From Clostridia bacterium (GTDB lineage: Bacteria; Bacillota; Clostridia; Oscillospirales; Acutalibacteraceae), in assembly GCA_017516965.1 (NCBI GenBank), contig JAFXAP010000015.1, positions 62,001 through 126,000 on the forward strand: a DNA stretch of 64,000 bases. The letters run 5' to 3'. This document shows, in pieces, positions 1 through 64,000 of the stretch (position 1 is its first letter; every line of letters starts with the position of its first letter). Position numbers and translations under genes: made by a program. The notes under the pieces were generated by a model. That model did no database searches, had not been told where the DNA came from, and worked only from the letters and a program-made list of their open reading frames with translations.

Positions 1-1061
1 TCAGTCAGCACTGTCATTGTATCAATCATAGGTGTAAAGACTTTAAGGCACATTTTTACGGTGTCACACGCGTCAAACACACCCTCTTTGTCCTCTTGCA
101 TATCTTTGTTATATGCAAGTGGCAAACCTTTAAGTGTGGTAAGCAGTCCCAGCAAATCGCCATAAACTCTACCTGTTTTACCACGTACAAGCTCAGCCAT
201 ATCGGGATTGCGCTTTTGTGGCATAATTGACGAACCTGTTGTGTAACTGCTTGAAAGCTCTATAAACTTAAATTCCCAGCTTGACCACAAGATAATTTCT
301 TCAGAAAAACGGGACAAATGCACCATAATCAGCGATATTGCCGACATAAGCTCTACGCAAAAATCACGGTCAGATACGCCGTCTAACGAATTCATACAAA
401 TGCCGTCAAAACCGAGTTTTTCCGCCTCAAAGCGACGGTCGGTATTATAGGTGGTACCTGCCAATGCGCAACAGCCAATTGGCGACATATTCATTCTTTT
501 TTTGCAATCATTAAGACGATCAATATCGCGAAGCAACATCATAGCATAAGCCATCAAATGATGACCAAAGGTTATGGGTTGGGCGCGTTGCAAATGGGTA
601 TAACCCGACATAATGCTCGCCTTGTGTTCACTCGCTTTATCGCATAAAACCTCAACCAAAGATTTTAAAAGAGTGGTAATTTCATCAATCTCATCGCGCA
701 GATACATTCTTATATCGAGCGCTACCTGATCGTTACGGCTTCTTGCTGTATGTAATTTTTTACCCACGTCGCCTATGCGGTTGGTAAGTTCCTGCTCAAC
801 AAACATATGTATATCTTCAGCCGACATACCAAACGCTAACTTACCGCTGTTTATATCGTCTAAAATACCTTCGAGACCCGAAATAATTGCGTTAGCATCA
901 TCTTCAGCAATAATGCCGCAAAGAGACAGCATCATAGCGTGCGCCATACTGCCCTTAATATCGTGAGCATACATCCTTGAGTCAAAATGTATTGAAGAAT
1001 TAAAATCATCAGCTATACTGTCGGTAACACCGTCGGTAACGCCTGTCCACATTTTTGCCAT
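1..1061 (-). CDS. argH: Argininosuccinate lyase, C-terminal end cut by window edge
   Basis: Catalyses the last step of arginine synthesis, splitting argininosuccinate into arginine and fumarate in the cytoplasm. I read this gene through to the left edge, so 353 codons are visible and the C-terminal part is missing. The translation starts [16 protein letters not shown] and contains the fumarase/aspartase superfamily signature [11 protein letters not shown] near residue 275, plus the family sequences ARSRNDQ and [11 protein letters not shown]. The ATG at 1059-1061 gives the usual N-terminus for this family. A consensus sigma-A promoter lies upstream at 1096-1124. No argG or other arginine gene is visible in the window. 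Confidence 0.95.
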
Positions 1062-1095
1062 TTATAAAAACCTCGTTTATTAAAAGTATTTACAC

Positions 1096-1124
1096 ATTAT
1101 ATATAATATATTTTGTATTGTCAA
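1096..1124 (-). promoter_or_regulatory. Sigma-A promoter of argH
   Basis: On the minus strand TTGACA (1124-1119) and TATAAT (1101-1096) are separated by 17 bp, a full consensus match. Transcription would start near 1089, leaving a leader of about 28 nt before the argH ATG. Confidence 0.75.
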
Positions 1125-1144
1125 GTTCTTTTGAATAAATATGC

Positions 1145-1175
1145 AAAACTTTGTGCATAATATGCACAAAGTTTT
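1145..1175. terminator. Hairpin terminator after the CE2 esterase-like gene
   Basis: A perfect 15-bp inverted repeat with a 1-nt centre (1145-1159 with 1161-1175) lies right after the stop codon at 1176. It is followed on the minus strand by a short T-rich stretch. It separates the uvrC-dehydrogenase-esterase genes from argH, which has its own promoter. Confidence 0.6.
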
Positions 1176-2591
1176 TTATATTATACCGTTGTCTTTGAAA
1201 AATTTAATAATCTTGTCGGCAATTTCAACATGTTCTTTTTTAGAGGGGTGTCCGCCGCCACCTGATTGATATGGTGTGACAAATTGCAACGCGTACACAT
1301 TGTTATACCCACGCAATTTGAGTTCTTTTGCCACCCCACCATCTGCAATTGCAGGGTCTTTATACCAAACGCCTGAAACAAAAATAATTTTTGCATTTTT
1401 GCGATACCCTATAGTAGTTATAAGCTCGGCATATTTCTTTTCATATGCACGGACACTTTCAATGTTTTTTGTATCATATAGACCTGCGCCCATATCATTT
1501 GCGCCAATGTTTACAACAACAATATCTACATCCTGTGGGTTTGATGAAGCATACTTTTTAGTCTTATCAAGGTGATAATTTTCGGTGTTGTAATACTCAG
1601 GAAAAGCGACATAACCATCGCGTTTATCAAGCGCTATACCATTTTGTGATACTATTCTATAATCAAGTCCTAATTTGTCGGCTACTAAATACGGGTACGC
1701 CAGCATAGCACTCTGATTTTTAAGCTCTTGCGGATCCAATGTTCCATCCAATACAAGATTACCATAGCCACTTGTCAAAGAATCACCTAAAAATTCTATT
1801 AAGGTCTTATCGGCATCTTTCGGCAACAAGTTACCACCATCAAGTTGCAAACTCTTTACAGTAAAATACTTATCGGTTCTGCCTTCGCAATCACGAATAA
1901 TTTTTATGTTGTGTTCACCTACAGCAAGACCGCGTATAAATATGTAATTGGTCCCCTTGGTCGTAACTTCACGTTTTTGTACAAGTTTGTCATCTACAAC
2001 TACACTATAAAAAACATCGGGTGCACAATCCGCCTCTACAAAAAGGGATGTGCTGTCGGTGTTAAATTCAATAGCGCTGGCAGACATTCCAAGACTAATT
2101 CCATCGGATGTTTTTTCACATCTGCCATTTAGTTTTATATTTTTTAACACTTCCGCGTCATTTAATTTATAAGCATTTGAGTCATACGTAGAGTCATTGC
2201 CCACGGTACTTGATGTGTTTGTTGTGATATTGCTGTTTTTATCAGCCTCGCTTGACACATCGTCTGCGCTATTGTTGCTTTGTGTGTGGTTTGCTTGTGG
2301 GCTTGACGCACTTTCTGTGTTGGTGCTGTTTTGAGTGCCATAATTATCTACCGCACTTGATACATTACCCACACTGTTTTCTATGCTACTGCCGCTTTCC
2401 GTATTAAACGGGTTTTTAACTATATTTTCGGTTGTGTTTTGCGAATGCCCATTATTGTTACCTTGCATTTCAACGATTTCTTCAACTATAATTTCAGCAC
2501 TGCTTTGAGAAGATGTATCGGTTGAATTTTTACATCCACACAAGCAAACTAAATGTGTTACACAAATCACAAAACATAAAAGTCTTTTCAT
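1176..2591 (-). CDS. Secreted SGNH-hydrolase lipoprotein, CE2 acetyl-esterase-like
   Basis: Probable cell-surface esterase that removes acetyl groups from polysaccharide. I chose the ATG at 2589-2591 (471 aa): it follows a GGTGA ribosome binding site and begins a lipoprotein signal (MKRLLCFVIC, lipobox LCGC). A longer frame to 2681 would overlap the upstream gene and bury the signal peptide. Roughly residues 25-155 are a Ser/Thr/Asn-rich linker. A beta-rich segment follows, then an SGNH domain with GDSLTSGYGN near 270, NIGAND near 362 and the catalytic GGGGHPSKKEH near 448. A beta domain followed by SGNH matches carbohydrate esterase family 2. The substrate is inferred only. Confidence 0.8.
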   Translation of the reverse strand: MKRLLCFVICVTHLVCLCGCKNSTDTSSQSSAEIIVEEIVEMQGNNNGHSQNTTENIVKNPFNTESGSSIENSVGNVSSAVDNYGTQNSTNTESASSPQANHTQSNNSADDVSSEADKNSNITTNTSSTVGNDSTYDSNAYKLNDAEVLKNIKLNGRCEKTSDGISLGMSASAIEFNTDSTSLFVEADCAPDVFYSVVVDDKLVQKREVTTKGTNYIFIRGLAVGEHNIKIIRDCEGRTDKYFTVKSLQLDGGNLLPKDADKTLIEFLGDSLTSGYGNLVLDGTLDPQELKNQSAMLAYPYLVADKLGLDYRIVSQNGIALDKRDGYVAFPEYYNTENYHLDKTKKYASSNPQDVDIVVVNIGANDMGAGLYDTKNIESVRAYEKKYAELITTIGYRKNAKIIFVSGVWYKDPAIADGGVAKELKLRGYNNVYALQFVTPYQSGGGGHPSKKEHVEIADKIIKFFKDNGII

Positions 2592-2607
2592 AAAATCACC
2601 TTTTATT

Positions 2608-3636
2608 TTAAAAGCATTTACCCAGTCTTTGCGATTTGCAGTTTGCGGTGTTTCCACAATGATAGCAAAGTTCATTTTCACAGCCGCCTGTCGACATTAT
2701 TGCTTTAATATTGTTAATGGTCGTTTCGGCAATGTTACCCAGTGCTTCCTCGGTTAAAAACGCCTGATGCGAAGTTACAATTACATTAGGCATCGAAATA
2801 AGACGCGCCAAGGTGTCATCATCTACAATATGTCCCGAAAAATCTTCAAAGAAAATGTCGGATTCTTCCTCATACACATCAAGACAAGCGGCGCCTATGT
2901 GTCGTGATTTTATGCCCTCAAGCAACGCATCGGCATCAATAAGCGCTCCACGTGAGGTGTTAAGAATTACCACACCTTTTTTCATTTTTTCGATAGAGTT
3001 TTTATCTATAATATGATAGGTTTCTGAATTCAGAGGACAATGCATAGATATGATATCACTCTCGGCAAAAAGGCGGTCAAGCTCTACATATTCGCAAGGC
3101 GCATCTTTTACGGGGTATTTATCATACGCCAAAACGCGCATACCAAATCCACGACAAATGTCAATAAACACACGACCTATTTTACCCGTACCTATAACAC
3201 CAACCGTTTTGCCGTAAAGGTCAAAGCCGGTAAGACCCGACAGGCTAAAGTTAAAATCCTTTGTGCGAATATATGCCTTATGAATTCTACGAATAGAGGT
3301 AAGCAACATTGCCACTGTGTGTTCTGCCACGGCATACGGTGAATAGGCAGGAACATGAACCACGTGAATTTTTTTAAACGCATGTTTTACGTCAACGTTA
3401 TTATAACCTGCGCAACGAAGCGCCAACACGCGCACACCAAGGTCATAAAGTTTATCAATTACCTCAGCACTGGCAGTATCATTTACAAAAATACACACCA
3501 CGTCACAGCCACGCGCCAAATCGGCTGTATCAATATTAAGCTTTGTTTCAAAAAATTTGAATTTTAAATCATCGCGCTCATATTTTTCAAACGACTGTTT
3601 ATCATATGGTTTGGTGTCAAAAAATGCTATTTTCAT
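2608..3636 (-). CDS. D-2-hydroxyacid dehydrogenase, probable D-lactate dehydrogenase
   Basis: NAD-dependent reduction of a 2-keto acid, most likely pyruvate to D-lactate during fermentation. The 342-aa protein has the Rossmann motif GTGKIG near residue 150, the Arg-containing NTSRGALID, a catalytic Glu in DVYEEE and a catalytic His in SHQAFL, as expected for the D-isomer-specific family. The extreme C-terminus is cysteine-rich (five Cys in the last 25 residues). The ATG at 3636 follows TAGGAG. The gene lies 8 bp after uvrC and 16 bp before the esterase gene, so the three are probably co-transcribed. Lactate is the likeliest substrate; 2-hydroxyisocaproate is possible. Confidence 0.85.
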   Translation of the reverse strand: MKIAFFDTKPYDKQSFEKYERDDLKFKFFETKLNIDTADLARGCDVVCIFVNDTASAEVIDKLYDLGVRVLALRCAGYNNVDVKHAFKKIHVVHVPAYSPYAVAEHTVAMLLTSIRRIHKAYIRTKDFNFSLSGLTGFDLYGKTVGVIGTGKIGRVFIDICRGFGMRVLAYDKYPVKDAPCEYVELDRLFAESDIISMHCPLNSETYHIIDKNSIEKMKKGVVILNTSRGALIDADALLEGIKSRHIGAACLDVYEEESDIFFEDFSGHIVDDDTLARLISMPNVIVTSHQAFLTEEALGNIAETTINNIKAIMSTGGCENELCYHCGNTANCKSQRLGKCF

Positions 3637-3644
3637 AAATACTC

Positions 3645-5462
3645 CTAAATGTTAAATTCATTATATATTTTTTGCGCTAAATCTTTATTTATGCCCTTTA
3701 CTGAACAAAGTTCATCTATAGTTGCCGCTCTTACAGCTTTCATAGTTTTAAAATGTTTAAGCAGTGCGTGTGCCCTATTCTGACCAATGCCCTCAATAGC
3801 GGTAAGCTCAGAACTCAGCATTTTTTTGCTGCGACGTTTTTTGTGATACGTAATAGCAAATCTATGCACCTCGTCTTGTATAGCGGTTACAAGTCGGTAT
3901 GCCGATTCATTTGCTTTAATAGAGATATCACCGCCGTTTGTGGCTATTGCGCGTGTTCTGTGCTTGGAATCCTTTACCATACCAAAAAGCGGAACATTTA
4001 TATCGTGTTTTTTTAGCACCGATTCTACAGCCGAAATTTGCCCCTTGCCGCCGTCAAGTAAAATAAGGTCAGGCAAGGTGGCAAAGCCCTCGTTTTCGCC
4101 GCGCTTATATTCTTCAAATCGGCGGTCAAGCACCTCCGCCATAGAGCGATAATCATCCTGACCGACAAAACCTTTTATCTTAAACATACGGTAGTGGGGT
4201 TTATAGGGTTTACCGTCACGGAACACCACCATTCCCCCAACGTTTTCGTCGCCTGCTGTGTTTGATATATCGTATGCCTCAATAATACGAGGCGCGGTTT
4301 TTAAACCTAACAATCTTTCAAGTTCGTTAAGAGCCGACATTTCGCGACCTAAAAGTTCAGTTTTTTGCGCAAGGTTATCAGCCGCATTATTGCGACACAT
4401 ATCAACAAGGCTTTTTTGTTCTCCGCGTTGTGGCAACAATATTTCTACCTTTTTACCTGTTCGCTCACAAAACCACCTTTGCAAAACGTCACGCGACTCA
4501 ATATCAGTATCAATTAAAATTCTGGGCGGAATATCATTTGTATTGTAATATTGCGTTAAAAACTGACTGTAAAGGTCGTTTTTGTCGGTAAATGCCTCGA
4601 TTATAAAATGCTTTTTATCTATAAGCTTTCCATTTCTGAAAACAAGCGCCGCTATACACGCCGTGTTTTCAAGCAACGCCGAGGCAAAGACATCCTGATT
4701 TTTGTAACTGCACATTACAACCTTTTGGTTATCGCTAAGTTTTTTTATTGCATTTATGCGGTCGCGCAGTTTTGCAGCATATTCAAAATCAAGTTTTTCG
4801 GACGCTTCCAGCATCTTTTGTTGAAGCAATTTTATCATACTTTCTCCACCACCGTGTTTTATGAACGAAATGGCAGAGTCAACTGCTTCACTGTATTGCT
4901 GAACGCTTATGTTTGCGCGGCAGGGCGCGTCGCAAAGACCTATGTGAAAATTAAGACACGGCTTTGAATATTTATCAAAACTGCGGTTGCAATCGGGCAG
5001 TTTAAATATTTTTCTTACCTGCGCTACCGTATCTTTTACCACCGCCGATGAATAGTAAGGACCAATATACTGGGCGGACTTGTCGTCAATTTGCATTGAC
5101 GTGGTAATCTTTTTCCACCTGTCACCCGTAATTTTTATATAGTGGTAGCCTTTGTCGTCCTTAAGCAAAATGTTATATTTAGGTTGGTTTTGTTTAATAA
5201 GTGAGTTTTCGAGTATGAGCGCTTCAAACTCGCTGTCGCAAAGCACATATTCAAAATCATCTACGTGGCTTACCATCTGACGCACCTTTTCGGTATGCCC
5301 ACTACCCGCGCCAAAATATTGCGTTACCCTGTTTTTTAATGATTTTGCCTTACCGATATATATTATATCTCCGCTTTTGTTTTTCATAATATAAACACCG
5401 GGACTATGGGGCAATCGGTTTGCCTTTTGCTTTAAAGATGCAAGTTTTGTGGTATCGCTCAT
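3645..5462 (-). CDS. uvrC: UvrABC excinuclease subunit C
   Basis: Makes the dual incisions in nucleotide excision repair after UvrA and UvrB have marked a lesion. The 605-aa protein has the GIY-YIG nuclease at its N-terminus (SPGVYIMKNKSGDIIYIGKA), a UvrB-interacting UVR segment (EKLDFEYAAKLRDRI), the RNase H-like second nuclease (AYDISN, LILLDGGKGQ) and C-terminal helix-hairpin-helix motifs (IEGIGQNRAHALL). The start at 5462 follows GTAGGTGATAGT. An in-frame upstream start at 5495 is less likely because it lies inside the promoter. Length is normal for the family. Confidence 0.97.
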   Translation of the reverse strand: MSDTTKLASLKQKANRLPHSPGVYIMKNKSGDIIYIGKAKSLKNRVTQYFGAGSGHTEKVRQMVSHVDDFEYVLCDSEFEALILENSLIKQNQPKYNILLKDDKGYHYIKITGDRWKKITTSMQIDDKSAQYIGPYYSSAVVKDTVAQVRKIFKLPDCNRSFDKYSKPCLNFHIGLCDAPCRANISVQQYSEAVDSAISFIKHGGGESMIKLLQQKMLEASEKLDFEYAAKLRDRINAIKKLSDNQKVVMCSYKNQDVFASALLENTACIAALVFRNGKLIDKKHFIIEAFTDKNDLYSQFLTQYYNTNDIPPRILIDTDIESRDVLQRWFCERTGKKVEILLPQRGEQKSLVDMCRNNAADNLAQKTELLGREMSALNELERLLGLKTAPRIIEAYDISNTAGDENVGGMVVFRDGKPYKPHYRMFKIKGFVGQDDYRSMAEVLDRRFEEYKRGENEGFATLPDLILLDGGKGQISAVESVLKKHDINVPLFGMVKDSKHRTRAIATNGGDISIKANESAYRLVTAIQDEVHRFAITYHKKRRSKKMLSSELTAIEGIGQNRAHALLKHFKTMKAVRAATIDELCSVKGINKDLAQKIYNEFNI

Positions 5463-5486
5463 ACTATCACCTACTTTCAATAATAT

Positions 5487-5515
5487 ATTATACAAAAAAA
5501 CTGCGCCGATAGCAA
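5487..5515 (-). promoter_or_regulatory. Probable uvrC promoter inside the rpsT terminator
   Basis: Minus-strand TTGCTA (5515-5510) and TATAAT (5492-5487) with 17-bp spacing. The -35 box falls in the loop and arm of the rpsT terminator hairpin, and the -10 box follows its T-run. Confidence 0.5.
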
Positions 5516-5530
5516 CAACTATCGGCGCAA
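5493..5530 (-). terminator. Intrinsic terminator of rpsT
   Basis: An 11-bp GC-rich stem (5502-5512 with 5519-5529) with a 6-nt loop is followed on the minus strand by seven T residues (5500-5494). This is a classic rho-independent terminator. Confidence 0.85.
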
Positions 5531-5573
5531 TATTATTCTTTGCAAAAAATAATATGAAATTTCAATTTAAATT

Positions 5574-5834
5574 TTACGCATTAGCGTTAAGCTTTGAAAC
5601 AAGAGCAGATTTCTTTCTTGCGGCATTGTTCTTGTGAAGAATACCCTTACCTGCAGCCTGATCAATTTTAGATACAGCAACCTTTACAGCTTCAGCAGCT
5701 TCAGGAGCGTTAGCATCAATAGCAGCGTTAGCCTTTTTGATAGAAGTTCTGAGCGCAGAACGTGTAGCCTTATTTCTTTCAGCGTTAGCCTGGCTTACGA
5801 GAACACGCTTTTTAGCAGATTTAATATTAGGCAT
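5574..5834 (-). CDS. rpsT: 30S ribosomal protein S20
   Basis: Small-subunit protein that binds 16S rRNA early in 30S assembly. The 86-aa product is basic and helical and starts MPNIKSAKKRVLVSQ with the typical S20 pattern of Lys, Arg and Ala residues (ERNKATRSALRTSIKKA). The ATG follows AGGAGGTGTCACG, one of the strongest ribosome binding sites in the window. It is transcribed alone, with a terminator directly downstream. Length is normal. Confidence 0.97.
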   Translation of the reverse strand: MPNIKSAKKRVLVSQANAERNKATRSALRTSIKKANAAIDANAPEAAEAVKVAVSKIDQAAGKGILHKNNAARKKSALVSKLNANA

Positions 5835-6033
5835 CGTGACACCTCCTCATATTTACTCACAGTACACACTATATTATCACAACAGTTTAAAAAAATCAAG
5901 TATTTTTTTCAAATATTAAAAACAATAAAAATACAAGCCTTTTTAGTCGAAAAGAAAAAAATCTTTTTTGTTTTTTGTGCGCATTTGCAGGTAATACTGT
6001 TTTTGTAAATCAAATAACAAAGGGGCGCTTGGT

Positions 6034-6798
6034 GTGTACAATAACAAAGTAGAAATTTGTGGGGTTGATACCTCTACGTTACCCGTTATGAAAGAAAAAG
6101 AAAAGGAAAGGCTTTTGCGTGAGGTACGCGCGGGGAGCAAATCGGCGCGTGAACAGCTTATAAACGGAAACTTACGACTTGTTTTAAGTGTTGTTCAGCG
6201 TTTTTCGGGTCGGGGAGAAAATCCCGACGATTTGTTTCAGGTGGGGTGTATTGGGCTTATAAAATCGATAGACAATTTTGATATTAGCCAAAACGTGCGC
6301 TTTTCGACCTATGCGGTGCCTATGATAATCGGCGAAATCAGGCGTTATCTGCGTGATAACAACTCAATCCGAGTAAGCCGTTCTATAAAAGATACCGCCT
6401 ATCGCGCAATGCAGGTAAAGGAAGCTCTTATAACCAAAAATCAAAAGGAGCCAACCGTGAGTGAAATAGCCAAGGAACTGGGGCTACCGCGCGAAGACGT
6501 TGTAATAGCACTTGAAAGCATTGTTGACCCTGTGTCGCTTTATGAACCCGTCTTTTCAGACGGAGGCGACACCATATACGTACTTGACCAGATTGGTGAT
6601 AAAAACGATGATAAAAACTGGCTTGATGAAATCTGCATAAAACAGGCAATAAACGATTTATCGAGCCGTGAAAAAAAGATACTAAGCCTACGCTTTATGC
6701 AGGGCAAAACCCAGATGGAAGTGTCGGAAGAAATCGGCATAAGCCAAGCGCAGGTATCACGACTTGAAAAATGCGCGTTAAAAAAGATTAAATCATAA
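6034..6798 (+). CDS. sigG: Late forespore sigma factor sigma-G
   Basis: Directs RNA polymerase to late forespore genes such as SASP genes after engulfment. The 254-aa protein begins MYNNKVEICGVDTSTLPV, the distinctive SigG N-terminus. Region 2 (NLRLVLSVVQRF, DDLFQVGCIGLIKSIDNFD, FSTYAVPMIIGEIRRYLRDNN) and region 4 (KTQMEVSEEIGISQAQVSRLEK) are intact. The start is GTG at 6034, behind AAGGGG. Unlike the common spoIIG layout, sigE and spoIIGA are not upstream here; rpsT is divergent. The sigma-G activity fits the spoIIIA channel encoded at 16809-21352. Confidence 0.95.
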   Translation: MYNNKVEICGVDTSTLPVMKEKEKERLLREVRAGSKSAREQLINGNLRLVLSVVQRFSGRGENPDDLFQVGCIGLIKSIDNFDISQNVRFSTYAVPMIIGEIRRYLRDNNSIRVSRSIKDTAYRAMQVKEALITKNQKEPTVSEIAKELGLPREDVVIALESIVDPVSLYEPVFSDGGDTIYVLDQIGDKNDDKNWLDEICIKQAINDLSSREKKILSLRFMQGKTQMEVSEEIGISQAQVSRLEKCALKKIKS

Positions 6799-6799
6799 A

Positions 6800-6830
6800 A
6801 AATTCCCCGAGGATTCTCGGGGAATTTTTA
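6800..6830 (+). terminator. Intrinsic terminator of sigG
   Basis: An 11-bp stem (6801-6811 with 6816-6826) with a GATT loop, then a short T-run, 3 bp after the sigG stop codon. Confidence 0.85.
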
Positions 6831-6932
6831 TATATTAAAGGGGCATAATCGGTTATTTTGAAGATAGTAAATTACTACCGCCGACAAAGCAGGATATCCT
6901 AAGCGTCGCCCCTGCTTTATCTTATGCGCGTT

Positions 6933-7790
6933 TTACTCAATTGGTGACTTTCTGATAAAGAGCACACCCAAGGTGTTAGCGCCGCAGTGTGATGACACGG
7001 TGCAACCTGCGCGGGTTAAAAGCAACTCATCAAAAATGCCTTTTGATTTAACCTGCTCTACAACTGCGTTAACAATTTCGGGGTCGCAACCTGCGTGGGT
7101 AACAAACACACGAGATTTATCAATGCTGTCAACGTCTTGCAGTCTTTCGTCAACATATTCCGATAGAACACGGCCGTATGCGCCGCGGTATTTTTTACCA
7201 ACGCCCATACTACCGTTTTTAACCTCTATACAAGGTTTAAGTTTAAGCAAATTAGCGCCCAACATTGCGAGAGCAGAACATCTGCCGCCTTTGTGCAAAT
7301 ATTCGAGGCTGTCAATAACAAAAGATGCATCAACACAAGGTCTAAGCTGCTCAAGCTTTGCAATAATATCTTTGGCATCCATACCGCTCTCTGCCATTTC
7401 GGCAGCTGCTAAAACCAAAAGGCCGCTACCGGTTGACAAGTTTTGCGCGTCAATTATGTACACGTTATCAAACTCGCCTGCCGCAATGCAGTTATTGCTA
7501 TAGGTTGATGACATTGTAGAGCTGATTGTAAAGTGAATAACGGTATCACCGTCTTTGGTAAGTTGGGTGAAATAATCCATACACTCGCCCACGTTTGTGG
7601 CGGTGGTTTTTGGCAGTTCACCTGTTTTTTGGTGATGCGCGTAAATTTCATCAGGAGTAATATCTACACCGTCACGGTAAACGTCGGTACCCAAAGTGAT
7701 ACCAAGCGGTATAATGCTAATGCTATATTTTTCAATAAGCTCGGGGCTTAAGTCACAGGTGCTATCACTCGATATAATTATTTTAGACAT
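6933..7790 (-). CDS. DegV family fatty-acid-binding protein
   Basis: DegV-type (FakB-like) proteins bind a single fatty acid and, where FakA is present, present it for phosphorylation into phospholipid synthesis. The 285-aa protein begins MSKIIISSDSTCDLSPELIEKY, the DegV N-terminal motif, and contains TTATNVGE and the lipid-pocket sequence FTISSTMSSTYSN. The end reads HCGANTLGVLF, also typical. The start at 7790 follows GGAGGATGAGTTT; an in-frame upstream codon at 7805 overlaps that site. No fakA is visible here, so the FakB role is inference from family. Confidence 0.9.
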   Translation of the reverse strand: MSKIIISSDSTCDLSPELIEKYSISIIPLGITLGTDVYRDGVDITPDEIYAHHQKTGELPKTTATNVGECMDYFTQLTKDGDTVIHFTISSTMSSTYSNNCIAAGEFDNVYIIDAQNLSTGSGLLVLAAAEMAESGMDAKDIIAKLEQLRPCVDASFVIDSLEYLHKGGRCSALAMLGANLLKLKPCIEVKNGSMGVGKKYRGAYGRVLSEYVDERLQDVDSIDKSRVFVTHAGCDPEIVNAVVEQVKSKGIFDELLLTRAGCTVSSHCGANTLGVLFIRKSPIE

Positions 7791-7824
7791 AAACTCATCC
7801 TCCAAAAATCATAATCACGGGTAC

Positions 7825-7853
7825 ATTATAACACTATAACACAAATAAGACAA
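7825..7853 (-). promoter_or_regulatory. Promoter of the degV-family gene
   Basis: Minus-strand TTGTCT (7853-7848) and TATAAT (7830-7825) with 17-bp spacing, 35 bp upstream of the chosen start. Confidence 0.65.
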
Positions 7854-7881
7854 TATTTATTTATAAAATTTGCAACAATAT

Positions 7882-9738
7882 TTATTTGTAGATAATACAG
7901 TATTCGCATTCACTTAGTGTAATCTTTTCATCACACATTTGTGCGCCAAAAACATTTTTGCAGTCTTTAAATTCGCTGGGCACTGCAATCTCCAAAGCCT
8001 CTTTGCCGCGATTTACCGCAACAAAAACTATAGAATTTTGCCCTTTTCGTGTATAGGAAATAGCGCTTTCATTTGCAAAAACGGTATAAAAATCACCGTC
8101 TTTAAAGGCTTTGCAATTTTTACGCACACGACCTAAAGCCTTATAAAACTCAAGAAGTTTCAGCTCTTCATTACCCCAAGGGTATGTTGCCCTGCAAAAC
8201 GGGTCGCCATAACCCTGAACGCCTGCTTCATCTCCGTAAAACAGTGATGGCACACCCGGTAAAGTGTATTGAATAACTGCCGCCGCCATTAGTCGCTTAA
8301 CACCAAGTGTATATTCACTATCGGTTAGTTTTTGCCCAGACTGCCAAGCGCGGTCGCCAATAAAGCTGCCATCACGACCAAGTATTGTAAGCACTCGCGC
8401 GGTGTCGTGTGTGCCAAGGTGGTTCATAAGGGTATCTACCGAGCATTTTGGGTAGTTTTCAAGTATGCTGTGAACCGTTTCGGAAAGCGCCTCTCCCCCA
8501 CCGTGTTTTACAAAATTTATTATAGCATTGGCAAAAGGGTAGTTCATAACGCTGTCGAGCTGTGAGCCACGCAAAAACTTTCGGCGCGCGCCATAACTAA
8601 TCTTGTTACTTGCGTCCTCCCACACTTCGCCAAGAATGTAAGCGTCGGGGTTTTCACTCTTTATAGCGGTGCGCAACCTGTCTAAAAACCTGTCGGGCAG
8701 TTCGTCGGCAACGTCAAGTCGCCAACCGCTAATACCAAGTTTTAAATACTGACGTAAAATGCCCTTTTCACCCGTGATGTAATCGGTGAAACTTTCATTA
8801 TCTTCATTGGTTTCGGGCAGAGTTTTAACACCCCACCAAGCGTCATAACCGTTGGGGTAATCATAAAACTTAAACCACTCTCGATAGGGTGAGTTGTAAT
8901 CGCGATATGCGCCGCCACAGCCGTATCTGCCTGTGCGGTTAAAATATATGCTGTCGTCACCCGTGTGTGAAAATACGCCGTCAAGAATAATCTTTATACC
9001 CTGCCCTTTGGCAGTTTTACAAAGGCTTTCAAGGTCTGTCTTACTGCCAAGCAACGGGTCTATTTCTTCATAATTTGCAGTGTTATATCTATGGTTTGAG
9101 TGCGCCTCAAAAATGGGGTTTAAATAAATACAGGTAACACCCAAATCTTTAAGATATGGCAGTTTTTGCTCTATTCCCTTAAGGTCTCCGCCATAATAAT
9201 CATTACCCAAAGAACAGGGTCCGTTGTTTTGTCGGTATTCGGGTTGTTTGCCCCATTCTTTGCATATAAAGCGGTCATTTGGCACATTCAGTTTTTCTTT
9301 GCCCGAATTATAAAAACGGTCGGGGAAAATTTGATAAATGAGTCCACCCTTTAGCCAATCGGGTGAAGAAAAGTCACTTTCATACACAGTAAGCTGAAAG
9401 CGCTCGTCGGCCTCTTGCGATACCACCCCAAGCCCGTGCTCTGCTTTTACGACGTAAAACTCCCCGTGGGCGCTTGTATAGCGAAAATCATACCAGTAAA
9501 GCCCCTGTGTCATAGTGATTTCGCAATCAAAAAACTGATAATCGTGTAGCCACTCGGCAGCGGTCATAGGAATTTCACAAACCACGTTATCACTATCGTT
9601 TTTTACGCGCAAAAACACGTTGTAAACACAGGCATCTTTATGCAACAATAGCCGTAGCCGCAAGGTCCCCCCTGCGGGTACGGCTCCAAGATGCGAACGA
9701 TATAAACTGTTTCGTGAATCGTACGGATAGTAATTCAT
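7882..9738 (-). CDS. GH13 alpha-amylase, neopullulanase/cyclomaltodextrinase-like
   Basis: Hydrolyses alpha-1,4 (and possibly alpha-1,6) bonds of maltodextrin or glycogen. The 618-aa protein has an N-terminal beta domain (residues 1-130, CBM34-like), then a GH13 barrel from LIYQIFPDRF. All four conserved regions are visible: DGVFSHTG, GWRLDVADE (catalytic Asp), GEVWED (catalytic Glu) and NHLGTHDTAR. No signal peptide is seen, so it is probably cytoplasmic. The ATG at 9736-9738 lies 1 nt after the glgP stop, with AAGGTTAAG as ribosome binding site inside the glgP end, which points to translational coupling. Together they would degrade storage or imported alpha-glucan. Confidence 0.92.
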   Translation of the reverse strand: MNYYPYDSRNSLYRSHLGAVPAGGTLRLRLLLHKDACVYNVFLRVKNDSDNVVCEIPMTAAEWLHDYQFFDCEITMTQGLYWYDFRYTSAHGEFYVVKAEHGLGVVSQEADERFQLTVYESDFSSPDWLKGGLIYQIFPDRFYNSGKEKLNVPNDRFICKEWGKQPEYRQNNGPCSLGNDYYGGDLKGIEQKLPYLKDLGVTCIYLNPIFEAHSNHRYNTANYEEIDPLLGSKTDLESLCKTAKGQGIKIILDGVFSHTGDDSIYFNRTGRYGCGGAYRDYNSPYREWFKFYDYPNGYDAWWGVKTLPETNEDNESFTDYITGEKGILRQYLKLGISGWRLDVADELPDRFLDRLRTAIKSENPDAYILGEVWEDASNKISYGARRKFLRGSQLDSVMNYPFANAIINFVKHGGGEALSETVHSILENYPKCSVDTLMNHLGTHDTARVLTILGRDGSFIGDRAWQSGQKLTDSEYTLGVKRLMAAAVIQYTLPGVPSLFYGDEAGVQGYGDPFCRATYPWGNEELKLLEFYKALGRVRKNCKAFKDGDFYTVFANESAISYTRKGQNSIVFVAVNRGKEALEIAVPSEFKDCKNVFGAQMCDEKITLSECEYCIIYK

Positions 9739-9739
9739 A

Positions 9740-12142
9740 TTACTTAACCTTATCAAGTCCCCAGATATTCTTTGCGTAATCGTTTATTGAACGGTCAGCG
9801 GCAAAAATACCCGAAGCTGCAATATTTGTAAGTGACATTTTGTTCCACACGTCACTTTGATTATAAAGTTCCATAGCCTTTTTATGCGCTTCGCAATAGT
9901 CGGCATAGTCGGCAAGCGCCATATAGCGATCGACATTTTTAAGTGTGTTGTAAATGTTATCAAACTGCTTACCGTCAATACCGCGACCTATAAAGTCAAG
10001 AGCTTTGCGCAAATCGGCATTGTTGTTATAATACTGCATTGGGTTGTAACCGGTTTTTTGAATTTTTAAAACCTCAGGTGTTTGCATACCAAATATTATG
10101 ATGTTGTCATCCCCTACTGCTGAGTGAATTTCAACATTAGCGCCGTCTTCAGTACCTAAGGTTATGGCGCCGTTCATCATAAACTTCATATTACCTGTAC
10201 CGCTAGCCTCGGTAGAAGCGAGTGAAATCTGCTCGCTGATTTCGGCTGCAGGTATCATAAGTTCGGCCAAAGTAACCCTGTAATCCTCAAGGAACAATAC
10301 CTTTAATTTGTCATTTACTGCGCGGTCATTGTTTATGATTACAGATAGCTTGTAAATCATCTGAATTATTTCTTTAGCAAACAAATAACCCGGCGCCGCC
10401 TTTGCACCAAAAATATATGTTTTTGGTGTAAATGGCGCATTAGGATTATTTTTGATATAAAGGTAATCGCTTATAATGTGAAGCGCATTCATATGCTGAC
10501 GCTTGTATTCGTGCAAACGTTTTACCTGCATATCAACCACTGAATTAGGGTCAATGGTAACGCCCATATTTTGTTTTACATAGTTTGCAAGGCGAACCTT
10601 GTTGCTGTGTTTTATTTCAGCTAAGCGAGCAAGCACAGTCTTATCATCAGCAAAAACCATAAGCTTTTCAAGCTTTGATGCATCTTTTATAAATCCGTCG
10701 CCGATAAGCTCTGTTATAAGCGCAGTAAGCTCAGGGTTTGCCTGACAAAGCCATCTGCGGTGAGCAATGCCGTTTGTAACGTTGGTAAATTTATCGGGTG
10801 TCATTTTGTAATAGTCGTTAAAGAGTTCATCTTTAATAATATCACTATGAAGTTTTGATACGCCGTTTACTGTGTGAGACGCCGCAACACACAAATTTGC
10901 CATACGAACTACGCCGCCCGAAATAATCGCTGTGCGTTCTGCAAGAGCAAAATCACCTGTTTTAGAGATAACCTCTTCACGATATCTGCGGTCAATTTCC
11001 TGCACAATCTGATATATACGAGGCATTCTTTCTTTAAAAAGACTTACCTGCCAACACTCAAGCGCTTCTGCCATAATGGTGTGATTGGTATAAGCCACGG
11101 TGCGTGTTACAATGTCCCAAGCCTTTTCCCAAGAGTAGCCACACTCATCAAGAAGCAAACGCATAAGCTCGGGAATTGCAAGTGTTGGGTGTGTGTCATT
11201 AATGTGGATTGCAACCTTATCAGGCAAATTTTCAAGAGTGTTATATTTGCGCATATGACGGTTAAGAATATCTTGAACCGATGCAGATACCAAGAAATAC
11301 TGCTGACGAAGACGAAGTGATTTACCCTCGGGGTGCTTATCTTCAGGATAAAGTATTTTAGATATAGCCTCGGCTGATGCCCTTTGCTCAATAGCGCGAA
11401 CATAGTCACCTTGGCTGAATGCTGACATATCAAAGTCCTGACACTCGGCGCTCCAAAGACGCAATACGTTTACAGTTTTACCGTCTTTACCTGCGCATTT
11501 AAGGTCATAAGGCATAGCGCGAACATTGTTGTAATCCTTATGTTCAACGTGGTGGTAGTTATTGTCCCACCAGTCGTCAATATAGCCATCAAAATGAACG
11601 TCTACCGCTGAGTGAGGACGTGGTTCAAGCCATACCTCACCGCCGGGAAGCCAAAAATCAGGCATTTCGGTCTGCCAACCGTCAACAAGTTTTTGACGGA
11701 AAATGCCAAGCTCATATTTAATGCAGTAACCCATAGCAGAATAACTGCTGCTTGAAAGTCCGTCAAGAAAACACGCCGCCAAACGACCAAGACCGCCGTT
11801 TCCAAGACCTGCGTCGGGTTCGAGTTCAAACAAATTGTCAAGATTTACCTTGTAACTCTTGAGCGCCTTGCGCATAGTATCGGTCAAGTCAAGGTTGTAA
11901 AGGTTGTTTTTGAGTGAACGACCCATCAAAAACTCCATACTTAAATAGTAGATAGTTTTGCTTTCCTGCTCATCAACCGCTTTTTTAAACGCAGCCTTGC
12001 GCTCGCTCATAATATCAAGCAATACCAAAACAGTAGCCTTATAAAAAATATCATCAGACGCCTGTTCAGGTGTAACACCAAAGTTATGAGAAAGTTTTTT
12101 CTCTAACATTTCTTTGAGTGCTGTAATTGTGTATTTTGTCAT
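9740..12142 (-). CDS. glgP: Glycogen/maltodextrin phosphorylase
   Basis: PLP-dependent GT35 enzyme that releases glucose-1-phosphate from the non-reducing ends of alpha-1,4-glucan. The 800-aa protein has the substrate-binding GNGGLGRLAACFLDG near residue 120 and the PLP-lysine motif EASGTGNMKFMMNGA near 650, both intact. I chose ATG at 12140-12142 behind GGAGATGTTATT. A longer frame to 12205 lacks a ribosome binding site and runs into the promoter. It is the first gene of a two-gene operon with the GH13 amylase. Confidence 0.95.
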   Translation of the reverse strand: MTKYTITALKEMLEKKLSHNFGVTPEQASDDIFYKATVLVLLDIMSERKAAFKKAVDEQESKTIYYLSMEFLMGRSLKNNLYNLDLTDTMRKALKSYKVNLDNLFELEPDAGLGNGGLGRLAACFLDGLSSSSYSAMGYCIKYELGIFRQKLVDGWQTEMPDFWLPGGEVWLEPRPHSAVDVHFDGYIDDWWDNNYHHVEHKDYNNVRAMPYDLKCAGKDGKTVNVLRLWSAECQDFDMSAFSQGDYVRAIEQRASAEAISKILYPEDKHPEGKSLRLRQQYFLVSASVQDILNRHMRKYNTLENLPDKVAIHINDTHPTLAIPELMRLLLDECGYSWEKAWDIVTRTVAYTNHTIMAEALECWQVSLFKERMPRIYQIVQEIDRRYREEVISKTGDFALAERTAIISGGVVRMANLCVAASHTVNGVSKLHSDIIKDELFNDYYKMTPDKFTNVTNGIAHRRWLCQANPELTALITELIGDGFIKDASKLEKLMVFADDKTVLARLAEIKHSNKVRLANYVKQNMGVTIDPNSVVDMQVKRLHEYKRQHMNALHIISDYLYIKNNPNAPFTPKTYIFGAKAAPGYLFAKEIIQMIYKLSVIINNDRAVNDKLKVLFLEDYRVTLAELMIPAAEISEQISLASTEASGTGNMKFMMNGAITLGTEDGANVEIHSAVGDDNIIIFGMQTPEVLKIQKTGYNPMQYYNNNADLRKALDFIGRGIDGKQFDNIYNTLKNVDRYMALADYADYCEAHKKAMELYNQSDVWNKMSLTNIAASGIFAADRSINDYAKNIWGLDKVK

Positions 12143-12196
12143 AATAACATCTCCATAAAAAGATATATTTTTGTTAAGTTTATTGTTTACCCTTAT

Positions 12197-12225
12197 ATAA
12201 TACATTATTCAATACGTATTTTCAA
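12197..12225 (-). promoter_or_regulatory. Promoter of glgP
   Basis: Minus-strand TTGAAA (12225-12220) and TATTAT (12202-12197) with 17-bp spacing, about 55 bp upstream of the glgP ATG. Confidence 0.5.
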
Positions 12226-12453
12226 GTGGTACTAAAAACAATATTTGCACAGTTTTTTATGCATATTGCATAATTTTTAAGGTAAAATTGCTGTTTTGTA
12301 AAATTATTTTATGCATTATTGACATATTTTTGTATATTTTTTCTTTCAACAAAACGTTATCATATAAAAATATGCAATTTAATTGTTGATTATTATGGAG
12401 AAAATATGATATTATTTAATAAATGTAATAACTATGCAAGGTACTGAAAATAA
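12226..12453. other. Divergent intergenic region, very A+T rich
   Basis: This is part of a 311-bp stretch without a gene, between glgP and the DUF2156 gene. I see a possible plus-strand promoter, TTGTTG (12383-12388) and TATGAT (12405-12410) with 16-bp spacing. The only ribosome-binding-like sequence is a distant AAGGT about 12 nt before the ATG at 12454. No ORF, repeat or convincing RNA structure was found in the rest. Confidence 0.4.
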
Positions 12454-13332
12454 ATGGAATTTAAAAAAATAGAACTTTGTGATAAAGATGCGCTTAGCGC
12501 TTTTTTAAAAAGCGCTGATGAACTTACCTGTGAAATCAGTTTTGTAAATCTTTGGCTATGGCAACCGCTTTATAATAACTGCTACTGCATTGAAGACGGT
12601 ATGTTGTTTTTAAAGTCATATGATGAAAATCTTGTGACCTACTCCCTACCATTCGGCGATACCAAACGCGGTATGCAAAAAATTATAGATCACTGTGGCG
12701 ATTTGCCTGATATATGGGCGCAAGAAGGGGCAAGGTTTAACGAATTTAAAAATCTTTATGGCAATTTTTATGATATTTATGAATCGCGCAATGAGTTTGA
12801 TTACATTTACAATTCAAGCGACCTTATTAACCTGACAGGTAAAAAGTACCACTCAAAACGCAATCACATTTCGGCATTTTCAAGACAACATAATTGGCGC
12901 TATGAAGACATAAATAAAGAAAACATCGAAAAGGTTAAAGAGTGCGCTAAGATATGGTACAGTCAAAACGCCGACAATATGGATGAAGAATTAAAGCGCG
13001 AGATGCTGGGCGTAGAGCTTATACTTAATAATATAGACGCGCTTGACATCAAGGGTGGCGCCATAACAGTTGACGAAAAGGTTGTTGCCTTTACGCTTGG
13101 GTCTGCTGTAAACGAACAGGTCTTTAACATTCACATTGAAAAAGCTCTTTCCGGCTTTGACGGGGCTTACAGCGTAATAAATCGCGAGTTCGCCGCAAAA
13201 AACGCCCAAAATTATAGGTACATTAATCGCGAAGACGACTTAGGGATTGAGGGACTTAGAAGAGCAAAGCTGTCTTACAAGCCCGAGATTATATTGCCAA
13301 AATATATTTGCACCAAGAAGGAAAACACATGA
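12454..13332 (+). CDS. DUF2156 (phosphatidylglycerol lysyltransferase C-terminal-like) protein
   Basis: A 292-aa soluble protein that I place in the DUF2156 family, a double-GNAT fold related to the catalytic domain of aminoacyl-phosphatidylglycerol synthases (MprF). Seen in sequence: MEFKKIELCDKD..., the segment GKKYHSKRNHISAFSRQHNWRYE near residue 130, and DGAYSVINREFAAKNAQNYRYINREDDLG near 250, which match the family pattern. It lacks the membrane part of MprF, so an acyl or aminoacyl transfer role is inference. It ends in an ATGA overlap with the next gene, indicating coupling. Confidence 0.8.
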   Translation: MEFKKIELCDKDALSAFLKSADELTCEISFVNLWLWQPLYNNCYCIEDGMLFLKSYDENLVTYSLPFGDTKRGMQKIIDHCGDLPDIWAQEGARFNEFKNLYGNFYDIYESRNEFDYIYNSSDLINLTGKKYHSKRNHISAFSRQHNWRYEDINKENIEKVKECAKIWYSQNADNMDEELKREMLGVELILNNIDALDIKGGAITVDEKVVAFTLGSAVNEQVFNIHIEKALSGFDGAYSVINREFAAKNAQNYRYINREDDLGIEGLRRAKLSYKPEIILPKYICTKKENT

Positions 13333-13832
13333 CTCAAAGACAACAATGCGAAAAGCTTTATAACCTGGCTTTTGGGCAGGACATAGAATTTGACAAAATG
13401 CTTTTTGACCTCTTTTTTGACCGTGTCGAAACGTTAGAAATTGATGGTCAGGTAGCGTCAATGTATTTTAAAATACCCTGCACATTAAATATTGACGGCA
13501 CAAAAACCAAGGCTTACTACATTTATGCAGTAACTACGCACTGCGACTTTCGCCACAAGGGGCTTATGAGCAAGCTTTTTGAGCAGACGCAAACCGAAAA
13601 AGATGCCTTTTATTTTTTAAAGCCATCAAGCGAGGAAGTTATAAATTTTTATACCCAGACAGGTTTCAGGCAGATAATCGGTACCACCGAATTTTGTGAC
13701 GCGACAATCGAAGTTGATGATAATTTTAAAAAACTATCTTCACTTTGTGACAAACCAAAAACTGCTTTCCCCATTATGATAAAGGGAAAGCCCGATATTA
13801 GCAAATTAACATTTGAATATACACTTGAATAA
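13329..13832 (+). CDS. GNAT family N-acetyltransferase
   Basis: Predicted acetyl-CoA-dependent acyltransferase of unknown substrate, 167 aa. The motif YIYAVTTHCDFRHKGLMSKLF near residue 65-85 is the acetyl-CoA binding beta4-alpha3 segment, and EEVINFYTQTGFRQI is the usual C-terminal GNAT segment. The start at 13329 follows AAGGAAAACAC and shares four bases (ATGA) with the end of the DUF2156 gene. A farther upstream in-frame ATG at 13308 has no ribosome binding site. The next gene (GH38) starts 11 bp downstream, so the three genes form an operon. Confidence 0.82.
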   Translation: MTQRQQCEKLYNLAFGQDIEFDKMLFDLFFDRVETLEIDGQVASMYFKIPCTLNIDGTKTKAYYIYAVTTHCDFRHKGLMSKLFEQTQTEKDAFYFLKPSSEEVINFYTQTGFRQIIGTTEFCDATIEVDDNFKKLSSLCDKPKTAFPIMIKGKPDISKLTFEYTLE

Positions 13833-13843
13833 GGAGATTTATT

Positions 13844-16324
13844 ATGGCTAAAAAAACTTATATCATTTGCAACGCCCACCTTGACCCTATATGGCAATGG
13901 GAATGGGAAGAAGGCGCCGCCGAAGCACTTTCAACCTTTCGCATAGCGGCAGATTTTTGCGAACAGTACGAGGACTATATTTTTTGTCACAATGAAGTTT
14001 TGCTTTATGATTGGATTGAACAGTTTGACCCCGAACTGTTTGCCCGCATACAAGACCTTGTAAAAAGAGGCAAATGGCACATTATGGGCGGTTGGCATGT
14101 GCAACCCGACTGTAATATGCCTTCGGGTGAAAGTTTTGTTCGTCAGATTCTTTCAGGCAGAAAATACTTTTTAGAAAAATTCAACAAGGTTCCCGAGGTG
14201 GCTATAAACTTTGACTCTTTTGGTCACAGCCGTGGACTTGTTCAGATTATGGCAAAAAGCGGTTACAAGGGCTACATACATATGCGCCCACAGCCACAGC
14301 ATTTAGAACTGCCTGCAGGTGATTATACCTGGGTGGGTTATGACGGTTCTAAGGTTGTCGGCATTCGCCCACACGGTTGGTACAGCACACCTAAAGGTCA
14401 TGCCGCAGAGTACATAAACTCAACAATTGCACAATGCCCCGACAACGACATAAACATGCGACTTTGGGGTATCGGTAATCACGGTGGTGGTCCTTCTAAA
14501 AAAGACCTTGACGACCTTGTAGTTTTCAAAGAAGAGTTAAAGGCAAAAGATATCGACCTTATACACTCCACACCGGAAGAGTATCTTGCCGAAGCGATAA
14601 AGTACCACGAATTACCCGAGGTTGACCACAGCCTATGGTGTTGGGCAGTTGGTTGTTATACCTCGCAAGTTCGTGTAAAACAAAAACACAGAGCGGCTGA
14701 AAACATATATTACCTTACCGAAATTATGTGCTCGCACGCGGCAAACGAAGGTCTTATGGAATATCCCTTTAAAGAACTTTCGGACGCTATGTATGACATT
14801 ATGACGGTAGAGTTTCACGATGTTTTGCCTGGTTCTTCAATACAACCCGCCGAAGATATGGGCATTCGTATGATGGACCACGCAATAGAAATATTAACCC
14901 GTCTTAAAGCCAAGGCTTTCTTTGCCCTCGCAGGCGGACAAACCAAGGCTGAGCCTGACAAGATACCGATTTTTGTTTACAACCCCTACCCATACGAGAT
15001 AACCGAAGATATTATGTGCGAATTCAACCTTTGGGATCAGGACAGAAATCTCTATTTTATGAAGCCTGTGGTTTATAGCAAAAACGGAGAAATCGTTCCA
15101 TCACAATGCGAAAAAGAATATAGCACCATTCCTATCAACTGGAGAAAGCGCGTTGTATTCAGAGCAACTCTTGCTCCTATGACGCTTAATCGTTTTGATT
15201 GCGGTTTTGAAACGTTTGATGAGCGTCCACAGCTTAAAGCCACCGAAAAAGACGGTTATTTCATTTTAAATCGTGGTGGCACAACCGTTAAAATCAACAC
15301 AGCTACCGGTCTTGTTGACGAGTATGTTAAAGACGGTAAAAACTATGTTGAAAATAGTGCTTTCGGTCTTGAAGTGTTTAACGACGACTTTGACCCGTGG
15401 GGTATGATGGTAACAGCCTTTAAGGAAAAGGTTGGCGAATTTAAGCTTTTGACACCCGCACAAGCAAAAGAATTTTTATATCTTGAAAATGAAATTCCAT
15501 CGGTTCACATTATCGAAGACGGCGACGTGCAGACAACAGTTGAAGCTGTATTTGGTTATAAAAACTCTTATGCCGTACTCAAATATATTTTGGGTGAAAA
15601 CGGTGAACTAAAACTCGATATTCGTGTGAACTGGGGCGAAAAGCAAAGACTTTTACGTCTTAATATTCCAACCTCACTTAAAAACAGCGTTTGCGTTGGA
15701 GAACAACCCTATGGTGAAGAAAAGCTTAAAGATGATTTTGAAGAAAACGTATCTCAAAAATACATCGCCGTATCGGATGAAAACAACTGCTTTGTTGCAA
15801 TTAACAACGGTATTTACGGCTCTTGCTTTGATAGCAGCACGGGCAACTTAAAATATACATTGTTGCGCTCGGCTTCCTACTGCGCGCACCCGGTTGATGA
15901 CCGTATTGTTATGCCGCAAGACCGCTATATGCCATATATAGAACAGGGCGAACGCGATTTTAGCTTTATGTTCTTTGCAGGCGAAAATGCCCAAACCAAA
16001 CAGTTTGCCGCAAGAAAGGCGCAACACTTTAATATGAAGCCTATGGCACTTTCTTTCTACCCAACAGGTGTTGGCAAGGCGGCTAGCTCACCACTTGAAC
16101 TTTCAGACACCAGTGTTATAACAATTAACGCATTTAAAAAGGCTGATTGCGGTGATGGCTATATAGTAAGACTGTTTAACCCAACCGCTACTGCTCAAAA
16201 ATGCACACTTAAATACTACAGCGCTAAAACCGAGGTTCAGTTTGGCGCATACGAAATTAAAACTATCCGTATAAACGGTGAAAACTTTACCGAAACCGAC
16301 CTTATGGAAGGTTTGATAGGCTAA
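13844..16324 (+). CDS. Alpha-mannosidase, glycoside hydrolase family 38
   Basis: Hydrolyses alpha-mannosidic linkages by a retaining, metal-dependent mechanism. The 826-aa protein opens with CNAHLDPIWQWEWEEG (zinc-binding His and Asp), and has NFDSFGHSRGLVQIM near residue 125 with the nucleophile-region Asp, plus EFHDVLPGSSI near 325. C-terminal beta domains follow. No signal peptide is present, so it probably acts in the cytoplasm on imported mannosides. The ATG follows AAGGAGATTTATT. GH38 bacterial enzymes vary in linkage preference, so the exact substrate is open. Confidence 0.93.
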   Translation: MAKKTYIICNAHLDPIWQWEWEEGAAEALSTFRIAADFCEQYEDYIFCHNEVLLYDWIEQFDPELFARIQDLVKRGKWHIMGGWHVQPDCNMPSGESFVRQILSGRKYFLEKFNKVPEVAINFDSFGHSRGLVQIMAKSGYKGYIHMRPQPQHLELPAGDYTWVGYDGSKVVGIRPHGWYSTPKGHAAEYINSTIAQCPDNDINMRLWGIGNHGGGPSKKDLDDLVVFKEELKAKDIDLIHSTPEEYLAEAIKYHELPEVDHSLWCWAVGCYTSQVRVKQKHRAAENIYYLTEIMCSHAANEGLMEYPFKELSDAMYDIMTVEFHDVLPGSSIQPAEDMGIRMMDHAIEILTRLKAKAFFALAGGQTKAEPDKIPIFVYNPYPYEITEDIMCEFNLWDQDRNLYFMKPVVYSKNGEIVPSQCEKEYSTIPINWRKRVVFRATLAPMTLNRFDCGFETFDERPQLKATEKDGYFILNRGGTTVKINTATGLVDEYVKDGKNYVENSAFGLEVFNDDFDPWGMMVTAFKEKVGEFKLLTPAQAKEFLYLENEIPSVHIIEDGDVQTTVEAVFGYKNSYAVLKYILGENGELKLDIRVNWGEKQRLLRLNIPTSLKNSVCVGEQPYGEEKLKDDFEENVSQKYIAVSDENNCFVAINNGIYGSCFDSSTGNLKYTLLRSASYCAHPVDDRIVMPQDRYMPYIEQGERDFSFMFFAGENAQTKQFAARKAQHFNMKPMALSFYPTGVGKAASSPLELSDTSVITINAFKKADCGDGYIVRLFNPTATAQKCTLKYYSAKTEVQFGAYEIKTIRINGENFTETDLMEGLIG

Positions 16325-16370
16325 CAAAAAAGCGTTTGACTTAAAATTAAGTCAAACGCTTTAATTTTGT
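16325..16370. terminator. Bidirectional terminator between GH38 and asp23-like genes
   Basis: A perfect 14-bp stem (16331-16344 with 16347-16360) between convergent genes. A-run on the left and T-rich tail on the right allow termination in both directions. Confidence 0.85.
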
Positions 16371-16375
16371 TTTAA

Positions 16376-16717
16376 TTATTCAGCCTCTTCAAAATCAATG
16401 TCTTCAACGTTAACGTTAACGCGTGTTACTGCTGTGTTGGTCATTGTTTGAATTTTGTCTTTAACGTTTTTCTGAACAGCATCTGCAATTTCGCGAACCT
16501 TTACCTTAGAATCAATGGTTATATAAATGCTGATTTCGAGAGCGCCGTTAATGCTTTCAACCTTTACAGCCTTAACAACATTTTTTGCCTTAAGAGCGTT
16601 TTTAAGGTCAACCGCCTTCTTAGCAACACCCTTAACACCCTCTATTTCACAAGCGGCAAGTTCAGCCACTCTTTCAAGCACATCGGTATTTACAGAAATC
16701 TGTGTTTTGTTTTCCAT
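16376..16717 (-). CDS. Asp23/Gls24 family protein
   Basis: A 113-aa cytoplasmic protein of the Asp23/Gls24 (DUF322) family, linked in Firmicutes to envelope stress; the related B. subtilis YqhY sits next to the spoIIIA and accBC region, as here. Visible family pattern: VLERVAELAACEIEGVKGVAKK near residue 12 and IYITIDSKVKVREIADAVQKNVKDKIQTMT near 65. The ATG follows GGAGGATAAAGCA. It lies 91 bp downstream of spoIIIAH, and that gap holds a palindrome that may be a control site, so it may be transcribed separately. Confidence 0.92.
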   Translation of the reverse strand: MENKTQISVNTDVLERVAELAACEIEGVKGVAKKAVDLKNALKAKNVVKAVKVESINGALEISIYITIDSKVKVREIADAVQKNVKDKIQTMTNTAVTRVNVNVEDIDFEEAE

Positions 16718-16753
16718 TGCTTTATCCTCCGTATATAAAAGTTAAAATTTGCA

Positions 16754-16784
16754 TTACTGTAATATTATTACAATGATATTGTAA
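16754..16784. promoter_or_regulatory. Palindromic element upstream of the asp23-like gene
   Basis: A 17-bp palindrome with 7-bp arms (16768-16774 with 16778-16784) lies 50 bp upstream of the asp23-like start, next to a second ATTAC...GTAAT-like element. It loosely resembles PerR/Fur-type boxes. The protein that binds it is unknown. Confidence 0.35.
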
Positions 16785-16808
16785 CATAATTCCCCTAACT
16801 TTGCAAGT

Positions 16809-17345
16809 TTATTTTATAGTGACTATTTTTATGTTTGAAAGCGGTATTTCGGTTTGCGCTGTAACAATATCTTGAATTTGCAATGTTTGTTGGGTGGTAA
16901 CGCCCTCTGATTTTACAATTATACTGGCGTCACTTTCCCCAAGGATTGCCACAGCCTTTTCAAAGCCCTTTGCTTTAAGCAGTGTTTCAATGTTGTTTGC
17001 CTTTTCAATTCTTAAGGCAATTTCTTTTACACTACCAAGCGTCTGCTCACGCTGTTCATCGGTCAATGTAGCTGATTTTAAACTTTCTTCAACCGTTTCC
17101 TGCGCTTCATCTAAGGCCTTTTGCCTGTCACTTTTTGCCTTTTCAAAATAATCCTCCGTTTCAACCTTGGCGGCAGTTTGCACAGCCTCGCCACTTGAAA
17201 CCTCGCTATCATTTACAAAGGTGGCTTCCCCCATATATTTTTCATTTGAAGAAAACTTCATATTAAGCCACACCGCGCCGCCAAGCGCCAAAAGCATGAG
17301 CGCCAAAACCACCTGATGTTTGCCAAAAACCTTACCCTTTTTCAT
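16809..17345 (-). CDS. spoIIIAH: Stage III sporulation protein AH
   Basis: Mother-cell membrane protein that pairs with forespore SpoIIQ across the engulfing septum to form the A-Q channel. The 178-aa product has an N-terminal membrane helix (HQVVLALMLLALGGAVWLN), a charged alpha-helical stretch (residues 60-110, EAQETVEESL) and a C-terminal ring-building domain (ALRIEKANNIETLLKAKGFEKAVAIL), all typical of SpoIIIAH. It starts behind GGAGG and overlaps spoIIIAG by 4 bp. It is the last gene of the spoIIIA operon. Confidence 0.92.
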   Translation of the reverse strand: MKKGKVFGKHQVVLALMLLALGGAVWLNMKFSSNEKYMGEATFVNDSEVSSGEAVQTAAKVETEDYFEKAKSDRQKALDEAQETVEESLKSATLTDEQREQTLGSVKEIALRIEKANNIETLLKAKGFEKAVAILGESDASIIVKSEGVTTQQTLQIQDIVTAQTEIPLSNIKIVTIK

Positions 17346-17884
17346 TGTGTTTTTCCTCCAGAAATATATACTCGTTTTGATGTTATATTTAAAGCCGAAG
17401 TAACGGCATTTTTAATTTTTTCAGCAACGACTTCACTATTACCGTCTTTGCATATAATGGCAACACCGCGAACCTCGGGCATAATTTCGGTAACCACCAG
17501 CGCTTGCTCGCTGCCGTCGGCGTTTTTTACCGTTATGTAAGACTGCTTTTTGCTTTGACTGCTTTGATCGGTGGTGCTACCCGTGGCGCTTGAAGTGTCG
17601 GTTTCAGCGGCGCTCGCATATGCATACCTCACACCGCTTTCAAGCGTTATTACAACCGTTGCGCGTTTGTCACCCGTTATACCGGTAACTATGCTTTTGA
17701 CACCGCTTTCAAGTTGTTCGCAATATTGCTCGGCTGTATATACAGCGCCCTCAGAAACTTGTTTTTTGTTGCTTTTTTTATCGGTGTTAAAAAATGATGA
17801 TATAAAAATCAACAATATACCACCAATGCCAATTGCAATTAACAATTTAGGATTTTGAGTTATCTTTTTGAATTTTTCATTCAT
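17342..17884 (-). CDS. spoIIIAG: Stage III sporulation protein AG
   Basis: Forms a large ring in the mother-cell membrane as part of the A-Q channel in B. subtilis. The 180-aa protein has one N-terminal membrane helix (LLIAIGIGGILLIFISSFF), a ring-building core (YCEQLESGVKSIVTGITGDKRATVVITLESG) and a second half ending in SEVVAEKIKNAVTSALNITSKRVYIS, matching the family. A Ser/Thr-rich insertion lies in the middle, near residues 95-115. It overlaps spoIIIAF by 8 bp and spoIIIAH by 4 bp. Confidence 0.92.
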   Translation of the reverse strand: MNEKFKKITQNPKLLIAIGIGGILLIFISSFFNTDKKSNKKQVSEGAVYTAEQYCEQLESGVKSIVTGITGDKRATVVITLESGVRYAYASAAETDTSSATGSTTDQSSQSKKQSYITVKNADGSEQALVVTEIMPEVRGVAIICKDGNSEVVAEKIKNAVTSALNITSKRVYISGGKTQ

Positions 17885-18302
17885 TTATTACAACTACCTC
17901 ATAGTCTTTTGAACCTATAATCTGTTTGATTTTTGACGCATCTTGATTTGAGTAAATCTCTACCCTATTTATAACTATGCTACCGTCTTTAAGTTTATTA
18001 GTATAAACATCGATTTTTTCAAAATTTATTTTTTCTTGCCTTAGCGCCTCACTAAACACTTCTTTTGAATAAAAGGCGGCGTTTTCTTCGGTTAATAACT
18101 CGTTGTTATAGTGTTTTTCAAATTGTGAAAAATCTATTTTTGGAAAAGTCGTGGCGGTTGCAACTATACAGCACACAAAGCATAAACAAAACACATATTT
18201 TACACTGCTGCTGATGCTTCCCGTGGGGCACAGCATATATAGCACCCCAAGCAAAACACAGCTTACACAAAATCCTGTTATAAAAGACGATAAAATCTGC
18301 AT
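17877..18302 (-). CDS. spoIIIAF: Stage III sporulation protein AF
   Basis: Small membrane protein of the SpoIIIA complex, 141 aa. Two N-terminal membrane helices are visible (FITGFCVSCVLLGVLYMLCP and YVFCLCFVCCIVATATTF), followed by a soluble domain near residues 60-141. The first helix pair with the loop PTGSISSSVKYV matches the family pattern. The start at 18302 shares one base with the spoIIIAE stop codon. Confidence 0.88.
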   Translation of the reverse strand: MQILSSFITGFCVSCVLLGVLYMLCPTGSISSSVKYVFCLCFVCCIVATATTFPKIDFSQFEKHYNNELLTEENAAFYSKEVFSEALRQEKINFEKIDVYTNKLKDGSIVINRVEIYSNQDASKIKQIIGSKDYEVVVINE

Positions 18303-19405
18303 TATGTTTTACCTGCTGTTACCACTATAGAAAGCGATATTATAAACAGTCCGCCAACCAGTAAAACCACACCCAACAGCACCGATAACATAGAGTCTAC
18401 CGCGCGTAAAATACCGCTTACTTTTGTAAGGGAAAACATTTCGCTTAGTGAAATATCAAGCATTAACACACACCGCCATAAAATAAGTTGTATAACGATA
18501 GGCAACAGCATAAACCCAAGGGCTACCACTCCGTAAATTCCAACCGAAGAACGCAACAGCCCCACCGAACCCGAAACGGTTGATACAGCCTCGCTAAGCA
18601 CCCCACCCGCTACGGGAACACAAGTGCCTAAGATAAACTTTGTTGTTCTGAGCGCTACGCTGTCCGATGCGGCATTAACCGCTGTCTGAATGCCGAGCAC
18701 TCCTATAAACAATGTTCCAAGCAGCGACATTATCCACATAGAAAGTTTTTTAAAACTTTCTACTATTCCCGAACTATTAACAAGCGGCGACACTCCCGAA
18801 GAAATGCTAAGCGCAAGATAACCACCCATAAGCGGCAAAACTGCAAACGATGATGCGCTTGAGACTATTTCACTAACAGTAAGCAACAGCGCGCTCATAG
18901 AAGCCGCCGTAACAGCCTTGCCTGAAATTGACAAAATTGTTGCAAATATAGGCACAAAGGCGAGCATAAATGCGCTACAAGCTTTAACCACATCAACCGA
19001 TGCCGACACGCACTGCCATACGTCTTTGGCTATCAAAATACCTATGCACAAAACGGCGGCATAAATCGCCGACTCAAAACGCGGCGCTACCCCAAAAGCC
19101 GTAAGAGATGCCGTCAAAAATATAACTGACGCTATCAAAACACCCGATTTAACAGGTGTTTTTGCCCCACCCGTTATAATATTCCATATGTGTGATAACA
19201 CATTTTTAACATTAAGGTTATTAACCCATGTGGGATTTTTTGCGTCTATTCCGTTTTGTGAAAAAAATTCTCGCGTGCCTTCATCTATGCTGTCGGTCAC
19301 ACCTTCTCCCACTATATTTTCATATTGTGAGTCATAAGCGCTGTTTGCGCAAACAGGCAACGCAAACAACCACACAAGCAAAAATAAAATAACTATTCTT
19401 TTCAT
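18302..19405 (-). CDS. spoIIIAE: Stage III sporulation protein AE
   Basis: Polytopic membrane component of the SpoIIIA apparatus, 367 aa. It has an N-terminal signal-like segment (IVILFLLVWLFALPVCANSAYD), then several membrane helices through residue 367. The conserved family stretches are visible, such as SSGVSPLVNSSGIVESFKKL and GTCVPVAGGVLSEAVSTVSG. It overlaps spoIIIAD by 4 bp. Length is within the usual range (about 390 aa). Confidence 0.92.
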   Translation of the reverse strand: MKRIVILFLLVWLFALPVCANSAYDSQYENIVGEGVTDSIDEGTREFFSQNGIDAKNPTWVNNLNVKNVLSHIWNIITGGAKTPVKSGVLIASVIFLTASLTAFGVAPRFESAIYAAVLCIGILIAKDVWQCVSASVDVVKACSAFMLAFVPIFATILSISGKAVTAASMSALLLTVSEIVSSASSFAVLPLMGGYLALSISSGVSPLVNSSGIVESFKKLSMWIMSLLGTLFIGVLGIQTAVNAASDSVALRTTKFILGTCVPVAGGVLSEAVSTVSGSVGLLRSSVGIYGVVALGFMLLPIVIQLILWRCVLMLDISLSEMFSLTKVSGILRAVDSMLSVLLGVVLLVGGLFIISLSIVVTAGKT

Positions 19406-19797
19406 AATCCTATAAATTTAAGCGCTGTATCAAGCAGCGCTGTCACAAGTGGCAAACTTAAAATAAAAATTGCTATTTTGCCTGTAATTTCAGCAGTTTG
19501 CGCCAGCGCGCTCAAGCCAAAATCACGACACATATCAGCCGCAAAGGTTACTATATAAGAAATGCCCAGTACCTTTATAGCAGTTGTAAAATAAACATTG
19601 GCATTTTCAATTTTACCAAGCATATCTTTAAACTGAGTTATCGCATCCGAAAATACGCTCATTATCACAAGCAATACTACAATTACAGTAGCAATAATCA
19701 GTAAAAAAGCATATTCGGCAAGTTTGGTTCGCAACGCGATAATTAAAACAGCAGAAATAATTATAACGACAACAACCTTAATAATTTCGCTACTCAA
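19402..19797 (-). CDS. spoIIIAD: Stage III sporulation protein AD
   Basis: Polytopic membrane protein of the spoIIIA operon, 131 aa, with about four predicted helices beginning IIKVVVVIIISAVLIIALRT. The segment YFTTAIKVLGISYIVTFAADMCRDFGLSALAQTAE has the family hallmark AADMCRDFG. It overlaps spoIIIAC by 4 bp and spoIIIAE by 4 bp. Confidence 0.92.
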   Translation of the reverse strand: MSSEIIKVVVVIIISAVLIIALRTKLAEYAFLLIIATVIVVLLVIMSVFSDAITQFKDMLGKIENANVYFTTAIKVLGISYIVTFAADMCRDFGLSALAQTAEITGKIAIFILSLPLVTALLDTALKFIGL

Positions 19798-19988
19798 AGT
19801 CCAAACAGTCCTTTAACAGTACCAAACAGTTCGGCGATGGCGCCTACAACCATAAGCAAAACCACCACAAGTCCTGACAGAGTTACAAGCATTGCCTGCT
19901 CCTCGCGTCCCGAGCGCACAAGCAATTGATGAAGCACCGTTACAATAATTCCTATAGCCGCTACTTTAAATATAAAATCAACATCCAT
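19794..19988 (-). CDS. spoIIIAC: Stage III sporulation protein AC
   Basis: Small 64-aa membrane protein with two helices and a short loop (MDVDFIFKVAAIGIIVTVLHQLLVRSGREEQAMLVTLSG..., split here by features: N-terminal helix, loop RSGREEQA, second helix). The loop sequence is a SpoIIIAC hallmark. It lies 10 bp after spoIIIAB and overlaps spoIIIAD by 4 bp. Confidence 0.92.
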   Translation of the reverse strand: MDVDFIFKVAAIGIIVTVLHQLLVRSGREEQAMLVTLSGLVVVLLMVVGAIAELFGTVKGLFGL

Positions 19989-19998
19989 TTTTATACCT

Positions 19999-20457
19999 CT
20001 AAATCAATAAAATACCTATTATAAGCCCCGCGCACACACCAAAAGTCTGATATACTTTGCACTTTTGTTCGCAGTCTTTTTGCGCATCATTAAGTTTCGA
20101 TTTTATTTTAGTGCTAAAAGCATTAATGCGGTCACATTCCACGCTTTTAACCGACCTGCCAATTCCTTTAAAAAAGTCATTTATCAGCGCTTTATCTTCA
20201 TCGGTTAAATCTCTATCGCCATCACAGCTATATTTGCCCTTTTCCACCTGTAAAAAAACACATTTTGTAAATGCTTCTTTTATCGCGTAATCAAGTTCAC
20301 AACCACCTTGATTTATGTATTCATACAAAATCCCTGTTGCGTCATAAACAAGTTCTATTTTTTTGCGTCTTGCCGTTAGTGACCTGCTTTTTAAAAAGCC
20401 AATAATCGCACTTGAAACGGTAATCATAACTAGACCTAAAAGTTTAAAAATCATCAT
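19999..20457 (-). CDS. spoIIIAB: Stage III sporulation protein AB
   Basis: Membrane protein of the SpoIIIA complex whose cytoplasmic fold resembles GspF-type platform proteins of secretion systems. The 152-aa product has membrane helices at both ends (KLLGLVMITVSSAIIGFLKS and VCAGLIIGILLI) and a helical soluble core. It starts with two Met codons inside the end of spoIIIAA, overlapping it by 14 bp. Confidence 0.88.
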   Translation of the reverse strand: MMIFKLLGLVMITVSSAIIGFLKSRSLTARRKKIELVYDATGILYEYINQGGCELDYAIKEAFTKCVFLQVEKGKYSCDGDRDLTDEDKALINDFFKGIGRSVKSVECDRINAFSTKIKSKLNDAQKDCEQKCKVYQTFGVCAGLIIGILLI

Positions 20458-21352
20458 ATTTTTTAAGATCTCCCGCAGATATTACAATAGGATTTTCACC
20501 TATATTTTCAGGTAATAATGCTACATAAGAAACCACGTTATGCGAAATCATTTTTTGTATTATTTCTCTGCGCTTTAGGTCGCATTTGCTATGCGCATGA
20601 GCGGTTGTTATTATATTTACTCCGGCATTAAAGCATTGGCTTACACTTTGGAGTTCCCGTAGGGTGCCTATCTCATCAAAAACGATAAACTGCGGATACA
20701 TAGTGCGAAGCGCAATCTCGACCCCTGTTGCCTTGTCCTCAGTGCGCAAAACATCGGTGTTAACCCCCAAATCAAGCGTACCTCTGCCCGAAATTTCACC
20801 TCGACTATCAATAACTGCAACCCGATAGTACTCGCCGCCATCATCATTTGACAACAGCCTCACAAGGTCGCGCAAAACGGTTGTTTTGCCACTGCCGGGT
20901 GGACCTGCTATAAGCAGTCCTCTTTTTGAAAAAGGCAACAAAGGCTTTGCGCAATTAAAAATCTGCCTTGCTATTCTAATGTTAATAGATGTCACCGAAG
21001 TGAGCATTCCCTCAGCATTAAATTCCCCGCACACACCTGCTCTGCAACCATTGGGCAGAGATATAAAACCCTGTCGCATTTCGTTTTCGTGCAAATAGAC
21101 CGAATGTTTGCAAAGTAGCGCCAAAGTTTCTTTCAAATCATCTTTACTTGCAATTAAAGCATCGGGTGAATATATGTCACACACCGAACTGTCGCTATAC
21201 ACAAAAAGCGTTTTGCCACCCACAGTAAGACACACCGGAAGCCCTGTTCGCAAGCGTATTTCTTCACAGTTTTGCTTGATATTGTCGGGTATAAATAAAA
21301 GCTTTCTTTTTAAGTTGTCCGCAATTTGCAAAGTCATATCGTCAAACGTCAT
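20444..21352 (-). CDS. spoIIIAA: Stage III sporulation protein AA, ATPase
   Basis: Secretion-type ATPase needed for the mother cell to support late sigma-G activity. The 302-aa protein has a Walker A motif (GPPGSGKTTVLRDLVRLL, near residue 151) and a Walker B-like FIVFDEIGT near 230. The N-terminal domain contains CEEIRLRTGLPV, typical of SpoIIIAA. It is first in an eight-gene operon and follows the yebC terminator, so its promoter should lie in 21353-21410. Confidence 0.94.
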   Translation of the reverse strand: MTFDDMTLQIADNLKRKLLFIPDNIKQNCEEIRLRTGLPVCLTVGGKTLFVYSDSSVCDIYSPDALIASKDDLKETLALLCKHSVYLHENEMRQGFISLPNGCRAGVCGEFNAEGMLTSVTSINIRIARQIFNCAKPLLPFSKRGLLIAGPPGSGKTTVLRDLVRLLSNDDGGEYYRVAVIDSRGEISGRGTLDLGVNTDVLRTEDKATGVEIALRTMYPQFIVFDEIGTLRELQSVSQCFNAGVNIITTAHAHSKCDLKRREIIQKMISHNVVSYVALLPENIGENPIVISAGDLKKYDDF

Positions 21353-21376
21353 TTTTTACTACCGTCCTTTAATTCA

Positions 21377-21401
21377 AATCTATGAAAGCCCTGTCCAATA
21401 T
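21377..21401 (-). promoter_or_regulatory. Possible sigma-E-type promoter of spoIIIA
   Basis: Minus-strand CATAGATT (21384-21377) resembles a sigma-E -10 box and ATATT (21401-21397) resembles its -35. The gap is 12 bp, shorter than ideal. The spoIIIA operon is sigma-E-dependent in Bacillus, which is the main reason to look here. Confidence 0.3.
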
Positions 21402-21404
21402 AGA

Positions 21405-21448
21405 ACAAAAAAACAACCGCAAATCTCAAAAAAGATTTACGGTTGTTA
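21405..21448 (-). terminator. Terminator of yebC
   Basis: A 15-bp stem (about 21412-21426 with 21433-21447) between yebC and spoIIIAA. The minus-strand side is followed by a run of T residues (plus-strand A-run 21406-21412). Confidence 0.8.
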
Positions 21449-21464
21449 AATTTTTTATTGGCTC

Positions 21465-22199
21465 TTATTCTTCGTCAGGCATTTCCCAGTTGTGCCATAT
21501 TGCCTGAACGTCATCATTGTCTTCAAGCATATCGATAAGTTTTTCCATTTTTGTCTGCATATCGGGGTCATCAATTGCGGTCATAGTACCGGGTATATAC
21601 TGTACCTCTGCAGAAAGAAAACTGTAACCCTGCTCTTCCAAAGCGTCGCGCACAGCGCCTAAATCATTGGGTTCGGTAGTAATTTCAAACACGTCGCCGT
21701 CAAAACTAAAGTCTTCGGCGCCTGCTTCTAAAGCGGCCTCCATAACGGTGTCTTCATCAAGTCCTTCGCCCTCAATGGCGATAACACCTTTGCGCTCAAA
21801 CATAAACATTACCGAGCCTGACTGACCAAGATTGCCACCGCACTTATCAAAATAGTGACGCATCTCGCCTGCTGTTCTGTTGCGGTTGTCGGTAAGTGTT
21901 TCTACAACAACTGCAACACCGCAAGGACCATAGCCCTCATAGATAAGCTCTTCATATTCGTTGCCGCCTGATTCACCCGCGGCTTTTTTAATAATACGCT
22001 CGATATTATCGTTAGGAACATTGTTTGCCTTTGCTTTTGCAATAGCATCTTTAAGTTTACTGTTTTCCTGAGGGTTTGGACCTCCGGCTTTAACTATAAC
22101 CGAAATCTCACGGCCGATTTTAGTGAAAATCTTTGCCTTTGCAGCATCGGTTTTTTCTTTTTTTCTTTTAATGTTGTTCCATTTAGAATGTCCTGACAT
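21465..22199 (-). CDS. YebC/PmpR-family protein
   Basis: Family known as YebC/PmpR/TACO1, linked to transcription control or to relief of translation pausing at proline runs. The 244-aa protein begins MSGHSKWNNIKRKKEKTDAAKAKIFTKIGREI, the standard YebC start, and has the acidic middle and C-terminal domains at normal length. The ATG follows AAAGAAGGTAAAATTT. It lies 43 bp after dus, and its own promoter appears to sit at the dus 3' end. Confidence 0.93.
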   Translation of the reverse strand: MSGHSKWNNIKRKKEKTDAAKAKIFTKIGREISVIVKAGGPNPQENSKLKDAIAKAKANNVPNDNIERIIKKAAGESGGNEYEELIYEGYGPCGVAVVVETLTDNRNRTAGEMRHYFDKCGGNLGQSGSVMFMFERKGVIAIEGEGLDEDTVMEAALEAGAEDFSFDGDVFEITTEPNDLGAVRDALEEQGYSFLSAEVQYIPGTMTAIDDPDMQTKMEKLIDMLEDNDDVQAIWHNWEMPDEE

Positions 22200-22236
22200 A
22201 AATTTTACCTTCTTTAAAGTTCATTTTAACTTTGAT

Positions 22237-22265
22237 ATTTTATCATAATTCTTTATTCTGTTCAA
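22237..22265 (-). promoter_or_regulatory. Promoter of yebC overlapping the end of dus
   Basis: Minus-strand TTGAAC (22265-22260) and TAAAAT (22242-22237) with 17-bp spacing. The -35 box lies within the last codons of dus. Confidence 0.5.
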
Positions 22266-23211
22266 GTGCTTTTTCAAAAATGAGTTTAATATCTTCAAGC
22301 GACGATATTTCACCGCACATACGTCTTAGCGCCGCCGAACCACGAAGCCCTGTAAGATACCAGGCGGTGTGCTTTCGCGACTCTAAAATTGCGGTGCGCG
22401 GTTCTTTATATTTGTGCATAAGTTCTATCTGTTTAAAACAGGTATTAAAGCGTTGTTCAAGAGTGGGCGGGGCATATTCACGACCCTCAAATGCGGCGTT
22501 GATTTCATCAAAAACAAAGGGGTTGCCTTGCGCGCCGCGCCCCACCATAACGTAGTCGCAGCCTGTATATTCATAAACAAATTTTGCGCTTTTTGCATCA
22601 CACACATCGCCGTTTGCTATAACGGGAATTTTTACAGCTTTTTTCACGTCGCGGATTATATCATAGTTAACAGGCGGCGCATACATCTGACGACGGGTTC
22701 TGCCGTGAACTGTTATCGCCGCGGCTCCTGCCGCTTCGCACATACGGGCAAGTTCAGTGGCGTTAAGACTATCGTTGTCCCAACCTGCTCGCATCTTTAC
22801 AGTTATTGGTACGTGCGCTTTTTTTACCACCTCTTGCACAATTTTTTGAGCAAGTTCAGGTTCTTTCATAAGCGCGCTACCGCCACCGTGACCTGCAACC
22901 TTTGGCGCAGGACACCCCATATTTATATCTATAAAATCGGGGTTAAATTCTTCTGCCTTAATGGCGGCTTCAGCCATTATTTCGGGGTCGCGACCAAAAA
23001 GTTGCGACGCGCAAACGGCGCCATTATCAAAACACTCCAGTAGTCGAGCCGATTTTTTATCGCCCTGCATAACACCGCGGGCGCTTGTGAGTTCACCTAC
23101 GGTAAACCCTGCGCCGTAGTGGGCACATATTTCCCTCATTGCCCTATCGGCAACACCTGCCATAGGAGCGAGAGCGGCAAATCCTTTGATTTCAATATCT
23201 TTTATCTTCAT
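22243..23211 (-). CDS. dus: tRNA-dihydrouridine synthase
   Basis: FMN enzyme that reduces uridine to dihydrouridine in tRNA D-loops. The 322-aa protein has the Dus N-terminus FAALAPMAGVADRAMR, the catalytic-Cys motif DINMGCPAPKV, the binding segment TVKMRAGWD and AITVHGRTRRQMY. The start at 23211 is required to include the first barrel strand; an upstream TTG at 23229 overlaps the -10 box. No ribosome binding site precedes the ATG, and the promoter predicts a transcript starting only about 3 nt before it, so the mRNA looks leaderless. It is divergent from polA. Confidence 0.93.
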   Translation of the reverse strand: MKIKDIEIKGFAALAPMAGVADRAMREICAHYGAGFTVGELTSARGVMQGDKKSARLLECFDNGAVCASQLFGRDPEIMAEAAIKAEEFNPDFIDINMGCPAPKVAGHGGGSALMKEPELAQKIVQEVVKKAHVPITVKMRAGWDNDSLNATELARMCEAAGAAAITVHGRTRRQMYAPPVNYDIIRDVKKAVKIPVIANGDVCDAKSAKFVYEYTGCDYVMVGRGAQGNPFVFDEINAAFEGREYAPPTLEQRFNTCFKQIELMHKYKEPRTAILESRKHTAWYLTGLRGSAALRRMCGEISSLEDIKLIFEKALEQNKEL

Positions 23212-23220
23212 AGCAAACCG

Positions 23221-23249
23221 ATTATACAAGAAAATGAACTTTCTGTCAA
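23221..23249 (-). promoter_or_regulatory. Perfect consensus promoter of dus
   Basis: Minus-strand TTGACA (23249-23244) and TATAAT (23226-23221) with 17-bp spacing. With the usual 7-nt distance, +1 falls at about 23214, three bases before the dus ATG. Confidence 0.8.
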
Positions 23250-23265
23250 TTTTTTAATTTTTTTA

Positions 23266-23294
23266 GTGACAAACCGATATTTAAATGCTATAAT
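23266..23294 (+). promoter_or_regulatory. Promoter of polA
   Basis: GTGACA (23266-23271) and TATAAT (23289-23294) with 17-bp spacing. It is back to back with the dus promoter, the two -35 boxes being 16 bp apart. Confidence 0.65.
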
Positions 23295-23329
23295 ATATAT
23301 AATTATATTTTATAAGGAGAAATGGCATT

Positions 23330-25849
23330 TTGAAACTGCTTGCAATTGACGGAAACAGTATAATAAATCGTGCCTTTTACGGAATAAAATTGCTATCTAC
23401 CAAAGATGGTCAATACACCAATGCCGTTTACGGTTTTATAAACATTTTAAATAAATTGCTCGAAAAAGAGAACCCCGATTGTGTGGCAGTTGCCTTTGAC
23501 CTTAAAGCGCCAACCTTCCGCCACAAGATGTATGACGCTTACAAGGCAGGTCGTCATGCAATGCCCGATGAACTGCGTGAGCAATTTCCCATTTTGAAAG
23601 AATGGTTAACCTTTGCAGGCTACAGCTATATTGAGTGCGAAGGCTATGAAGCCGATGACATTTTAGGCACCTTAGCGCACAGCGCAAATCTGGGTGGCAA
23701 CAGCTGTGTTATTGCCACAGGAGATCGCGATTCTTTACAACTTGTTTCTGACACCACCCGTGTGCTTTTAACGGTTACTAAAATGGGTCATCCTGAAATT
23801 ACCGATTACACGCAAGAAAAACTGTTTGAAGACTATGGTCTTACTCCAAATGAAATGATAGAGCTCAAATCCCTTATGGGTGACTCTTCAGACAATATTC
23901 CAGGTGTTGCAGGCGTAGGTCAGAAGACCGCTACCGACCTTATAACAAAATACCACAGTATTGACTACATTTACGAAAACTTAGACGAGCTTGATATAAA
24001 AGACGGTGTAAAAAACAAACTTATTGCCGATAAGGAAAACGCATTTTTAAGCCGTAACCTCGGCACAATAAGCAAAGATGCCCCTATCGACACAGATATT
24101 TCAAGCTACAAAATCACCGACGGCGACAAAAACGCTTTATCTTCACTTATGACCCGTCTTGAATTTTTTAAATTGATGGAGAAAATGGGGATAACCCCAA
24201 GCGCCGCCAATGCAAATGTTAAAGAAGAATGCAACACCTGTTTTAAAATCGGCACAGCCGCTGATATAAAAGAAAATGCATATGTTTATATCGACCAAGA
24301 CGGCGCCGCCGCCGTAAGCGGTAATATGGTTTGTTTGCTTAGCGATGCTGAGTTACAAGCCCTTTTAGAAAACGAATTCATAACCAAACGCGTATATGAT
24401 TACAAAAACTTATATAAAAAATATTCCAACATAAAATCCGTTTCGTTTGACGCTATGCTTGCGGCATACCTTTGCAACCCTTCGGCGTCTGACTACTCTG
24501 TTCCTCGCCTTATTGCAGAATATGGCACTGAGCCTAAACTTGAAAACTATGACAGTGAAATTTTAAAAACTGCAACGCAATTCGCCTTGTGTTGCGACTC
24601 TCTTACAAAGGCGCTTGAAGACAGCGGACAACTTCAACTGCTTTATGATATTGAACTTCCCCTCGCCCGCGTGCTGGGCAGTATGGAGCTTGTAGGTTTT
24701 CTTGCCGATTTTGACGGCTTGAAAGCGCATTCAGAACTTCTTCAAACAAGAATTGATGACCTTACTGCTCAAATTTATAACCTTGCAGGCGAAGAATTTA
24801 ACATAAATTCGCCAAAACAATTAGGGCAAATTTTGTTTGTAAAACTGGGACTTCCCGCTAAAAAGAAAACCAAAAGCGGTTTTAGCACAAATGCTGAAGT
24901 GCTTGAAGAATTACGCTACGATTTTCCAATTGTTGAACTTATTTTGCAGTATCGACAACTGGCTAAATTAAAATCCACCTATTGTGACGGCTTGCTTGCC
25001 TGTCGCGGTGATGACGGAAGAATACACTCCACCTTTAACCAGACCGAAGCGCGCACAGGTCGCATTAGTTCTCTTGAACCTAATTTGCAGAATATTCCCG
25101 TGCGTACCGAAGAAGGCAAAATTTTACGCAAGTTCTTTATTGCCAAAGAAGGTTTTGTATTGTGCGATGCCGACTACAGTCAGATTGAACTTCGTGTTTT
25201 GGCAAGCATTGCAAACGACCCCGTTATGATTGACGCTTTCAAAAGCGATACCGACATTCATACCGTAACGGCTTCTCAGGTGTTTAACATTCCGCTTGAA
25301 ATGGTTTTACCCATTATGCGCAGTCGCGCAAAGGCGGTTAATTTCGGCATAGTTTACGGCATTGGCGCCTTTTCGCTTTCAAAAGATATTGGCGTTAGTC
25401 GTAAAGAGGCCGACACATATATCAAAAACTATCTTGAAACGTATAAGGGCATCGCTTCTTATATGGAAAACACCATTGCGCAAGCAAAGGTGGACGGATA
25501 TGTTTCTACACTCTTTGGCAGAAGACGTTATCTGCCCGAGCTTTCAGCATCAAACGGTATGCTTCGCGCATTTGGTGAACGTGTGGCGCGTAACGCTCCC
25601 ATTCAGGGCACTGCCGCCGATATCATCAAAATCGCTATGATTAAAGTTCACGACCGCCTTGCAAAAGAAATTCCGTCAGCGCGTCTTATTTTGCAGGTGC
25701 ACGACGAACTCATAGTTGAATGCAAGGAAAGCGATAAGCAGACAGTTTGTATGATTTTAGAACAAGAAATGAGCAATGCCGCTACATTGGCGGTGCAACT
25801 AAAGGTTGACGCCCATTGTGGCAAAACTTGGCTTGAGGCAAAAGACTGA
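23330..25849 (+). CDS. polA: DNA polymerase I
   Basis: Fills gaps and removes RNA primers in replication and repair. The 839-aa protein has the 5' nuclease domain (IDGNSIINRAFYGI, YEADDILGTLA, GDRDSLQLV), a degenerate middle domain, and the polymerase domain with motif A DYSQIELRVLASI, motif B RSRAKAVNFGIVYGIG and motif C LILQVHDELIVE. The middle domain lacks the acidic metal-binding residues of an active 3'-5' exonuclease, as in Taq-type enzymes. The start is TTG at 23330, behind AAGGAGA; a nearer ATG is out of frame. Its stop overlaps the next start by one base. Confidence 0.96.
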   Translation: MKLLAIDGNSIINRAFYGIKLLSTKDGQYTNAVYGFINILNKLLEKENPDCVAVAFDLKAPTFRHKMYDAYKAGRHAMPDELREQFPILKEWLTFAGYSYIECEGYEADDILGTLAHSANLGGNSCVIATGDRDSLQLVSDTTRVLLTVTKMGHPEITDYTQEKLFEDYGLTPNEMIELKSLMGDSSDNIPGVAGVGQKTATDLITKYHSIDYIYENLDELDIKDGVKNKLIADKENAFLSRNLGTISKDAPIDTDISSYKITDGDKNALSSLMTRLEFFKLMEKMGITPSAANANVKEECNTCFKIGTAADIKENAYVYIDQDGAAAVSGNMVCLLSDAELQALLENEFITKRVYDYKNLYKKYSNIKSVSFDAMLAAYLCNPSASDYSVPRLIAEYGTEPKLENYDSEILKTATQFALCCDSLTKALEDSGQLQLLYDIELPLARVLGSMELVGFLADFDGLKAHSELLQTRIDDLTAQIYNLAGEEFNINSPKQLGQILFVKLGLPAKKKTKSGFSTNAEVLEELRYDFPIVELILQYRQLAKLKSTYCDGLLACRGDDGRIHSTFNQTEARTGRISSLEPNLQNIPVRTEEGKILRKFFIAKEGFVLCDADYSQIELRVLASIANDPVMIDAFKSDTDIHTVTASQVFNIPLEMVLPIMRSRAKAVNFGIVYGIGAFSLSKDIGVSRKEADTYIKNYLETYKGIASYMENTIAQAKVDGYVSTLFGRRRYLPELSASNGMLRAFGERVARNAPIQGTAADIIKIAMIKVHDRLAKEIPSARLILQVHDELIVECKESDKQTVCMILEQEMSNAATLAVQLKVDAHCGKTWLEAKD

Positions 25850-26691
25850 TGAATGTAATCTTTGTATGCACAGGCAACACCTGCCGCAGTCCAATGGCTG
25901 AATACTACTTAAAAGCAAAAAATTTAAGTAATGTGTTTGTAAAAAGCCGTGGATTTGGCGGCGGTGAAAATGCAAATGAAAATTCCGTTAAAGTTATGAG
26001 TGAAGTTGGGATTGATATAACCGCTCACAAATCACAACCCATTACAAAAGATGATATTGAAAATGCAGATAAAATTATTTGTATGAGCAATTCACACAAA
26101 CAACTTTTGTTGTCTTACGGCACAGATAAAAACAAATTGTCTGTTTTAGGTGGCGGTATTGACGACCCGTTTGGCTGTGATATAGAAACCTACCGATATT
26201 GTCGCAACAATATTTTTAAAAACATCGACGCTCTTATAACCGACGGCTTCTTTGACGAGATTAAAATATCTTTGGCGACAAAAGATGATGTCAAAGATAT
26301 CGCAAACATTGAAAAGCTTTCATTTTCTACACCGTGGAGTGAAAATGCAATTTGTGAATCAATGGAAGCCGGAACCTCTTTTTACGTCGCCCGTAAAGGT
26401 GATATTATCGCAGGTTATATGGGTCTTTCAAAAATAGCCGGTGAAGGTTACGTCACAAACATTGCAGTGCTCCCACAATATAGACAAACAGGGGTTGGAA
26501 GGTCGATTCTTGAATATGTAATCAAGGACTCTATGCAAGAACTTGAATTTATCTCGCTTGAAGTCCGCGTTTCAAACATAGCCGCAATTTCTCTTTATGA
26601 AGGTTTCGGTTTTGAAAGGGTGGGACTTAGAAAACGTTTTTACACAAATCCCACAGAAGATGCCATAATTATGACAAAAAATTTGATTTAA
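25849..26691 (+). CDS. Fusion of low-molecular-weight phosphatase and RimI-type acetyltransferase
   Basis: Two enzymes in one 280-aa chain. Residues 1-135 form a low-molecular-weight phosphatase: P-loop CTGNTCRSPMAE at 7-18 (Cys-x5-Arg) and DDPFG near 105. The Thr in the P-loop is the residue that in B. subtilis YwlE favours phospho-arginine over phospho-tyrosine. Residues 138-280 form a GNAT domain with ITNIAV-like YVTNIAVLPQYRQTGVG and EVRVSNIAAISLYEGFGFE, typical of RimI, which acetylates the N-terminal Ala of ribosomal protein S18. tsaD follows, a common rimI neighbour. The frame is continuous, so the fusion is read directly. Whether both halves are active is unknown. Confidence 0.88.
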   Translation: MNVIFVCTGNTCRSPMAEYYLKAKNLSNVFVKSRGFGGGENANENSVKVMSEVGIDITAHKSQPITKDDIENADKIICMSNSHKQLLLSYGTDKNKLSVLGGGIDDPFGCDIETYRYCRNNIFKNIDALITDGFFDEIKISLATKDDVKDIANIEKLSFSTPWSENAICESMEAGTSFYVARKGDIIAGYMGLSKIAGEGYVTNIAVLPQYRQTGVGRSILEYVIKDSMQELEFISLEVRVSNIAAISLYEGFGFERVGLRKRFYTNPTEDAIIMTKNLI

Positions 26692-26707
26692 TATTACTGG
26701 TGATTTA

Positions 26708-27712
26708 ATGATAATTTTAGCAATTGAATCGTCTTGCGACGAAACATCTGTCGCAATAACCGACGGACGCAAAATTCTCTCAAACATAATATCTACGCAA
26801 ATAGCTGAACATAAAATTTACGGTGGTGTTGTGCCGGAAATTGCTTCTCGCCGACACACCGAAGCCATATCTCAAGTGTGTGACCAAGCATTAAAGACTG
26901 CAAAAATCACATACAATGACATTGATGCTGTGGCTGTAACCTTTGCGCCCGGTCTTATAGGTGCATTGCTTGTTGGCGTCAACTTTGCCAAAGGCTTAAG
27001 TTATGCGCTCGGTGTTCCGCTTATACCGGTTCATCATTTGCGCTCACATATAGCGGCAAACTATATAGAAGCGCCAGAGCTTAAACCACCCTTTATGTGT
27101 CTTACGGTATCAGGCGGCAACACTATTATTACCGAAGTCAAAGATTACACCAAATTTTTTCCTGTGGGTAGAACCACCGACGATGCCGCAGGCGAATGTT
27201 TTGATAAAACCGCGCGCGCATTAGGTCTTTCATATCCGGGTGGCGTAAATCTTGATAAGATTGCAACCGTTGCCGATACGCAAAAATACCCACTTCCCAC
27301 ACCGCACACCGAAAACGAGTTTGATTTTAGTTTTTCAGGGCTTAAAACTGCGGTTGTAAACCTTGTGCACAATAAAAATCAAAAGGGCGAAGAAATTGAC
27401 ACGCCTGTTCTTGCCGCCACAATCAGACAAAAGGTTTGCGATATACTGATATCAAAAACCTTAGCGGCAACCGAAAGCAAGGGTTATAAAACAATAGTTA
27501 TGGCGGGTGGTGTTTCGGCAAACTCTGAACTTCGCGCACGTATGCAACAAGAGTGCCAAAAGCGTGGCATCACACTTTATTACCCACCGCTTAAATACTG
27601 CGGAGATAACGCCGCTATGGTTGGTGTTCAGGGGTATTATGAATATCTTGACGGCAACACATCCGATGCAACACTTAATGCAACGGCAACCTTACCTATA
27701 AACTACAGATAA
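26708..27712 (+). CDS. tsaD: tRNA threonylcarbamoyladenosine transferase TsaD
   Basis: Transfers threonylcarbamoyl to A37 of tRNAs reading ANN codons, with TsaB and TsaE. The 334-aa protein has the ASKHA fold with IESSCDETSVAI at the start, the metal-binding HHLRSHIAANYIE near residue 107, SGGNTII, and the C-terminal MAGGVSANSELR and CGDNAAMVG motifs. The ATG follows GGTGATTTA. tsaB and tsaE are not in the window. Confidence 0.96.
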   Translation: MIILAIESSCDETSVAITDGRKILSNIISTQIAEHKIYGGVVPEIASRRHTEAISQVCDQALKTAKITYNDIDAVAVTFAPGLIGALLVGVNFAKGLSYALGVPLIPVHHLRSHIAANYIEAPELKPPFMCLTVSGGNTIITEVKDYTKFFPVGRTTDDAAGECFDKTARALGLSYPGGVNLDKIATVADTQKYPLPTPHTENEFDFSFSGLKTAVVNLVHNKNQKGEEIDTPVLAATIRQKVCDILISKTLAATESKGYKTIVMAGGVSANSELRARMQQECQKRGITLYYPPLKYCGDNAAMVGVQGYYEYLDGNTSDATLNATATLPINYR

Positions 27713-27729
27713 TCGAGGTTTTTGTTTAT

Positions 27730-28641
27730 ATGAATAAAAAGCTTCTTATAATTACCAATCCCGCTTCGGGAAAGGGAAAAATTAAAACCGATTTGCTGAA
27801 ACTTGTTCAGATTTTTTCGGATGCAGATTTTGATGTAACCGTCTACCCGACAAAATGCCAGGGGGATGCCACTATTAAAGCAGGCTCGTTAAACGACGGC
27901 GATTACGACCGCATAGTTGTGTGCGGTGGCGACGGCACCCTCAACGAAGTTATTACAGGCATTATGCGAAAGGGATTAAAATGCACCTTAGGTTACATTC
28001 CCTATGGCACGCTTAACGAGTGGTCATCCAGTCTTAATATATCGCGCAACTCAAAAACTGCCGCAAAAGACATCGTCTCAGGTTGCGAACTTGACCTGGA
28101 CATAGGTAAGTTTGGCGATAGATATTTTGCATATACTGCTTCTTTTGGCGCCTTTACCGAAGCGTCATACTCGGCGCCTCAAGAGGTAAAAAACGTACTG
28201 GGTCAAGCCGCCTACTTTTTTGAAGGCATCAAAAGTCTAAGCAACATAAAACCAATACACCTAAAAATCAAAAGCGATACAAAAGAAATAGAAGACGATT
28301 TTTTGTTTGGCGCAATATCAAATTCTATGTCGGTGGGTGGAATAGTTAAATTCAAAGATTCTATTGTAAATTTAAATGACGGAAAATTTGAAGTTTTGCT
28401 GATTAAAAAACCAAGTTCAATAGTTCAATTACAATCCATTATAGATGGTCTTTTACGTATGGATTTAGATTGTGACGGAATCGAATTTTTCCACGCTCGT
28501 GAAATAACCATCACAGGTGGCAAAAACGTACCCTGGACATTGGATGGCGAATTTTCGGCTGGAAAAGATGTTGTGAAACTTAAAAATATACCCTCTGCGC
28601 TACATTTGATAGTGCCGTGCGATAAAAAAAGAGTTAAATAA
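27730..28641 (+). CDS. Diacylglycerol kinase-family lipid kinase
   Basis: Predicted to phosphorylate a lipid such as diacylglycerol, as soluble DgkB does in Firmicutes. The 303-aa protein begins KKLLIITNPASGKGK, has the nucleotide-binding VVCGGDGTLNEVI near residue 63 and GYIPYGTLNEWSSSL near 95. The usual GTxNDF motif is changed to GTLNEW. The C-terminal beta domain ends with VPWTLDGEFSAG. Its exact lipid substrate cannot be read from sequence. Confidence 0.88.
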   Translation: MNKKLLIITNPASGKGKIKTDLLKLVQIFSDADFDVTVYPTKCQGDATIKAGSLNDGDYDRIVVCGGDGTLNEVITGIMRKGLKCTLGYIPYGTLNEWSSSLNISRNSKTAAKDIVSGCELDLDIGKFGDRYFAYTASFGAFTEASYSAPQEVKNVLGQAAYFFEGIKSLSNIKPIHLKIKSDTKEIEDDFLFGAISNSMSVGGIVKFKDSIVNLNDGKFEVLLIKKPSSIVQLQSIIDGLLRMDLDCDGIEFFHAREITITGGKNVPWTLDGEFSAGKDVVKLKNIPSALHLIVPCDKKRVK

Positions 28642-28659
28642 ATTTTAAGGAGTTTATAT

Positions 28660-29679
28660 ATGTTTACAAGAGATATTGGAGTTGACCTTGGCACCGCTAA
28701 TACCTTGGTTTGTGTTAAGGGCAAAGGAATAATAATGCGTGAGCCCTCTGTTGTGGCATACGATGTAAGAAACGATGCTGTCCGCGCCGTAGGACGCGAA
28801 GCAAAAGAAATGATTGGCAGAACCCCCGGTTCAATTGTCGCCGTGAGACCGCTTAAAGATGGTGTTATTGCCGACTTTGACGTAACTGCCGCTATGCTTA
28901 AGCGATTTGTAAGCGAGGCACTTAAAGGCTCTTTCTTTTCACGTGTCCGTATGGTTATTTGCATTCCAACAGGTGTAACCGAGGTTGAAAGCCGCGCGGT
29001 TTTTGATGCCGCAAAACAGGCCGGCGCTTATGATGTTGACCTTATAGAAGAACCAATGGCAGCAGCTGTTGGCGCGGGACTACCTGTAGAAGAAGCAACC
29101 GGTAATATGATTGTTGACATTGGCGGCGGCACAAGTGAAATTGCCGTTATTTCGCTTGGCGATATTGTTACTTCGCAATCTCTTCGTATTGCAGGTGATG
29201 ACCTTGACGAAGCCATCATCAACCATATGCGTAAAAAACACAACCTTCTCATTGGTGAACGCACTGCCGAACAAATAAAGTTAGATATAGGCTCTGCAAA
29301 ACCTTATGAAGGCGAAACATCAATTGAAATAAAGGGCCGAAACGTTATTGACGGATTGCCTAAAAATGTTACTATAACCTCTCAGGAAGTGCGTGATGCT
29401 TTGGCTGACCCAATTTTGCAGATTGTTGACGCTATACGCTCCACACTTGAAAAAACTCCGCCTGAACTTTCAGCCGATATAATCGACAGCGGTATAACAC
29501 TTACCGGCGGAACATCGCTTTTACGAGGTCTTGCCGAACTCATTGCCGAAGAAACAGGTATGCCCGTAAGCATTGCGGCAAATCCGCTTGACTGCGTAGT
29601 TTTAGGCGCTGCAAAACGCCTCGAATCCGATAAGGGCTTCCAAAACTATGTTTTCCGCAGAGGAAAGAGATTTAGATAA
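28660..29679 (+). CDS. mreB: Rod shape-determining protein MreB
   Basis: Actin-like cytoskeletal ATPase that guides lateral wall synthesis. The 339-aa protein begins [21 protein letters not shown], with phosphate motifs DLGTANT and [17 protein letters not shown] and adenosine-site [14 protein letters not shown]. The ATG follows TAAGGAGTTTATAT. It is first in an mreBCD-PBP2 cluster; the neighbours fit the elongation complex. Confidence 0.97.
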
Positions 29680-29697
29680 ATTTAAGGAGAAGTAAAA

Positions 29698-30558
29698 ATG
29701 CGTTTTTTTCTTCGCAGCAGACAGTTTAAAATAATTGTTGCAGTTTTTTGCGTGGTTGTTATTTTGACTGCCTCTTTTGGAATTTTTGCTAAGCGCATGT
29801 CACCCCAAACCGATATTGCAAGCACAATTGCCGCACCGTTTAAAACCTTGTTTTCAAATGTTTCAAACATTATAATTGACGCTTTTGATAACTATTCAAG
29901 CGGCAGCAGACTCAGTCTTGAAAATGCAGAACTAAAGGCTGAAATAGATGCGCTTAACAAAAAAATCGCTGATTACGATGAATTGGCACAGCAAAATAAT
30001 TTTTATAAAGAATATCTTGGCATAAAAGACACAAATCCTGATTTTGTTTTTACCGATGCCACAGTTATTTCAAGAGACACAGATGATCCTTTTGGCGCTT
30101 TCACCATAAACTGTGGCTCTACTTCGGGTATTTCAAAATATGATCCTGTAATAACCGGCGCAGGTTTAGTTGGTTACATAACAGATGTGGGGCTCACATC
30201 CTGTAAGGTAACAACCATTTTAAGCCCCGATATTACCCTTGGCGCTCTTGACAACAGAACTCAGGATTCAGGTATCATAACAGGTTCACTGTCTTTTGCG
30301 CAAAACGGATTTTGTCAGTTTGCCAATCTATCTCGTTCGTGCAGTGTTGCCGTAGGTGACTATATTGTTACTTCGGGTGAAGGAATTTTCCCCGAGGGTT
30401 TGCTCATAGGCTCTGTAAATAATATTGGTATTAATGAGAAAAATAACTCCATCTATGCCGAAGTAAAACCCTTTGCAGAAATAGAAGAACTTCGAACAGT
30501 TATGGTAATAACCGAATTTGAAGGACAGGGCGGCATAAAGGTCAAAGGTGGTAATTAA
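29698..30558 (+). CDS. mreC: Rod shape-determining protein MreC
   Basis: Bitopic membrane protein that links MreB and PBP2 in the elongasome. The 286-aa protein has one N-terminal membrane helix (KIIVAVFCVVVILTASFGIF), a coiled coil near residues 75-105 (LENAELKAEIDALNKKIADYDEL, cut by features), and a beta-barrel domain with DPFGAFTINCGSTSGISKYDPVI. It begins 18 bp after mreB behind TTAAGGAG. Confidence 0.94.
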   Translation: MRFFLRSRQFKIIVAVFCVVVILTASFGIFAKRMSPQTDIASTIAAPFKTLFSNVSNIIIDAFDNYSSGSRLSLENAELKAEIDALNKKIADYDELAQQNNFYKEYLGIKDTNPDFVFTDATVISRDTDDPFGAFTINCGSTSGISKYDPVITGAGLVGYITDVGLTSCKVTTILSPDITLGALDNRTQDSGIITGSLSFAQNGFCQFANLSRSCSVAVGDYIVTSGEGIFPEGLLIGSVNNIGINEKNNSIYAEVKPFAEIEELRTVMVITEFEGQGGIKVKGGN

Positions 30559-30561
30559 CCT

Positions 30562-31074
30562 ATGACAAGCCGAAAAAATATTTTTAAGTTAAGACTTATT
30601 AATGCATTAGTCTTTATCGTTTTATTTTACATTCAATATAACGGTATTTTCAGTATAAAAATAGCGCAGGCAAATCCTTTGCTTTGCATTGCATTTCTTG
30701 TAACAATGTGTATGTTTTGTTCTGAACTTACCTCAACAATTACGGGACTGGTATTAGGAATTTTTATAGATACAGTCACAGCCACACCCCCTGGGTTTAA
30801 TGCGTTGCTGTTAATGGTTTTAGGATTAGCCGTATCGCTTATTGTTAAACATCTTTTTAACAACAATATTTTTTCAGCCATAGCGCTTTGCACCATGTGC
30901 GCCACTATATATTATTTGTTGCGATGGCTGTTGCATTTTGCTTTTGTATCATCTGTGGCTGAAAATCTCACTTATCTTTTACAAATAGCGTTACCCTCCG
31001 TTTTGTATACAGTGGTTTTTGCTGTACCGTTTTATTATTTCCAAAAAGCGTTACACAAAAAATTTTATAAATAA
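30562..31074 (+). CDS. mreD: Rod shape-determining protein MreD
   Basis: Polytopic inner-membrane partner of MreC, 170 aa, with about five hydrophobic helices and the typical loop GLVLGIFIDTVTATPPGFNALLLMVLG containing a conserved Asp in the second helix pair. It follows mreC by 3 bp, with GGTGG as a modest ribosome binding site inside the mreC end. Confidence 0.88.
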   Translation: MTSRKNIFKLRLINALVFIVLFYIQYNGIFSIKIAQANPLLCIAFLVTMCMFCSELTSTITGLVLGIFIDTVTATPPGFNALLLMVLGLAVSLIVKHLFNNNIFSAIALCTMCATIYYLLRWLLHFAFVSSVAENLTYLLQIALPSVLYTVVFAVPFYYFQKALHKKFYK

Positions 31075-31098
31075 ACTTTAAAAGCGAGGTGACTTTAA

Positions 31099-33084
31099 TT
31101 GCCGTTTACCAAAAAACATCAGACTTCACTGACAGTTTTGTCAATACTACTTGTCATTGTGTTAATAATATACTCTGCACGTATATACTCTATACAAATA
31201 GTAAATTCATCTAAATATTCTTCAAATGCCAAAGGCAGCACCGCATCCCGCACGGCAGTTTTAAAAGCACCGCGTGGTGAAATACTTGACCGTTATGGCA
31301 GACAAATTGCCGCAAATCGTGACGGTTACAACATTGTTTTTAACAAGGCTTATGTTAAAGAAAATATTAACGACATTATTTTAAGTCTTGTAAATCTCTT
31401 GGACAAAAAAGGTGTTGAGCATAAGGACAAGCTTCCGCTTGAATATAAATCCCCTTATGGCTTTAAAGAAAACGAATCAACTGCAAAGCTTATTAAAACG
31501 TTGGATTTAGCTGATTATGCCACTGCAGCGAACTGTTTTACACGACTTATCGAACGCTATGAGCTTGAAAAATACACCCTTGATGAACAACGAAAAATCG
31601 CAGGGGTTCGCTACAGTATGGAGATAGAGGATTTTTCAATATCCTACCCTTACACCTTTGCGGAGGATATTCCTACCGAAATTATGCGCAAAATATCAGA
31701 GTCCAACTTTTTGTTAGACGGCGTTTCGGTAGAGGTCGTTCCGTTCAGATTTTATCCCGATACCTCACTTGCCGTAAATTTGATAGGCACAGTTGGCCCG
31801 ATTTTTGAAGAAGATTGGGCAGCGGGAGAAAATTACAAGGCGCGCGGTTACGCTTTTGATGACAAGGTTGGTAAAAGCGGTATCGAGTATTACGCCGAAG
31901 AGCATTTGCGCGGAACCGACGGTGAAATAACATATTATCTTGACGACGAAGGTAATATTGTTGATAAAGAAATTACCAAAAACGTTATTCCCGGCAAATC
32001 GGTAATGTTGACCCTTGATGCTAAAATACAACGCACCGTGCAAGATGCGTTGGAAACTACAGTAAAAGAACTGCAAAGTCAGGGTGGCACAGCGCGCGCG
32101 GGCGCCGCTGTGGTAACCGACGTAAAAACAGGCGGTGTTATCACCTCGGCTAACTACCCCACATACGACATTGCAACCATGTCTGAAAAGTATGACGAAT
32201 TACTTGCTGACCCCTCAGCCCCGCTTACCGACCGCGCTTTTCAAGGCGTGTATCCTATAGGTTCTACCATAAAACCAATCGTTGCGGCGGCGGCGCTTGA
32301 AAACAACCATTATAATCTTGGTGAAACAATTTTTTGCGCCAGAGAATATAAATATTTTGACGATTACAGACCAAGTTGTATGCACTACCACAAAGATATG
32401 GGGCTTACGGCTGCTCTTTCAAAAAGCTGTAACTACTTTTTCTTTGAACTCGGTCGCCGAGTAGGCGCTTTGACACTAACCGATTATTTTAAGCAATTTG
32501 GATTAGGTGTTAAAACAGGTGTTGAAATCAATGACAGCGCCGGTATTCTTGTTGAACCCACAAGCAACGGTTTCGGCGGTGACACGTTGCAAATTTCTAT
32601 TGGACAAATGAACGCCTTTACACCACTTCAACTTTCAAACTACGTTGCTACATTTGCAAACGGTGGCACACACTATAAAGCAACCTTGATTGATAAAATA
32701 ATATCTTATGATATGACACAGATTTATGACGACTGCAAACCTACAGTTGTAAATACTGTAAAGCTTAAAGATGAAACCATATCAGCTATAAAAGAAGGTA
32801 TGCTGTCAGTTACGGTGGACGGTACCGGTCAGGCAGCGCTTGGTGATTACCCCATAAAAATAGGCGGCAAAACAGGTACTGCTCAGGTTAAAGGTAAAGC
32901 CGACCATTCTACCTTCGTTTTGTTTGCGCCCTATGACAGCCCTGAAATCGCCATTTCGGTTGTACTTGAGCACGGCGCTTCGGGTTATGCTTCCGGTACT
33001 CTTGTACGACAAATTCTTGATTCTTACTTCTTCTCTTCTGACAACAATGTTTCAGACGTTCCACCATTTACTGTGTTAGAATGA
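31099..33084 (+). CDS. mrdA: Class B penicillin-binding protein 2
   Basis: Peptidoglycan transpeptidase of the elongasome. The 661-aa protein has a short cytoplasmic tail, one membrane helix (LTVLSILLVIVLIIYSARIYS), a class B dimerisation domain (KAPRGEILDRYGRQIAANRDGYNI) and a transpeptidase domain with the serine motif GSTIKPI (SxxK), SKSCNYFF (SxN) and GKTGTAQ (KTG). The start is TTG at 31099 behind GCGAGGTGAC. Its place after mreBCD supports PBP2 rather than PBP3 or SpoVD. Confidence 0.93.
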   Translation: MPFTKKHQTSLTVLSILLVIVLIIYSARIYSIQIVNSSKYSSNAKGSTASRTAVLKAPRGEILDRYGRQIAANRDGYNIVFNKAYVKENINDIILSLVNLLDKKGVEHKDKLPLEYKSPYGFKENESTAKLIKTLDLADYATAANCFTRLIERYELEKYTLDEQRKIAGVRYSMEIEDFSISYPYTFAEDIPTEIMRKISESNFLLDGVSVEVVPFRFYPDTSLAVNLIGTVGPIFEEDWAAGENYKARGYAFDDKVGKSGIEYYAEEHLRGTDGEITYYLDDEGNIVDKEITKNVIPGKSVMLTLDAKIQRTVQDALETTVKELQSQGGTARAGAAVVTDVKTGGVITSANYPTYDIATMSEKYDELLADPSAPLTDRAFQGVYPIGSTIKPIVAAAALENNHYNLGETIFCAREYKYFDDYRPSCMHYHKDMGLTAALSKSCNYFFFELGRRVGALTLTDYFKQFGLGVKTGVEINDSAGILVEPTSNGFGGDTLQISIGQMNAFTPLQLSNYVATFANGGTHYKATLIDKIISYDMTQIYDDCKPTVVNTVKLKDETISAIKEGMLSVTVDGTGQAALGDYPIKIGGKTGTAQVKGKADHSTFVLFAPYDSPEIAISVVLEHGASGYASGTLVRQILDSYFFSSDNNVSDVPPFTVLE

Positions 33085-33092
33085 TTTTAAAA

Positions 33093-33121
33093 TTGACATA
33101 AAATACCTTTTGTGATAAAAT
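33093..33121 (+). promoter_or_regulatory. Promoter of minD-mgsA-hisS-aspS
   Basis: TTGACA (33093-33098) and TAAAAT (33116-33121) with 17-bp spacing, just after the PBP2 stop codon and 37 bp before minD. Confidence 0.65.
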
Positions 33122-33157
33122 ATTTTGAAATACGCTAAAGGCAGGTGATAACATACT

Positions 33158-33889
33158 ATGGGTATTTGTTTAGCCACTACTTCAGGTAAAGGTGGCACAG
33201 GAAAATCAACCATTTCTTGTGGTCTTGCCCTTGCTTTTTCAAAATTAAATAAAAGCGTTTTACTTGTTGATATGGACGAGGGGCTTCGTTGTCTGGATCT
33301 GCTTTTAGGTGTTGATGAAAAGATTGTATTTGATCTTTCCGACATATTAAACGGCACAGCCATTGAAGACGGTATCTATTCCCTTCCCTCAAATTCTCAT
33401 ATAAATGTTATTCCGGCCCCTTCAAGCATTGGAAACATTTCTTTTGAAGCTTTAGCCGAATTTGCAAACAAGGTAAAATCATCTTATGATGTTGTAATTT
33501 TTGATTTTCCTGCAGGGCTTGACTTTTCGCTTTATTCGGCAATTGGCGACGACGTTCAGTTTTTAACGGTATGCAACCCTGACCCTGTGTCAGTTCGTGA
33601 TGCAACTGCTGTTTGCGCATCTTTACCAAAAACTGCGCTTGACCCAAGACTAATTATTAACCGCTTTGATGCGGAATATATAAAGAAAAAAATATATAAT
33701 AATATAGATGATATAATAGATATATCAGGATTTAGACTAATAGGTATTGTTCCGCAAAGCAAAGAACTAATGTTGCTTAGCGTTACACACAAAACACCAA
33801 CAAAATCAAAGGCATTCAAGGCGCTTTACCGTATAGCCAAAAGACTTAACGGTGAAAACGTAAGACTGCCGAAAATTAAGAAAATATAA
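33158..33889 (+). CDS. minD: Septum site-determining ATPase MinD-like
   Basis: P-loop ATPase that places the division septum with MinC. The 243-aa protein has the deviant Walker A motif SGKGGTGKSTISCGLA, the switch DMDEGLRCLDLLLG and FDFPAGLDFSL (Walker B). It is shorter than typical MinD (about 265 aa), and the usual C-terminal membrane helix (KKGLLARLFG-like) is only weakly represented by KALYRIAKRLNGENVRLPKIKK. No minC or minE is adjacent. It might be a MinD/ParA-like relative rather than a true MinD. Confidence 0.72.
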   Translation: MGICLATTSGKGGTGKSTISCGLALAFSKLNKSVLLVDMDEGLRCLDLLLGVDEKIVFDLSDILNGTAIEDGIYSLPSNSHINVIPAPSSIGNISFEALAEFANKVKSSYDVVIFDFPAGLDFSLYSAIGDDVQFLTVCNPDPVSVRDATAVCASLPKTALDPRLIINRFDAEYIKKKIYNNIDDIIDISGFRLIGIVPQSKELMLLSVTHKTPTKSKAFKALYRIAKRLNGENVRLPKIKKI

Positions 33890-33918
33890 TTTAAAGTATT
33901 TATAAGGGGGCAAATTTA

Positions 33919-34320
33919 ATGACAATTGCTTTAATCGCACACGATGCAAAAAAAGAACTTATGGTGCAATTTTGCATTGCATATTGCGGTGTTTTAAGCC
34001 GACACAACCTTGTATCTACAGGTACCACAGGCAAAACAGTATCCGAATCTACAGGTCTTGAAATAACCCACTTCTTAGCAGGCGCTCAGGGTGGCGCGCA
34101 ACAAATTGCTTCACGCATTGGTTGTGATGAAATCGACCTTTTATTACTCTTCCGTGATCCTCTTAATCCAAAGCCAAGCGAACCTGATGACCAGGCGCTT
34201 TTGCGTCTTTGCGATGTGCACAACATACCTGTTGCAACCAATATTGCAACAGCCGAGGTGCTTATACACGGTCTTGAGCGTGGCGATCTTGATTGGCGCG
34301 AAATTCTAAAAAATTCTTAA
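33919..34320 (+). CDS. mgsA: Methylglyoxal synthase
   Basis: Converts dihydroxyacetone phosphate to methylglyoxal and phosphate, relieving sugar-phosphate build-up. The 133-aa protein has ALIAHDAKKE at the start (catalytic His and Asp region), STGTTGKTV (phosphate binding), LLLFRDPLNPKP (catalytic Asp) and HNIPVATNIATAE, all close to the family pattern. The ATG follows TAAGGGGGC. Length is normal. Confidence 0.95.
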   Translation: MTIALIAHDAKKELMVQFCIAYCGVLSRHNLVSTGTTGKTVSESTGLEITHFLAGAQGGAQQIASRIGCDEIDLLLLFRDPLNPKPSEPDDQALLRLCDVHNIPVATNIATAEVLIHGLERGDLDWREILKNS

Positions 34321-34347
34321 TTTAAAAACATAAGGAAGTTATAAAAA

Positions 34348-35652
34348 ATGGCAGAAATTAACCGTGCCATAAAAGGCACGAATGATATGTTACCCTCGGA
34401 TTCTCACAAATTTCAATTTGTAGAGGGCAAAATGCTCGATATTGCATCACTCTACGGTTTTCGTGAGATACGCGTTCCCGTCTTTGAGCATACCGAAGTT
34501 TTTCAGCGTAGTGTTGGCGACACCACCGACGTTGTTCAAAAAGAAATGTACACCTTTGATGATAAGGGTGGTCGCTCTATAACCTTGCGTCCCGAACTTA
34601 CAGCAGGTGTTGTTCGCAGTGTTATAGAACACGGTCTTGTAAACGGCGCATTACCTGTAAAGGTTTGTTATGTTGGCGGTTGCTACCGCTATGAAAAGCC
34701 TCAGGCAGGTCGTCTTCGCGAATTTCACCAGTTTGGTGTTGAATGCTTTGGCGCCGCTTCTCCTGCTGCAGATGCTGAGGTTATTTCTCTTGGTCTTCAG
34801 GTGCTACAAACTGTGGGAATTAAAAACATTTCGCTTGAAATTAACTCAATCGGATGCCCCCAGTGTCGAAAAAATTACCACAAAGCGCTAAGTGAATATT
34901 TTGCATCACATATCGATACACTCTGCGAAACCTGTCGTGACAGACTTTCTCGCAATCCTATGCGTATTCTTGACTGCAAATCACCCGTTTGCTCAGCACT
35001 TGCCGAAAATGCACCAAAGGTGATAGACTTTTTGTGTGACGAATGTCAGGATCACTTTGACGGCGTAAAGGCTCACCTTGATGCCGCAGATATAAAATAT
35101 ACCGTTAACCCACAAATTGTTCGCGGACTCGATTACTACACAAAAACAGTATTTGAGTTTGTTTCAGGTGACATTGGCGCTCAAAGCACCGTTTGCGGTG
35201 GTGGCCGCTATGACGGTCTTGTATCTCAAATGGGTGGTCCACAAGTTGCAGCGCTCGGCTTTGGTATGGGTATCGAAAGACTGATGTTAGCCCTGCAAAA
35301 TCAAAATACCGAGTTCCCCGAGGCTAAAAAATGCGATATCTATATCGCGCCTATGGGTAACGCCGCCGCTATTAAAGCTACCTCTCTTTGTACCGCTCTT
35401 CGCCGAGACGGATTTGAAGCGCAGTGTGATGTTTGTGGCAGAGGCCTTAAGGCTCAGATGAAATACGCTGATAAAATCGGCGCTTTATACAGTATGGTTA
35501 TCGGTGATAACGAGCTTGAAACAGGCAAATGCAACATTAAAAATATGATTACGGGCGAAACAAAAGAGATTAGTCTTGTTAATTTTAGTGAGCAATTTAT
35601 GCAAATTAAGCTTGACTCTGCTTTAAATCAACTTGAAGAGTCAATTCTTTAA
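34348..35652 (+). CDS. hisS: Histidyl-tRNA synthetase
   Basis: Charges tRNA-His. The 434-aa class II synthetase has motif 1 (GFREIRVPVFEHTEVF), motif 2 (CYRYEKPQAGRLREFHQFGVE), the histidine-A motif LDYYTKTVFEF and motif 3 (ALGFGMGIERL), with a C-terminal anticodon-binding domain from residue 330. It is 20 bp upstream of aspS, a frequent pairing in Firmicutes. The ATG follows ATAAGGAAG. Confidence 0.97.
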   Translation: MAEINRAIKGTNDMLPSDSHKFQFVEGKMLDIASLYGFREIRVPVFEHTEVFQRSVGDTTDVVQKEMYTFDDKGGRSITLRPELTAGVVRSVIEHGLVNGALPVKVCYVGGCYRYEKPQAGRLREFHQFGVECFGAASPAADAEVISLGLQVLQTVGIKNISLEINSIGCPQCRKNYHKALSEYFASHIDTLCETCRDRLSRNPMRILDCKSPVCSALAENAPKVIDFLCDECQDHFDGVKAHLDAADIKYTVNPQIVRGLDYYTKTVFEFVSGDIGAQSTVCGGGRYDGLVSQMGGPQVAALGFGMGIERLMLALQNQNTEFPEAKKCDIYIAPMGNAAAIKATSLCTALRRDGFEAQCDVCGRGLKAQMKYADKIGALYSMVIGDNELETGKCNIKNMITGETKEISLVNFSEQFMQIKLDSALNQLEESIL

Positions 35653-35672
35653 AAATTATAGAAGGTGTTTTT

Positions 35673-37463
35673 TTGAAACTCGATAGAATGAACGGATTAA
35701 AGCGCACCCACTATTGCGGTACGCTTACAAAAGAAGAAACTGGTAAAGAGGTTGTAGTTTGCGGATGGGTACAGCGCCAACGTGATTTGGGCGCGCTTAT
35801 CTTTGTTGATTTGCGTGACCGCACAGGTATTGTTCAGTTAGCATTTGACGACAACACCGACCGCGAAATATTCGACAAGGCATTTGCGCTACGTTCAGAA
35901 TTTGTTGTTATGGCAAAGGGCAATGTGCGTATGCGTTCTTCCATTAATACTGAAATTCCTACCGGTGAAATAGAAATTGAAGTTACTGAACTTAAGGTAT
36001 TAGGTGAATCAAAAACACCTCCTTTTGAAATTGTTGAAAACAGCAACGCAAAAGAAGATTTGCGCCTTAAATATCGTTATCTTGACCTTAGACGCGCCGA
36101 CTTACAAAAGAACATTTTAATGCGTCACAAGATTGCAAAGGTAACACGTGACTACTTTGATGAAAACGGATTTATAGAGCTTGAAACTCCAACCCTTATT
36201 AAATCTACACCCGAGGGTGCGCGTGACTATCTTGTTCCCTCGCGTATTCACAAGGGTAACTTCTTTGCGCTTCCACAGTCACCTCAAATGTATAAGCAAC
36301 TTCTTATGCTTTCAGGTTTTGACCGCTATATGCAATTGGCAAGATGCTACCGCGACGAAGACCTGCGCGCTGACCGTCAGCCTGAATTCACACAAATCGA
36401 CCTTGAAATGTCTTTTGTAGAGCGTGATGATGTTTTCCAAATTGCCGAAGGTTATGTAAGCCGTTTGTTCCGTGAAGTGCTAAACGTAGAAATTCCTACC
36501 CCACTGCCACGTATGCGTTATGATGACGCTATGAATGACTACGGTTCTGACAAACCCGACACACGCTTTGATATGAAGATTAAAGATATATCAGATATCG
36601 TTGAAAACTGCGGTTTTGGTGTATTTGCTGACACGATTAAAAACGGCGGTACTGTTCGCGCTATTACTGCAAAATCGGCGGTTGACACATACACACGTAA
36701 AGAAATTGACAAACTCACCGAAGAGGCAAAGGGCATTGGCGCTCGCGGTCTTGCATTTATACGTTGGGTAGAAGACACCCCCACCTGCTCTTTTGCTAAG
36801 TTTATGACCGAAGACGAAATGAACGCAATCCTTACCCGCACAGGTGCCGAAAAGGGCGACGTTGTGTTTATTGTCGCCGATAAAAAGGCTCTTACCCTGT
36901 CGGTACTTGGCGCATTACGTTTAACCGTTGCGAAACGTCTTGATATCATTCCTGAAAATCAATATAATTTCTTGTGGATTACCGAGTTTCCATTCTTTGA
37001 ATATAACGAAGAAACAAAAAATTGGGACGCTATGCATCACCCATTTACCTCTCCGCTTGACGAGTGCATTCCCTACCTTGAAAGCAATCCTGAAAAGGTA
37101 TATGCAAACGCGTATGACCTGGTACTTAACGGCACCGAGCTTTCAAGCGGTTCAATACGTATTACCGACCCAGAGTTACAGGCGCAAATGTTCAGAGCAT
37201 TGGGTCTTAGTGATGAAGAAGCCGAGCAAAAATTTGGATTCCTTACAGGCGCTTTCCGCTATGGCGCGCCACCACACGGCGGTATGGGAATTGGTCTTGA
37301 CCGACTTTGTATGATTATGACGGGAAGCGACTCGCTTCGTGACGTTATCGCATTCCCCAAGGTTGCAACAAGCGCTGAGCTTATGTCAGGTGCGCCAGGT
37401 CCTGTTGATGATATACAACTAAATGACCTTGCAATCGCAATTATAAATGAAGATAAAGAATAA
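35673..37463 (+). CDS. aspS: Aspartyl-tRNA synthetase
   Basis: Charges tRNA-Asp (possibly also tRNA-Asn in species lacking AsnRS). The 596-aa class IIb enzyme has an N-terminal OB-fold anticodon-binding domain (VVCGWVQRQRDLGALIFVDLRDRTG), catalytic motifs LPQSPQMYKQLLM, RCYRDEDLRADRQPEF (motif 2) and GMGIGLDRL (motif 3), plus the bacterial insertion domain. The start is TTG at 35673 behind GAAGGTG; an ATG at 35688 has no ribosome binding site and trims conserved residues less well. Confidence 0.96.
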   Translation: MKLDRMNGLKRTHYCGTLTKEETGKEVVVCGWVQRQRDLGALIFVDLRDRTGIVQLAFDDNTDREIFDKAFALRSEFVVMAKGNVRMRSSINTEIPTGEIEIEVTELKVLGESKTPPFEIVENSNAKEDLRLKYRYLDLRRADLQKNILMRHKIAKVTRDYFDENGFIELETPTLIKSTPEGARDYLVPSRIHKGNFFALPQSPQMYKQLLMLSGFDRYMQLARCYRDEDLRADRQPEFTQIDLEMSFVERDDVFQIAEGYVSRLFREVLNVEIPTPLPRMRYDDAMNDYGSDKPDTRFDMKIKDISDIVENCGFGVFADTIKNGGTVRAITAKSAVDTYTRKEIDKLTEEAKGIGARGLAFIRWVEDTPTCSFAKFMTEDEMNAILTRTGAEKGDVVFIVADKKALTLSVLGALRLTVAKRLDIIPENQYNFLWITEFPFFEYNEETKNWDAMHHPFTSPLDECIPYLESNPEKVYANAYDLVLNGTELSSGSIRITDPELQAQMFRALGLSDEEAEQKFGFLTGAFRYGAPPHGGMGIGLDRLCMIMTGSDSLRDVIAFPKVATSAELMSGAPGPVDDIQLNDLAIAIINEDKE

Positions 37464-37470
37464 TAATAAT

Positions 37471-37516
37471 AAAACACAGCATCTACTTAAAAATGTAGAT
37501 GCTGTGTTTTGATTTG
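37471..37516 (+). terminator. Terminator of the hisS-aspS operon
   Basis: A perfect 16-bp stem (37471-37486 with 37495-37510) with an 8-nt loop, followed by GATTTG. The tail is only moderately T-rich. Confidence 0.75.
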
Positions 37517-37600
37517 TATTATTTATTAATCTTTTCCATTTACATATAATTATTCGATTCGGTTGTATTTAAAAAAATTGCATTTTTATAAATAAAAGGG

Positions 37601-37628
37601 TTGATTTTTAAAAATTTAGTGTTATAAT
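37601..37628 (+). promoter_or_regulatory. Promoter of the glycine riboswitch-AGCS unit
   Basis: TTGATT (37601-37606) and TATAAT (37623-37628) with 16-bp spacing, placing the transcript start about 25 bp before the riboswitch. The region 37517-37600 shows no gene or other clear signal. Confidence 0.6.
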
Positions 37629-37659
37629 GGTGAACATAAATTTAATATTTGCTATATGA

Positions 37660-37850
37660 TGTTTGCGGGAAATGACTTTTTAAGTCGACCGAAGGAGTAA
37701 CACTCTCAGGTGCCCATTGGGTGAGGACCGTAAGCGGATAGCACTTTGGAGAAGCTTGATTAAATTCAGGTGCCGAAGGGGCAAAGCGTAACTGCATAAA
37801 TCTCTCAGGCAAAAGGACAAAGTTTTAAATTTTACCTTTAGGGGTAATTT
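37660..37850 (+). promoter_or_regulatory. Tandem glycine riboswitch with expression platform
   Basis: Two glycine-type aptamers in series. The first runs about 37660-37735 (CCGAAGGAGTAACACTCTCA core), the second about 37745-37823 (GCCGAAGGGGCAAAGC, then CTCTCAGGCAAAAGGACA). These are hallmark strings of the gcvT/glycine riboswitch class. A hairpin at about 37830-37848 with a T-rich tail probably forms the terminator. The gene downstream is an amino-acid/cation symporter, so glycine probably controls its own transport. Whether binding turns the gene on or off cannot be read from sequence. Confidence 0.9.
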
Positions 37851-37933
37851 TTGTGTTTTGTTATTTTTGTCGGATTATGCGTTTTGCATAGTCCGATTTT
37901 ATTTTATATTATTTTTTATAAGGGGATGTCAAA

Positions 37934-39508
37934 ATGATTCTTGACAAAATTGCCGAAATCAACGGCAGCATCAATGGTATTGTATGGGGCATATTTGGCT
38001 TGGCGCTCTTGGTTGGTACAGGTATTATAGTTACCAGCTGCACCAAGTTTTTCCAAATAACACACCTTGCTCATTGGTGGAAAAACACAATTGGTAGTAT
38101 GTTTTCTAAAGAAGTGTTAAAGCACCGTAAAGAAAAGGGTACAATTTCTCCCTTTCAGGCGCTTTGTACCGCGCTTGCCGCAACGGTAGGTACCGGTAAC
38201 ATTGCCGGCGTTGCCGCCGCAATTTGCATTGGTGGCGCAGGCGCAGTTTTTTGGATGTGGGTTGCCGCTTTCTTTGGAATGATGACAAACTATGCTGAAA
38301 ACGCATTGGGTATTTACTTCCGTCGTAAAAACGCTAACGACGAATGGTCGGGCGGCGCTATGTACTATCTACAAGATGGTCTTGGCGGTTATACATATAG
38401 TGATAAAAACGGTAAGTGCAGTTTTAAATGGCTCGGCAAGGTTCTTGCTGTTCTTTTCTGCATCTTTGCAATGCTTGCATCCTTTGGTATTGGTAGTATG
38501 GGTCAGGTTAACAAGATTGTTGCAAACGTATCTGCAGCATTTGACGTATCTGCGCTTTCATCAATCAATGTGTTTGGCGATGTTTCGCTCTATGAAATTC
38601 TTTTAGGCGTATTAATCATGGCGCTTACCGCTGTTATTACACTTGGCGGTGTTAAGCGTATTGCAAACGTTGCTGAAAAAATTGTACCATTTATGGTAGT
38701 GCTTTTTGTGGTTGGTAGTCTTGTTATTATCGGTATTAACTATGACGCTATTTTGCCTGCTTTTAAAGCAATTTTTGTAAACGCATTCAAACCCGAAGCC
38801 TTTGTTGGCGGCGGTATTGGCGGTGTAATAATTGCCATAACCAATGGTTTCAAACGCGGTGTATTCTCTAACGAAGCAGGTCTTGGTTCTTCTGTTATGG
38901 TACACTCTAACTCAAGCATTAAAGAGCCTGTTAAACAGGGTATGTGGGGCATATTTGAAGTGTTTGCCGACACAATAGTTGTTTGCACAATGACAGCCTT
39001 GGTTGTTCTTACCTCCGGTGGTCTTGAAGGCGGCGTTTTCAACGTTGTTACCGGTGAAATCCGTGAAGGTCTTACCGATGCAACACTCGTAGGTGGCGCA
39101 TTCAATGAAATCTTCCCCTGGGGTAATATTGGTCAGCGCTTTGTAGCAATCGCAATGTTCTTGTTTGCCTTTACAACCGTTCTTGGTTGGTCACACTACG
39201 GCTCAAAGGCTTGGGAATATCTCTTTGGCGCAAAAACAACCATTATCTTCCGCATAATTCACGTTTGCACAATTATCTTTGGCGCAGTACTCACTTCATC
39301 ACTCGCTTGGGATATTTCAGATACATTTAACGGTCTTATGATGATTCCTAACCTTATTGGTGTTCTCTTTATGTTGCCGCTTGTAGTTAAAATTACCAAA
39401 AACTACGTTGACCGCAAGATTAAACACAAAGACGTTAAACCTATTCTTTCTTATGACCCTGACATTCAGGCTGAAGCCGAAGCCGCTGTGGCAGCTGGTG
39501 AAGAATAA
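37934..39508 (+). CDS. Alanine/glycine:cation symporter (AGCS family)
   Basis: Sodium- or proton-coupled importer of alanine or glycine in the cytoplasmic membrane. The 524-aa protein has roughly ten to eleven membrane helices and the family sequences ALAATVGTGNIAGVAAAICIGG (split here: TVGTGNIAGVA is the ligand-binding loop), GAVFWMWVAAFFGM, and FSNEAGLGSS near residue 315. The ATG follows TAAGGGGATGTC. The upstream glycine riboswitch suggests glycine as a substrate. Confidence 0.95.
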   Translation: MILDKIAEINGSINGIVWGIFGLALLVGTGIIVTSCTKFFQITHLAHWWKNTIGSMFSKEVLKHRKEKGTISPFQALCTALAATVGTGNIAGVAAAICIGGAGAVFWMWVAAFFGMMTNYAENALGIYFRRKNANDEWSGGAMYYLQDGLGGYTYSDKNGKCSFKWLGKVLAVLFCIFAMLASFGIGSMGQVNKIVANVSAAFDVSALSSINVFGDVSLYEILLGVLIMALTAVITLGGVKRIANVAEKIVPFMVVLFVVGSLVIIGINYDAILPAFKAIFVNAFKPEAFVGGGIGGVIIAITNGFKRGVFSNEAGLGSSVMVHSNSSIKEPVKQGMWGIFEVFADTIVVCTMTALVVLTSGGLEGGVFNVVTGEIREGLTDATLVGGAFNEIFPWGNIGQRFVAIAMFLFAFTTVLGWSHYGSKAWEYLFGAKTTIIFRIIHVCTIIFGAVLTSSLAWDISDTFNGLMMIPNLIGVLFMLPLVVKITKNYVDRKIKHKDVKPILSYDPDIQAEAEAAVAAGEE

Positions 39509-39528
39509 ATTTTTATTTCACAAGACGC

Positions 39529-39566
39529 AAAAAGACGAAAGCAAATTTTGCTTTCGTCTTTTTTCT
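39529..39566. terminator. Shared terminator between convergent genes
   Basis: A stem of about 16 bp (39529-39544 with 39548-39564) flanked by an A-run and a T-run ends the AGCS gene and can also serve the convergent solute-binding gene. Confidence 0.8.
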
Positions 39567-41047
39567 TATCGTTTAATAATATATGAAAAATCTATATACC
39601 CGTTATCATCCTCTACAATCACGTTTTCAAGTGACGGTATGTAGACAATGTTTGTGCTTTGGTATGCCACAGGGATTATTATGTTATCTTTAAGAATTTC
39701 CTCCTGCAATTTGTGAGGGGTATTAGCCTTGCTTATTGCCGCAAAATTTTTAGCATATTCGCTAAAACTGTCGCTTTTTGCCGATACGGGAAATAGCGCA
39801 AACGGAACTGTGTTTTCTGTAAGTTCGTTTTGTAACACGGGCAAATTCACAGACGGCTCAATATTTATAAACGTGCTGAGGTTTTGTTGCCAATGCCCTA
39901 CTATTGCGGTAGCAAGTTCCTTTGAACCGTCGGTGTCATAGTAATAAAGGGTTGATTGCGGAAACTTTTTGTCTTGCATTTCGGCAATTTGCTCTGACAT
40001 AACCGACTTTGCCGCCTCGATATTGTAATCCGTAATGCCAACGTTATCAGCAGACGCGCCAAGTATTTGAGGGTAAATTGATTTTGCTGTAGCAAAGCCG
40101 TCTATTAATGCGTCAGAATAGACACTGTTATCAAAAGCAAGAGCAAAAGCGCGACGCACCTCACCATTAAACTCGGGGCTTATTTTAAGCAACCAACAAA
40201 TGTTTTGAACGCTTTGAATTGCAAAACCGCCACTTTTGGCGCTAGACACCTCACCGCAAGATATATATGCCATATCGTTGTCGCCGTCATTAAGGCGTGA
40301 CACCTGCTTTTCGTCATCCATACAACTTATAAAAACTGCGGCATTTTGCGCCTCAAACACACCTGTGTATTCTTCGTTTTTATAAATTCTTATGCCAAAC
40401 TCTTCTTTGTTCCACTTAGAAATACGATAACTACCGTTAGAAATTATACAGTCTTTATCAAGTCCGTATTTACCGATACTCTCTTCAAAAAACTTTTCAT
40501 TACAAGGCATTGTAACCGAAGTGGTAAGCGTTTTTAAAAAGTTTTTGTCTTTTTTACAAAGTGTTATAACAAGCGTTGTATCATCCAGCGCCTTAACGCC
40601 CAGTGTTGATTTATCGGCGCTGCCGTTTGCTATTTGCTCGGCATTTTTTATGCTAAAAAGTCTGCTTGCAAAAGGCGCTTTAATTTTGGGATCAACCGCG
40701 CGGCGCAAACCGTATTCAAAATCATATGCCGTTAGTTTTTCCCCGTTACTCCACACAGCGTCATCCCTTAACTTAAAGGTATATGTAAGGTTTTCATAAC
40801 TATAGCTTTCACTAACTCCGCCCATTATATTACCGCTACTGTCTTCACGCATCAGACCCTCATATATGTTGCGAACAATAAGTAGTTCACTATCACTTTG
40901 GGCGGTTTGTGGGTCAAGGGTTTTTGGCGGCTCTAAAAGTTCAAAATATATTATTGCCTCTTTATATTTTTCACCGCAACCACTAAGCGCGCCAAAACAT
41001 AACAGCGCGCAAAGGCATACGGCTAATATTTTTTTAAAATTCGACAT
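39566..41047 (-). CDS. Oligopeptide ABC transporter substrate-binding lipoprotein
   Basis: Extracellular solute receptor of the SBP_bac_5 (OppA-like) family, 493 aa. It has a lipoprotein signal (KKILAVCLCALLCFGALSGC) and the family start IIYFELLEPPKTLDPQTAQSDSELLIVRNIYEGL, followed by VSESYSYENLTYTFKLRDDAVWSNGEKLTAYDFEYGLRR (feature shown in shorter pieces: YTFKLRDDAVWSNG and TAYDFEYGLRR). No permease or ATPase genes are adjacent, so it is an orphan receptor or has a signalling role. The ATG follows AGGTGATTTTTA. Confidence 0.9.
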   Translation of the reverse strand: MSNFKKILAVCLCALLCFGALSGCGEKYKEAIIYFELLEPPKTLDPQTAQSDSELLIVRNIYEGLMREDSSGNIMGGVSESYSYENLTYTFKLRDDAVWSNGEKLTAYDFEYGLRRAVDPKIKAPFASRLFSIKNAEQIANGSADKSTLGVKALDDTTLVITLCKKDKNFLKTLTTSVTMPCNEKFFEESIGKYGLDKDCIISNGSYRISKWNKEEFGIRIYKNEEYTGVFEAQNAAVFISCMDDEKQVSRLNDGDNDMAYISCGEVSSAKSGGFAIQSVQNICWLLKISPEFNGEVRRAFALAFDNSVYSDALIDGFATAKSIYPQILGASADNVGITDYNIEAAKSVMSEQIAEMQDKKFPQSTLYYYDTDGSKELATAIVGHWQQNLSTFINIEPSVNLPVLQNELTENTVPFALFPVSAKSDSFSEYAKNFAAISKANTPHKLQEEILKDNIIIPVAYQSTNIVYIPSLENVIVEDDNGYIDFSYIIKR

Positions 41048-41065
41048 TAAAAATCACCTATATAT

Positions 41066-41094
41066 ATTATATAGTGTAATATAAATTTTTTCAA
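41066..41094 (-). promoter_or_regulatory. Promoter of the solute-binding lipoprotein gene
   Basis: Minus-strand TTGAAA (41094-41089) and TATAAT (41071-41066) with 17-bp spacing. Confidence 0.65.
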
Positions 41095-41118
41095 TAATAA
41101 AAATGTAAAGAAAAAAAC

Positions 41119-41147
41119 TTGACAGACACACTCACTTGTGTTATAAT
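41119..41147 (+). promoter_or_regulatory. Consensus promoter of the ylxM-ffh operon
   Basis: TTGACA (41119-41124) and TATAAT (41142-41147) with 17-bp spacing, a perfect match, 44 bp before the ylxM start. Confidence 0.8.
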
Positions 41148-41190
41148 CACTCTTGCTGTAAAGCAAAAAACTTTACAAGGGGTGCGGATT

Positions 41191-41496
41191 ATGGCAAAAG
41201 ACTTAAACGTTAGTACCCTACTTGATTTTTACGGTCCTTTTTTAAGTGAAAAACAGCGAAACCTTTTACATCATTATTATAATGAAGATTTGTCGCTCAG
41301 CGAAATTGCCGAGAACGAGCATATCACACGTCAGGGTGTGCGCGACCTTATAAAGCGCGGAGAGCTACAACTTAAAAAATATGAGGAAGAATGTGGCTGG
41401 TGCCATAATGTTTTATCACTTCAAAGCGTTCTTGAAAGCGACAAGCCTGACCGTGAAAAATTAGAGATTATTAAAGATATAGCAAACAAATTCTAA
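41191..41496 (+). CDS. ylxM: YlxM/UPF0122 family helix-turn-helix protein
   Basis: Small 101-aa protein almost always next to ffh in Firmicutes, thought to assist the signal recognition particle. Helix-turn-helix sequence LSLSEIAENEHITRQGVRDLIKRGE is visible at residues 30-55 (key parts SEIAENEHITRQGVRD). The start at 41191 follows AAGGGGTGCGGATT; an in-frame upstream start at 41119 would lie inside the promoter. It precedes ffh by 34 bp. Confidence 0.93.
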   Translation: MAKDLNVSTLLDFYGPFLSEKQRNLLHHYYNEDLSLSEIAENEHITRQGVRDLIKRGELQLKKYEEECGWCHNVLSLQSVLESDKPDREKLEIIKDIANKF

Positions 41497-41530
41497 CTTA
41501 AAATAAATTAACGATAGCGAGGTGAACAAA

Positions 41531-42877
41531 TTGGCATTTTCAAGTCTTACCGATAAATTAGGCGGCGTGTTTAAAAAATTGCGTAGCAAAGGCCGTCTTA
41601 CCGAAAGCGACGTAAAAGAGGCTATGCGCGAGGTGCGACTGGCGCTTCTTGAAGCCGACGTTAACTATAAAGTTGCCAAGCAGTTCACCACCACCGTTAC
41701 CGAAAAATGCATTGGCGCAAACGTTATGGAAAGCCTTACCGCGCCACAAATGGTTATTAAAATAGTTAACGAAGAGTTAACCGCTTTAATGGGTAGTGAA
41801 CAAGCCCGTCTTAAAACCGCATCTAAAATACCAACCGTTATTATGATGTGCGGTCTTCAGGGTTCGGGTAAAACCACACACAGCGCAAAACTTGCAAAAC
41901 ACCTTAAAGCAAAGGGTCACAGACCTATGCTTGTAGCTTGTGATATATATCGACCCGCCGCTATAGAGCAGTTAAAGGTTGTAGGCAGTCAGGTTGACAC
42001 CCCCGTTTTTGAAATGGGCACCGAAAAACCTGAAAAAATAGCCACCGAGGCTATAAAGCACGCTCGCGATTACGGTCACGACTATGTTATATTAGATACC
42101 GCAGGTCGACTGCACGTTGATGAAGAACTTATGCAAGAACTTAAGCGCATTACCGAGTGCGTTGAGGTTAATAACATCCTGCTTGTAGTTGACTCAATGA
42201 TAGGTCAGGATGCAGTTAATATTGCTAAGTCTTTTAATGATATACTCGAAATTGACGGCATCATACTTACAAAACTCGATGGTGACACCCGTGGCGGTGC
42301 GGCGCTGTCGGTTAAGGCTGTTACAGGCAAACCAATTATGTTTGCAGGTGTGGGAGAAAAACTCGACCAGCTTGAAGAGTTCCACCCCGAGCGTATGGCA
42401 AGTCGTATTCTTGGTATGGGTGATATGCTCTCGCTCATTGAACGCGCCGAGCAACAGCTTGACCAAAAAAAAGCCGAGGAAGCCGCTCAAAAACTTGCCG
42501 AAAACCGCTTTGATATGAACGATTTGCTTGACCAGTTTCAGCAAATCAAAAAAATGGGCAGTTTAAAAAGTGTACTTTCTATGCTTCCGGGTATGGAAAA
42601 ACAGTTACGCGACGTTGACGTAGATGACCGTCAACTGCTAAGAATTGAGGCTATCATTCAGTCAATGACCGCAAAAGAGCGTCGCAAACCCGAAATTCTT
42701 AACGCTTCTCGCCGTCGTAGAATTGCGGCAGGTTGCGGACAAACGGTTGAGGACGTTAACCGACTTATCAAGCAGTATGAACAAATGAAAAAAATGTTCA
42801 AACAAATGAATGGCAAGGGTAAAAAACGTATGATGCGCGGTTTTAACCCAAACCAATTTAACAACATAGGTTTTTAA
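41531..42877 (+). CDS. ffh: Signal recognition particle GTPase Ffh
   Basis: Binds signal peptides and SRP RNA and delivers ribosomes to FtsY at the membrane. The 448-aa protein has the N domain (FSSLTDKLGGVFKKL), G1 motif GLQGSGKTTHSAKLA, DTAGRLHVD, TKLDGDTRGGAALS, and a Met-rich M domain (QQIKKMGSLKSVLSMLPGM, QMKKMFKQMNGKGKKRMMRG). I chose TTG at 41531 because GAGGTG lies 7 nt upstream; the GTG at 41522 is part of that binding site. Confidence 0.96.
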   Translation: MAFSSLTDKLGGVFKKLRSKGRLTESDVKEAMREVRLALLEADVNYKVAKQFTTTVTEKCIGANVMESLTAPQMVIKIVNEELTALMGSEQARLKTASKIPTVIMMCGLQGSGKTTHSAKLAKHLKAKGHRPMLVACDIYRPAAIEQLKVVGSQVDTPVFEMGTEKPEKIATEAIKHARDYGHDYVILDTAGRLHVDEELMQELKRITECVEVNNILLVVDSMIGQDAVNIAKSFNDILEIDGIILTKLDGDTRGGAALSVKAVTGKPIMFAGVGEKLDQLEEFHPERMASRILGMGDMLSLIERAEQQLDQKKAEEAAQKLAENRFDMNDLLDQFQQIKKMGSLKSVLSMLPGMEKQLRDVDVDDRQLLRIEAIIQSMTAKERRKPEILNASRRRRIAAGCGQTVEDVNRLIKQYEQMKKMFKQMNGKGKKRMMRGFNPNQFNNIGF

Positions 42878-42929
42878 GAGTTATCTCTTTTAAATGACAT
42901 ATATAATCTTTTTATGGAGGTGCAGTAAA

Positions 42930-43172
42930 ATGGCAGTAAAAATCAGACTTCGCAGAATGGGCGCTAAAAAGGCTCCTTTCTACCGTGTTGTAGTTGCAGA
43001 TTCACGTTACCCACGTGATGGCCGTTTCATCGAAGAAATCGGTTACTTTGATCCTACTAAGGAACCTGCAATCGTAAACATTGACGCTGAAAAGGCAAAG
43101 AAGTGGATCGGCAACGGCGCTCAACCTACCGACACTGTTAAAGCTTTGCTTAAAAAGAACGGCGTTCTTTAA
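42930..43172 (+). CDS. rpsP: 30S ribosomal protein S16
   Basis: Small-subunit assembly protein. The 80-aa product begins [20 protein letters not shown] and has [22 protein letters not shown], the S16 signature. The start at 42930 follows GGAGGTGCAGTAAA, so the upstream in-frame codons from 42894 are not used. It is in the conserved order ffh-rpsP-khpA-rimM-trmD. Confidence 0.97.
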
Positions 43173-43195
43173 TTCTTAGATTGGAAAGAGTTATT

Positions 43196-43429
43196 ATGAA
43201 AGAACTTCTTATTACCATTGCATCTGGACTTGTAGAAAATCCCGATGCGGTAACCGCAACAGTTGACGAACCCAACGAAGAGGGCGTTGTTGTTTATCAT
43301 CTTCACGTAGCAGAGGATGATATGGGTAGAGTTATCGGCAAGCAGGGTCGTATTGCTAAGGCAATCCGCACCGTTATGCGTGCCGCTGCTAACCGCGCTC
43401 ACGAAAAAATCGTTGTAGAAATCGACTAA
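43196..43429 (+). CDS. khpA: KH-domain RNA-binding protein KhpA
   Basis: Small RNA-binding protein, 77 aa, which in Firmicutes pairs with KhpB (Jag) and affects cell elongation and sRNA function. The KH GxxG loop is seen in MGRVIGKQGRIAKAIRTVMR (residues 46-65). The start at 43196 follows GGAAAG. It lies 23 bp after rpsP, as usual. Confidence 0.93.
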   Translation: MKELLITIASGLVENPDAVTATVDEPNEEGVVVYHLHVAEDDMGRVIGKQGRIAKAIRTVMRAAANRAHEKIVVEID

Positions 43430-43435
43430 TTTTAC

Positions 43436-43494
43436 GCTCGTCACCAGACGAGCTAAAAGGCTAATCAAACCCCCGCATTTTCGGGGGTTTTTAC
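43436..43494 (+). terminator. Two hairpins, the second a strong terminator
   Basis: A 7-bp hairpin (43436-43442 with 43447-43453) is followed by a 9-bp G+C-rich terminator (43467-43475 with 43482-43490) with a T-run. It lies between khpA and rimM, so it may attenuate rimM-trmD. Confidence 0.75.
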
Positions 43495-43513
43495 ATATAA
43501 TAAAGGTGAAAAA

Positions 43514-44026
43514 ATGAAAAAAGAATTTTTAGAAATAGGAAAATTCGTTGGCACACACGGTGTGCGAGGTATGGTGCGTATTCAGCCTTGGTCGGATGAC
43601 GGCGAGTTTTTGACACAGTTTAAAAAGTTTTATCTTGATAATGGCAAAACTCAAATTGAACTTAACAAAATCACACCGCACGGCAACGTGATTATTGCCG
43701 CTGTCAAGGGTATTGACAGCATTGAGTTGGCCGAAGGTTTAAGAAATCAGGTGCTTTATATCAAGCGTGACGACGCTCATCTTCCCGAGGGTAGATACTT
43801 TGTAAGCGAGATTATAGGCGCTCAGGTTTTTGATGCCGACTCAAATCAACTGTTGGGTACACTTTCAGAGGTCTCGCCTACAGGCGCTAATGACGTGTGG
43901 CATATAAAATCGAGCGATAAAGAATATCTTGTGCCTGCAATACCCGACGTAATTGTGAACGTTGACATCAGCGCCGACAAGGTGCTGATAAGACCATTAA
44001 AGGGGATTTTTGACGATGAAGATTGA
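43514..44026 (+). CDS. rimM: 16S rRNA processing protein RimM
   Basis: Assembly factor for the 30S head domain that binds S19. The 170-aa protein has the N-terminal barrel (EIGKFVGTHGVRGMVRIQPWSDD) and C-terminal PRC domain (YFVSEIIGAQVFDADSNQLLGTLSEVSPTGANDVWHIK; key parts LGTLSEV and GANDVW). The ATG follows AAAGGTGAAAAA. It overlaps trmD by 11 bp. Confidence 0.95.
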   Translation: MKKEFLEIGKFVGTHGVRGMVRIQPWSDDGEFLTQFKKFYLDNGKTQIELNKITPHGNVIIAAVKGIDSIELAEGLRNQVLYIKRDDAHLPEGRYFVSEIIGAQVFDADSNQLLGTLSEVSPTGANDVWHIKSSDKEYLVPAIPDVIVNVDISADKVLIRPLKGIFDDED

Positions 44027-44771
44027 TATACTTACCCTGTTCCCCGAAATGTGCGAGACGGTGCTTAGTGAAAGCATTATCGGTCGCGCAAGAAAGGCGC
44101 AAAAGGTAGAACTTGCGTGTCATAATATACGCGACTTTGCAAACAATAAGCACAACAAGGTTGATGATATGCCCTACGGCGGCGGTATGGGTATGGTTAT
44201 GGCGGCAGAGCCGATTTATAATTGCTATAAAAGCCTTTATAGCGAGGGTGAACCAAAGCCCCATCTTATATATTTATCGCCAAAGGGTACAACGCTTACA
44301 CAAAAAAAGGTTGTAGAGTTGTCAAAGCTTGACCATATCGTTTTGCTTTGCGGTCATTATGAAGGCGTTGACGAGCGTGTGCTTGAAGAGATTGTCGACG
44401 AACAAATCTCGCTTGGTGATTTTGTACTCACCGGTGGAGAGTTACCTGCCCTTTGCCTTGCAGATGCTGTTTGCCGAATGTTGCCGGGGGTGCTTTCGGA
44501 TGACCTGTGTTTCGAGGATGAAAGTCATTTTTCAGGTTTGCTAGAATACCCACAATATACCCGCCCTGCTGTTTGGAACGGACGCGAAGTGCCCGAAGTT
44601 TTGCTTTCAGGCAACCATGCCGAAATTGCAAAATGGCGTAGGAAGCAGTCACTTGAAATCACTCGAGAACTGCGTCCTGAAATGTTTGAAAAAGTAGAAC
44701 TTGATAAACTTGACCGCAAACTTTTAGGTCTTGAACCCGATAAAAAACGCAAAGGCAAAAATGTCGAATAA
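44016..44771 (+). CDS. trmD: tRNA (guanine37-N1)-methyltransferase TrmD
   Basis: Methylates G37 of tRNAs, preventing frameshifting. The 251-aa SPOUT-type enzyme begins MKIDILTLFPEMCETVLSESIIGRA and shows the knot motifs LLCGHYEGVDERVLE and SLGDFVLTGGELPAL. The ATG at 44016 is preceded by GGGGATTTTTGACG within the end of rimM; a TTG at 44010 is also in frame. Confidence 0.96.
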   Translation: MKIDILTLFPEMCETVLSESIIGRARKAQKVELACHNIRDFANNKHNKVDDMPYGGGMGMVMAAEPIYNCYKSLYSEGEPKPHLIYLSPKGTTLTQKKVVELSKLDHIVLLCGHYEGVDERVLEEIVDEQISLGDFVLTGGELPALCLADAVCRMLPGVLSDDLCFEDESHFSGLLEYPQYTRPAVWNGREVPEVLLSGNHAEIAKWRRKQSLEITRELRPEMFEKVELDKLDRKLLGLEPDKKRKGKNVE

Positions 44772-44810
44772 TTTATTATCATTTTGACCAAATTTGACAT
44801 CTAAATTGTC

Positions 44811-44841
44811 TAAAAAGTTGGATAATTATTAGAACTTTTTA
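44811..44841. promoter_or_regulatory. Inverted repeat upstream of the HPr promoter
   Basis: A perfect 9-bp inverted repeat (44811-44819 with 44833-44841) with 13-nt centre lies just before the -35 box at 44850. It has no T-tail and could be either a control site or a weak end of the trmD message. Confidence 0.3.
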
Positions 44842-44849
44842 ACAAATGA

Positions 44850-44877
44850 TTGACTACTGCATTGAATGTGGTATAAT
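44850..44877 (+). promoter_or_regulatory. Promoter of the HPr gene
   Basis: TTGACT (44850-44855) and TATAAT (44872-44877) with 16-bp spacing, 69 bp before the HPr start. Confidence 0.65.
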
Positions 44878-44946
44878 ACTATTGTAGCAAAGTTTATTTT
44901 TTGTTATTATATTAAACATTTACTTTTTTTCGAGGAGTTTTTTGAA

Positions 44947-45210
44947 ATGTGTGTTAAAGACGTAGTAATTCAAAATCAAGTTGGTCTTCATGCCCGCCCC
45001 GCAACCTTCTTCATCCAGAAGGCAAACGAGTTTAAGTCATCTATCTGGGTTGAAAAGGATGAAAGAAAGGTAAATGCAAAAAGTTTGCTTGGTGTTCTTT
45101 CCCTTGGTATTATCGGTGGCACAAGCATTAAAATTATTTGCGACGGCAGTGATGAAGCTGACGCTATGGCAGGCCTTGTAGAGTTGGTAGAATCAGGCTT
45201 TGCTGACTAA
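44947..45210 (+). CDS. HPr-family phosphocarrier protein
   Basis: Phosphocarrier of the sugar PTS, or its catabolite-repression relative. The 87-aa protein has the active His in VGLHARPATFF (residue 15 region) and Ser in AKSLLGVLSLG (residue 46 region), so it may be controlled by HPr kinase. The ATG follows GAGGAG with a longish spacer. No ptsI is adjacent, so the name ptsH is likely but not proven. Confidence 0.9.
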   Translation: MCVKDVVIQNQVGLHARPATFFIQKANEFKSSIWVEKDERKVNAKSLLGVLSLGIIGGTSIKIICDGSDEADAMAGLVELVESGFAD

Positions 45211-45229
45211 TATTTAACTTAAAAAAATG

Positions 45230-45275
45230 TTGACAATTTTGCCTGACCGTTGTATAATATCACGGTCAGGCAAAA
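45230..45275 (+). promoter_or_regulatory. Consensus promoter with a 13-bp inverted repeat centred on its -10 box
   Basis: TTGACA (45230-45235) and TATAAT (45253-45258), 17-bp spacing. A perfect 13-bp inverted repeat (45237-45249 with 45263-45275) surrounds the -10, whose centre is also the dyad centre. It points toward the tRNA-Pro region. There is no T-run after the hairpin, so it is not a normal terminator of the HPr gene. It looks like an operator or a cruciform-forming control site. Confidence 0.7.
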
Positions 45276-45296
45276 ATAATTGAGAATTGAAAATTT

Positions 45297-45448
45297 CTGG
45301 GTGTGGCGCAGCTGGATGCTTGGCTTTGCGGGGTCCAGAGCAAAACATCATTATAAATTAAATCACATCTATCCGGGTGTGGCGCAGCTGGATGCTTGGC
45401 TTTACGGGGTCCAGAGTAAAACATCATTATAAATTAAATCACATCTAT
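45297..45448 (+). repeat. Two tandem 76-bp units beginning with the tRNA-Pro 5' part
   Basis: Units 45297-45372 and 45373-45448 differ at only three positions. Each starts with the first 19 bases of the intact tRNA-Pro that follows (one mismatch in unit 1), covering the acceptor 5' strand and D-arm start, then diverges into unrelated sequence. They lack an anticodon stem, T-loop and CCA, so they are not working tRNAs. The unit length equals the 76-nt tRNA. Confidence 0.85.
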
Positions 45449-45524
45449 CCGGGTGTGGCGCAGCTGGTAGCGCGCTTGACTGGGGGTCAAGAGGCCGCAG
45501 GTTCAAGTCCTGTCACTCGGACCA
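45449..45524 (+). tRNA. tRNA-Pro, anticodon GGG
   Basis: A 76-nt cloverleaf with encoded CCA. The acceptor stem pairs 45449-45455 with 45514-45520, with one G-U pair. The anticodon stem CTTGA/TCAAG holds a 7-nt loop with anticodon GGG, and the T-arm has GGTTCAAGTCC. It decodes CCC and CCU. A terminator follows immediately. Confidence 0.95.
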
Positions 45525-45556
45525 AAAATCCTCATTCGTAAGAATGGGGATTTTTA
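45525..45556 (+). terminator. Terminator of tRNA-Pro
   Basis: A stem of about 14 bp with one G-U pair and a GTAA loop, followed by five T residues, directly after the CCA end. Confidence 0.85.
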
Positions 45557-45835
45557 CTTTTTCACTCTTCACTTTTCACTCTTCACTATTCTCTGCATTT
45601 TTTGATAGAGGATTTTTGGAAGTAATAAGTAATAGTGAATAGTGAAGAAGTTCGGTGTCTGCTTCGCAGACTAATTTATAAAATTTCGCAAAATGCCGAT
45701 TTCGGCATTTTCTTTTTTGCGCTAGTTTATGCGTTTTCACATTCTCCAGGTGCTTTTTGCTGATTCAAAATTATTAAACAAACAAGTAACATCACTCCTT
45801 TCTTGTTTGTTGCTATCATAAAACAGTGCATGTTT
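45557..45835. other. Repeat-rich intergenic region beside tRNA-Pro
   Basis: This stretch without a confirmed gene holds TTCACT-type short repeats (45561-45590), an 11-bp inverted repeat (45581-45591 with 45637-45647), a small hairpin (45656-45670) and a terminator-like hairpin with T-run (45690-45718). It also holds a 10-bp inverted repeat (45777-45786 with 45802-45811). On the minus strand, AAAGGAG followed closely by ATG (45795-45793) opens a 21-codon frame ending near 45730. That frame could be a remnant or a tiny peptide; its ribosome-site spacing is too short to be convincing. Confidence 0.45.
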
Positions 45836-45861
45836 ACTATTGGAAAATTTTATGATATAAT
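45833..45861 (+). promoter_or_regulatory. Possible promoter of the zinc-ribbon nuclease gene
   Basis: TTTACT (45833-45838) and TATAAT (45856-45861) with 17-bp spacing, 38 bp before the gene. Confidence 0.5.
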
Positions 45862-45898
45862 TTATAAGTAATAATTTTAAAAGCGAGGTGCCGAAGTT

Positions 45899-47554
45899 AT
45901 GGCAGAAAAGAAATATATAATTGATAATGCCGAACTGATGGCAGAATGGGATTGGGAGAAAAACAAAGACCTTGGATTAGCTCCCCAAAAAGTGACTTGC
46001 GGTAGCGGAAGAAAAGTGTGGTGGAAATGTGCAAAAGGACACCAGTGGGAAGCTACGATAGCCAATAGAATTAATGGCCGCGGATGCCCTTATTGTGCGG
46101 GGCAAAAAGTCTTAATAGGCTATAACGATTTACAAACAGTTAATCCTATTTTAGCAAACGAATGGGATTATGAAAAAAATGATGGATTAACACCCTTAGA
46201 CATAATGCCTAACAGCAATAAAAAAGTATGGTGGAAGTGTAGTAAAGGTCACGAGTGGCAAGCACGAATTGAACATAGAAACAATGGGGTCGGATGTCCA
46301 TATTGCTCGGGTCGATACGCCGTTAAAGGCGAAAATGATTTAGAAACAGTCAACCCCACTTTAGCAAAAGAGTGGAATCACGAAAAGAACGGCGATTTAA
46401 GCCCAGAAAATTTTACTGCAAGTAGTGGACAAAAAGTCTGGTGGAAATGCACCAAAGGGCACGAGTGGCAGGCAGCAATAGCCAATAGAAATAAAGGGCG
46501 TGGATGCCCAGTTTGTAATTCTGAACGGCAAACATCTTTTCCCGAATATGCAATTGTATATTATCTGAAAAAATATGGATTAGATGTAATGCACTCATAC
46601 AGAGGACAAGGTTACGAATTAGACATTTATATCCCATCCAAAAAAACTGCTATTGAATATGATGGTTATTTTTGGCACAAAAACAAAACAAAAAAAGATT
46701 TAGAAAAAAATCTAAAGTGTCAAAAAGACGAAATCAAACTATATAGGATAAGAGAAGGTTTGCCACTCCTGAATGACAGCTCTATAGATTACGTTGTTCA
46801 AGAAAATCAAAAAGATTTACCCATAATACTTGAAGAAATTTTAAGCGAAATAATTGGAACTAGTGTTGATGTTGACTTGGAAAGAGATAGTATTGCCATA
46901 GAAAATTTGCGAGAATATACAGAAAAAGAAAGTTCTCTTTTGTTTTCCAGTCCGGAAATAGCAAAAGAATGGAATTATGAAAAGAATGGAAATTTAAAAC
47001 CGGAACATTTTGCAGAGAATAGCAATAAAAAAGTATGGTGGAAGTGTAGCAAAGGACACGAATGGCAAGCGATAATTGCAAGTAGAAATAACTGGCATGG
47101 ATGCCCATATTGTTCAGGTCAAAAAGTCTTAAAAGGCTATAATGATTTGCAAACAGTTAATCCAGCTTTAGCAAACGAATGGAATTATGAAAAGAATAAT
47201 AGATTAACACCTATGAATGTATCGCCTAATAGTCATAAAAAAGTCTGGTGGAAATGTAGCAAAGGTCACGAGTGGCAAGCTACCATAAATCATAGAAACA
47301 ATGGAAGCGGATGCCCTTATTGTGCGGGGCGATTTGCCGTTAAAGGTAAAAATGATTTGCAAACGGTTAATCCAACTTTAGCAAACGAATGGAATTATGA
47401 AAAAAATGACGGATTAACACCTATGGATGTATTACCTAACAGCAATAAAAAAGTCTGGTGGAAATGCAGTAAAGGACACGAGTGGCAAGCCATAATAGCA
47501 AATAGAAACAAAGGTCGAGGTTGCCCTATTTGTAGAAAAAATAAAGGCAAATAG
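45899..47554 (+). CDS. Zinc-ribbon repeat protein with a central Vsr/DUF559-like nuclease domain
   Basis: I recognise the domains but know no assigned function. Six repeats of about 68 residues each contain VWWKCxKGHxW and GCPYC (Cys, His, Cys, Cys zinc ligands), as in the treble-clef/zinc-ribbon family DUF4379. Three lie before and three after a central segment (about residues 215-325). That segment reads FPEYAIVYYLKKYGL, then YELDIYIPSKKTAIEYDGYFWH, an E-x-D...E-x-D pattern of Vsr/DUF559-like PD-(D/E)xK nucleases. Codon choice (many AGA, ATA) differs from the housekeeping neighbours. The ATG follows GCGAGGTGCCGAAGTT. A second gene follows 21 bp later. A nucleic-acid cutting, possibly defensive role is inference. 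Confidence 0.8.
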   Translation: MAEKKYIIDNAELMAEWDWEKNKDLGLAPQKVTCGSGRKVWWKCAKGHQWEATIANRINGRGCPYCAGQKVLIGYNDLQTVNPILANEWDYEKNDGLTPLDIMPNSNKKVWWKCSKGHEWQARIEHRNNGVGCPYCSGRYAVKGENDLETVNPTLAKEWNHEKNGDLSPENFTASSGQKVWWKCTKGHEWQAAIANRNKGRGCPVCNSERQTSFPEYAIVYYLKKYGLDVMHSYRGQGYELDIYIPSKKTAIEYDGYFWHKNKTKKDLEKNLKCQKDEIKLYRIREGLPLLNDSSIDYVVQENQKDLPIILEEILSEIIGTSVDVDLERDSIAIENLREYTEKESSLLFSSPEIAKEWNYEKNGNLKPEHFAENSNKKVWWKCSKGHEWQAIIASRNNWHGCPYCSGQKVLKGYNDLQTVNPALANEWNYEKNNRLTPMNVSPNSHKKVWWKCSKGHEWQATINHRNNGSGCPYCAGRFAVKGKNDLQTVNPTLANEWNYEKNDGLTPMDVLPNSNKKVWWKCSKGHEWQAIIANRNKGRGCPICRKNKGK

Positions 47555-47575
47555 TAATTGTTGAAAAGGTGAATT

Positions 47576-48286
47576 ATGCAGAATACTTTAACACAATTAG
47601 AAGAAAAGTATTTATTAGAAACCAAGGAGTTCTATTTTCCGTACTTTTCTAACGAAGAAAGTTTAGATTTGTTTATCAACCGTATTTTTAAATTCGATTG
47701 GAACGATAGAAAACCAAGGCAAATGCTTTTTCAAGTACAACGTTTTGTAACGTTAGCTACTGAAATTGATAAAATTCGTCCTGCAAGAGATGGGTTACGA
47801 ATGCTATTTCTAAAGTGCTGTATGGAATCTTTAGCTAAACTATCAGATATGAAAACAACAGCATTTTACAGCTCTTTTGCAACATTTTTTAGCAAAGAAG
47901 GAAAAAAGCATATTTTGGACAAATTTTCTCTTTCCTTTATTGAGCATTCAGAAAATGGCATAGAAATTGATGAAAGTTTTGATCTTTCAATTGATGACAT
48001 TTTATCAATAATAAAAGCAATGCGAGATATGGTTGTACATGAGGGTAATTATTGGGAACTGCAATTTTTTGCATATGACAACGACTCTATATGGTTGACA
48101 CATATAGAAACAAAAGAACCTCTACTATCTAAAAACACATATGCAAATGAATCAAAACAATTAGTTACATATCACTTTGAAACTACATTGCAATATGAGA
48201 ATTTTAAGTACTATTTTGTCGAAGCGTGTATTAATTTTATTAACAATTATATCGATCAATTAGCAGTCCCAAATCGTCCACAATAA
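47576..48286 (+). CDS. Unknown protein with a HEPN-like R-x4-H motif
   Basis: A 236-aa soluble protein I do not recognise as a named family. It is largely helical in the first two thirds. The segment around residues 143-160 reads SIIKAMRDMVVHEGNYW; R150-x4-H155 is the pattern seen in HEPN RNase domains, and helices before it (TEIDKIRPARDGLRMLFLKCCMESL region) fit a HEPN bundle. The ATG follows AAAGGTGAATT and lies 21 bp after the nuclease gene, so the two are probably co-expressed. The final 60 residues contain a small beta-rich part. HEPN assignment is tentative and activity is unknown. Confidence 0.6.
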   Translation: MQNTLTQLEEKYLLETKEFYFPYFSNEESLDLFINRIFKFDWNDRKPRQMLFQVQRFVTLATEIDKIRPARDGLRMLFLKCCMESLAKLSDMKTTAFYSSFATFFSKEGKKHILDKFSLSFIEHSENGIEIDESFDLSIDDILSIIKAMRDMVVHEGNYWELQFFAYDNDSIWLTHIETKEPLLSKNTYANESKQLVTYHFETTLQYENFKYYFVEACINFINNYIDQLAVPNRPQ

Positions 48287-48410
48287 TATATTTCAAATTC
48301 AAAGCAATAGTAAAATTTCATAGTAATCAAAGGATATGTACTGTTTATGGCTGCGAAAAACCTAGTATTTATGCGGCTTTACAGAAAAGTCCTATAAGAG
48401 CACCCCGACC

Positions 48411-48456
48411 AATTACCGAATTGGACCTTTGGGTTCAGTTCGGTAATTTTTTGTTT
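48411..48456 (+). terminator. Terminator closing the two-gene cassette
   Basis: A 17-bp stem with two G-U pairs (48411-48427 with 48432-48448) and a T-run. The 120 bp before it (48287-48410) contain no gene I can support. Confidence 0.8.
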
Positions 48457-48502
48457 TAAAGGATTTTGTCGCTGTGGACTCTTGACCCGTGAGTTTCTGC
48501 AT

Positions 48503-48542
48503 TAAAAAAGCACTTGAACTTTTTAATTCAAGTGCTTTTTTG
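48503..48542. terminator. Terminator of the lipoprotein gene
   Basis: A stem of about 15 bp with an A-run on the left and T-run on the right, just after the lipoprotein stop. The minus strand ends in several T residues. Confidence 0.8.
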
Positions 48543-49805
48543 TTATTCTAGCGTCAAAGAAACTATTCCGTTTCCTACATCGCTTATCTCTACCGTAATC
48601 TTTCCGCTAAGACCTTTTAGTTTTACTACTGCAAAGCCTTCGGCATCCTCCTCGGCAATGATTTTTCCACTTTCGTCTGTCACTACCATAGTAAAGGGTT
48701 GTTCGCTGTCATAATAAGCGTTGCTTCCACTTGCGTTAACCCACAGTTTAGTTTTATTCTTTACCTCAAATGTTGCCTTTTGGCTTTGAGGAAGCTCATT
48801 ACTAAAACCGATGGTTGTTGGCGCTTTGGCAGTATCGCTACCTGCAATTGTCAGTTTTTTAACGCTATCAGTTAATTCCACTTTGCAGGTTGCAACCTTT
48901 TGAATCCCACTAACAACAACGTCATAACTTCCCTTTTGCAAGAAAACCGAGCGAGAAGTCCATTCTGTCCCGTGAATCATAAGTGAGCCTGCCACCGATT
49001 TTTTCTTGGCATTAATAACCTCAAAACTGCAGTCGCTCTCCCAAACAGCGCCCTCGGCGCAAGTAAATCTATAAAGACCTGATTGTTTTGCTTCAAAGGT
49101 AAAACGACTCTCGCCGTCGCGACCTGCCTTGGTGGCAAAACTCTTCCCCTCTTTGAGCGCAACCGCTTTTTCAGAATCCGCTCCAAATGCCCAATAAAGA
49201 CCCGCTTGTTTCATCTTTTTGGTATTTCCCTTAAATGTGATTTCAGCTGTTAAGGTTCCTTTTTTAAACAGGTGTTTTTTCATAAAACCGTTTTCAATAG
49301 AAACATCTTTATAAAGAACTTTGCCCTTTCCATCATAAAAGGTTACCTTAGGTATAGGGTATTCTTCGATATCGTCAACATAGTCGGTTGCATCATAAGC
49401 CAATAAACTAAAATAACCCGACTGTGAAAGTTGGAAGTTTATGGTTAATTTTCCGTCACACTTATAAATTTTATCTGTTGCCACCGGAGTGGTATCAAGA
49501 TCTACCGTTTCATATTTTGGCTTGGTAGAATTTTCGTTACTTGTTACGCTTTGAGAAGATGTCACTTGCGAGTTAGTAGTGATAGAAGTTGTTGTGTTAG
49601 AATCTACTGCGTTAGAGTTTGTTGTATCAGAGTTGGTTATCTCAGACTCTGAATTGACAACCGCGCTTTCGATTTCATCATTAGCAGTTTCGCCGGTATC
49701 AACTACTAAACTTTCAACAGAGAAATTGTCCGGTGCGGATTTGCAACCGCAAAAGCACAACAGCATTAACAAAGCCAAACTTAAAACCATCAATTTCTTT
49801 TTCAT
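48543..49805 (-). CDS. Surface lipoprotein with Ser/Thr/Asn-rich linker, function unknown
   Basis: A 420-aa protein with a lipoprotein signal (MVLSLALLMLLCFCGC), anchored to the outside of the membrane. Residues 35-95 are a low-complexity Ser/Thr/Asn/Val stretch. The remaining 320 residues seem to form several beta-sandwich domains (phrases such as FQLSQSGYFSLLAYD, SRFTFEAKQSGLYRFTCAEG, TKLWVNASGSNAYYD), reminiscent of repeated pre-peptidase-type beta domains. I do not recognise a catalytic site. The ATG follows AGGAGGTTTTTAT. Base composition is like the other chromosomal genes. Confidence 0.8.
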   Translation of the reverse strand: MKKKLMVLSLALLMLLCFCGCKSAPDNFSVESLVVDTGETANDEIESAVVNSESEITNSDTTNSNAVDSNTTTSITTNSQVTSSQSVTSNENSTKPKYETVDLDTTPVATDKIYKCDGKLTINFQLSQSGYFSLLAYDATDYVDDIEEYPIPKVTFYDGKGKVLYKDVSIENGFMKKHLFKKGTLTAEITFKGNTKKMKQAGLYWAFGADSEKAVALKEGKSFATKAGRDGESRFTFEAKQSGLYRFTCAEGAVWESDCSFEVINAKKKSVAGSLMIHGTEWTSRSVFLQKGSYDVVVSGIQKVATCKVELTDSVKKLTIAGSDTAKAPTTIGFSNELPQSQKATFEVKNKTKLWVNASGSNAYYDSEQPFTMVVTDESGKIIAEEDAEGFAVVKLKGLSGKITVEISDVGNGIVSLTLE

Positions 49806-49847
49806 ATAAAAACCTCCTCATTTCAAGTGCATTAATTATGCAACTAC

Positions 49848-49876
49848 ATTATAGTCCCGCATATAAGCATTGTCAA
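49848..49876 (-). promoter_or_regulatory. Consensus promoter of the lipoprotein gene
   Basis: Minus-strand TTGACA (49876-49871) and TATAAT (49853-49848), 17-bp spacing. A 15-bp palindrome (49828-49842) lies in the leader. Confidence 0.75.
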
Positions 49877-49880
49877 TATG

Positions 49881-50234
49881 TCATTTTAACTTTTCTTTCC
49901 ACTGGAGTTCTTTAAACCCGACAAGCACAAATTCATCACCTATTAGTATTGGTCTTTTAACCAGCATACCATCACTGGCTAAAAGTTTTAACATATCGTC
50001 TTGGCTCATTTGTGGCAATTTGTTTTTAAGATCTAATGATTTATAAAGCAAACCACTTGTGTTAAAAAACTTTTTAAGCGGTAGGTTACTTTTGTTATAC
50101 CAATCGGTAAGTTCATCAAGGTTTGGGTTGTTGATTTTAATGTTTCTAATCTCATAATCAACATTATTTTCTTTAAGCCATTTTTCTGCTTTTTGGCAGG
50201 TGGTACATTTAGGATAACATACAAATTTAAACAT
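49881..50234 (-). CDS. ArsC/Spx-family protein
   Basis: Thioredoxin-fold protein of the arsenate reductase/Spx/YffB family, 117 aa. It has the CxxC motif FVCYPKCTTCQKAEKWL at residues 3-19 and the family segment DGMLVKRPILIGDEFVLVGF near 95 (Arg in KRP). The two-cysteine motif resembles Spx or MgsR and single-subunit reductases; regulator and enzyme cannot be told apart from sequence. The start at 50234 follows GAGGTGAATATT. The TIGR04076 gene precedes it by 11 bp, so they share a transcript. Confidence 0.85.
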   Translation of the reverse strand: MFKFVCYPKCTTCQKAEKWLKENNVDYEIRNIKINNPNLDELTDWYNKSNLPLKKFFNTSGLLYKSLDLKNKLPQMSQDDMLKLLASDGMLVKRPILIGDEFVLVGFKELQWKEKLK

Positions 50235-50245
50235 AATATTCACCT

Positions 50246-50548
50246 CTACTCACAAACTTCAACGTAAAAGCTTACGGGTCTGAAACCATCATTACAAGAA
50301 AGCATTGCAGATTTTGGATTTTTCATCCATCCGTCGTAAAAATTTCCGCCGCCGTGGGCAAGTGCCATTACAAAGGGCGAAAGGCTTTCCCACGCGCTGT
50401 CGCAAAATCCAGACGGCTTTTGCCATCCGTCACAAATAAATACCTGCCCCTCTTTCAAATCACAAGCGTGCTCTATAGGATTTTCATATTTTTCAATCAA
50501 ATCGTCATATTGCGCTTTTTTTACTACAGTAATTTTAATTTTTATCAT
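50246..50548 (-). CDS. TIGR04076 family small protein
   Basis: A 100-aa protein that matches the TIGR04076 pattern: IKITVVKK at the start, GQVFICDGWQKPSGFCDSAWESLSPFVMALAHGG in the middle (key parts FCDSAW and ALAHGG) and CNDGFRPVSFYVE at the end. The family has conserved Cys, His and Gly residues and no known reaction to my knowledge. The start at 50548 follows GGAGTACCAAT; an upstream in-frame start would sit in the promoter. It is first in a two-gene unit with the ArsC/Spx-like gene. Confidence 0.8.
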   Translation of the reverse strand: MIKIKITVVKKAQYDDLIEKYENPIEHACDLKEGQVFICDGWQKPSGFCDSAWESLSPFVMALAHGGGNFYDGWMKNPKSAMLSCNDGFRPVSFYVEVCE

Positions 50549-50582
50549 ATTGGTACTCCAAACAAAATTATTAACTAATTGT

Positions 50583-50611
50583 ATTATAGCATAGATGCTT
50601 TTCTTTGGCAA
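50583..50611 (-). promoter_or_regulatory. Promoter of the TIGR04076-ArsC/Spx unit
   Basis: Minus-strand TTGCCA (50611-50606) and TATAAT (50588-50583) with 17-bp spacing. Confidence 0.6.
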
Positions 50612-50646
50612 ATGCAAATAGAGTATTAAAAATTCACAATTTGTTA

Positions 50647-50675
50647 TTGAACAAAATGAAAAAATAATATATAAT
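50647..50675 (+). promoter_or_regulatory. Promoter of the membrane HTH regulator
   Basis: TTGAAC (50647-50652) and TATAAT (50670-50675) with 17-bp spacing, 35 bp before the gene. Confidence 0.6.
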
Positions 50676-50710
50676 GATTGTGTAAAATCTTATTAAAGGA
50701 AGTGAACCGC

Positions 50711-51301
50711 GTGGCTGTAAGTGAAGAAAAGCTAAGAGAAAATTTTGCAAGAAACCTAACGCATTACCGCAAGGCTTTAGGTCTTACCCAAAGCGAACTT
50801 GCCGAAAGGCTTAGTTACTCTGATAAATCAATCTCTAAATGGGAGCGTGGCGACGGACTGCCAGACCTTACCGTTACTGTGCAGCTTGCCGAAATATTTG
50901 GTCTTACCGCCAACGATTTGCTTGCCGAAAAGCCTCGTCGCAAGCTTATGACCACACGCAACAAAATCATAATCACTATTCTTTCAATAGGACTTGCTTG
51001 GCTTGTTGCAACAATACTTTTCTTCCTTTTTGAACTTATCTTACCTAATGTTTATAACTGGTGGCTACTTTATATTTACGCTATACCCATCAGCGCTATT
51101 GTGGGCATTGTTTTTTCTTGCATCTGGTGGAAAAAGATACACATTTTTGCATCGATTTCCGCGCTTATCTGGTCGGTAGCATTTTGCATTATGTTAACTG
51201 TAAATTCGCTTGTCAACCAACCAAAAATACATCTTATATTTATCGTTGCCGCCGTTTTGCAGATTTTAACGGTGCTTTGGTTTTTAATTAAAAAGCAGTA
51301 A
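50711..51301 (+). CDS. Membrane-anchored XRE-type transcriptional regulator
   Basis: A 196-aa protein with an N-terminal helix-turn-helix domain (NLTHYRKALGLTQSELAERLSYSDKSISKWERG; core LTQSELAERLSYSDKSISKW) and four hydrophobic helices from residue 85 on. DNA-binding plus membrane segments suggests it senses a membrane or cell-wall signal. The start is probably GTG at 50711 behind AAAGGAAGTG, although the GTG at 50702 cannot be ruled out. No obvious partner gene is adjacent. Confidence 0.85.
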   Translation: MAVSEEKLRENFARNLTHYRKALGLTQSELAERLSYSDKSISKWERGDGLPDLTVTVQLAEIFGLTANDLLAEKPRRKLMTTRNKIIITILSIGLAWLVATILFFLFELILPNVYNWWLLYIYAIPISAIVGIVFSCIWWKKIHIFASISALIWSVAFCIMLTVNSLVNQPKIHLIFIVAAVLQILTVLWFLIKKQ

Positions 51302-51303
51302 AA

Positions 51304-51336
51304 GACTTGGGGTTTTAAAACACCAAGTTTTTTCTT
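51304..51336 (+). terminator. Terminator of the HTH regulator gene
   Basis: A 12-bp stem with one mismatch (51305-51316 with 51317-51328, loop drawn from the TTTTAAAA centre) and a following T-run. Confidence 0.65.
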
Positions 51337-51359
51337 TGTAATAAATTAAGTAAATGCTA

Positions 51360-51388
51360 TTGAAAATTATATCACATTGCGATATAAT
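51360..51388 (+). promoter_or_regulatory. Promoter of ychF
   Basis: TTGAAA (51360-51365) and TATAAT (51383-51388) with 17-bp spacing, 40 bp before the ychF ATG. Confidence 0.7.
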
Positions 51389-51427
51389 AAGGGGTGGTAT
51401 TTACCAATTTTAAGGAGATTTTAGATT

Positions 51428-52528
51428 ATGAAATTAGGTATGGTAGGGTTGCCAAACGTTGGCAAATCAACCCTTTTTAATGCAATAACAAACGCAGGCG
51501 CACAGTCAGCAAACTACCCTTTTTGCACTATTGAACCAAACGTTGGTATGGTAAGTGTTCCTGATGCGCGTCTTGAAAAATTAGCCGAGATTTATAACCC
51601 TGACAAATTCACCCCTGCGGTAATTGAATTTGTTGATATTGCAGGTCTTGTAAAAGGCGCATCAAAGGGCGAAGGTCTTGGTAACAAGTTTTTAAGCAAT
51701 ATTCGTGAGGTTGATGCCGTAGTTCACGTGGTTCGCTGTTTTGAAAGCACCGACATTATTCACGTAGAAGGTTCGGTTGACCCACTGCGTGATATAGAAA
51801 CTATAAATCTTGAACTTATACTCTCTGATATTGAAATTGCTCAGCGCCGTCTTGACAAGGCTACAAAAGCGCTTAAGGGCGACAAATCTATGCAGTCAGA
51901 GGTTGACTTTTTAAAGCGACTTATCTCTCATCTTGAAGAGGGTCTACCCGCGCGTTCGGTTGAAATTACAAGTGATACCGAAAAGGAAGTTCTTGAAACC
52001 ACCTCCCTGCTTTCAGCAAAGCCCGTTATTTATGCTTGCAATATGAGTGAAGACGATTTCAGAAACGGTATTGACTCAAACCCGGGCTATAACGCGGTAA
52101 AGGAAGCCGCCGCAAAAGAAAATGCTGAAATACTGCCAATTTGCGCAGCGCTTGAATCTGAACTTGCAGGTTTAGAGGCAGACGAAAAGACAATGTTTTT
52201 AGAAGATTTGGGTCTTGAACGTTCGGGTCTTGACCGTATGATTCAAAAATGTTACAGCCTTTTAGGTCTTATATCTTACCTTACTGCAGGCAAACCTGAA
52301 GTAAGAGCCTGGACCATTGAGCGCGGTACCAAAGCGCCTCAGGCGGCAGGCAAAATCCATACCGACTTTGAGCGTGGCTTTATTCGCGCCGAGGTTATAG
52401 CCTATGACGACTTTATGGCTTGTGGCGGTAATATGGTAACCGCCAAAGAAAAGGGTCTTGTTCGTAGCGAGGGCAAAGAATATGTTATGAATGATGGAGA
52501 TATAGTTCTTTTCAGATTTAATGTATAA
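51428..52528 (+). CDS. ychF: OBG-family ATPase YchF
   Basis: Ribosome-associated P-loop ATPase of the Obg family, involved in stress responses. The 366-aa protein has G1 [14 protein letters not shown], switch regions ([22 protein letters not shown]), a coiled-coil insertion, and the C-terminal TGS domain with [22 protein letters not shown] and [11 protein letters not shown]. Length and sequence are normal. The ATG follows TAAGGAGATTTTAGATT. Confidence 0.97.
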
Positions 52529-52567
52529 TTGCCTTTTTGTCACCAAAAAATAACTTTGGTGATAATC

Positions 52568-52951
52568 TTGAAAAACAAAAAATGTAATTTAATAATGTTT
52601 TTTATTGGCGGTATATGTTACGCTGTTATAGAAATATTGTGGCGCGGGCGCACACACTGGTCTATGATGATTGCAGGCGGAATATCTTTTTTAGGGCTTT
52701 CTAAAATATCAAAACACTTTAAAAAATCTTGTCTTTTTGTAAAAGCGCTTGTCGGCAGTGCGTTTATTACCACCGTTGAATTTATATTTGGCTTGTTATT
52801 TAACATTATTTTAAAGCGCAAGGTTTGGGACTACAGTCATATGCCTTTTAACCTATGCGGACAAATTTGCGCTTTGTATTCGTTTTTTTGGTTAATATTA
52901 AGTTTTATATCTATTCCTATATCTGATAAAATTGTAAACAAAATGAGGTGA
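52568..52951 (+). CDS. Putative ABC-transporter permease-like membrane protein (CmpB family)
   Basis: A 127-aa integral membrane protein with four predicted helices. The N-terminal segment MFFIGGICYAVIEILWRGRTHWSMMIAGG contains the E-x-x-x-R and HWSM pattern of the CmpB/putative ABC transporter type IV family (PF06541). The start is taken as TTG at 52568 after TTTGGTGAT; an earlier in-frame codon at 52529 has no ribosome binding site. The function of the family is not established. Confidence 0.7.
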   Translation: MKNKKCNLIMFFIGGICYAVIEILWRGRTHWSMMIAGGISFLGLSKISKHFKKSCLFVKALVGSAFITTVEFIFGLLFNIILKRKVWDYSHMPFNLCGQICALYSFFWLILSFISIPISDKIVNKMR

Positions 52952-52956
52952 AACAA

Positions 52957-54084
52957 GTGGACTTTTTGCGTAGAACCTGGGTTGAGATAGATACCGACGC
53001 CCTTGTACATAATTTTAATATTATAAAAAAAGCTACAAACACACCCGTTTGTGCAGTTGTAAAGGCTAATGCTTATGGTCACGGTGTAGATATTGTAGCG
53101 CCTGTTTTGCAAAACGCGGGCGCTGATAGTTTTGCTGTGTCTAATATTAATGAAGCTATTAAGCTTCGCGAACTGGGCATTACAAAACCAATTTTGATTT
53201 TAGGCTATACCCCTTGCGAATTTACGGAGGAGCTACAAAAGCACAATATTTCACAATGCATATATTCTTTAGATTATGCGCGTGAGTTATCTGACGAAGC
53301 CAAACGCATAAACGCAACCATAAAAATTCACCTTAAACTTGACACGGGTATGTCTCGCATCGGTTTCGACTGTAGAAATGAAGATTTATGCGGTATAAAC
53401 GATGCCATAGTTGCGGCAAAACTTGACGGTTTTGCGTTAGAGGGTGTGTTTACCCACTTTGCCGTATCAGATAGAACTGAGGCTCAGGAAGACGGCTTTA
53501 CCGACTCGCAATACACACGTTTTGAAAAGGCTGTTAAACTGCTAAAGTCAAGTGGACTTACAGTACCAATAAGTCATTGTTGCAATTCGGCGGCGCTTCT
53601 TATAGATGATGACAAGCACTTTGATATGTGCCGAGCGGGTATTATTCTTTACGGTCTTACCCCGTCATCCGACCTTGACTTACCGTACGATTTAATGCCT
53701 GTTATGCAGTTTAAATCAATCGTATCTCAGGTTAAAACCATACGCAAAGGCGATACCGTAAGTTACGGCAGAACCTTTACAGCGCAAAAAGATATGACCG
53801 TTGCCACTATAAGCGCCGGTTATGCCGACGGTTACCCAAGATTACTTTCAAATAAGGCTCACGTTTTAATTAACGGATGTCCTGCCAAGATTATCGGTCG
53901 CGTTTGTATGGACCAATTTTGCGTCGATGTTACAAATATCGATAACGTAAAACGCGGTGATGAGGTTTTGCTTTGGGGTAAAGAACTTGCAGTCGAAAAG
54001 TTTGCCGATATGATAGGCACTATAAATTATGAACTTGTTTGCGGTGTTTCTAGCCGTGTTATAAGAATAAAAAAAGGGCAGTAA
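52957..54084 (+). CDS. alr: Alanine racemase
   Basis: PLP enzyme that makes D-alanine for peptidoglycan. The 375-aa protein has the PLP lysine in VVKANAYGHG near residue 33, the catalytic Tyr in VSYGRTF near 265, and DTGMSRIGF. The start is GTG at 52957, 6 nt after GAGGTG; the GTG at 52948 lies within that site. It begins just after the membrane protein gene stop. An alr terminator follows. Confidence 0.96.
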   Translation: MDFLRRTWVEIDTDALVHNFNIIKKATNTPVCAVVKANAYGHGVDIVAPVLQNAGADSFAVSNINEAIKLRELGITKPILILGYTPCEFTEELQKHNISQCIYSLDYARELSDEAKRINATIKIHLKLDTGMSRIGFDCRNEDLCGINDAIVAAKLDGFALEGVFTHFAVSDRTEAQEDGFTDSQYTRFEKAVKLLKSSGLTVPISHCCNSAALLIDDDKHFDMCRAGIILYGLTPSSDLDLPYDLMPVMQFKSIVSQVKTIRKGDTVSYGRTFTAQKDMTVATISAGYADGYPRLLSNKAHVLINGCPAKIIGRVCMDQFCVDVTNIDNVKRGDEVLLWGKELAVEKFADMIGTINYELVCGVSSRVIRIKKGQ

Positions 54085-54112
54085 TACCAAGGGGTATTGC
54101 TGCCTTTTTTGT
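54070..54112 (+). terminator. Terminator of alr
   Basis: A long stem with one bulge between A-run 54070-54075 and T-run 54105-54110, overlapping the alr stop region. Confidence 0.8.
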
Positions 54113-54129
54113 TAGAAAGGGTTTTTATT

Positions 54130-55623
54130 TTGAAAAAATATATTCTCACTCTTGATGAAGGTACAACGAGCGCCAGAGCTATTGTTTTTGACCAATACGG
54201 TAATGTTATATCACTTGCGCAGAACGAATTCACTCAAATATACCCTGCCCCATCTTTTGTAGAACATGATCCAATTGAAATTTTATCAGCGCAATATTCT
54301 GCAATAACCGAGTGTATAATAAAATCCGGTATCAAACCTGAAGAAATCTCTTGCGTAGGAATTACAAATCAGCGTGAAACTGTTGTGGTATGGAATAAAC
54401 TCACAGGAGAACCTATATATAACGCTATTGTGTGGCAATGCCGACGCACAGCGCCTCTTTGTGAAAAACTAAAATCCCTTGGGCTTGAAGAATATATCGC
54501 AAACACAACCGGTCTTAAAATAGATGCCTATTTCAGTGCTACAAAAATAAAATGGATTCTTGATAACGTTACCGGTGCGCGTGAAGCTGCAAACCGCGGA
54601 GAACTGCTTTTCGGTACCATTGACACTTGGCTTATGTGGAAATTATCAAACGGTAAAATTTATGCTACCGACCAAACAAATGCCTCACGCACAATGCTTT
54701 ATGATATACATAATTTGTGTTGGGACAAAAAACTGTTAGATATTTTCGATATTCCAGAAAGTATGCTACCTACCGTTAAAAAAAGCGGAAGCATTTACGG
54801 TAAAATTGACATTATGGGCGCACAACTTACTGTATGTGGTGTGGCAGGTGATCAGCAGTCAGCCCTGTTTGGTCAGCATTGTGTAAACAAAGGTGATGTC
54901 AAAAACACCTATGGCACAGGCTGTTTTTTACTTATGAATACAGGAAACACTGCTGTTAAAAGCCAGAATGAGTTGCTTACTACCATTGCCGCAACAACCG
55001 AAAAACAAGCGGTGGAATACGCACTTGAAGGCAGTGTGTTTATTGGTGGCGCTGTTATACAGTGGTTGCGCGACGAACTTAACCTTATTGAAAATGCCGC
55101 CGAAAGCGAGGCTTGCGCCAACTCAGTAGAAGACAGCGCTGGGGTATATATCGTACCCGCCTTCGCAGGACTTGGAGCTCCTTACTGGGATATGTACGCT
55201 AAAGGTACTATATGTGGACTAACCCGAGGAGCAGGAAAAAATCATATTATCAGAGCTGCGCTCGAATCAATTGCATACCAGACAAACGACCTTATCACAG
55301 CCATGCAAAACGATGCCGGTGTTACGGTTAAAAGTCTTAAAGCCGACGGAGGCGCCGCTAGAAACCGATTTTTAATGCAGTTTCAGGCCGATATATCAAA
55401 TACAAATGTAATATGCCCCAATAATTCCGAGGCAACCGCTCTGGGTGCCGCATTACTTGCAGGTATTACTGCGGGTATTATCGACCAAAAAAACACCTGC
55501 ATTAATTCTACCGCTATGACCTTTACACCAAATATGTCTGAGGCTAAACGGCAAAAAAGCTTACAAGGGTGGAATCGTGCTATCAAAAGCACCATCTCTT
55601 TCACAAAGGAGGAAAAACTATGA
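54130..55623 (+). CDS. glpK: Glycerol kinase
   Basis: ATP-dependent phosphorylation of glycerol to glycerol-3-phosphate. The 497-aa FGGY kinase has [16 protein letters not shown] at the start, [12 protein letters not shown] near residue 78, the ATP-binding [10 protein letters not shown] and the FGGY-type signature [19 protein letters not shown]. The start is TTG at 54130 behind GAAAGGG. It overlaps the next gene by 4 bp (ATGA), so glycerol released by that hydrolase may be fed to this kinase. No glpF is visible. Confidence 0.96.
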
Positions 55624-56537
55624 ATTTTACGGTAGTTGACAAAAAGATTTTATCAAGTGACCAAACCAATACTCTTTCGGGCATTATGTACATTCCAAAT
55701 GGCAAAATCAGCGGTATTTTTCACCTTGTGCACGGTATGACTGAATATATTAATCGGTATGACCCGTTGTTTTCTGCTATTGCAAGTGCAGGTTATCTTT
55801 GTGTTGGTTTTGACAACTTAGGGCACGGAAACACCGCGCAAGAAGCAGATTTAGGCTTTATAGCGCGAAAAGACGGTTGGAGTTATATGGTAGATGACGT
55901 AAAACTTTTTGCTGATAGTATAAAAAAAGACTACCCTGATTTGCCCTATGTTTTGATGGGGCACAGTATGGGTTCGTTTATTACACGTATAGCCGTATCG
56001 CGTTACAATGACCTTGCCGATAAATACATTTGTTGCGGCACGGCAGGTAGCAATCCGGCAGCAGACGCAGGACTAATTCTTTGCAGTATTATAAAGTATT
56101 TTCGTGGCGAGCGCGCTATATCACCTTTTTTAGAAAATATTGCTTTTGGTTCATATAACAAGCGTTTTGAAGGCGAAACAAAATATGAATGGCTCACCAA
56201 AGACCGAGATATAATCAAAAAATATGCTAAAGATAAGTATTGCACCTTCCATTTCACTGTATCGGCGATGCAGGATCTTATGACACTTTTAAAACTCTGC
56301 AATCAAAAAAAGTGTTTTAAAACAACAAAAAAAGATTTACCAATATTACTAATTGCCGGTGATATGGACCCCGTTGGTAATTATGGTAAAGGCGTAAAAC
56401 AAGTTTATGATAATTACAAATCATCAGGAAAAACCGATCTTTCTATGTTTCTTTACGAAAACTGCCGCCACGAAATACATAATGACACCTGCCGTGAGCA
56501 AGTGACCGAAGATATTTTAAAATTTATAGTTAAGTAA
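55620..56537 (+). CDS. Alpha/beta hydrolase, lysophospholipase/monoacylglycerol lipase-like
   Basis: A 305-aa serine hydrolase with no signal peptide. The oxyanion-region motif [17 protein letters not shown] and nucleophile elbow [10 protein letters not shown] (Ser near residue 111) place it in the monoacylglycerol lipase/lysophospholipase (PldB-like) group; the acid AGDMDPVG and the catalytic His in CRHEIH are near 260 and 290. Coupling with glpK suggests it releases glycerol from lipid, which is inference. The ATG at 55620 follows AAGGAGGAAAAACT. Confidence 0.88.
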
Positions 56538-56543
56538 AAAAAT

Positions 56544-56575
56544 AAAGACACTGCTGAATTCAGCAGTGTCTTTTA
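56544..56575. terminator. 32-bp palindromic terminator, copy 1
   Basis: A perfect palindrome (24-bp centre) between convergent genes. It is identical over 32 bp to a second copy at 57444-57475, exactly 900 bp away. Confidence 0.85.
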
Positions 56576-56824
56576 CTTTATTTCTTGTTCTAAGCCGTTA
56601 AAAACATCCGAATCAAAAAATTCTTGTATAGTTATGTCTAAGCCATCGCACAACTTTTTAATTGTTGATATATTGGTTCCTTTGTTTCTACCACCTGTAA
56701 TATTGTTTAACGTTGATTGAGTTACACCACTTATGGTAGCAAGCTTATTTATAGTTATATTTCGCTGCATACATAAATCTGCAATTCGCAATTTTACTGC
56801 TTCGCCAATATTCAGTATAATCAC
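56573..56824 (-). CDS. Small XRE-family helix-turn-helix regulator
   Basis: An 83-aa DNA-binding protein. The helix-turn-helix is at residues 22-50 (NITINKLATISGVTQSTLNNITGG), with ISTIKKLCDGLDITIQEFF typical of small XRE regulators. The start is not certain: GTG at 56824 lies in the GGGGTGA ribosome-site-like stretch, and CTG at 56815 is 6 nt from it. It is divergent from a gene of unknown function and shares an A+T-rich control region with it. It may repress both genes. Confidence 0.85.
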   Translation of the reverse strand: MIILNIGEAVKLRIADLCMQRNITINKLATISGVTQSTLNNITGGRNKGTNISTIKKLCDGLDITIQEFFDSDVFNGLEQEIK

Positions 56825-56828
56825 CCCA

Positions 56829-56914
56829 ACTCAGTAATATATTTTTATATTAACCTTTTTGAGTTAAAAAGATTACCTCTTTTGAGTTGATTTTTGTTTT
56901 TAATGTGTTATAAT
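56829..56914. promoter_or_regulatory. Divergent control region with TTTTGAGTT repeats
   Basis: TTTTGAGTT occurs at 56857-56865 and 56880-56888, 23 bp apart, and AACTCA (inverse half) at 56829-56834. The plus-strand promoter is TTGATT (56887-56892) and TATAAT (56909-56914), 16-bp spacing, and overlaps the second repeat. The repeats are candidate operators of the small HTH protein. Confidence 0.5.
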
Positions 56915-56941
56915 ACAATTATGATTAAGGGGGAGGTAAGT

Positions 56942-57439
56942 ATGACAGCGACTTGGGAAATAGAAACACAAATCATACCACAATTTTTAAACGAAAATAA
57001 GGGTAGATTTTTTGAAGATTTATATTCAGACGGTGCTGACTTTTTTTGCCGTATTTTTAACAGTGCTTTCAGGGTATTCTACGATGATGGAAAATTAAAA
57101 AGCACTATACAATATGAGCCATACGAATTTTATATCACAGCAAAACTAATAAACGAAACTGACAGAATTATATATATTGAATTACCCAAACCCAGAAAAT
57201 CAGATTTTTCATATGATATGTATGTAAAGGCATATTTTATACCCTATCGTATAAAAGAAAATGGTATAGAAATATTTGATGCATTTGGTATAGATGCAAT
57301 AAAAGATATGGACACAGGGCTAATTATATGGTACAAGGACTCACAGCATATGATAAGCAATCTAAAATTACCTGTAAGTGTTAATGACAGAGACAGGTTA
57401 ATTGCATTTATGAGTGAATATATTTTTGACCGAATATAA
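56942..57439 (+). CDS. Unknown 165-aa protein in the HTH module
   Basis: I do not recognise a family. The protein is soluble, acidic to neutral, rich in aromatic residues (WEIETQIIPQFL, FYDDGKLKSTIQYEPYEFYITAKL, YDMYVKAYFIPYRI) and predicted to alternate beta strands; it has no signal peptide or membrane helix. The ATG follows GGGGGAGGTAAGT. The gene is A+T-rich with many ATA and AGA codons, unlike gdhA next door. It is divergent from the HTH gene. Small regulator plus unknown partner recalls toxin-antitoxin or phage-like modules, but nothing here proves it. Confidence 0.6.
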   Translation: MTATWEIETQIIPQFLNENKGRFFEDLYSDGADFFCRIFNSAFRVFYDDGKLKSTIQYEPYEFYITAKLINETDRIIYIELPKPRKSDFSYDMYVKAYFIPYRIKENGIEIFDAFGIDAIKDMDTGLIIWYKDSQHMISNLKLPVSVNDRDRLIAFMSEYIFDRI

Positions 57440-57443
57440 ACAA

Positions 57444-57475
57444 AAAGACACTGCTGAATTCAGCAGTGTCTTTTA
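57444..57475. terminator. 32-bp palindromic terminator, copy 2
   Basis: Identical to the 32 bp at 56544-56575. It lies between the unknown gene and convergent gdhA and can end both. Confidence 0.85.
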
Positions 57476-57491
57476 AGTTATACTTTATAAA

Positions 57492-58844
57492 TTAGTATGC
57501 AACGCCCTGAGCGATCATAGCGTCTGCAACCTTTTCAAAGCCGGCTATGTTTGCGCCTGCAATAAGGTCGCCTTCCATACCGTATTTTTTAGCTGCATCC
57601 CAAGAATTTTTGTAGATGTCTGCCATAATCTGATGAAGTTTAGCGTCAACCTCTTCGGCAGTCCAGCTGTAACGCATTGAGTTCTGGCTCATTTCAAGGC
57701 CTGATACTGCAACGCCGCCGGCATTAACAGCCTTTGAAGGAGCAATAACTGTGCCTGCCGCTTTAAGAACCTTGATAGCCTCATCGGTAGAAGGCATATT
57801 AGCAACCTCTGCATAATATTTAACGCCGTTAGCAACAATGTTTTTAGCGTCTTCCTCGCCAACCTCGTTCTGAGTAGCGCAAGGCATAACAACATCAACC
57901 TTTTGCTCCCAAGGACGCTTGCCCGCAAAGAAAGGAACACCAAACTTGTCGGCGTAATCCTGAACCTTGTCACGACCTGATGCGCGCATTTCAAGCATAA
58001 AGTTAAGTTTTTCTTCGGTTACAATACCGTCAGCGTCATAAACATAACCGTCAGGACCTGATATGGTAACAACCTTACCACCAAGTTCTGCAACCTTCAT
58101 TGCAGTACCCCAAGCAACGTTACCAAAACCTGATATTGCAAAGGTTTTACCCTTAACCTCTTCGCCAAATGTTTTGAGCATTTCCTGTACATAGTAAACT
58201 GCGCCAAAACCTGTAGCTTCAGGGCGAATGAGAGAACCGCCGAATGAACGACCTTTACCGGTAAGAACGCCGGTAAACTCGTTGCGAAGACGCTTATACT
58301 GACCGTAAAGGTAACCAACCTCACGTGCGCCTACGCCGATATCACCTGCAGGAACGTCGGTATCTGCGCCGATGTGCTTAGCAAGCTCGGTCATAAAGCT
58401 CTGGCAAAATCTCATAATTTCACCGTCTGAACGGCCACGTGGGTCAAAGTCTGAACCGCCCTTACCGCCGCCCATAGGAAGACCTGTAAGGCTGTTTTTG
58501 AAGGTTTGCTCGAAACCTAAGAACTTCATAATAGAAGCATTAACTGAAGGATGGAAACGAAGACCGCCCTTGTAAGGACCGATTGCAGAGTTAAACTGCA
58601 CACGGAAACCGCGGTTAACCTGAACTGTGCCGTTGTCATCTACCCAAGATACACGGAAGCTAATCATACGCTCAGGTTCTACCATACGCTCGATAACACC
58701 GTGCTTTTCAAATTTTGCATCCTGTGCTACTACTGGTTCAAGTGACTCCAACACGTCACGAACTGCCTGTAAAAATTCAGGCTCGTTGCCGTTACGTTTT
58801 TCAGTATCGGCATAAACTTTGTTCAAATATTCTGATTTAAACAT
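57492..58844 (-). CDS. gdhA: NADP-type glutamate dehydrogenase
   Basis: Assimilates ammonium by reductive amination of 2-oxoglutarate. The 450-aa protein of hexameric class has the substrate lysine motif LPMGGGKGGSDFDP, DVPAGDIGVG, and the Rossmann segment AISGFGNVAWG near residue 235. Length and sequence match the bacterial 450-aa family. The ATG follows GGAGGTAAATAAAA. Confidence 0.96.
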   Translation of the reverse strand: MFKSEYLNKVYADTEKRNGNEPEFLQAVRDVLESLEPVVAQDAKFEKHGVIERMVEPERMISFRVSWVDDNGTVQVNRGFRVQFNSAIGPYKGGLRFHPSVNASIMKFLGFEQTFKNSLTGLPMGGGKGGSDFDPRGRSDGEIMRFCQSFMTELAKHIGADTDVPAGDIGVGAREVGYLYGQYKRLRNEFTGVLTGKGRSFGGSLIRPEATGFGAVYYVQEMLKTFGEEVKGKTFAISGFGNVAWGTAMKVAELGGKVVTISGPDGYVYDADGIVTEEKLNFMLEMRASGRDKVQDYADKFGVPFFAGKRPWEQKVDVVMPCATQNEVGEEDAKNIVANGVKYYAEVANMPSTDEAIKVLKAAGTVIAPSKAVNAGGVAVSGLEMSQNSMRYSWTAEEVDAKLHQIMADIYKNSWDAAKKYGMEGDLIAGANIAGFEKVADAMIAQGVAY

Positions 58845-58968
58845 TTTTATTTACCTCCATAATGAATATATTAGAAAATAATATAATATATACTACTACT
58901 ATTTTTTTTTGCAGTCAATAAAAAATTTCGTATTTTTTATATTTTTTTGCAATTTAACTGCTTTTTTC
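58845..58968. other. Spacer between gdhA and thrS leader
   Basis: A+T-rich sequence containing a possible gdhA promoter with a TTGACT-like box at 58918-58913 on the minus strand and poor -10 spacing. No ORF or other structure is seen. Confidence 0.3.
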
Positions 58969-58997
58969 TTGACAAAAGCAATTAAAATCGTTATTAT
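58969..58997 (+). promoter_or_regulatory. Promoter of thrS
   Basis: TTGACA (58969-58974) and TATTAT (58992-58997), 17-bp spacing, directly before the T-box leader. Confidence 0.7.
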
Positions 58998-59004
58998 GTA
59001 TTAA

Positions 59005-59250
59005 TGTAAAGCGTCGATAAGGACAGTAACCTTATAATCACATCTTTCAAGAGAGTGGCTTCATCGGCTGAAAGGGTCACAAGATGCTATAGGGCGAACA
59101 CCACCTTTGAGCGCTGCGGGGTAACAACCGCAGACGTATCCGCTGCGTTAAGGCGTCAAAAGTGCTGTGTTTTTCACAGAATGTGGGTGGAACCACGGAG
59201 AGTATATTACACTTCGTCCCTAGTTTTCTAGGCGACGAAGTTTTTTTATT
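59005..59250 (+). promoter_or_regulatory. T-box riboswitch of thrS
   Basis: Leader with the conserved T-box sequence GGGTGGAACCACGG at 59185-59198, followed by a terminator (stem near 59210-59240, T-run 59241-59247). Upstream, stem I carries an AGGACAGTAA-like element near 59017 and GAACACCACC at 59096-59105, where a Thr codon (ACA or ACC) could be the specifier. Uncharged tRNA-Thr would favour the antiterminator and raise thrS expression. Confidence 0.9.
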
Positions 59251-59282
59251 TTTAAAACTAAAGCGAAAGGATAAAAAAAGAT

Positions 59283-61082
59283 ATGAAGATTATTTACAAA
59301 GATGGCACCGTCGCAGAAGCCGAGCAGTCACAAGAACTTGAAGTTTTGCGTCACTCTGCCGCACACATTATGGCTCAGGCTGTAAAACGCCTTTACCCTC
59401 ATGCCGATTTTGGCTATGGTCCCGCTACCGAAAAGGGTTTTTATTATGATATTGATCTTGGCGACACCAAACTTTCCGATGAAGATCTCGCTGCTATTGA
59501 AGCTGAAATGAAAAAAATAACAAAAGAAAATCTGCCAATTAGACCTTATGTTATGAATCGCGAAGATGCAGTCAATCATATGCAAGAGCTTGGTGAAAAA
59601 TACAAGGTTGAACATATTGCCGATTTGCCAGAAGACGCCGAAATCAGCTTCTTTAAGCAGGGCGATTATGTAGATATGTGCACAGGTCCACACCTTTGCT
59701 ACACAAAAGCGCTCAAGGCTTTTAAAATCACAGGTCAGTCAGGCGCTTATTGGAAAAATGATAAAAACAACAAGATGCTTACCCGTATTTACGGCACAGC
59801 ATTTAAAACTCAGGACGAACTTGACCAATATCTTAAAATGGTTGAAGAGGCAGAGCGCCGCGACCACAACAAGCTTGGTCGTGAACTTGGCTTCTTTACC
59901 ACCGTTGATTCAATCGGTCAAGGACTACCAATCCTTTTGCCAAAGGGTTCACGCGTAATTCAACTTTTACAGCGTTGGGTTGAAGACGTTGAGCAAGAGC
60001 ACGGTTATCTGCTTACCAAAACACCCCTTATGGCAAAGCGCGACCTTTACCGCATTTCAGGTCACTGGGATCACTACCTTGATGGTATGTTCATTTTGGG
60101 CGACCCACACGACGAAGAAAAAGAATGTCTTGCAATGCGTCCTATGACCTGCCCGTTCCAGTATCAAGTTTTCTTGAATCAGGCTCGTAGCTATCGTGAT
60201 TTACCAATGCGACTTGGTGAAACCTCTACCCTGTTTAGAAACGAAGACTCAGGCGAAATGCACGGTCTTATCCGTGTGCGCCAGTTCACAATCTCTGAGG
60301 GTCACCTTGTGCTTCGCCCAGACCAGTTAGAGCAGGAGTTTGCCGATTGCTTAAGCCTTTGCAAATATTTCCTTGGCACAGTTGGTTTGCTTGAAGACTG
60401 TTCTTTCCGTTTTTCACAATGGGATCCTAACAATACCGATAAATATGAAGGCACTGCTGAACAATGGAATGCGGCTCAGGCTACTATGGAAAAAATTCTT
60501 GACCACTTGGGCGTAGAATATGAAATTGGTGTTGACGAAGCCGCTTTCTACGGACCAAAACTTGATATTCAGTACAAAAACGTTTTTGGCAAAGAGGATA
60601 CCATTGTTACAATTCAGATAGATATGTTGCTTGCTGAAAAGTTTGGTATGTATTACACCGATGCTGACGGTCAGAAGAAACTGCCCTATATCATCCACCG
60701 TACAAGTCTTGGTTGCTATGAGCGCACATTGGCATACCTTATCGAAAAATATGCCGGCGCACTCCCAACCTGGATGTCACCTGAGCAGGTTCGTATTCTT
60801 ACCATTACCGACCGCGCCAATGATTACGCTAACGAAATCAGCGCTCGTTTGTCGGCCAAAAAGTACCGTGTAAGCGTTGACGACAGTCAGAACACACTCA
60901 AATACAAAATCAGAAATGCGCAGCTCGAAAAGGTGCCGTATATGATTATTTTGGGTGATAAAGATATTGAAAATAAAACTGTATCTGTTCGCCACCGTTC
61001 AGGCGAAGACTTAGGTGCTATACCTATGGAACAGTTTGAAAGTATTCTTGCCGATGTAGTTGACAACAAACTTAAAAAGTAA
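59283..61082 (+). CDS. thrS: Threonyl-tRNA synthetase lacking the TGS domain
   Basis: Charges tRNA-Thr. The 599-aa class II enzyme starts at MKIIYKDGTVAEAEQ and reaches the editing domain (LRHSAAHIMAQAV, MCTGPHLC) by residue 25, so most of the usual 60-residue TGS domain is missing. The editing site His and Cys residues, zinc Cys (MRPMTCPF), motif 2 and the C-terminal anticodon-binding domain (VRILTITDRANDYANEI) are intact. The ATG follows AAAGGAT. Shorter ThrS forms exist in some Firmicutes. A T-box upstream controls it. Confidence 0.95.
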   Translation: MKIIYKDGTVAEAEQSQELEVLRHSAAHIMAQAVKRLYPHADFGYGPATEKGFYYDIDLGDTKLSDEDLAAIEAEMKKITKENLPIRPYVMNREDAVNHMQELGEKYKVEHIADLPEDAEISFFKQGDYVDMCTGPHLCYTKALKAFKITGQSGAYWKNDKNNKMLTRIYGTAFKTQDELDQYLKMVEEAERRDHNKLGRELGFFTTVDSIGQGLPILLPKGSRVIQLLQRWVEDVEQEHGYLLTKTPLMAKRDLYRISGHWDHYLDGMFILGDPHDEEKECLAMRPMTCPFQYQVFLNQARSYRDLPMRLGETSTLFRNEDSGEMHGLIRVRQFTISEGHLVLRPDQLEQEFADCLSLCKYFLGTVGLLEDCSFRFSQWDPNNTDKYEGTAEQWNAAQATMEKILDHLGVEYEIGVDEAAFYGPKLDIQYKNVFGKEDTIVTIQIDMLLAEKFGMYYTDADGQKKLPYIIHRTSLGCYERTLAYLIEKYAGALPTWMSPEQVRILTITDRANDYANEISARLSAKKYRVSVDDSQNTLKYKIRNAQLEKVPYMIILGDKDIENKTVSVRHRSGEDLGAIPMEQFESILADVVDNKLKK

Positions 61083-61086
61083 AAAA

Positions 61087-61128
61087 ATTAACCCTCAAGG
61101 AATTCATCCTTGAGGGCGTTTTTTATTT
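61087..61128 (+). terminator. Terminator of thrS
   Basis: An 11-bp stem (61092-61102 with 61106-61116) and T-run, between thrS and the convergent phosphatidyltransferase gene. Confidence 0.8.
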
Positions 61129-61698
61129 CTTTTCTTTTTTTATTGCTTTTACATCAGATTTAGTGTAAAGGAAGGATGACAGTATCATCATACCAACACA
61201 AGCCATCACTAAAATATTAGACACAATTTCAGGAATGTTTACCCACATCATATGTATAAACATTGTTATATACAAAACTACCGTGTTAACCTTGCCGTGC
61301 CATACAGCCGCTACAACGTAGCCCGCCTTTTTTAGTGTGATAAGGTTAAGCGTTGCGGCAAGGATTTCTTTTATTATAAGAATTACAAGCGGTATAAGCA
61401 TTAGCGGAAATTTTGTTACCAAGCAAAACAACACAGTGATTTGGGTTAACTTGTCAGCAACGGCATCAAACGCCTTGCCAAAATCGCTTATCATATTAAA
61501 TTTTCTTGCAATAAAGCCGTCAGCAATATCGGTAGCGCCCGACAGCAAAAAAACTATCGGAGTCCACACAGGATCGTGCTTAAAGCAATAAAGCCAAATT
61601 ATTACCGGAATCAAACAAAGCCTGAAAAAAGAGAGTATGTTTGGTATGGTAACAATCTTTTTCTTATAGCGATTTACTTTTTCGGTTACCGTAACTAT
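61123..61698 (-). CDS. CDP-alcohol phosphatidyltransferase without a standard start codon
   Basis: Membrane enzyme that transfers a phosphatidyl group from CDP-diacylglycerol to an alcohol, probably glycerol-3-phosphate (PgsA-like). The signature DG-x2-AR-x8-G-x3-D-x3-D is complete (DGFIAR..., GKAFDAVAD). The conserved start IPNILSFFRLCLIPVIIW is encoded upstream of the first TTG at 61614, but that frame has no ATG, GTG or TTG between the stop at 61701-61699 and 61614. Possible starts are ATA 61698, GTT 61695 or ACG 61692, all just after AGGAGATGA. A one-base A-run frameshift from an ATG is another possibility. About 191 aa if read from 61698, matching the family. Confidence 0.8.
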   Translation of the reverse strand: MVTVTEKVNRYKKKIVTIPNILSFFRLCLIPVIIWLYCFKHDPVWTPIVFLLSGATDIADGFIARKFNMISDFGKAFDAVADKLTQITVLFCLVTKFPLMLIPLVILIIKEILAATLNLITLKKAGYVVAAVWHGKVNTVVLYITMFIHMMWVNIPEIVSNILVMACVGMMILSSFLYTKSDVKAIKKEKK

Positions 61699-61726
61699 TC
61701 ATCTCCTGAAAAATAATTTATGTATA

Positions 61727-61755
61727 AGTATAATACTTTATTGTAAAAAGGTCAA
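61727..61755 (-). promoter_or_regulatory. Promoter of the phosphatidyltransferase gene
   Basis: Minus-strand TTGACC (61755-61750) and TATACT (61732-61727), 17-bp spacing. Transcription would start near 61720, just before AGGAGATGA. Confidence 0.65.
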
Positions 61756-61769
61756 GTTTCAGTTAACAT

Positions 61770-63155
61770 TTATGTCAAAGGTACAATGAATGCGCCCTCG
61801 CCGTAATTAAAGTCAAGTTTAAAGTTGCCGTCCTTGTCAAGCTTTATAATCTCGGGGGTGCCATCAAAGCCTTCCCCACCATAAACTGCAACTGCGCCAC
61901 AATCTTTAAACTGCGCATTTACTGTGTTAACTTTTCCGTCGTTTCTGCCAAAGTTTACAAACATATATGCTTCGCCGTGTTTTTCGCTTTCAAACTGACT
62001 TACAACCAGGTCAAGCGTGCCTGTTGCCGACACGTAATGCTTTGTGTTTTCTAAACTTACCTTTTCAAAATTTCCGTCATATTCAATTGAGCACACACGG
62101 AAGGTCTGATCCTCAGTGCCCGAAATACCAAGAGACTGGTTCCAGTTATATGCCAAAAATGCACTTGCAAACTTCTGAATTTCTTCATTTACAGTTTTCA
62201 CATCATAATACAGTTGACTGGGTGTTTTATTATCTCTTTCAAGCATACAATTTTTGTATTGTGGGTCCATACCTTCTGGCACTGAATAGCAGTAATACTG
62301 TATGTTTTGAGCGCCAAAAGCCAATGCCAAATATACCTGCTGACGCATATCTGCTTCACATAAAGAGTCTATAAACTCGTTACCTGTGCTTGACTGCAAA
62401 ATCATTGAGGTTTCAGCGCCGTATTTTTTAGCTGTTTGCGCTATCTGATTATAGTTGTTAATTATATTGCTCTCAACCGACGTTGAGTTCGAATGCAAAT
62501 AACAGTCAACCGAAATGTGAGGATTTTCGAATTTGCTTAAAATACCTTTGCCAAGGTGCTCTAACATTTCAGGATATGAACTATAATCACGGCTGGTTAT
62601 TGCTGTTTCAGGAATGAGATTCACTATATACTTTCTACCGGGATATACCTTTTTAAAGTCATTAATAAGGGTATCGTTTGAGAGGTATTCCATAGTTTCT
62701 TTGTTGGGTTCATCCTTTACGTGCATACCCTTTATAATGTCCATATATTCACCATAGACATTGTGGTTGCTAAAAGGTGTGCCCTCAAAGTATTCGTCGC
62801 CTTCATTTACACGATTAAACCAACTGTCACCATAAGCAATATAAACATCAAGCCCTACTTTTTTGCAAAGTTCCAGCGCTTCTAAAGAACGTTTTGAACC
62901 AATGTAGTATTGATTTTCGCTACTGCGAGGCTGTTCATCGTGATTTGTAAAGGAGAATACGTTAAATCCTGCATTTTTATACTGTAAAAATGCCTCTTCG
63001 GTCATTTGGCGTGGCGCCCAAAGACCTGCCAACTCAAATTCTTGCGCTTCATATTTAGGTAAATCTTTTTCACTGTAATTACCGCACGCGCAAAGCGACA
63101 AAGTTAAAATAAGTGCCAAAGAAAATGCTAATATTTTTTTCAACACAGCGTTCAC
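61770..63155 (-). CDS. Secreted lipoprotein, glycosidase-like barrel, paralogue 1
   Basis: A 461-aa lipoprotein (signal ILAFSLALILTLSLCAC) of unknown enzyme class. Sequence reads like a TIM-barrel carbohydrate-active protein: FELAGLWAPRQMTEEAFLQYKNAGFNVFSF at the start, GMHVKDEPN near residue 145 (acidic DE pair), NPHISVDCYLH and TSMILQSSTGNEF, QYYCYSVPEG. The C-terminal 120 residues form a beta domain ending VYGGEGFDGTPEIIKLDKDGNF. It is closely similar to the next gene upstream. I infer a glycan-degrading or -binding role, with no firm family call. Confidence 0.75.
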   Translation of the reverse strand: MNAVLKKILAFSLALILTLSLCACGNYSEKDLPKYEAQEFELAGLWAPRQMTEEAFLQYKNAGFNVFSFTNHDEQPRSSENQYYIGSKRSLEALELCKKVGLDVYIAYGDSWFNRVNEGDEYFEGTPFSNHNVYGEYMDIIKGMHVKDEPNKETMEYLSNDTLINDFKKVYPGRKYIVNLIPETAITSRDYSSYPEMLEHLGKGILSKFENPHISVDCYLHSNSTSVESNIINNYNQIAQTAKKYGAETSMILQSSTGNEFIDSLCEADMRQQVYLALAFGAQNIQYYCYSVPEGMDPQYKNCMLERDNKTPSQLYYDVKTVNEEIQKFASAFLAYNWNQSLGISGTEDQTFRVCSIEYDGNFEKVSLENTKHYVSATGTLDLVVSQFESEKHGEAYMFVNFGRNDGKVNTVNAQFKDCGAVAVYGGEGFDGTPEIIKLDKDGNFKLDFNYGEGAFIVPLT

Positions 63156-63167
63156 CTCTATATAGTT

Positions 63168-63200
63168 AGGCTGACGAAAAATTCGTCAGCCTTTTTTAAT
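63168..63200. terminator. Hairpin between the two paralogues
   Basis: An 11-bp perfect stem (63168-63178 with 63182-63192). The T-run follows on the plus strand only, so on the coding strand it is a weak terminator or an mRNA-stabilising structure. Confidence 0.45.
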
Positions 63201-63205
63201 ATGTA

Positions 63206-64000
63206 TTATTTTATAGGTGTTACAAATACACCCTCGCCATAAGCGAGATCAAATGCGCACTTACCGTCTTTGTCAAGTTCAACAATCTTAGGTGTGCCGT
63301 CAAAACCTGCACCGCCATAAACTGCTACCTTTTTGCACTTATTAAACTGTGCGGTAACGGTGTTAGAGTCTTCGCGGTCTGCCCAGTTTAAGAACATATA
63401 TGCCTCGCCGTATTTTTCATCTGTGAAACGGCTTATAATCATATCCTGTGTGCCTTTGGCATCAACAAAGTTTTTGCAATCTTTAAATTTTATAACTTCA
63501 AAGTTAGAATCATATTCCAAAGCGCTTATACGGAAGGTTTGATTTTCAGTACCCGAAACACCAATGGTGGTATCCCAGTCATATGCCAAAATAACGTTTG
63601 CGTATGACTGTATTTCCTTATGAATTTTTTGCAAACTGTAATAAACAGGACTTGGAGTGTCATCACGGTTAAGTATACAGCTGTCATACATATATACCGG
63701 ATTGCCCTCTTCGTCAAATGATTTTGGCACAGAATAGCAGTAATACTGTAATGTATCAGCGCCAAAAGCAAGAGCGTTATATACCTCCCAACGAAGATCG
63801 GATTCGCTGAGTTCTGGTTCAAATTCCTTGTGACCCTCATCTGCGCCGCCAACGCTTGACTGAAGAATATATCCTGGTTTAACGCCATATTTTTTTGCAG
63901 AATTTGCAATGTATCTATAGTTATCAAGAAGTGTACCGTCATCGGTTGTACTACCGTTATGGAAAGGATAAACGTCAACCGATACAAACGGTTTTTCAAA
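63206..64000 (-). CDS. Secreted lipoprotein-type protein, paralogue 2, start beyond window
   Basis: The reading frame runs open to the right edge, so 264 residues of the C-terminal part are visible. It aligns along its length with the neighbour at 61770-63155: FEKPFVSVDVYPFHNGST corresponds to FENPHISVDCYLHSNST, and both share QYYCYSVP, NQTFRxxxxEYDxNFE and VAVYGGxGFDGTP motifs. An in-frame Met at 63730 is internal, not the start. The two genes arose by tandem duplication and keep the same order of domains. Confidence 0.8.
   Translation of the reverse strand, partial: FEKPFVSVDVYPFHNGSTTDDGTLLDNYRYIANSAKKYGVKPGYILQSSVGGADEGHKEFEPELSESDLRWEVYNALAFGADTLQYYCYSVPKSFDEEGNPVYMYDSCILNRDDTPSPVYYSLQKIHKEIQSYANVILAYDWDTTIGVSGTENQTFRISALEYDSNFEVIKFKDCKNFVDAKGTQDMIISRFTDEKYGEAYMFLNWADREDSNTVTAQFNKCKKVAVYGGAGFDGTPKIVELDKDGKCAFDLAYGEGVFVTPIK

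Follow-up and report, generated by a model that had tools for sequence, protein, structure and literature searches.

A tRNA-docked insertion with a putative DNA endonuclease gene and a HEPN-like gene in a gut Clostridia bacterium

A 2.9-kb insertion at tRNA-Pro(GGG)

Two adjacent genes, P1 and P2, were found in a 2.9-kb segment inserted at a tRNA-Pro(GGG) gene. The segment lies in the window (the whole 64,000-nucleotide stretch that was analysed), which is part of a 1.62-Mb metagenome-assembled genome of a gut bacterium (G000, contig C15). We give about an even chance to the reading that it is a minimal, tRNA-docked mobile cassette, similar to a cis-mobilizable element (CIME), in which a putative DNA endonuclease of the homing type and a HEPN-like effector serve defence or competition. 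The tRNA gene, which is the docking site, was located at 45449 to 45524 on the plus strand with ARAGORN and Rfam. In two siblings of the same genus, G328 and G323, a terminator directly follows the CCA end of this tRNA, and in the window it is found 2.9 kb farther on, at 48411. The 39 bases from this position match G328 at 37 and G323 at 34, and the best match elsewhere on the plus strand of the window was 27. Since these siblings have empty sites, the stretch from the tRNA CCA to the displaced terminator (45525 to 48411) is a 2.9-kb insertion. P1 was not found in either sibling. The displaced native terminator is a hairpin at 48411 to 48448 on the plus strand, and the region around it (48405 to 48455) gave a z score of -6.9 against shuffles. 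The original prediction of a gene pair between tRNA-Pro and a terminator was borne out. The 12 bases before it (48400 to 48411, plus strand) agree with the end of the siblings' tRNA at 9 of 12 positions, at the exact junction of the empty site, and appear to be the decayed, displaced 3' end of the tRNA. This match is short and decayed and was counted against the cassette reading.

Seven siblings were searched for P1, which was absent in six; in the seventh, G311, a different contig carries a distant match (29%). The tRNA-Pro(GGG) junction is an insertion hot spot. A different insert of ~2.5 kb, with frames of 387 and 347 aa, occupies the same junction in a third sibling, G321 (locus L043), and the native terminator follows it (31 of 39 bases match). 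Recombinase-like genes were recognised by eye close 3' of the tRNA in five genomes (G322, G349, G325, G066, and G359). The window's downstream genes were found in none of the 40 loci of the genus, within the stretch fetched 3' of this tRNA; 9 of the 40 contigs end less than 500 bases from tRNA-Pro.

P1 (551 aa) is encoded at 45899 to 47554 and P2 (236 aa) at 47576 to 48286, both on the plus strand. The start of P1 is 374 bases from the end of the tRNA, and its stop is 21 bases from the start of P2. An AGGTG-type ribosome-binding sequence precedes each gene, in agreement with the prediction of two tightly spaced genes with ribosome-binding sites of their own. The G+C contents of P1 (0.37) and P2 (0.30) are both below those of eight measured neighbours (0.40-0.45). 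The predicted excess of AGA and ATA codons was kept for P1 (AGA in 12 of 21 Arg codons and ATA in 16 of 30 Ile codons) and dropped for P2 (2 of 9 and 5 of 17), which is inside the neighbour range. The corresponding neighbour counts were 3/27 and 11/29 for ffh, 6/17 and 15/32 for alr, and 2/12 and 22/41 for oppA.

A terminator-like hairpin that came with the insert (45524 to 45555, plus strand) is now directly 3' of the tRNA. A promoter-like site 5' of P1 (45833 to 45861, plus strand; 10/12, with TG) is of a kind no commoner than in shuffles. A 92-base palindromic repeat inside the insert (45559 to 45650) was considered as a marker of cassette ends and dropped, since it is an interspersed repeat of the host genome with 11 BLAST matches in G000, the query itself counted. 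Its 28-base end recurs 3' of the second gene in L156 and near tRNA-Pro in L048 and L071. Just 5' of the intact tRNA-Pro are two tandem 76-base units (45296 to 45447) that are 96% alike; their start resembles the 5' part of tRNA-Pro, and they are perhaps scars of earlier duplications. Seventeen bases 3' of the displaced terminator (48472 to 48488) show 88% complementarity to the tRNA's anticodon-arm region (45484 to 45500); at the corresponding position, both G328 and G323 contain tRNA-like pieces in inverted orientation. The window also contains a T-box leader (59005 to 59224) and a glycine riboswitch aptamer (37736 to 37830).

Domains, motifs, and relatives of P1 and P2

The zinc-ribbon repeats of the original prediction were confirmed, as P1 scored 426 bits for DUF4379 (cut-off 24.5), with six treble-clef domains of this family. 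The Vsr-like nuclease core that was also predicted lies centrally, at aa 207-344 (46517 to 46930, plus strand), and support for it is weak but consistent. P1 alone stayed under the cut-off of the single nuclease models, with 20 bits for MTES_1575 and 12 bits for Vsr. The best solved structure found with a profile of 13 nuclease sequences was 3r3p, "Mobile intron protein" (E = 0.0034), and MTES_1575 matches 11 of the 13 members (best E = 1e-6). The invariant columns of the core in these 13 are S, E, E, D, E, H, and K. E216, D242, E253, and H260 (P1 numbering) are invariant in all 13 and are candidates for the E-D-x-H-D catalytic pattern. We take 3r3p to be I-Bth0305I. I-Bth0305I is given as the prototype EDxHD/Vsr homing endonuclease (PMC3943268).

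Homing endonucleases of phage group II introns combine DUF4379-related modules with an EDxHD/Vsr nuclease, and the phage enzymes with such modules form a large unrecognised outgroup, as described previously (PMC12350094). Because the P1 nuclease profile is nearest, among solved chains, to a mobile intron protein and because of these phage enzymes, we read P1 as a putative sequence-specific DNA endonuclease. P1 resembles them in its arrays of ~60-aa zinc modules with a Vsr-like nuclease (PMC12350094; PMC3943268). In contrast to them, P1 lies outside introns, and its modules flank the nuclease at either end; moreover, a third of the P1 loci compared are docked 3' of tRNA or tmRNA genes, and their second gene varies. 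Against the PADLOC models, P1 matched no known anti-phage system and only HEase (E = 0.004). The P1 family was found in 21 of 300 genomes of the taxonomic family and in 54 of 394 genomes of the order and is commoner than P2.

The predicted HEPN likeness of P2 was upheld for its motif and not for its profile matches. R150 and H155 (R-D-M-V-V-H in P2; 48023 to 48040, plus strand) are invariant in 7 of 7 sequences, namely P2 and six homologues, and fit the R-x4-6-H motif of HEPN ribonucleases. The residue after R in the seven is D, D, D, D, G, N, and C, with a charged or amide residue (D or N) in five, the exceptions being G in G1109 and C in a relative on Vibrio harveyi plasmids. This Vibrio relative is annotated as "HEPN domain-containing protein". 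Unlike HEPN ribonucleases, P2 and its relatives, singly and as profiles, had no HEPN match in Pfam, NCBIfam, PADLOC, or PDB; this result was counted against the cassette reading. The PHROGs search with P2 gave just E = 0.08 and 0.46, to families without known function. P2 was found neither in viral contigs, as a single protein or as alignment A3, nor in phage records.

Four genomes beyond the window's own were found to have P2 in ~1,085 genome searches (overlapping draws): G270 among 300 genomes of the family, G476 among 394 of the order, and G789 and G1109 among 391 of the class. A match in G254 (E = 7.6e-4) was dropped; it overlies a 410-aa frame of a different kind. The contig of G270 ends within P2. 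In G789 and G1109, the P2 relatives (L200:3024-3722 and L201:3079-3810) lie 15 and 47 bases 3' of MmeI-type restriction-methyltransferases, suggesting that P2 is a companion of DNA-cutting enzymes. The MmeI-type enzyme of G1109 is split across two frames, and a DUF2971 gene is found 3' of the P2 relative in L201. The relative in G476 is 5' of a serine recombinase (by eye). PrrC/RloC-type tRNA nucleases guard restriction enzymes. The P2 relatives beside MmeI-type enzymes are similar in that a putative ribonuclease gene adjoins a DNA restriction enzyme, a likeness of gene placement only.

Docking of the P1 family at tRNA and tmRNA genes

Forty-eight P1 loci were compared, consisting of the window, L005, L080, 12 loci from the family search, and the best 33 of 64 from the order search (at least 52 bits). 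Of the 22 places that the family search gave outside the window's genome, 13 were retrieved, and 12 of these entered the comparison. Three loci were not included in the 48: L121 (a weak match to P1 in G247), L081 (in which the contig end truncates P1), and L083. P1 was found just 3' of a same-strand tRNA (16 loci) or tmRNA (one locus) gene in 17 of the 48, with gaps of 77-501 bases; in L005, the gap is 152 bases, or 209 if P1 starts at GTG 3895. The genes at which P1 is docked are of 12 kinds: Pro GGG, TGG, and CGG; Ser GGA; Ala GGC; Leu CAA, TAG, CAG, and GAG; Tyr GTA; Thr CGT; and tmRNA. With a stricter rule, and with the window and L005 removed, P1 was docked in 13 of 46 cases and other genes in 1 of 254 (Fisher p = 6e-11); the controls were the remaining ORFs of these loci with a length of 250 aa or more. 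L108 (the tmRNA case) and L159 were added as docked after this count. The docked loci are not independent, as L110 is close to L120 and L111 to L112. On the P1 tree, the docked label changes nine times (shuffled mean 14.2), and nine members of a clade of 14 around the window are docked. L157 also has an antisense tRNA-Gln farther upstream. The 31 loci that are not docked were counted against the cassette reading. Among publications on tRNA-associated homing endonucleases, elements without an integrase, and zinc-ribbon/Vsr nucleases, judged mostly by titles and abstracts, no tRNA docking of the P1 type was found; T4 SegB is a homing endonuclease of a tRNA region, according to the title of a paper cited in PMC10448857.

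A displaced tRNA fragment was detected at the far end in 3 of the 17 docked loci (L120, L110, and L112). The 3' part of tRNA-Ala is repeated at the far end of L120 (G291) at 60 of 61 bases, followed by a terminator. The same terminator is directly 3' of the intact tRNA-Ala at the empty sites of G751 and G733, where the junction matches at 95 and 94 of 101 bases, respectively. The fragment of L110 (G292) is 17.6 kb away, in L199, and matches at 56 of 61 bases. L110 and L120 are from different genera, yet their left ends agree at 147 of 148 bases and their right ends, beside the fragment, at 19 of 20. L112 has two degenerate tRNA copies of 17/20 each (shuffle maximum 14). The other 14 docked loci, one of which is the window in this automatic scan, showed no tRNA copy above shuffle level in 0-8.4 kb of downstream DNA (0 in L157), which was counted against the cassette reading. 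A copy in L182 (24 compared to a shuffle maximum of 19), where the 20-base scan found nothing, was not counted because the match stops short of CCA. The cassettes are 2.9-4.9 kb in size.

Seven recombinases from the P1 loci served as phmmer and tblastn queries in a search for further ones; since this set is small, recombinases of other kinds may have escaped detection. A recombinase or its remnant was found downstream in 3 of the 17 docked loci (0-8.4 kb searched). L005 has a convergent tyrosine integrase 3' of P2, at the contig end, L110 has a serine recombinase, and L159 has a C-terminal piece of an L005-type integrase (67% over 75 aa) 33 bases 3' of the docked P1. Another piece of this type (61% over 67 aa) lies 1.4 kb 3' of P1 in L155, which is not docked within its 824 bases of upstream sequence. 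A tyrosine integrase (L199:7704-8816, by eye) is found just past the far tRNA fragment of the L110 element in G292, and the undocked L080 and L109 adjoin serine recombinases. The window's insert has no integrase gene between its ends, and L112 and L120 have no recombinase between the tRNA and the far end. The integrase remnants and nearby integrases suggest integrase-made islands whose integrase was lost or borrowed, and argue against a driving role of P1. The displaced tRNA fragment of G292 also adjoins a gene (L199:3604-7182) for a 1192-aa TIR and NACHT-type STAND-like protein, as judged by eye.

The same gene pair recurs in L005, from a Clostridia metagenome-assembled genome of roe-deer caecum, 3' of tRNA-Pro(TGG), with P1 70% and P2 71% identical and 18 bases between them. 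Homologues are thus paired at least here, and the empty sites of the siblings show that some relatives lack the pair at this locus. The claim of a two-gene system stands only to this extent, as P1 is usually without P2 (a P2-like gene is present in 2 of the 48 loci, the window and L005) and P2 relatives occur without P1 (at the two MmeI-type loci and the serine recombinase locus). Among docked loci, the partner is a DUF2513 protein in L151 (63 bits) and, by eye, in L156; a DUF4062 protein (54 bits) with a STAND-like NTPase region in L120; proteins of 368 aa, 261 aa, and 121 aa without known family in L112, L111, and L108, respectively; and a protein with a sub-threshold HNH_5 match in L182. 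The undocked L109 has a DUF3644 gene 3' of P1 that scored 491 bits to the defence candidate PDC-S19 and is unrelated to P2, and the undocked L116 has a NOV_C gene upstream of P1 with 109 bits to PDC-S36. In L081, a methyltransferase and a Vsr-like gene lie ~3.5 kb before the P1 relative (by eye). P1 is without a methylase partner to shield host DNA, and this was counted against the cassette reading. The occurrence of P1 relatives behind many tRNA genes with changing partners points to small mobile defence cassettes. The predicted mobile-element role is well supported by the sibling empty site, the absence of P1 from G328 and G323, and the many tRNA genes used by P1 relatives; the predicted defence role is suggested by association with the partner genes.

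Possible explanations and their meaning

In the reading we favour, a minimal mobile cassette would have integrated in the 3' end of tRNA-Pro(GGG), with P1 and P2 as its cargo. The cassette may be CIME-like and have lost its own integration genes, or it may be moved by the tyrosine integrase of another element that uses the same tRNA site. A CIME-type loss of integration genes is suggested by the integrase remnants of L159 and L155, and the window matches in gene content. CIMEs (PMC5704250) would be alike in keeping recombination ends without integration and transfer genes and in their tandem position beside an integrase-bearing region, as in G292. The P1 cassettes differ from CIMEs in being very small and in having a nuclease gene as the recurrent first gene, and their mobilisation is presumed. 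The regenerated tRNA and displaced fragment of L120, L110/L199, and L112, decayed in the window, resemble the tRNA and tmRNA islands found by Islander, which needs an integrase between the ends (PMC4383910), in contrast to the window, L112, and L120. P1 would be a sequence-specific EDxHD/Vsr homing-type endonuclease whose treble-clef array reads DNA, and it may cut competing DNA, either of phage or of elements aiming at the same locus. P2 would be a HEPN-type ribonuclease, a second, RNA-cutting effector that backs the DNA-cutting enzyme, and its relatives beside MmeI-type restriction enzymes may play the same backing role.

Another possible explanation, which we consider unlikely, is that P1 acts as a homing endonuclease on unoccupied tRNA genes and that, after the cut, homologous repair guided by the cassette's own tRNA fragment copies the cassette in, so that no integrase is required. 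P1 lies beside the tRNA on the same strand in 17 of 17 docked cases, the three cassettes without a recombinase would fit, and so would the mobile intron protein as the best PDB match and the phage homing enzymes of like architecture (PMC12350094). However, seven kinds of tRNA or tmRNA gene within one clade of 14 would be odd for a site-specific homing enzyme, and a tRNA that is intact after insertion would remain a target. Integrases or remnants near P1 in L005, L159, and L155 also speak against it. Because of the remnants beside two P1 genes and the tyrosine integrase just past a third cassette's end, in G292, P1 as the driver is less likely than the CIME-like reading. A bolder version, in which P1 is the mobility enzyme, directed at tRNA and tmRNA genes, and uses the cassette's tRNA fragment to place an exchangeable defence gene behind them without an integrase, seems slightly more doubtful still.

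It is rather unlikely, in our judgement, that P1 and P2 are not one system, with P1 a selfish nuclease that settles at the edges of mobile elements and P2 an independent accessory gene behind it. This would account for the loci in which one occurs without the other and for the many other second genes of P1, or none. It does not explain why the pair is kept in two genomes at 70-71% identity, 18-21 bases apart, behind two different tRNA-Pro genes, or why P2 is in the same place 3' of a DNA-cutting enzyme at two MmeI loci. Finally, two open, conserved frames with ribosome-binding sites would by themselves fit a core operon, but an ordinary conserved locus or an annotation artefact is very improbable given the empty sites in siblings, the absence of P1 in six of seven with a 29% match elsewhere in the seventh, and the finding of P2 in only four further genomes in the ~1,085 overlapping searches.

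Searches that require an integrase, such as Islander, would miss tRNA islets of 3-5 kb that lack such a gene. If many such islets carry a homing-type nuclease first and a changing second gene, they would be a ready place to seek small defence systems and would raise the question of what moves them. The presence of P2-family genes 3' of P1 as well as of MmeI-type restriction enzymes suggests an uncharacterised RNA-cutting partner for enzymes that cut DNA.
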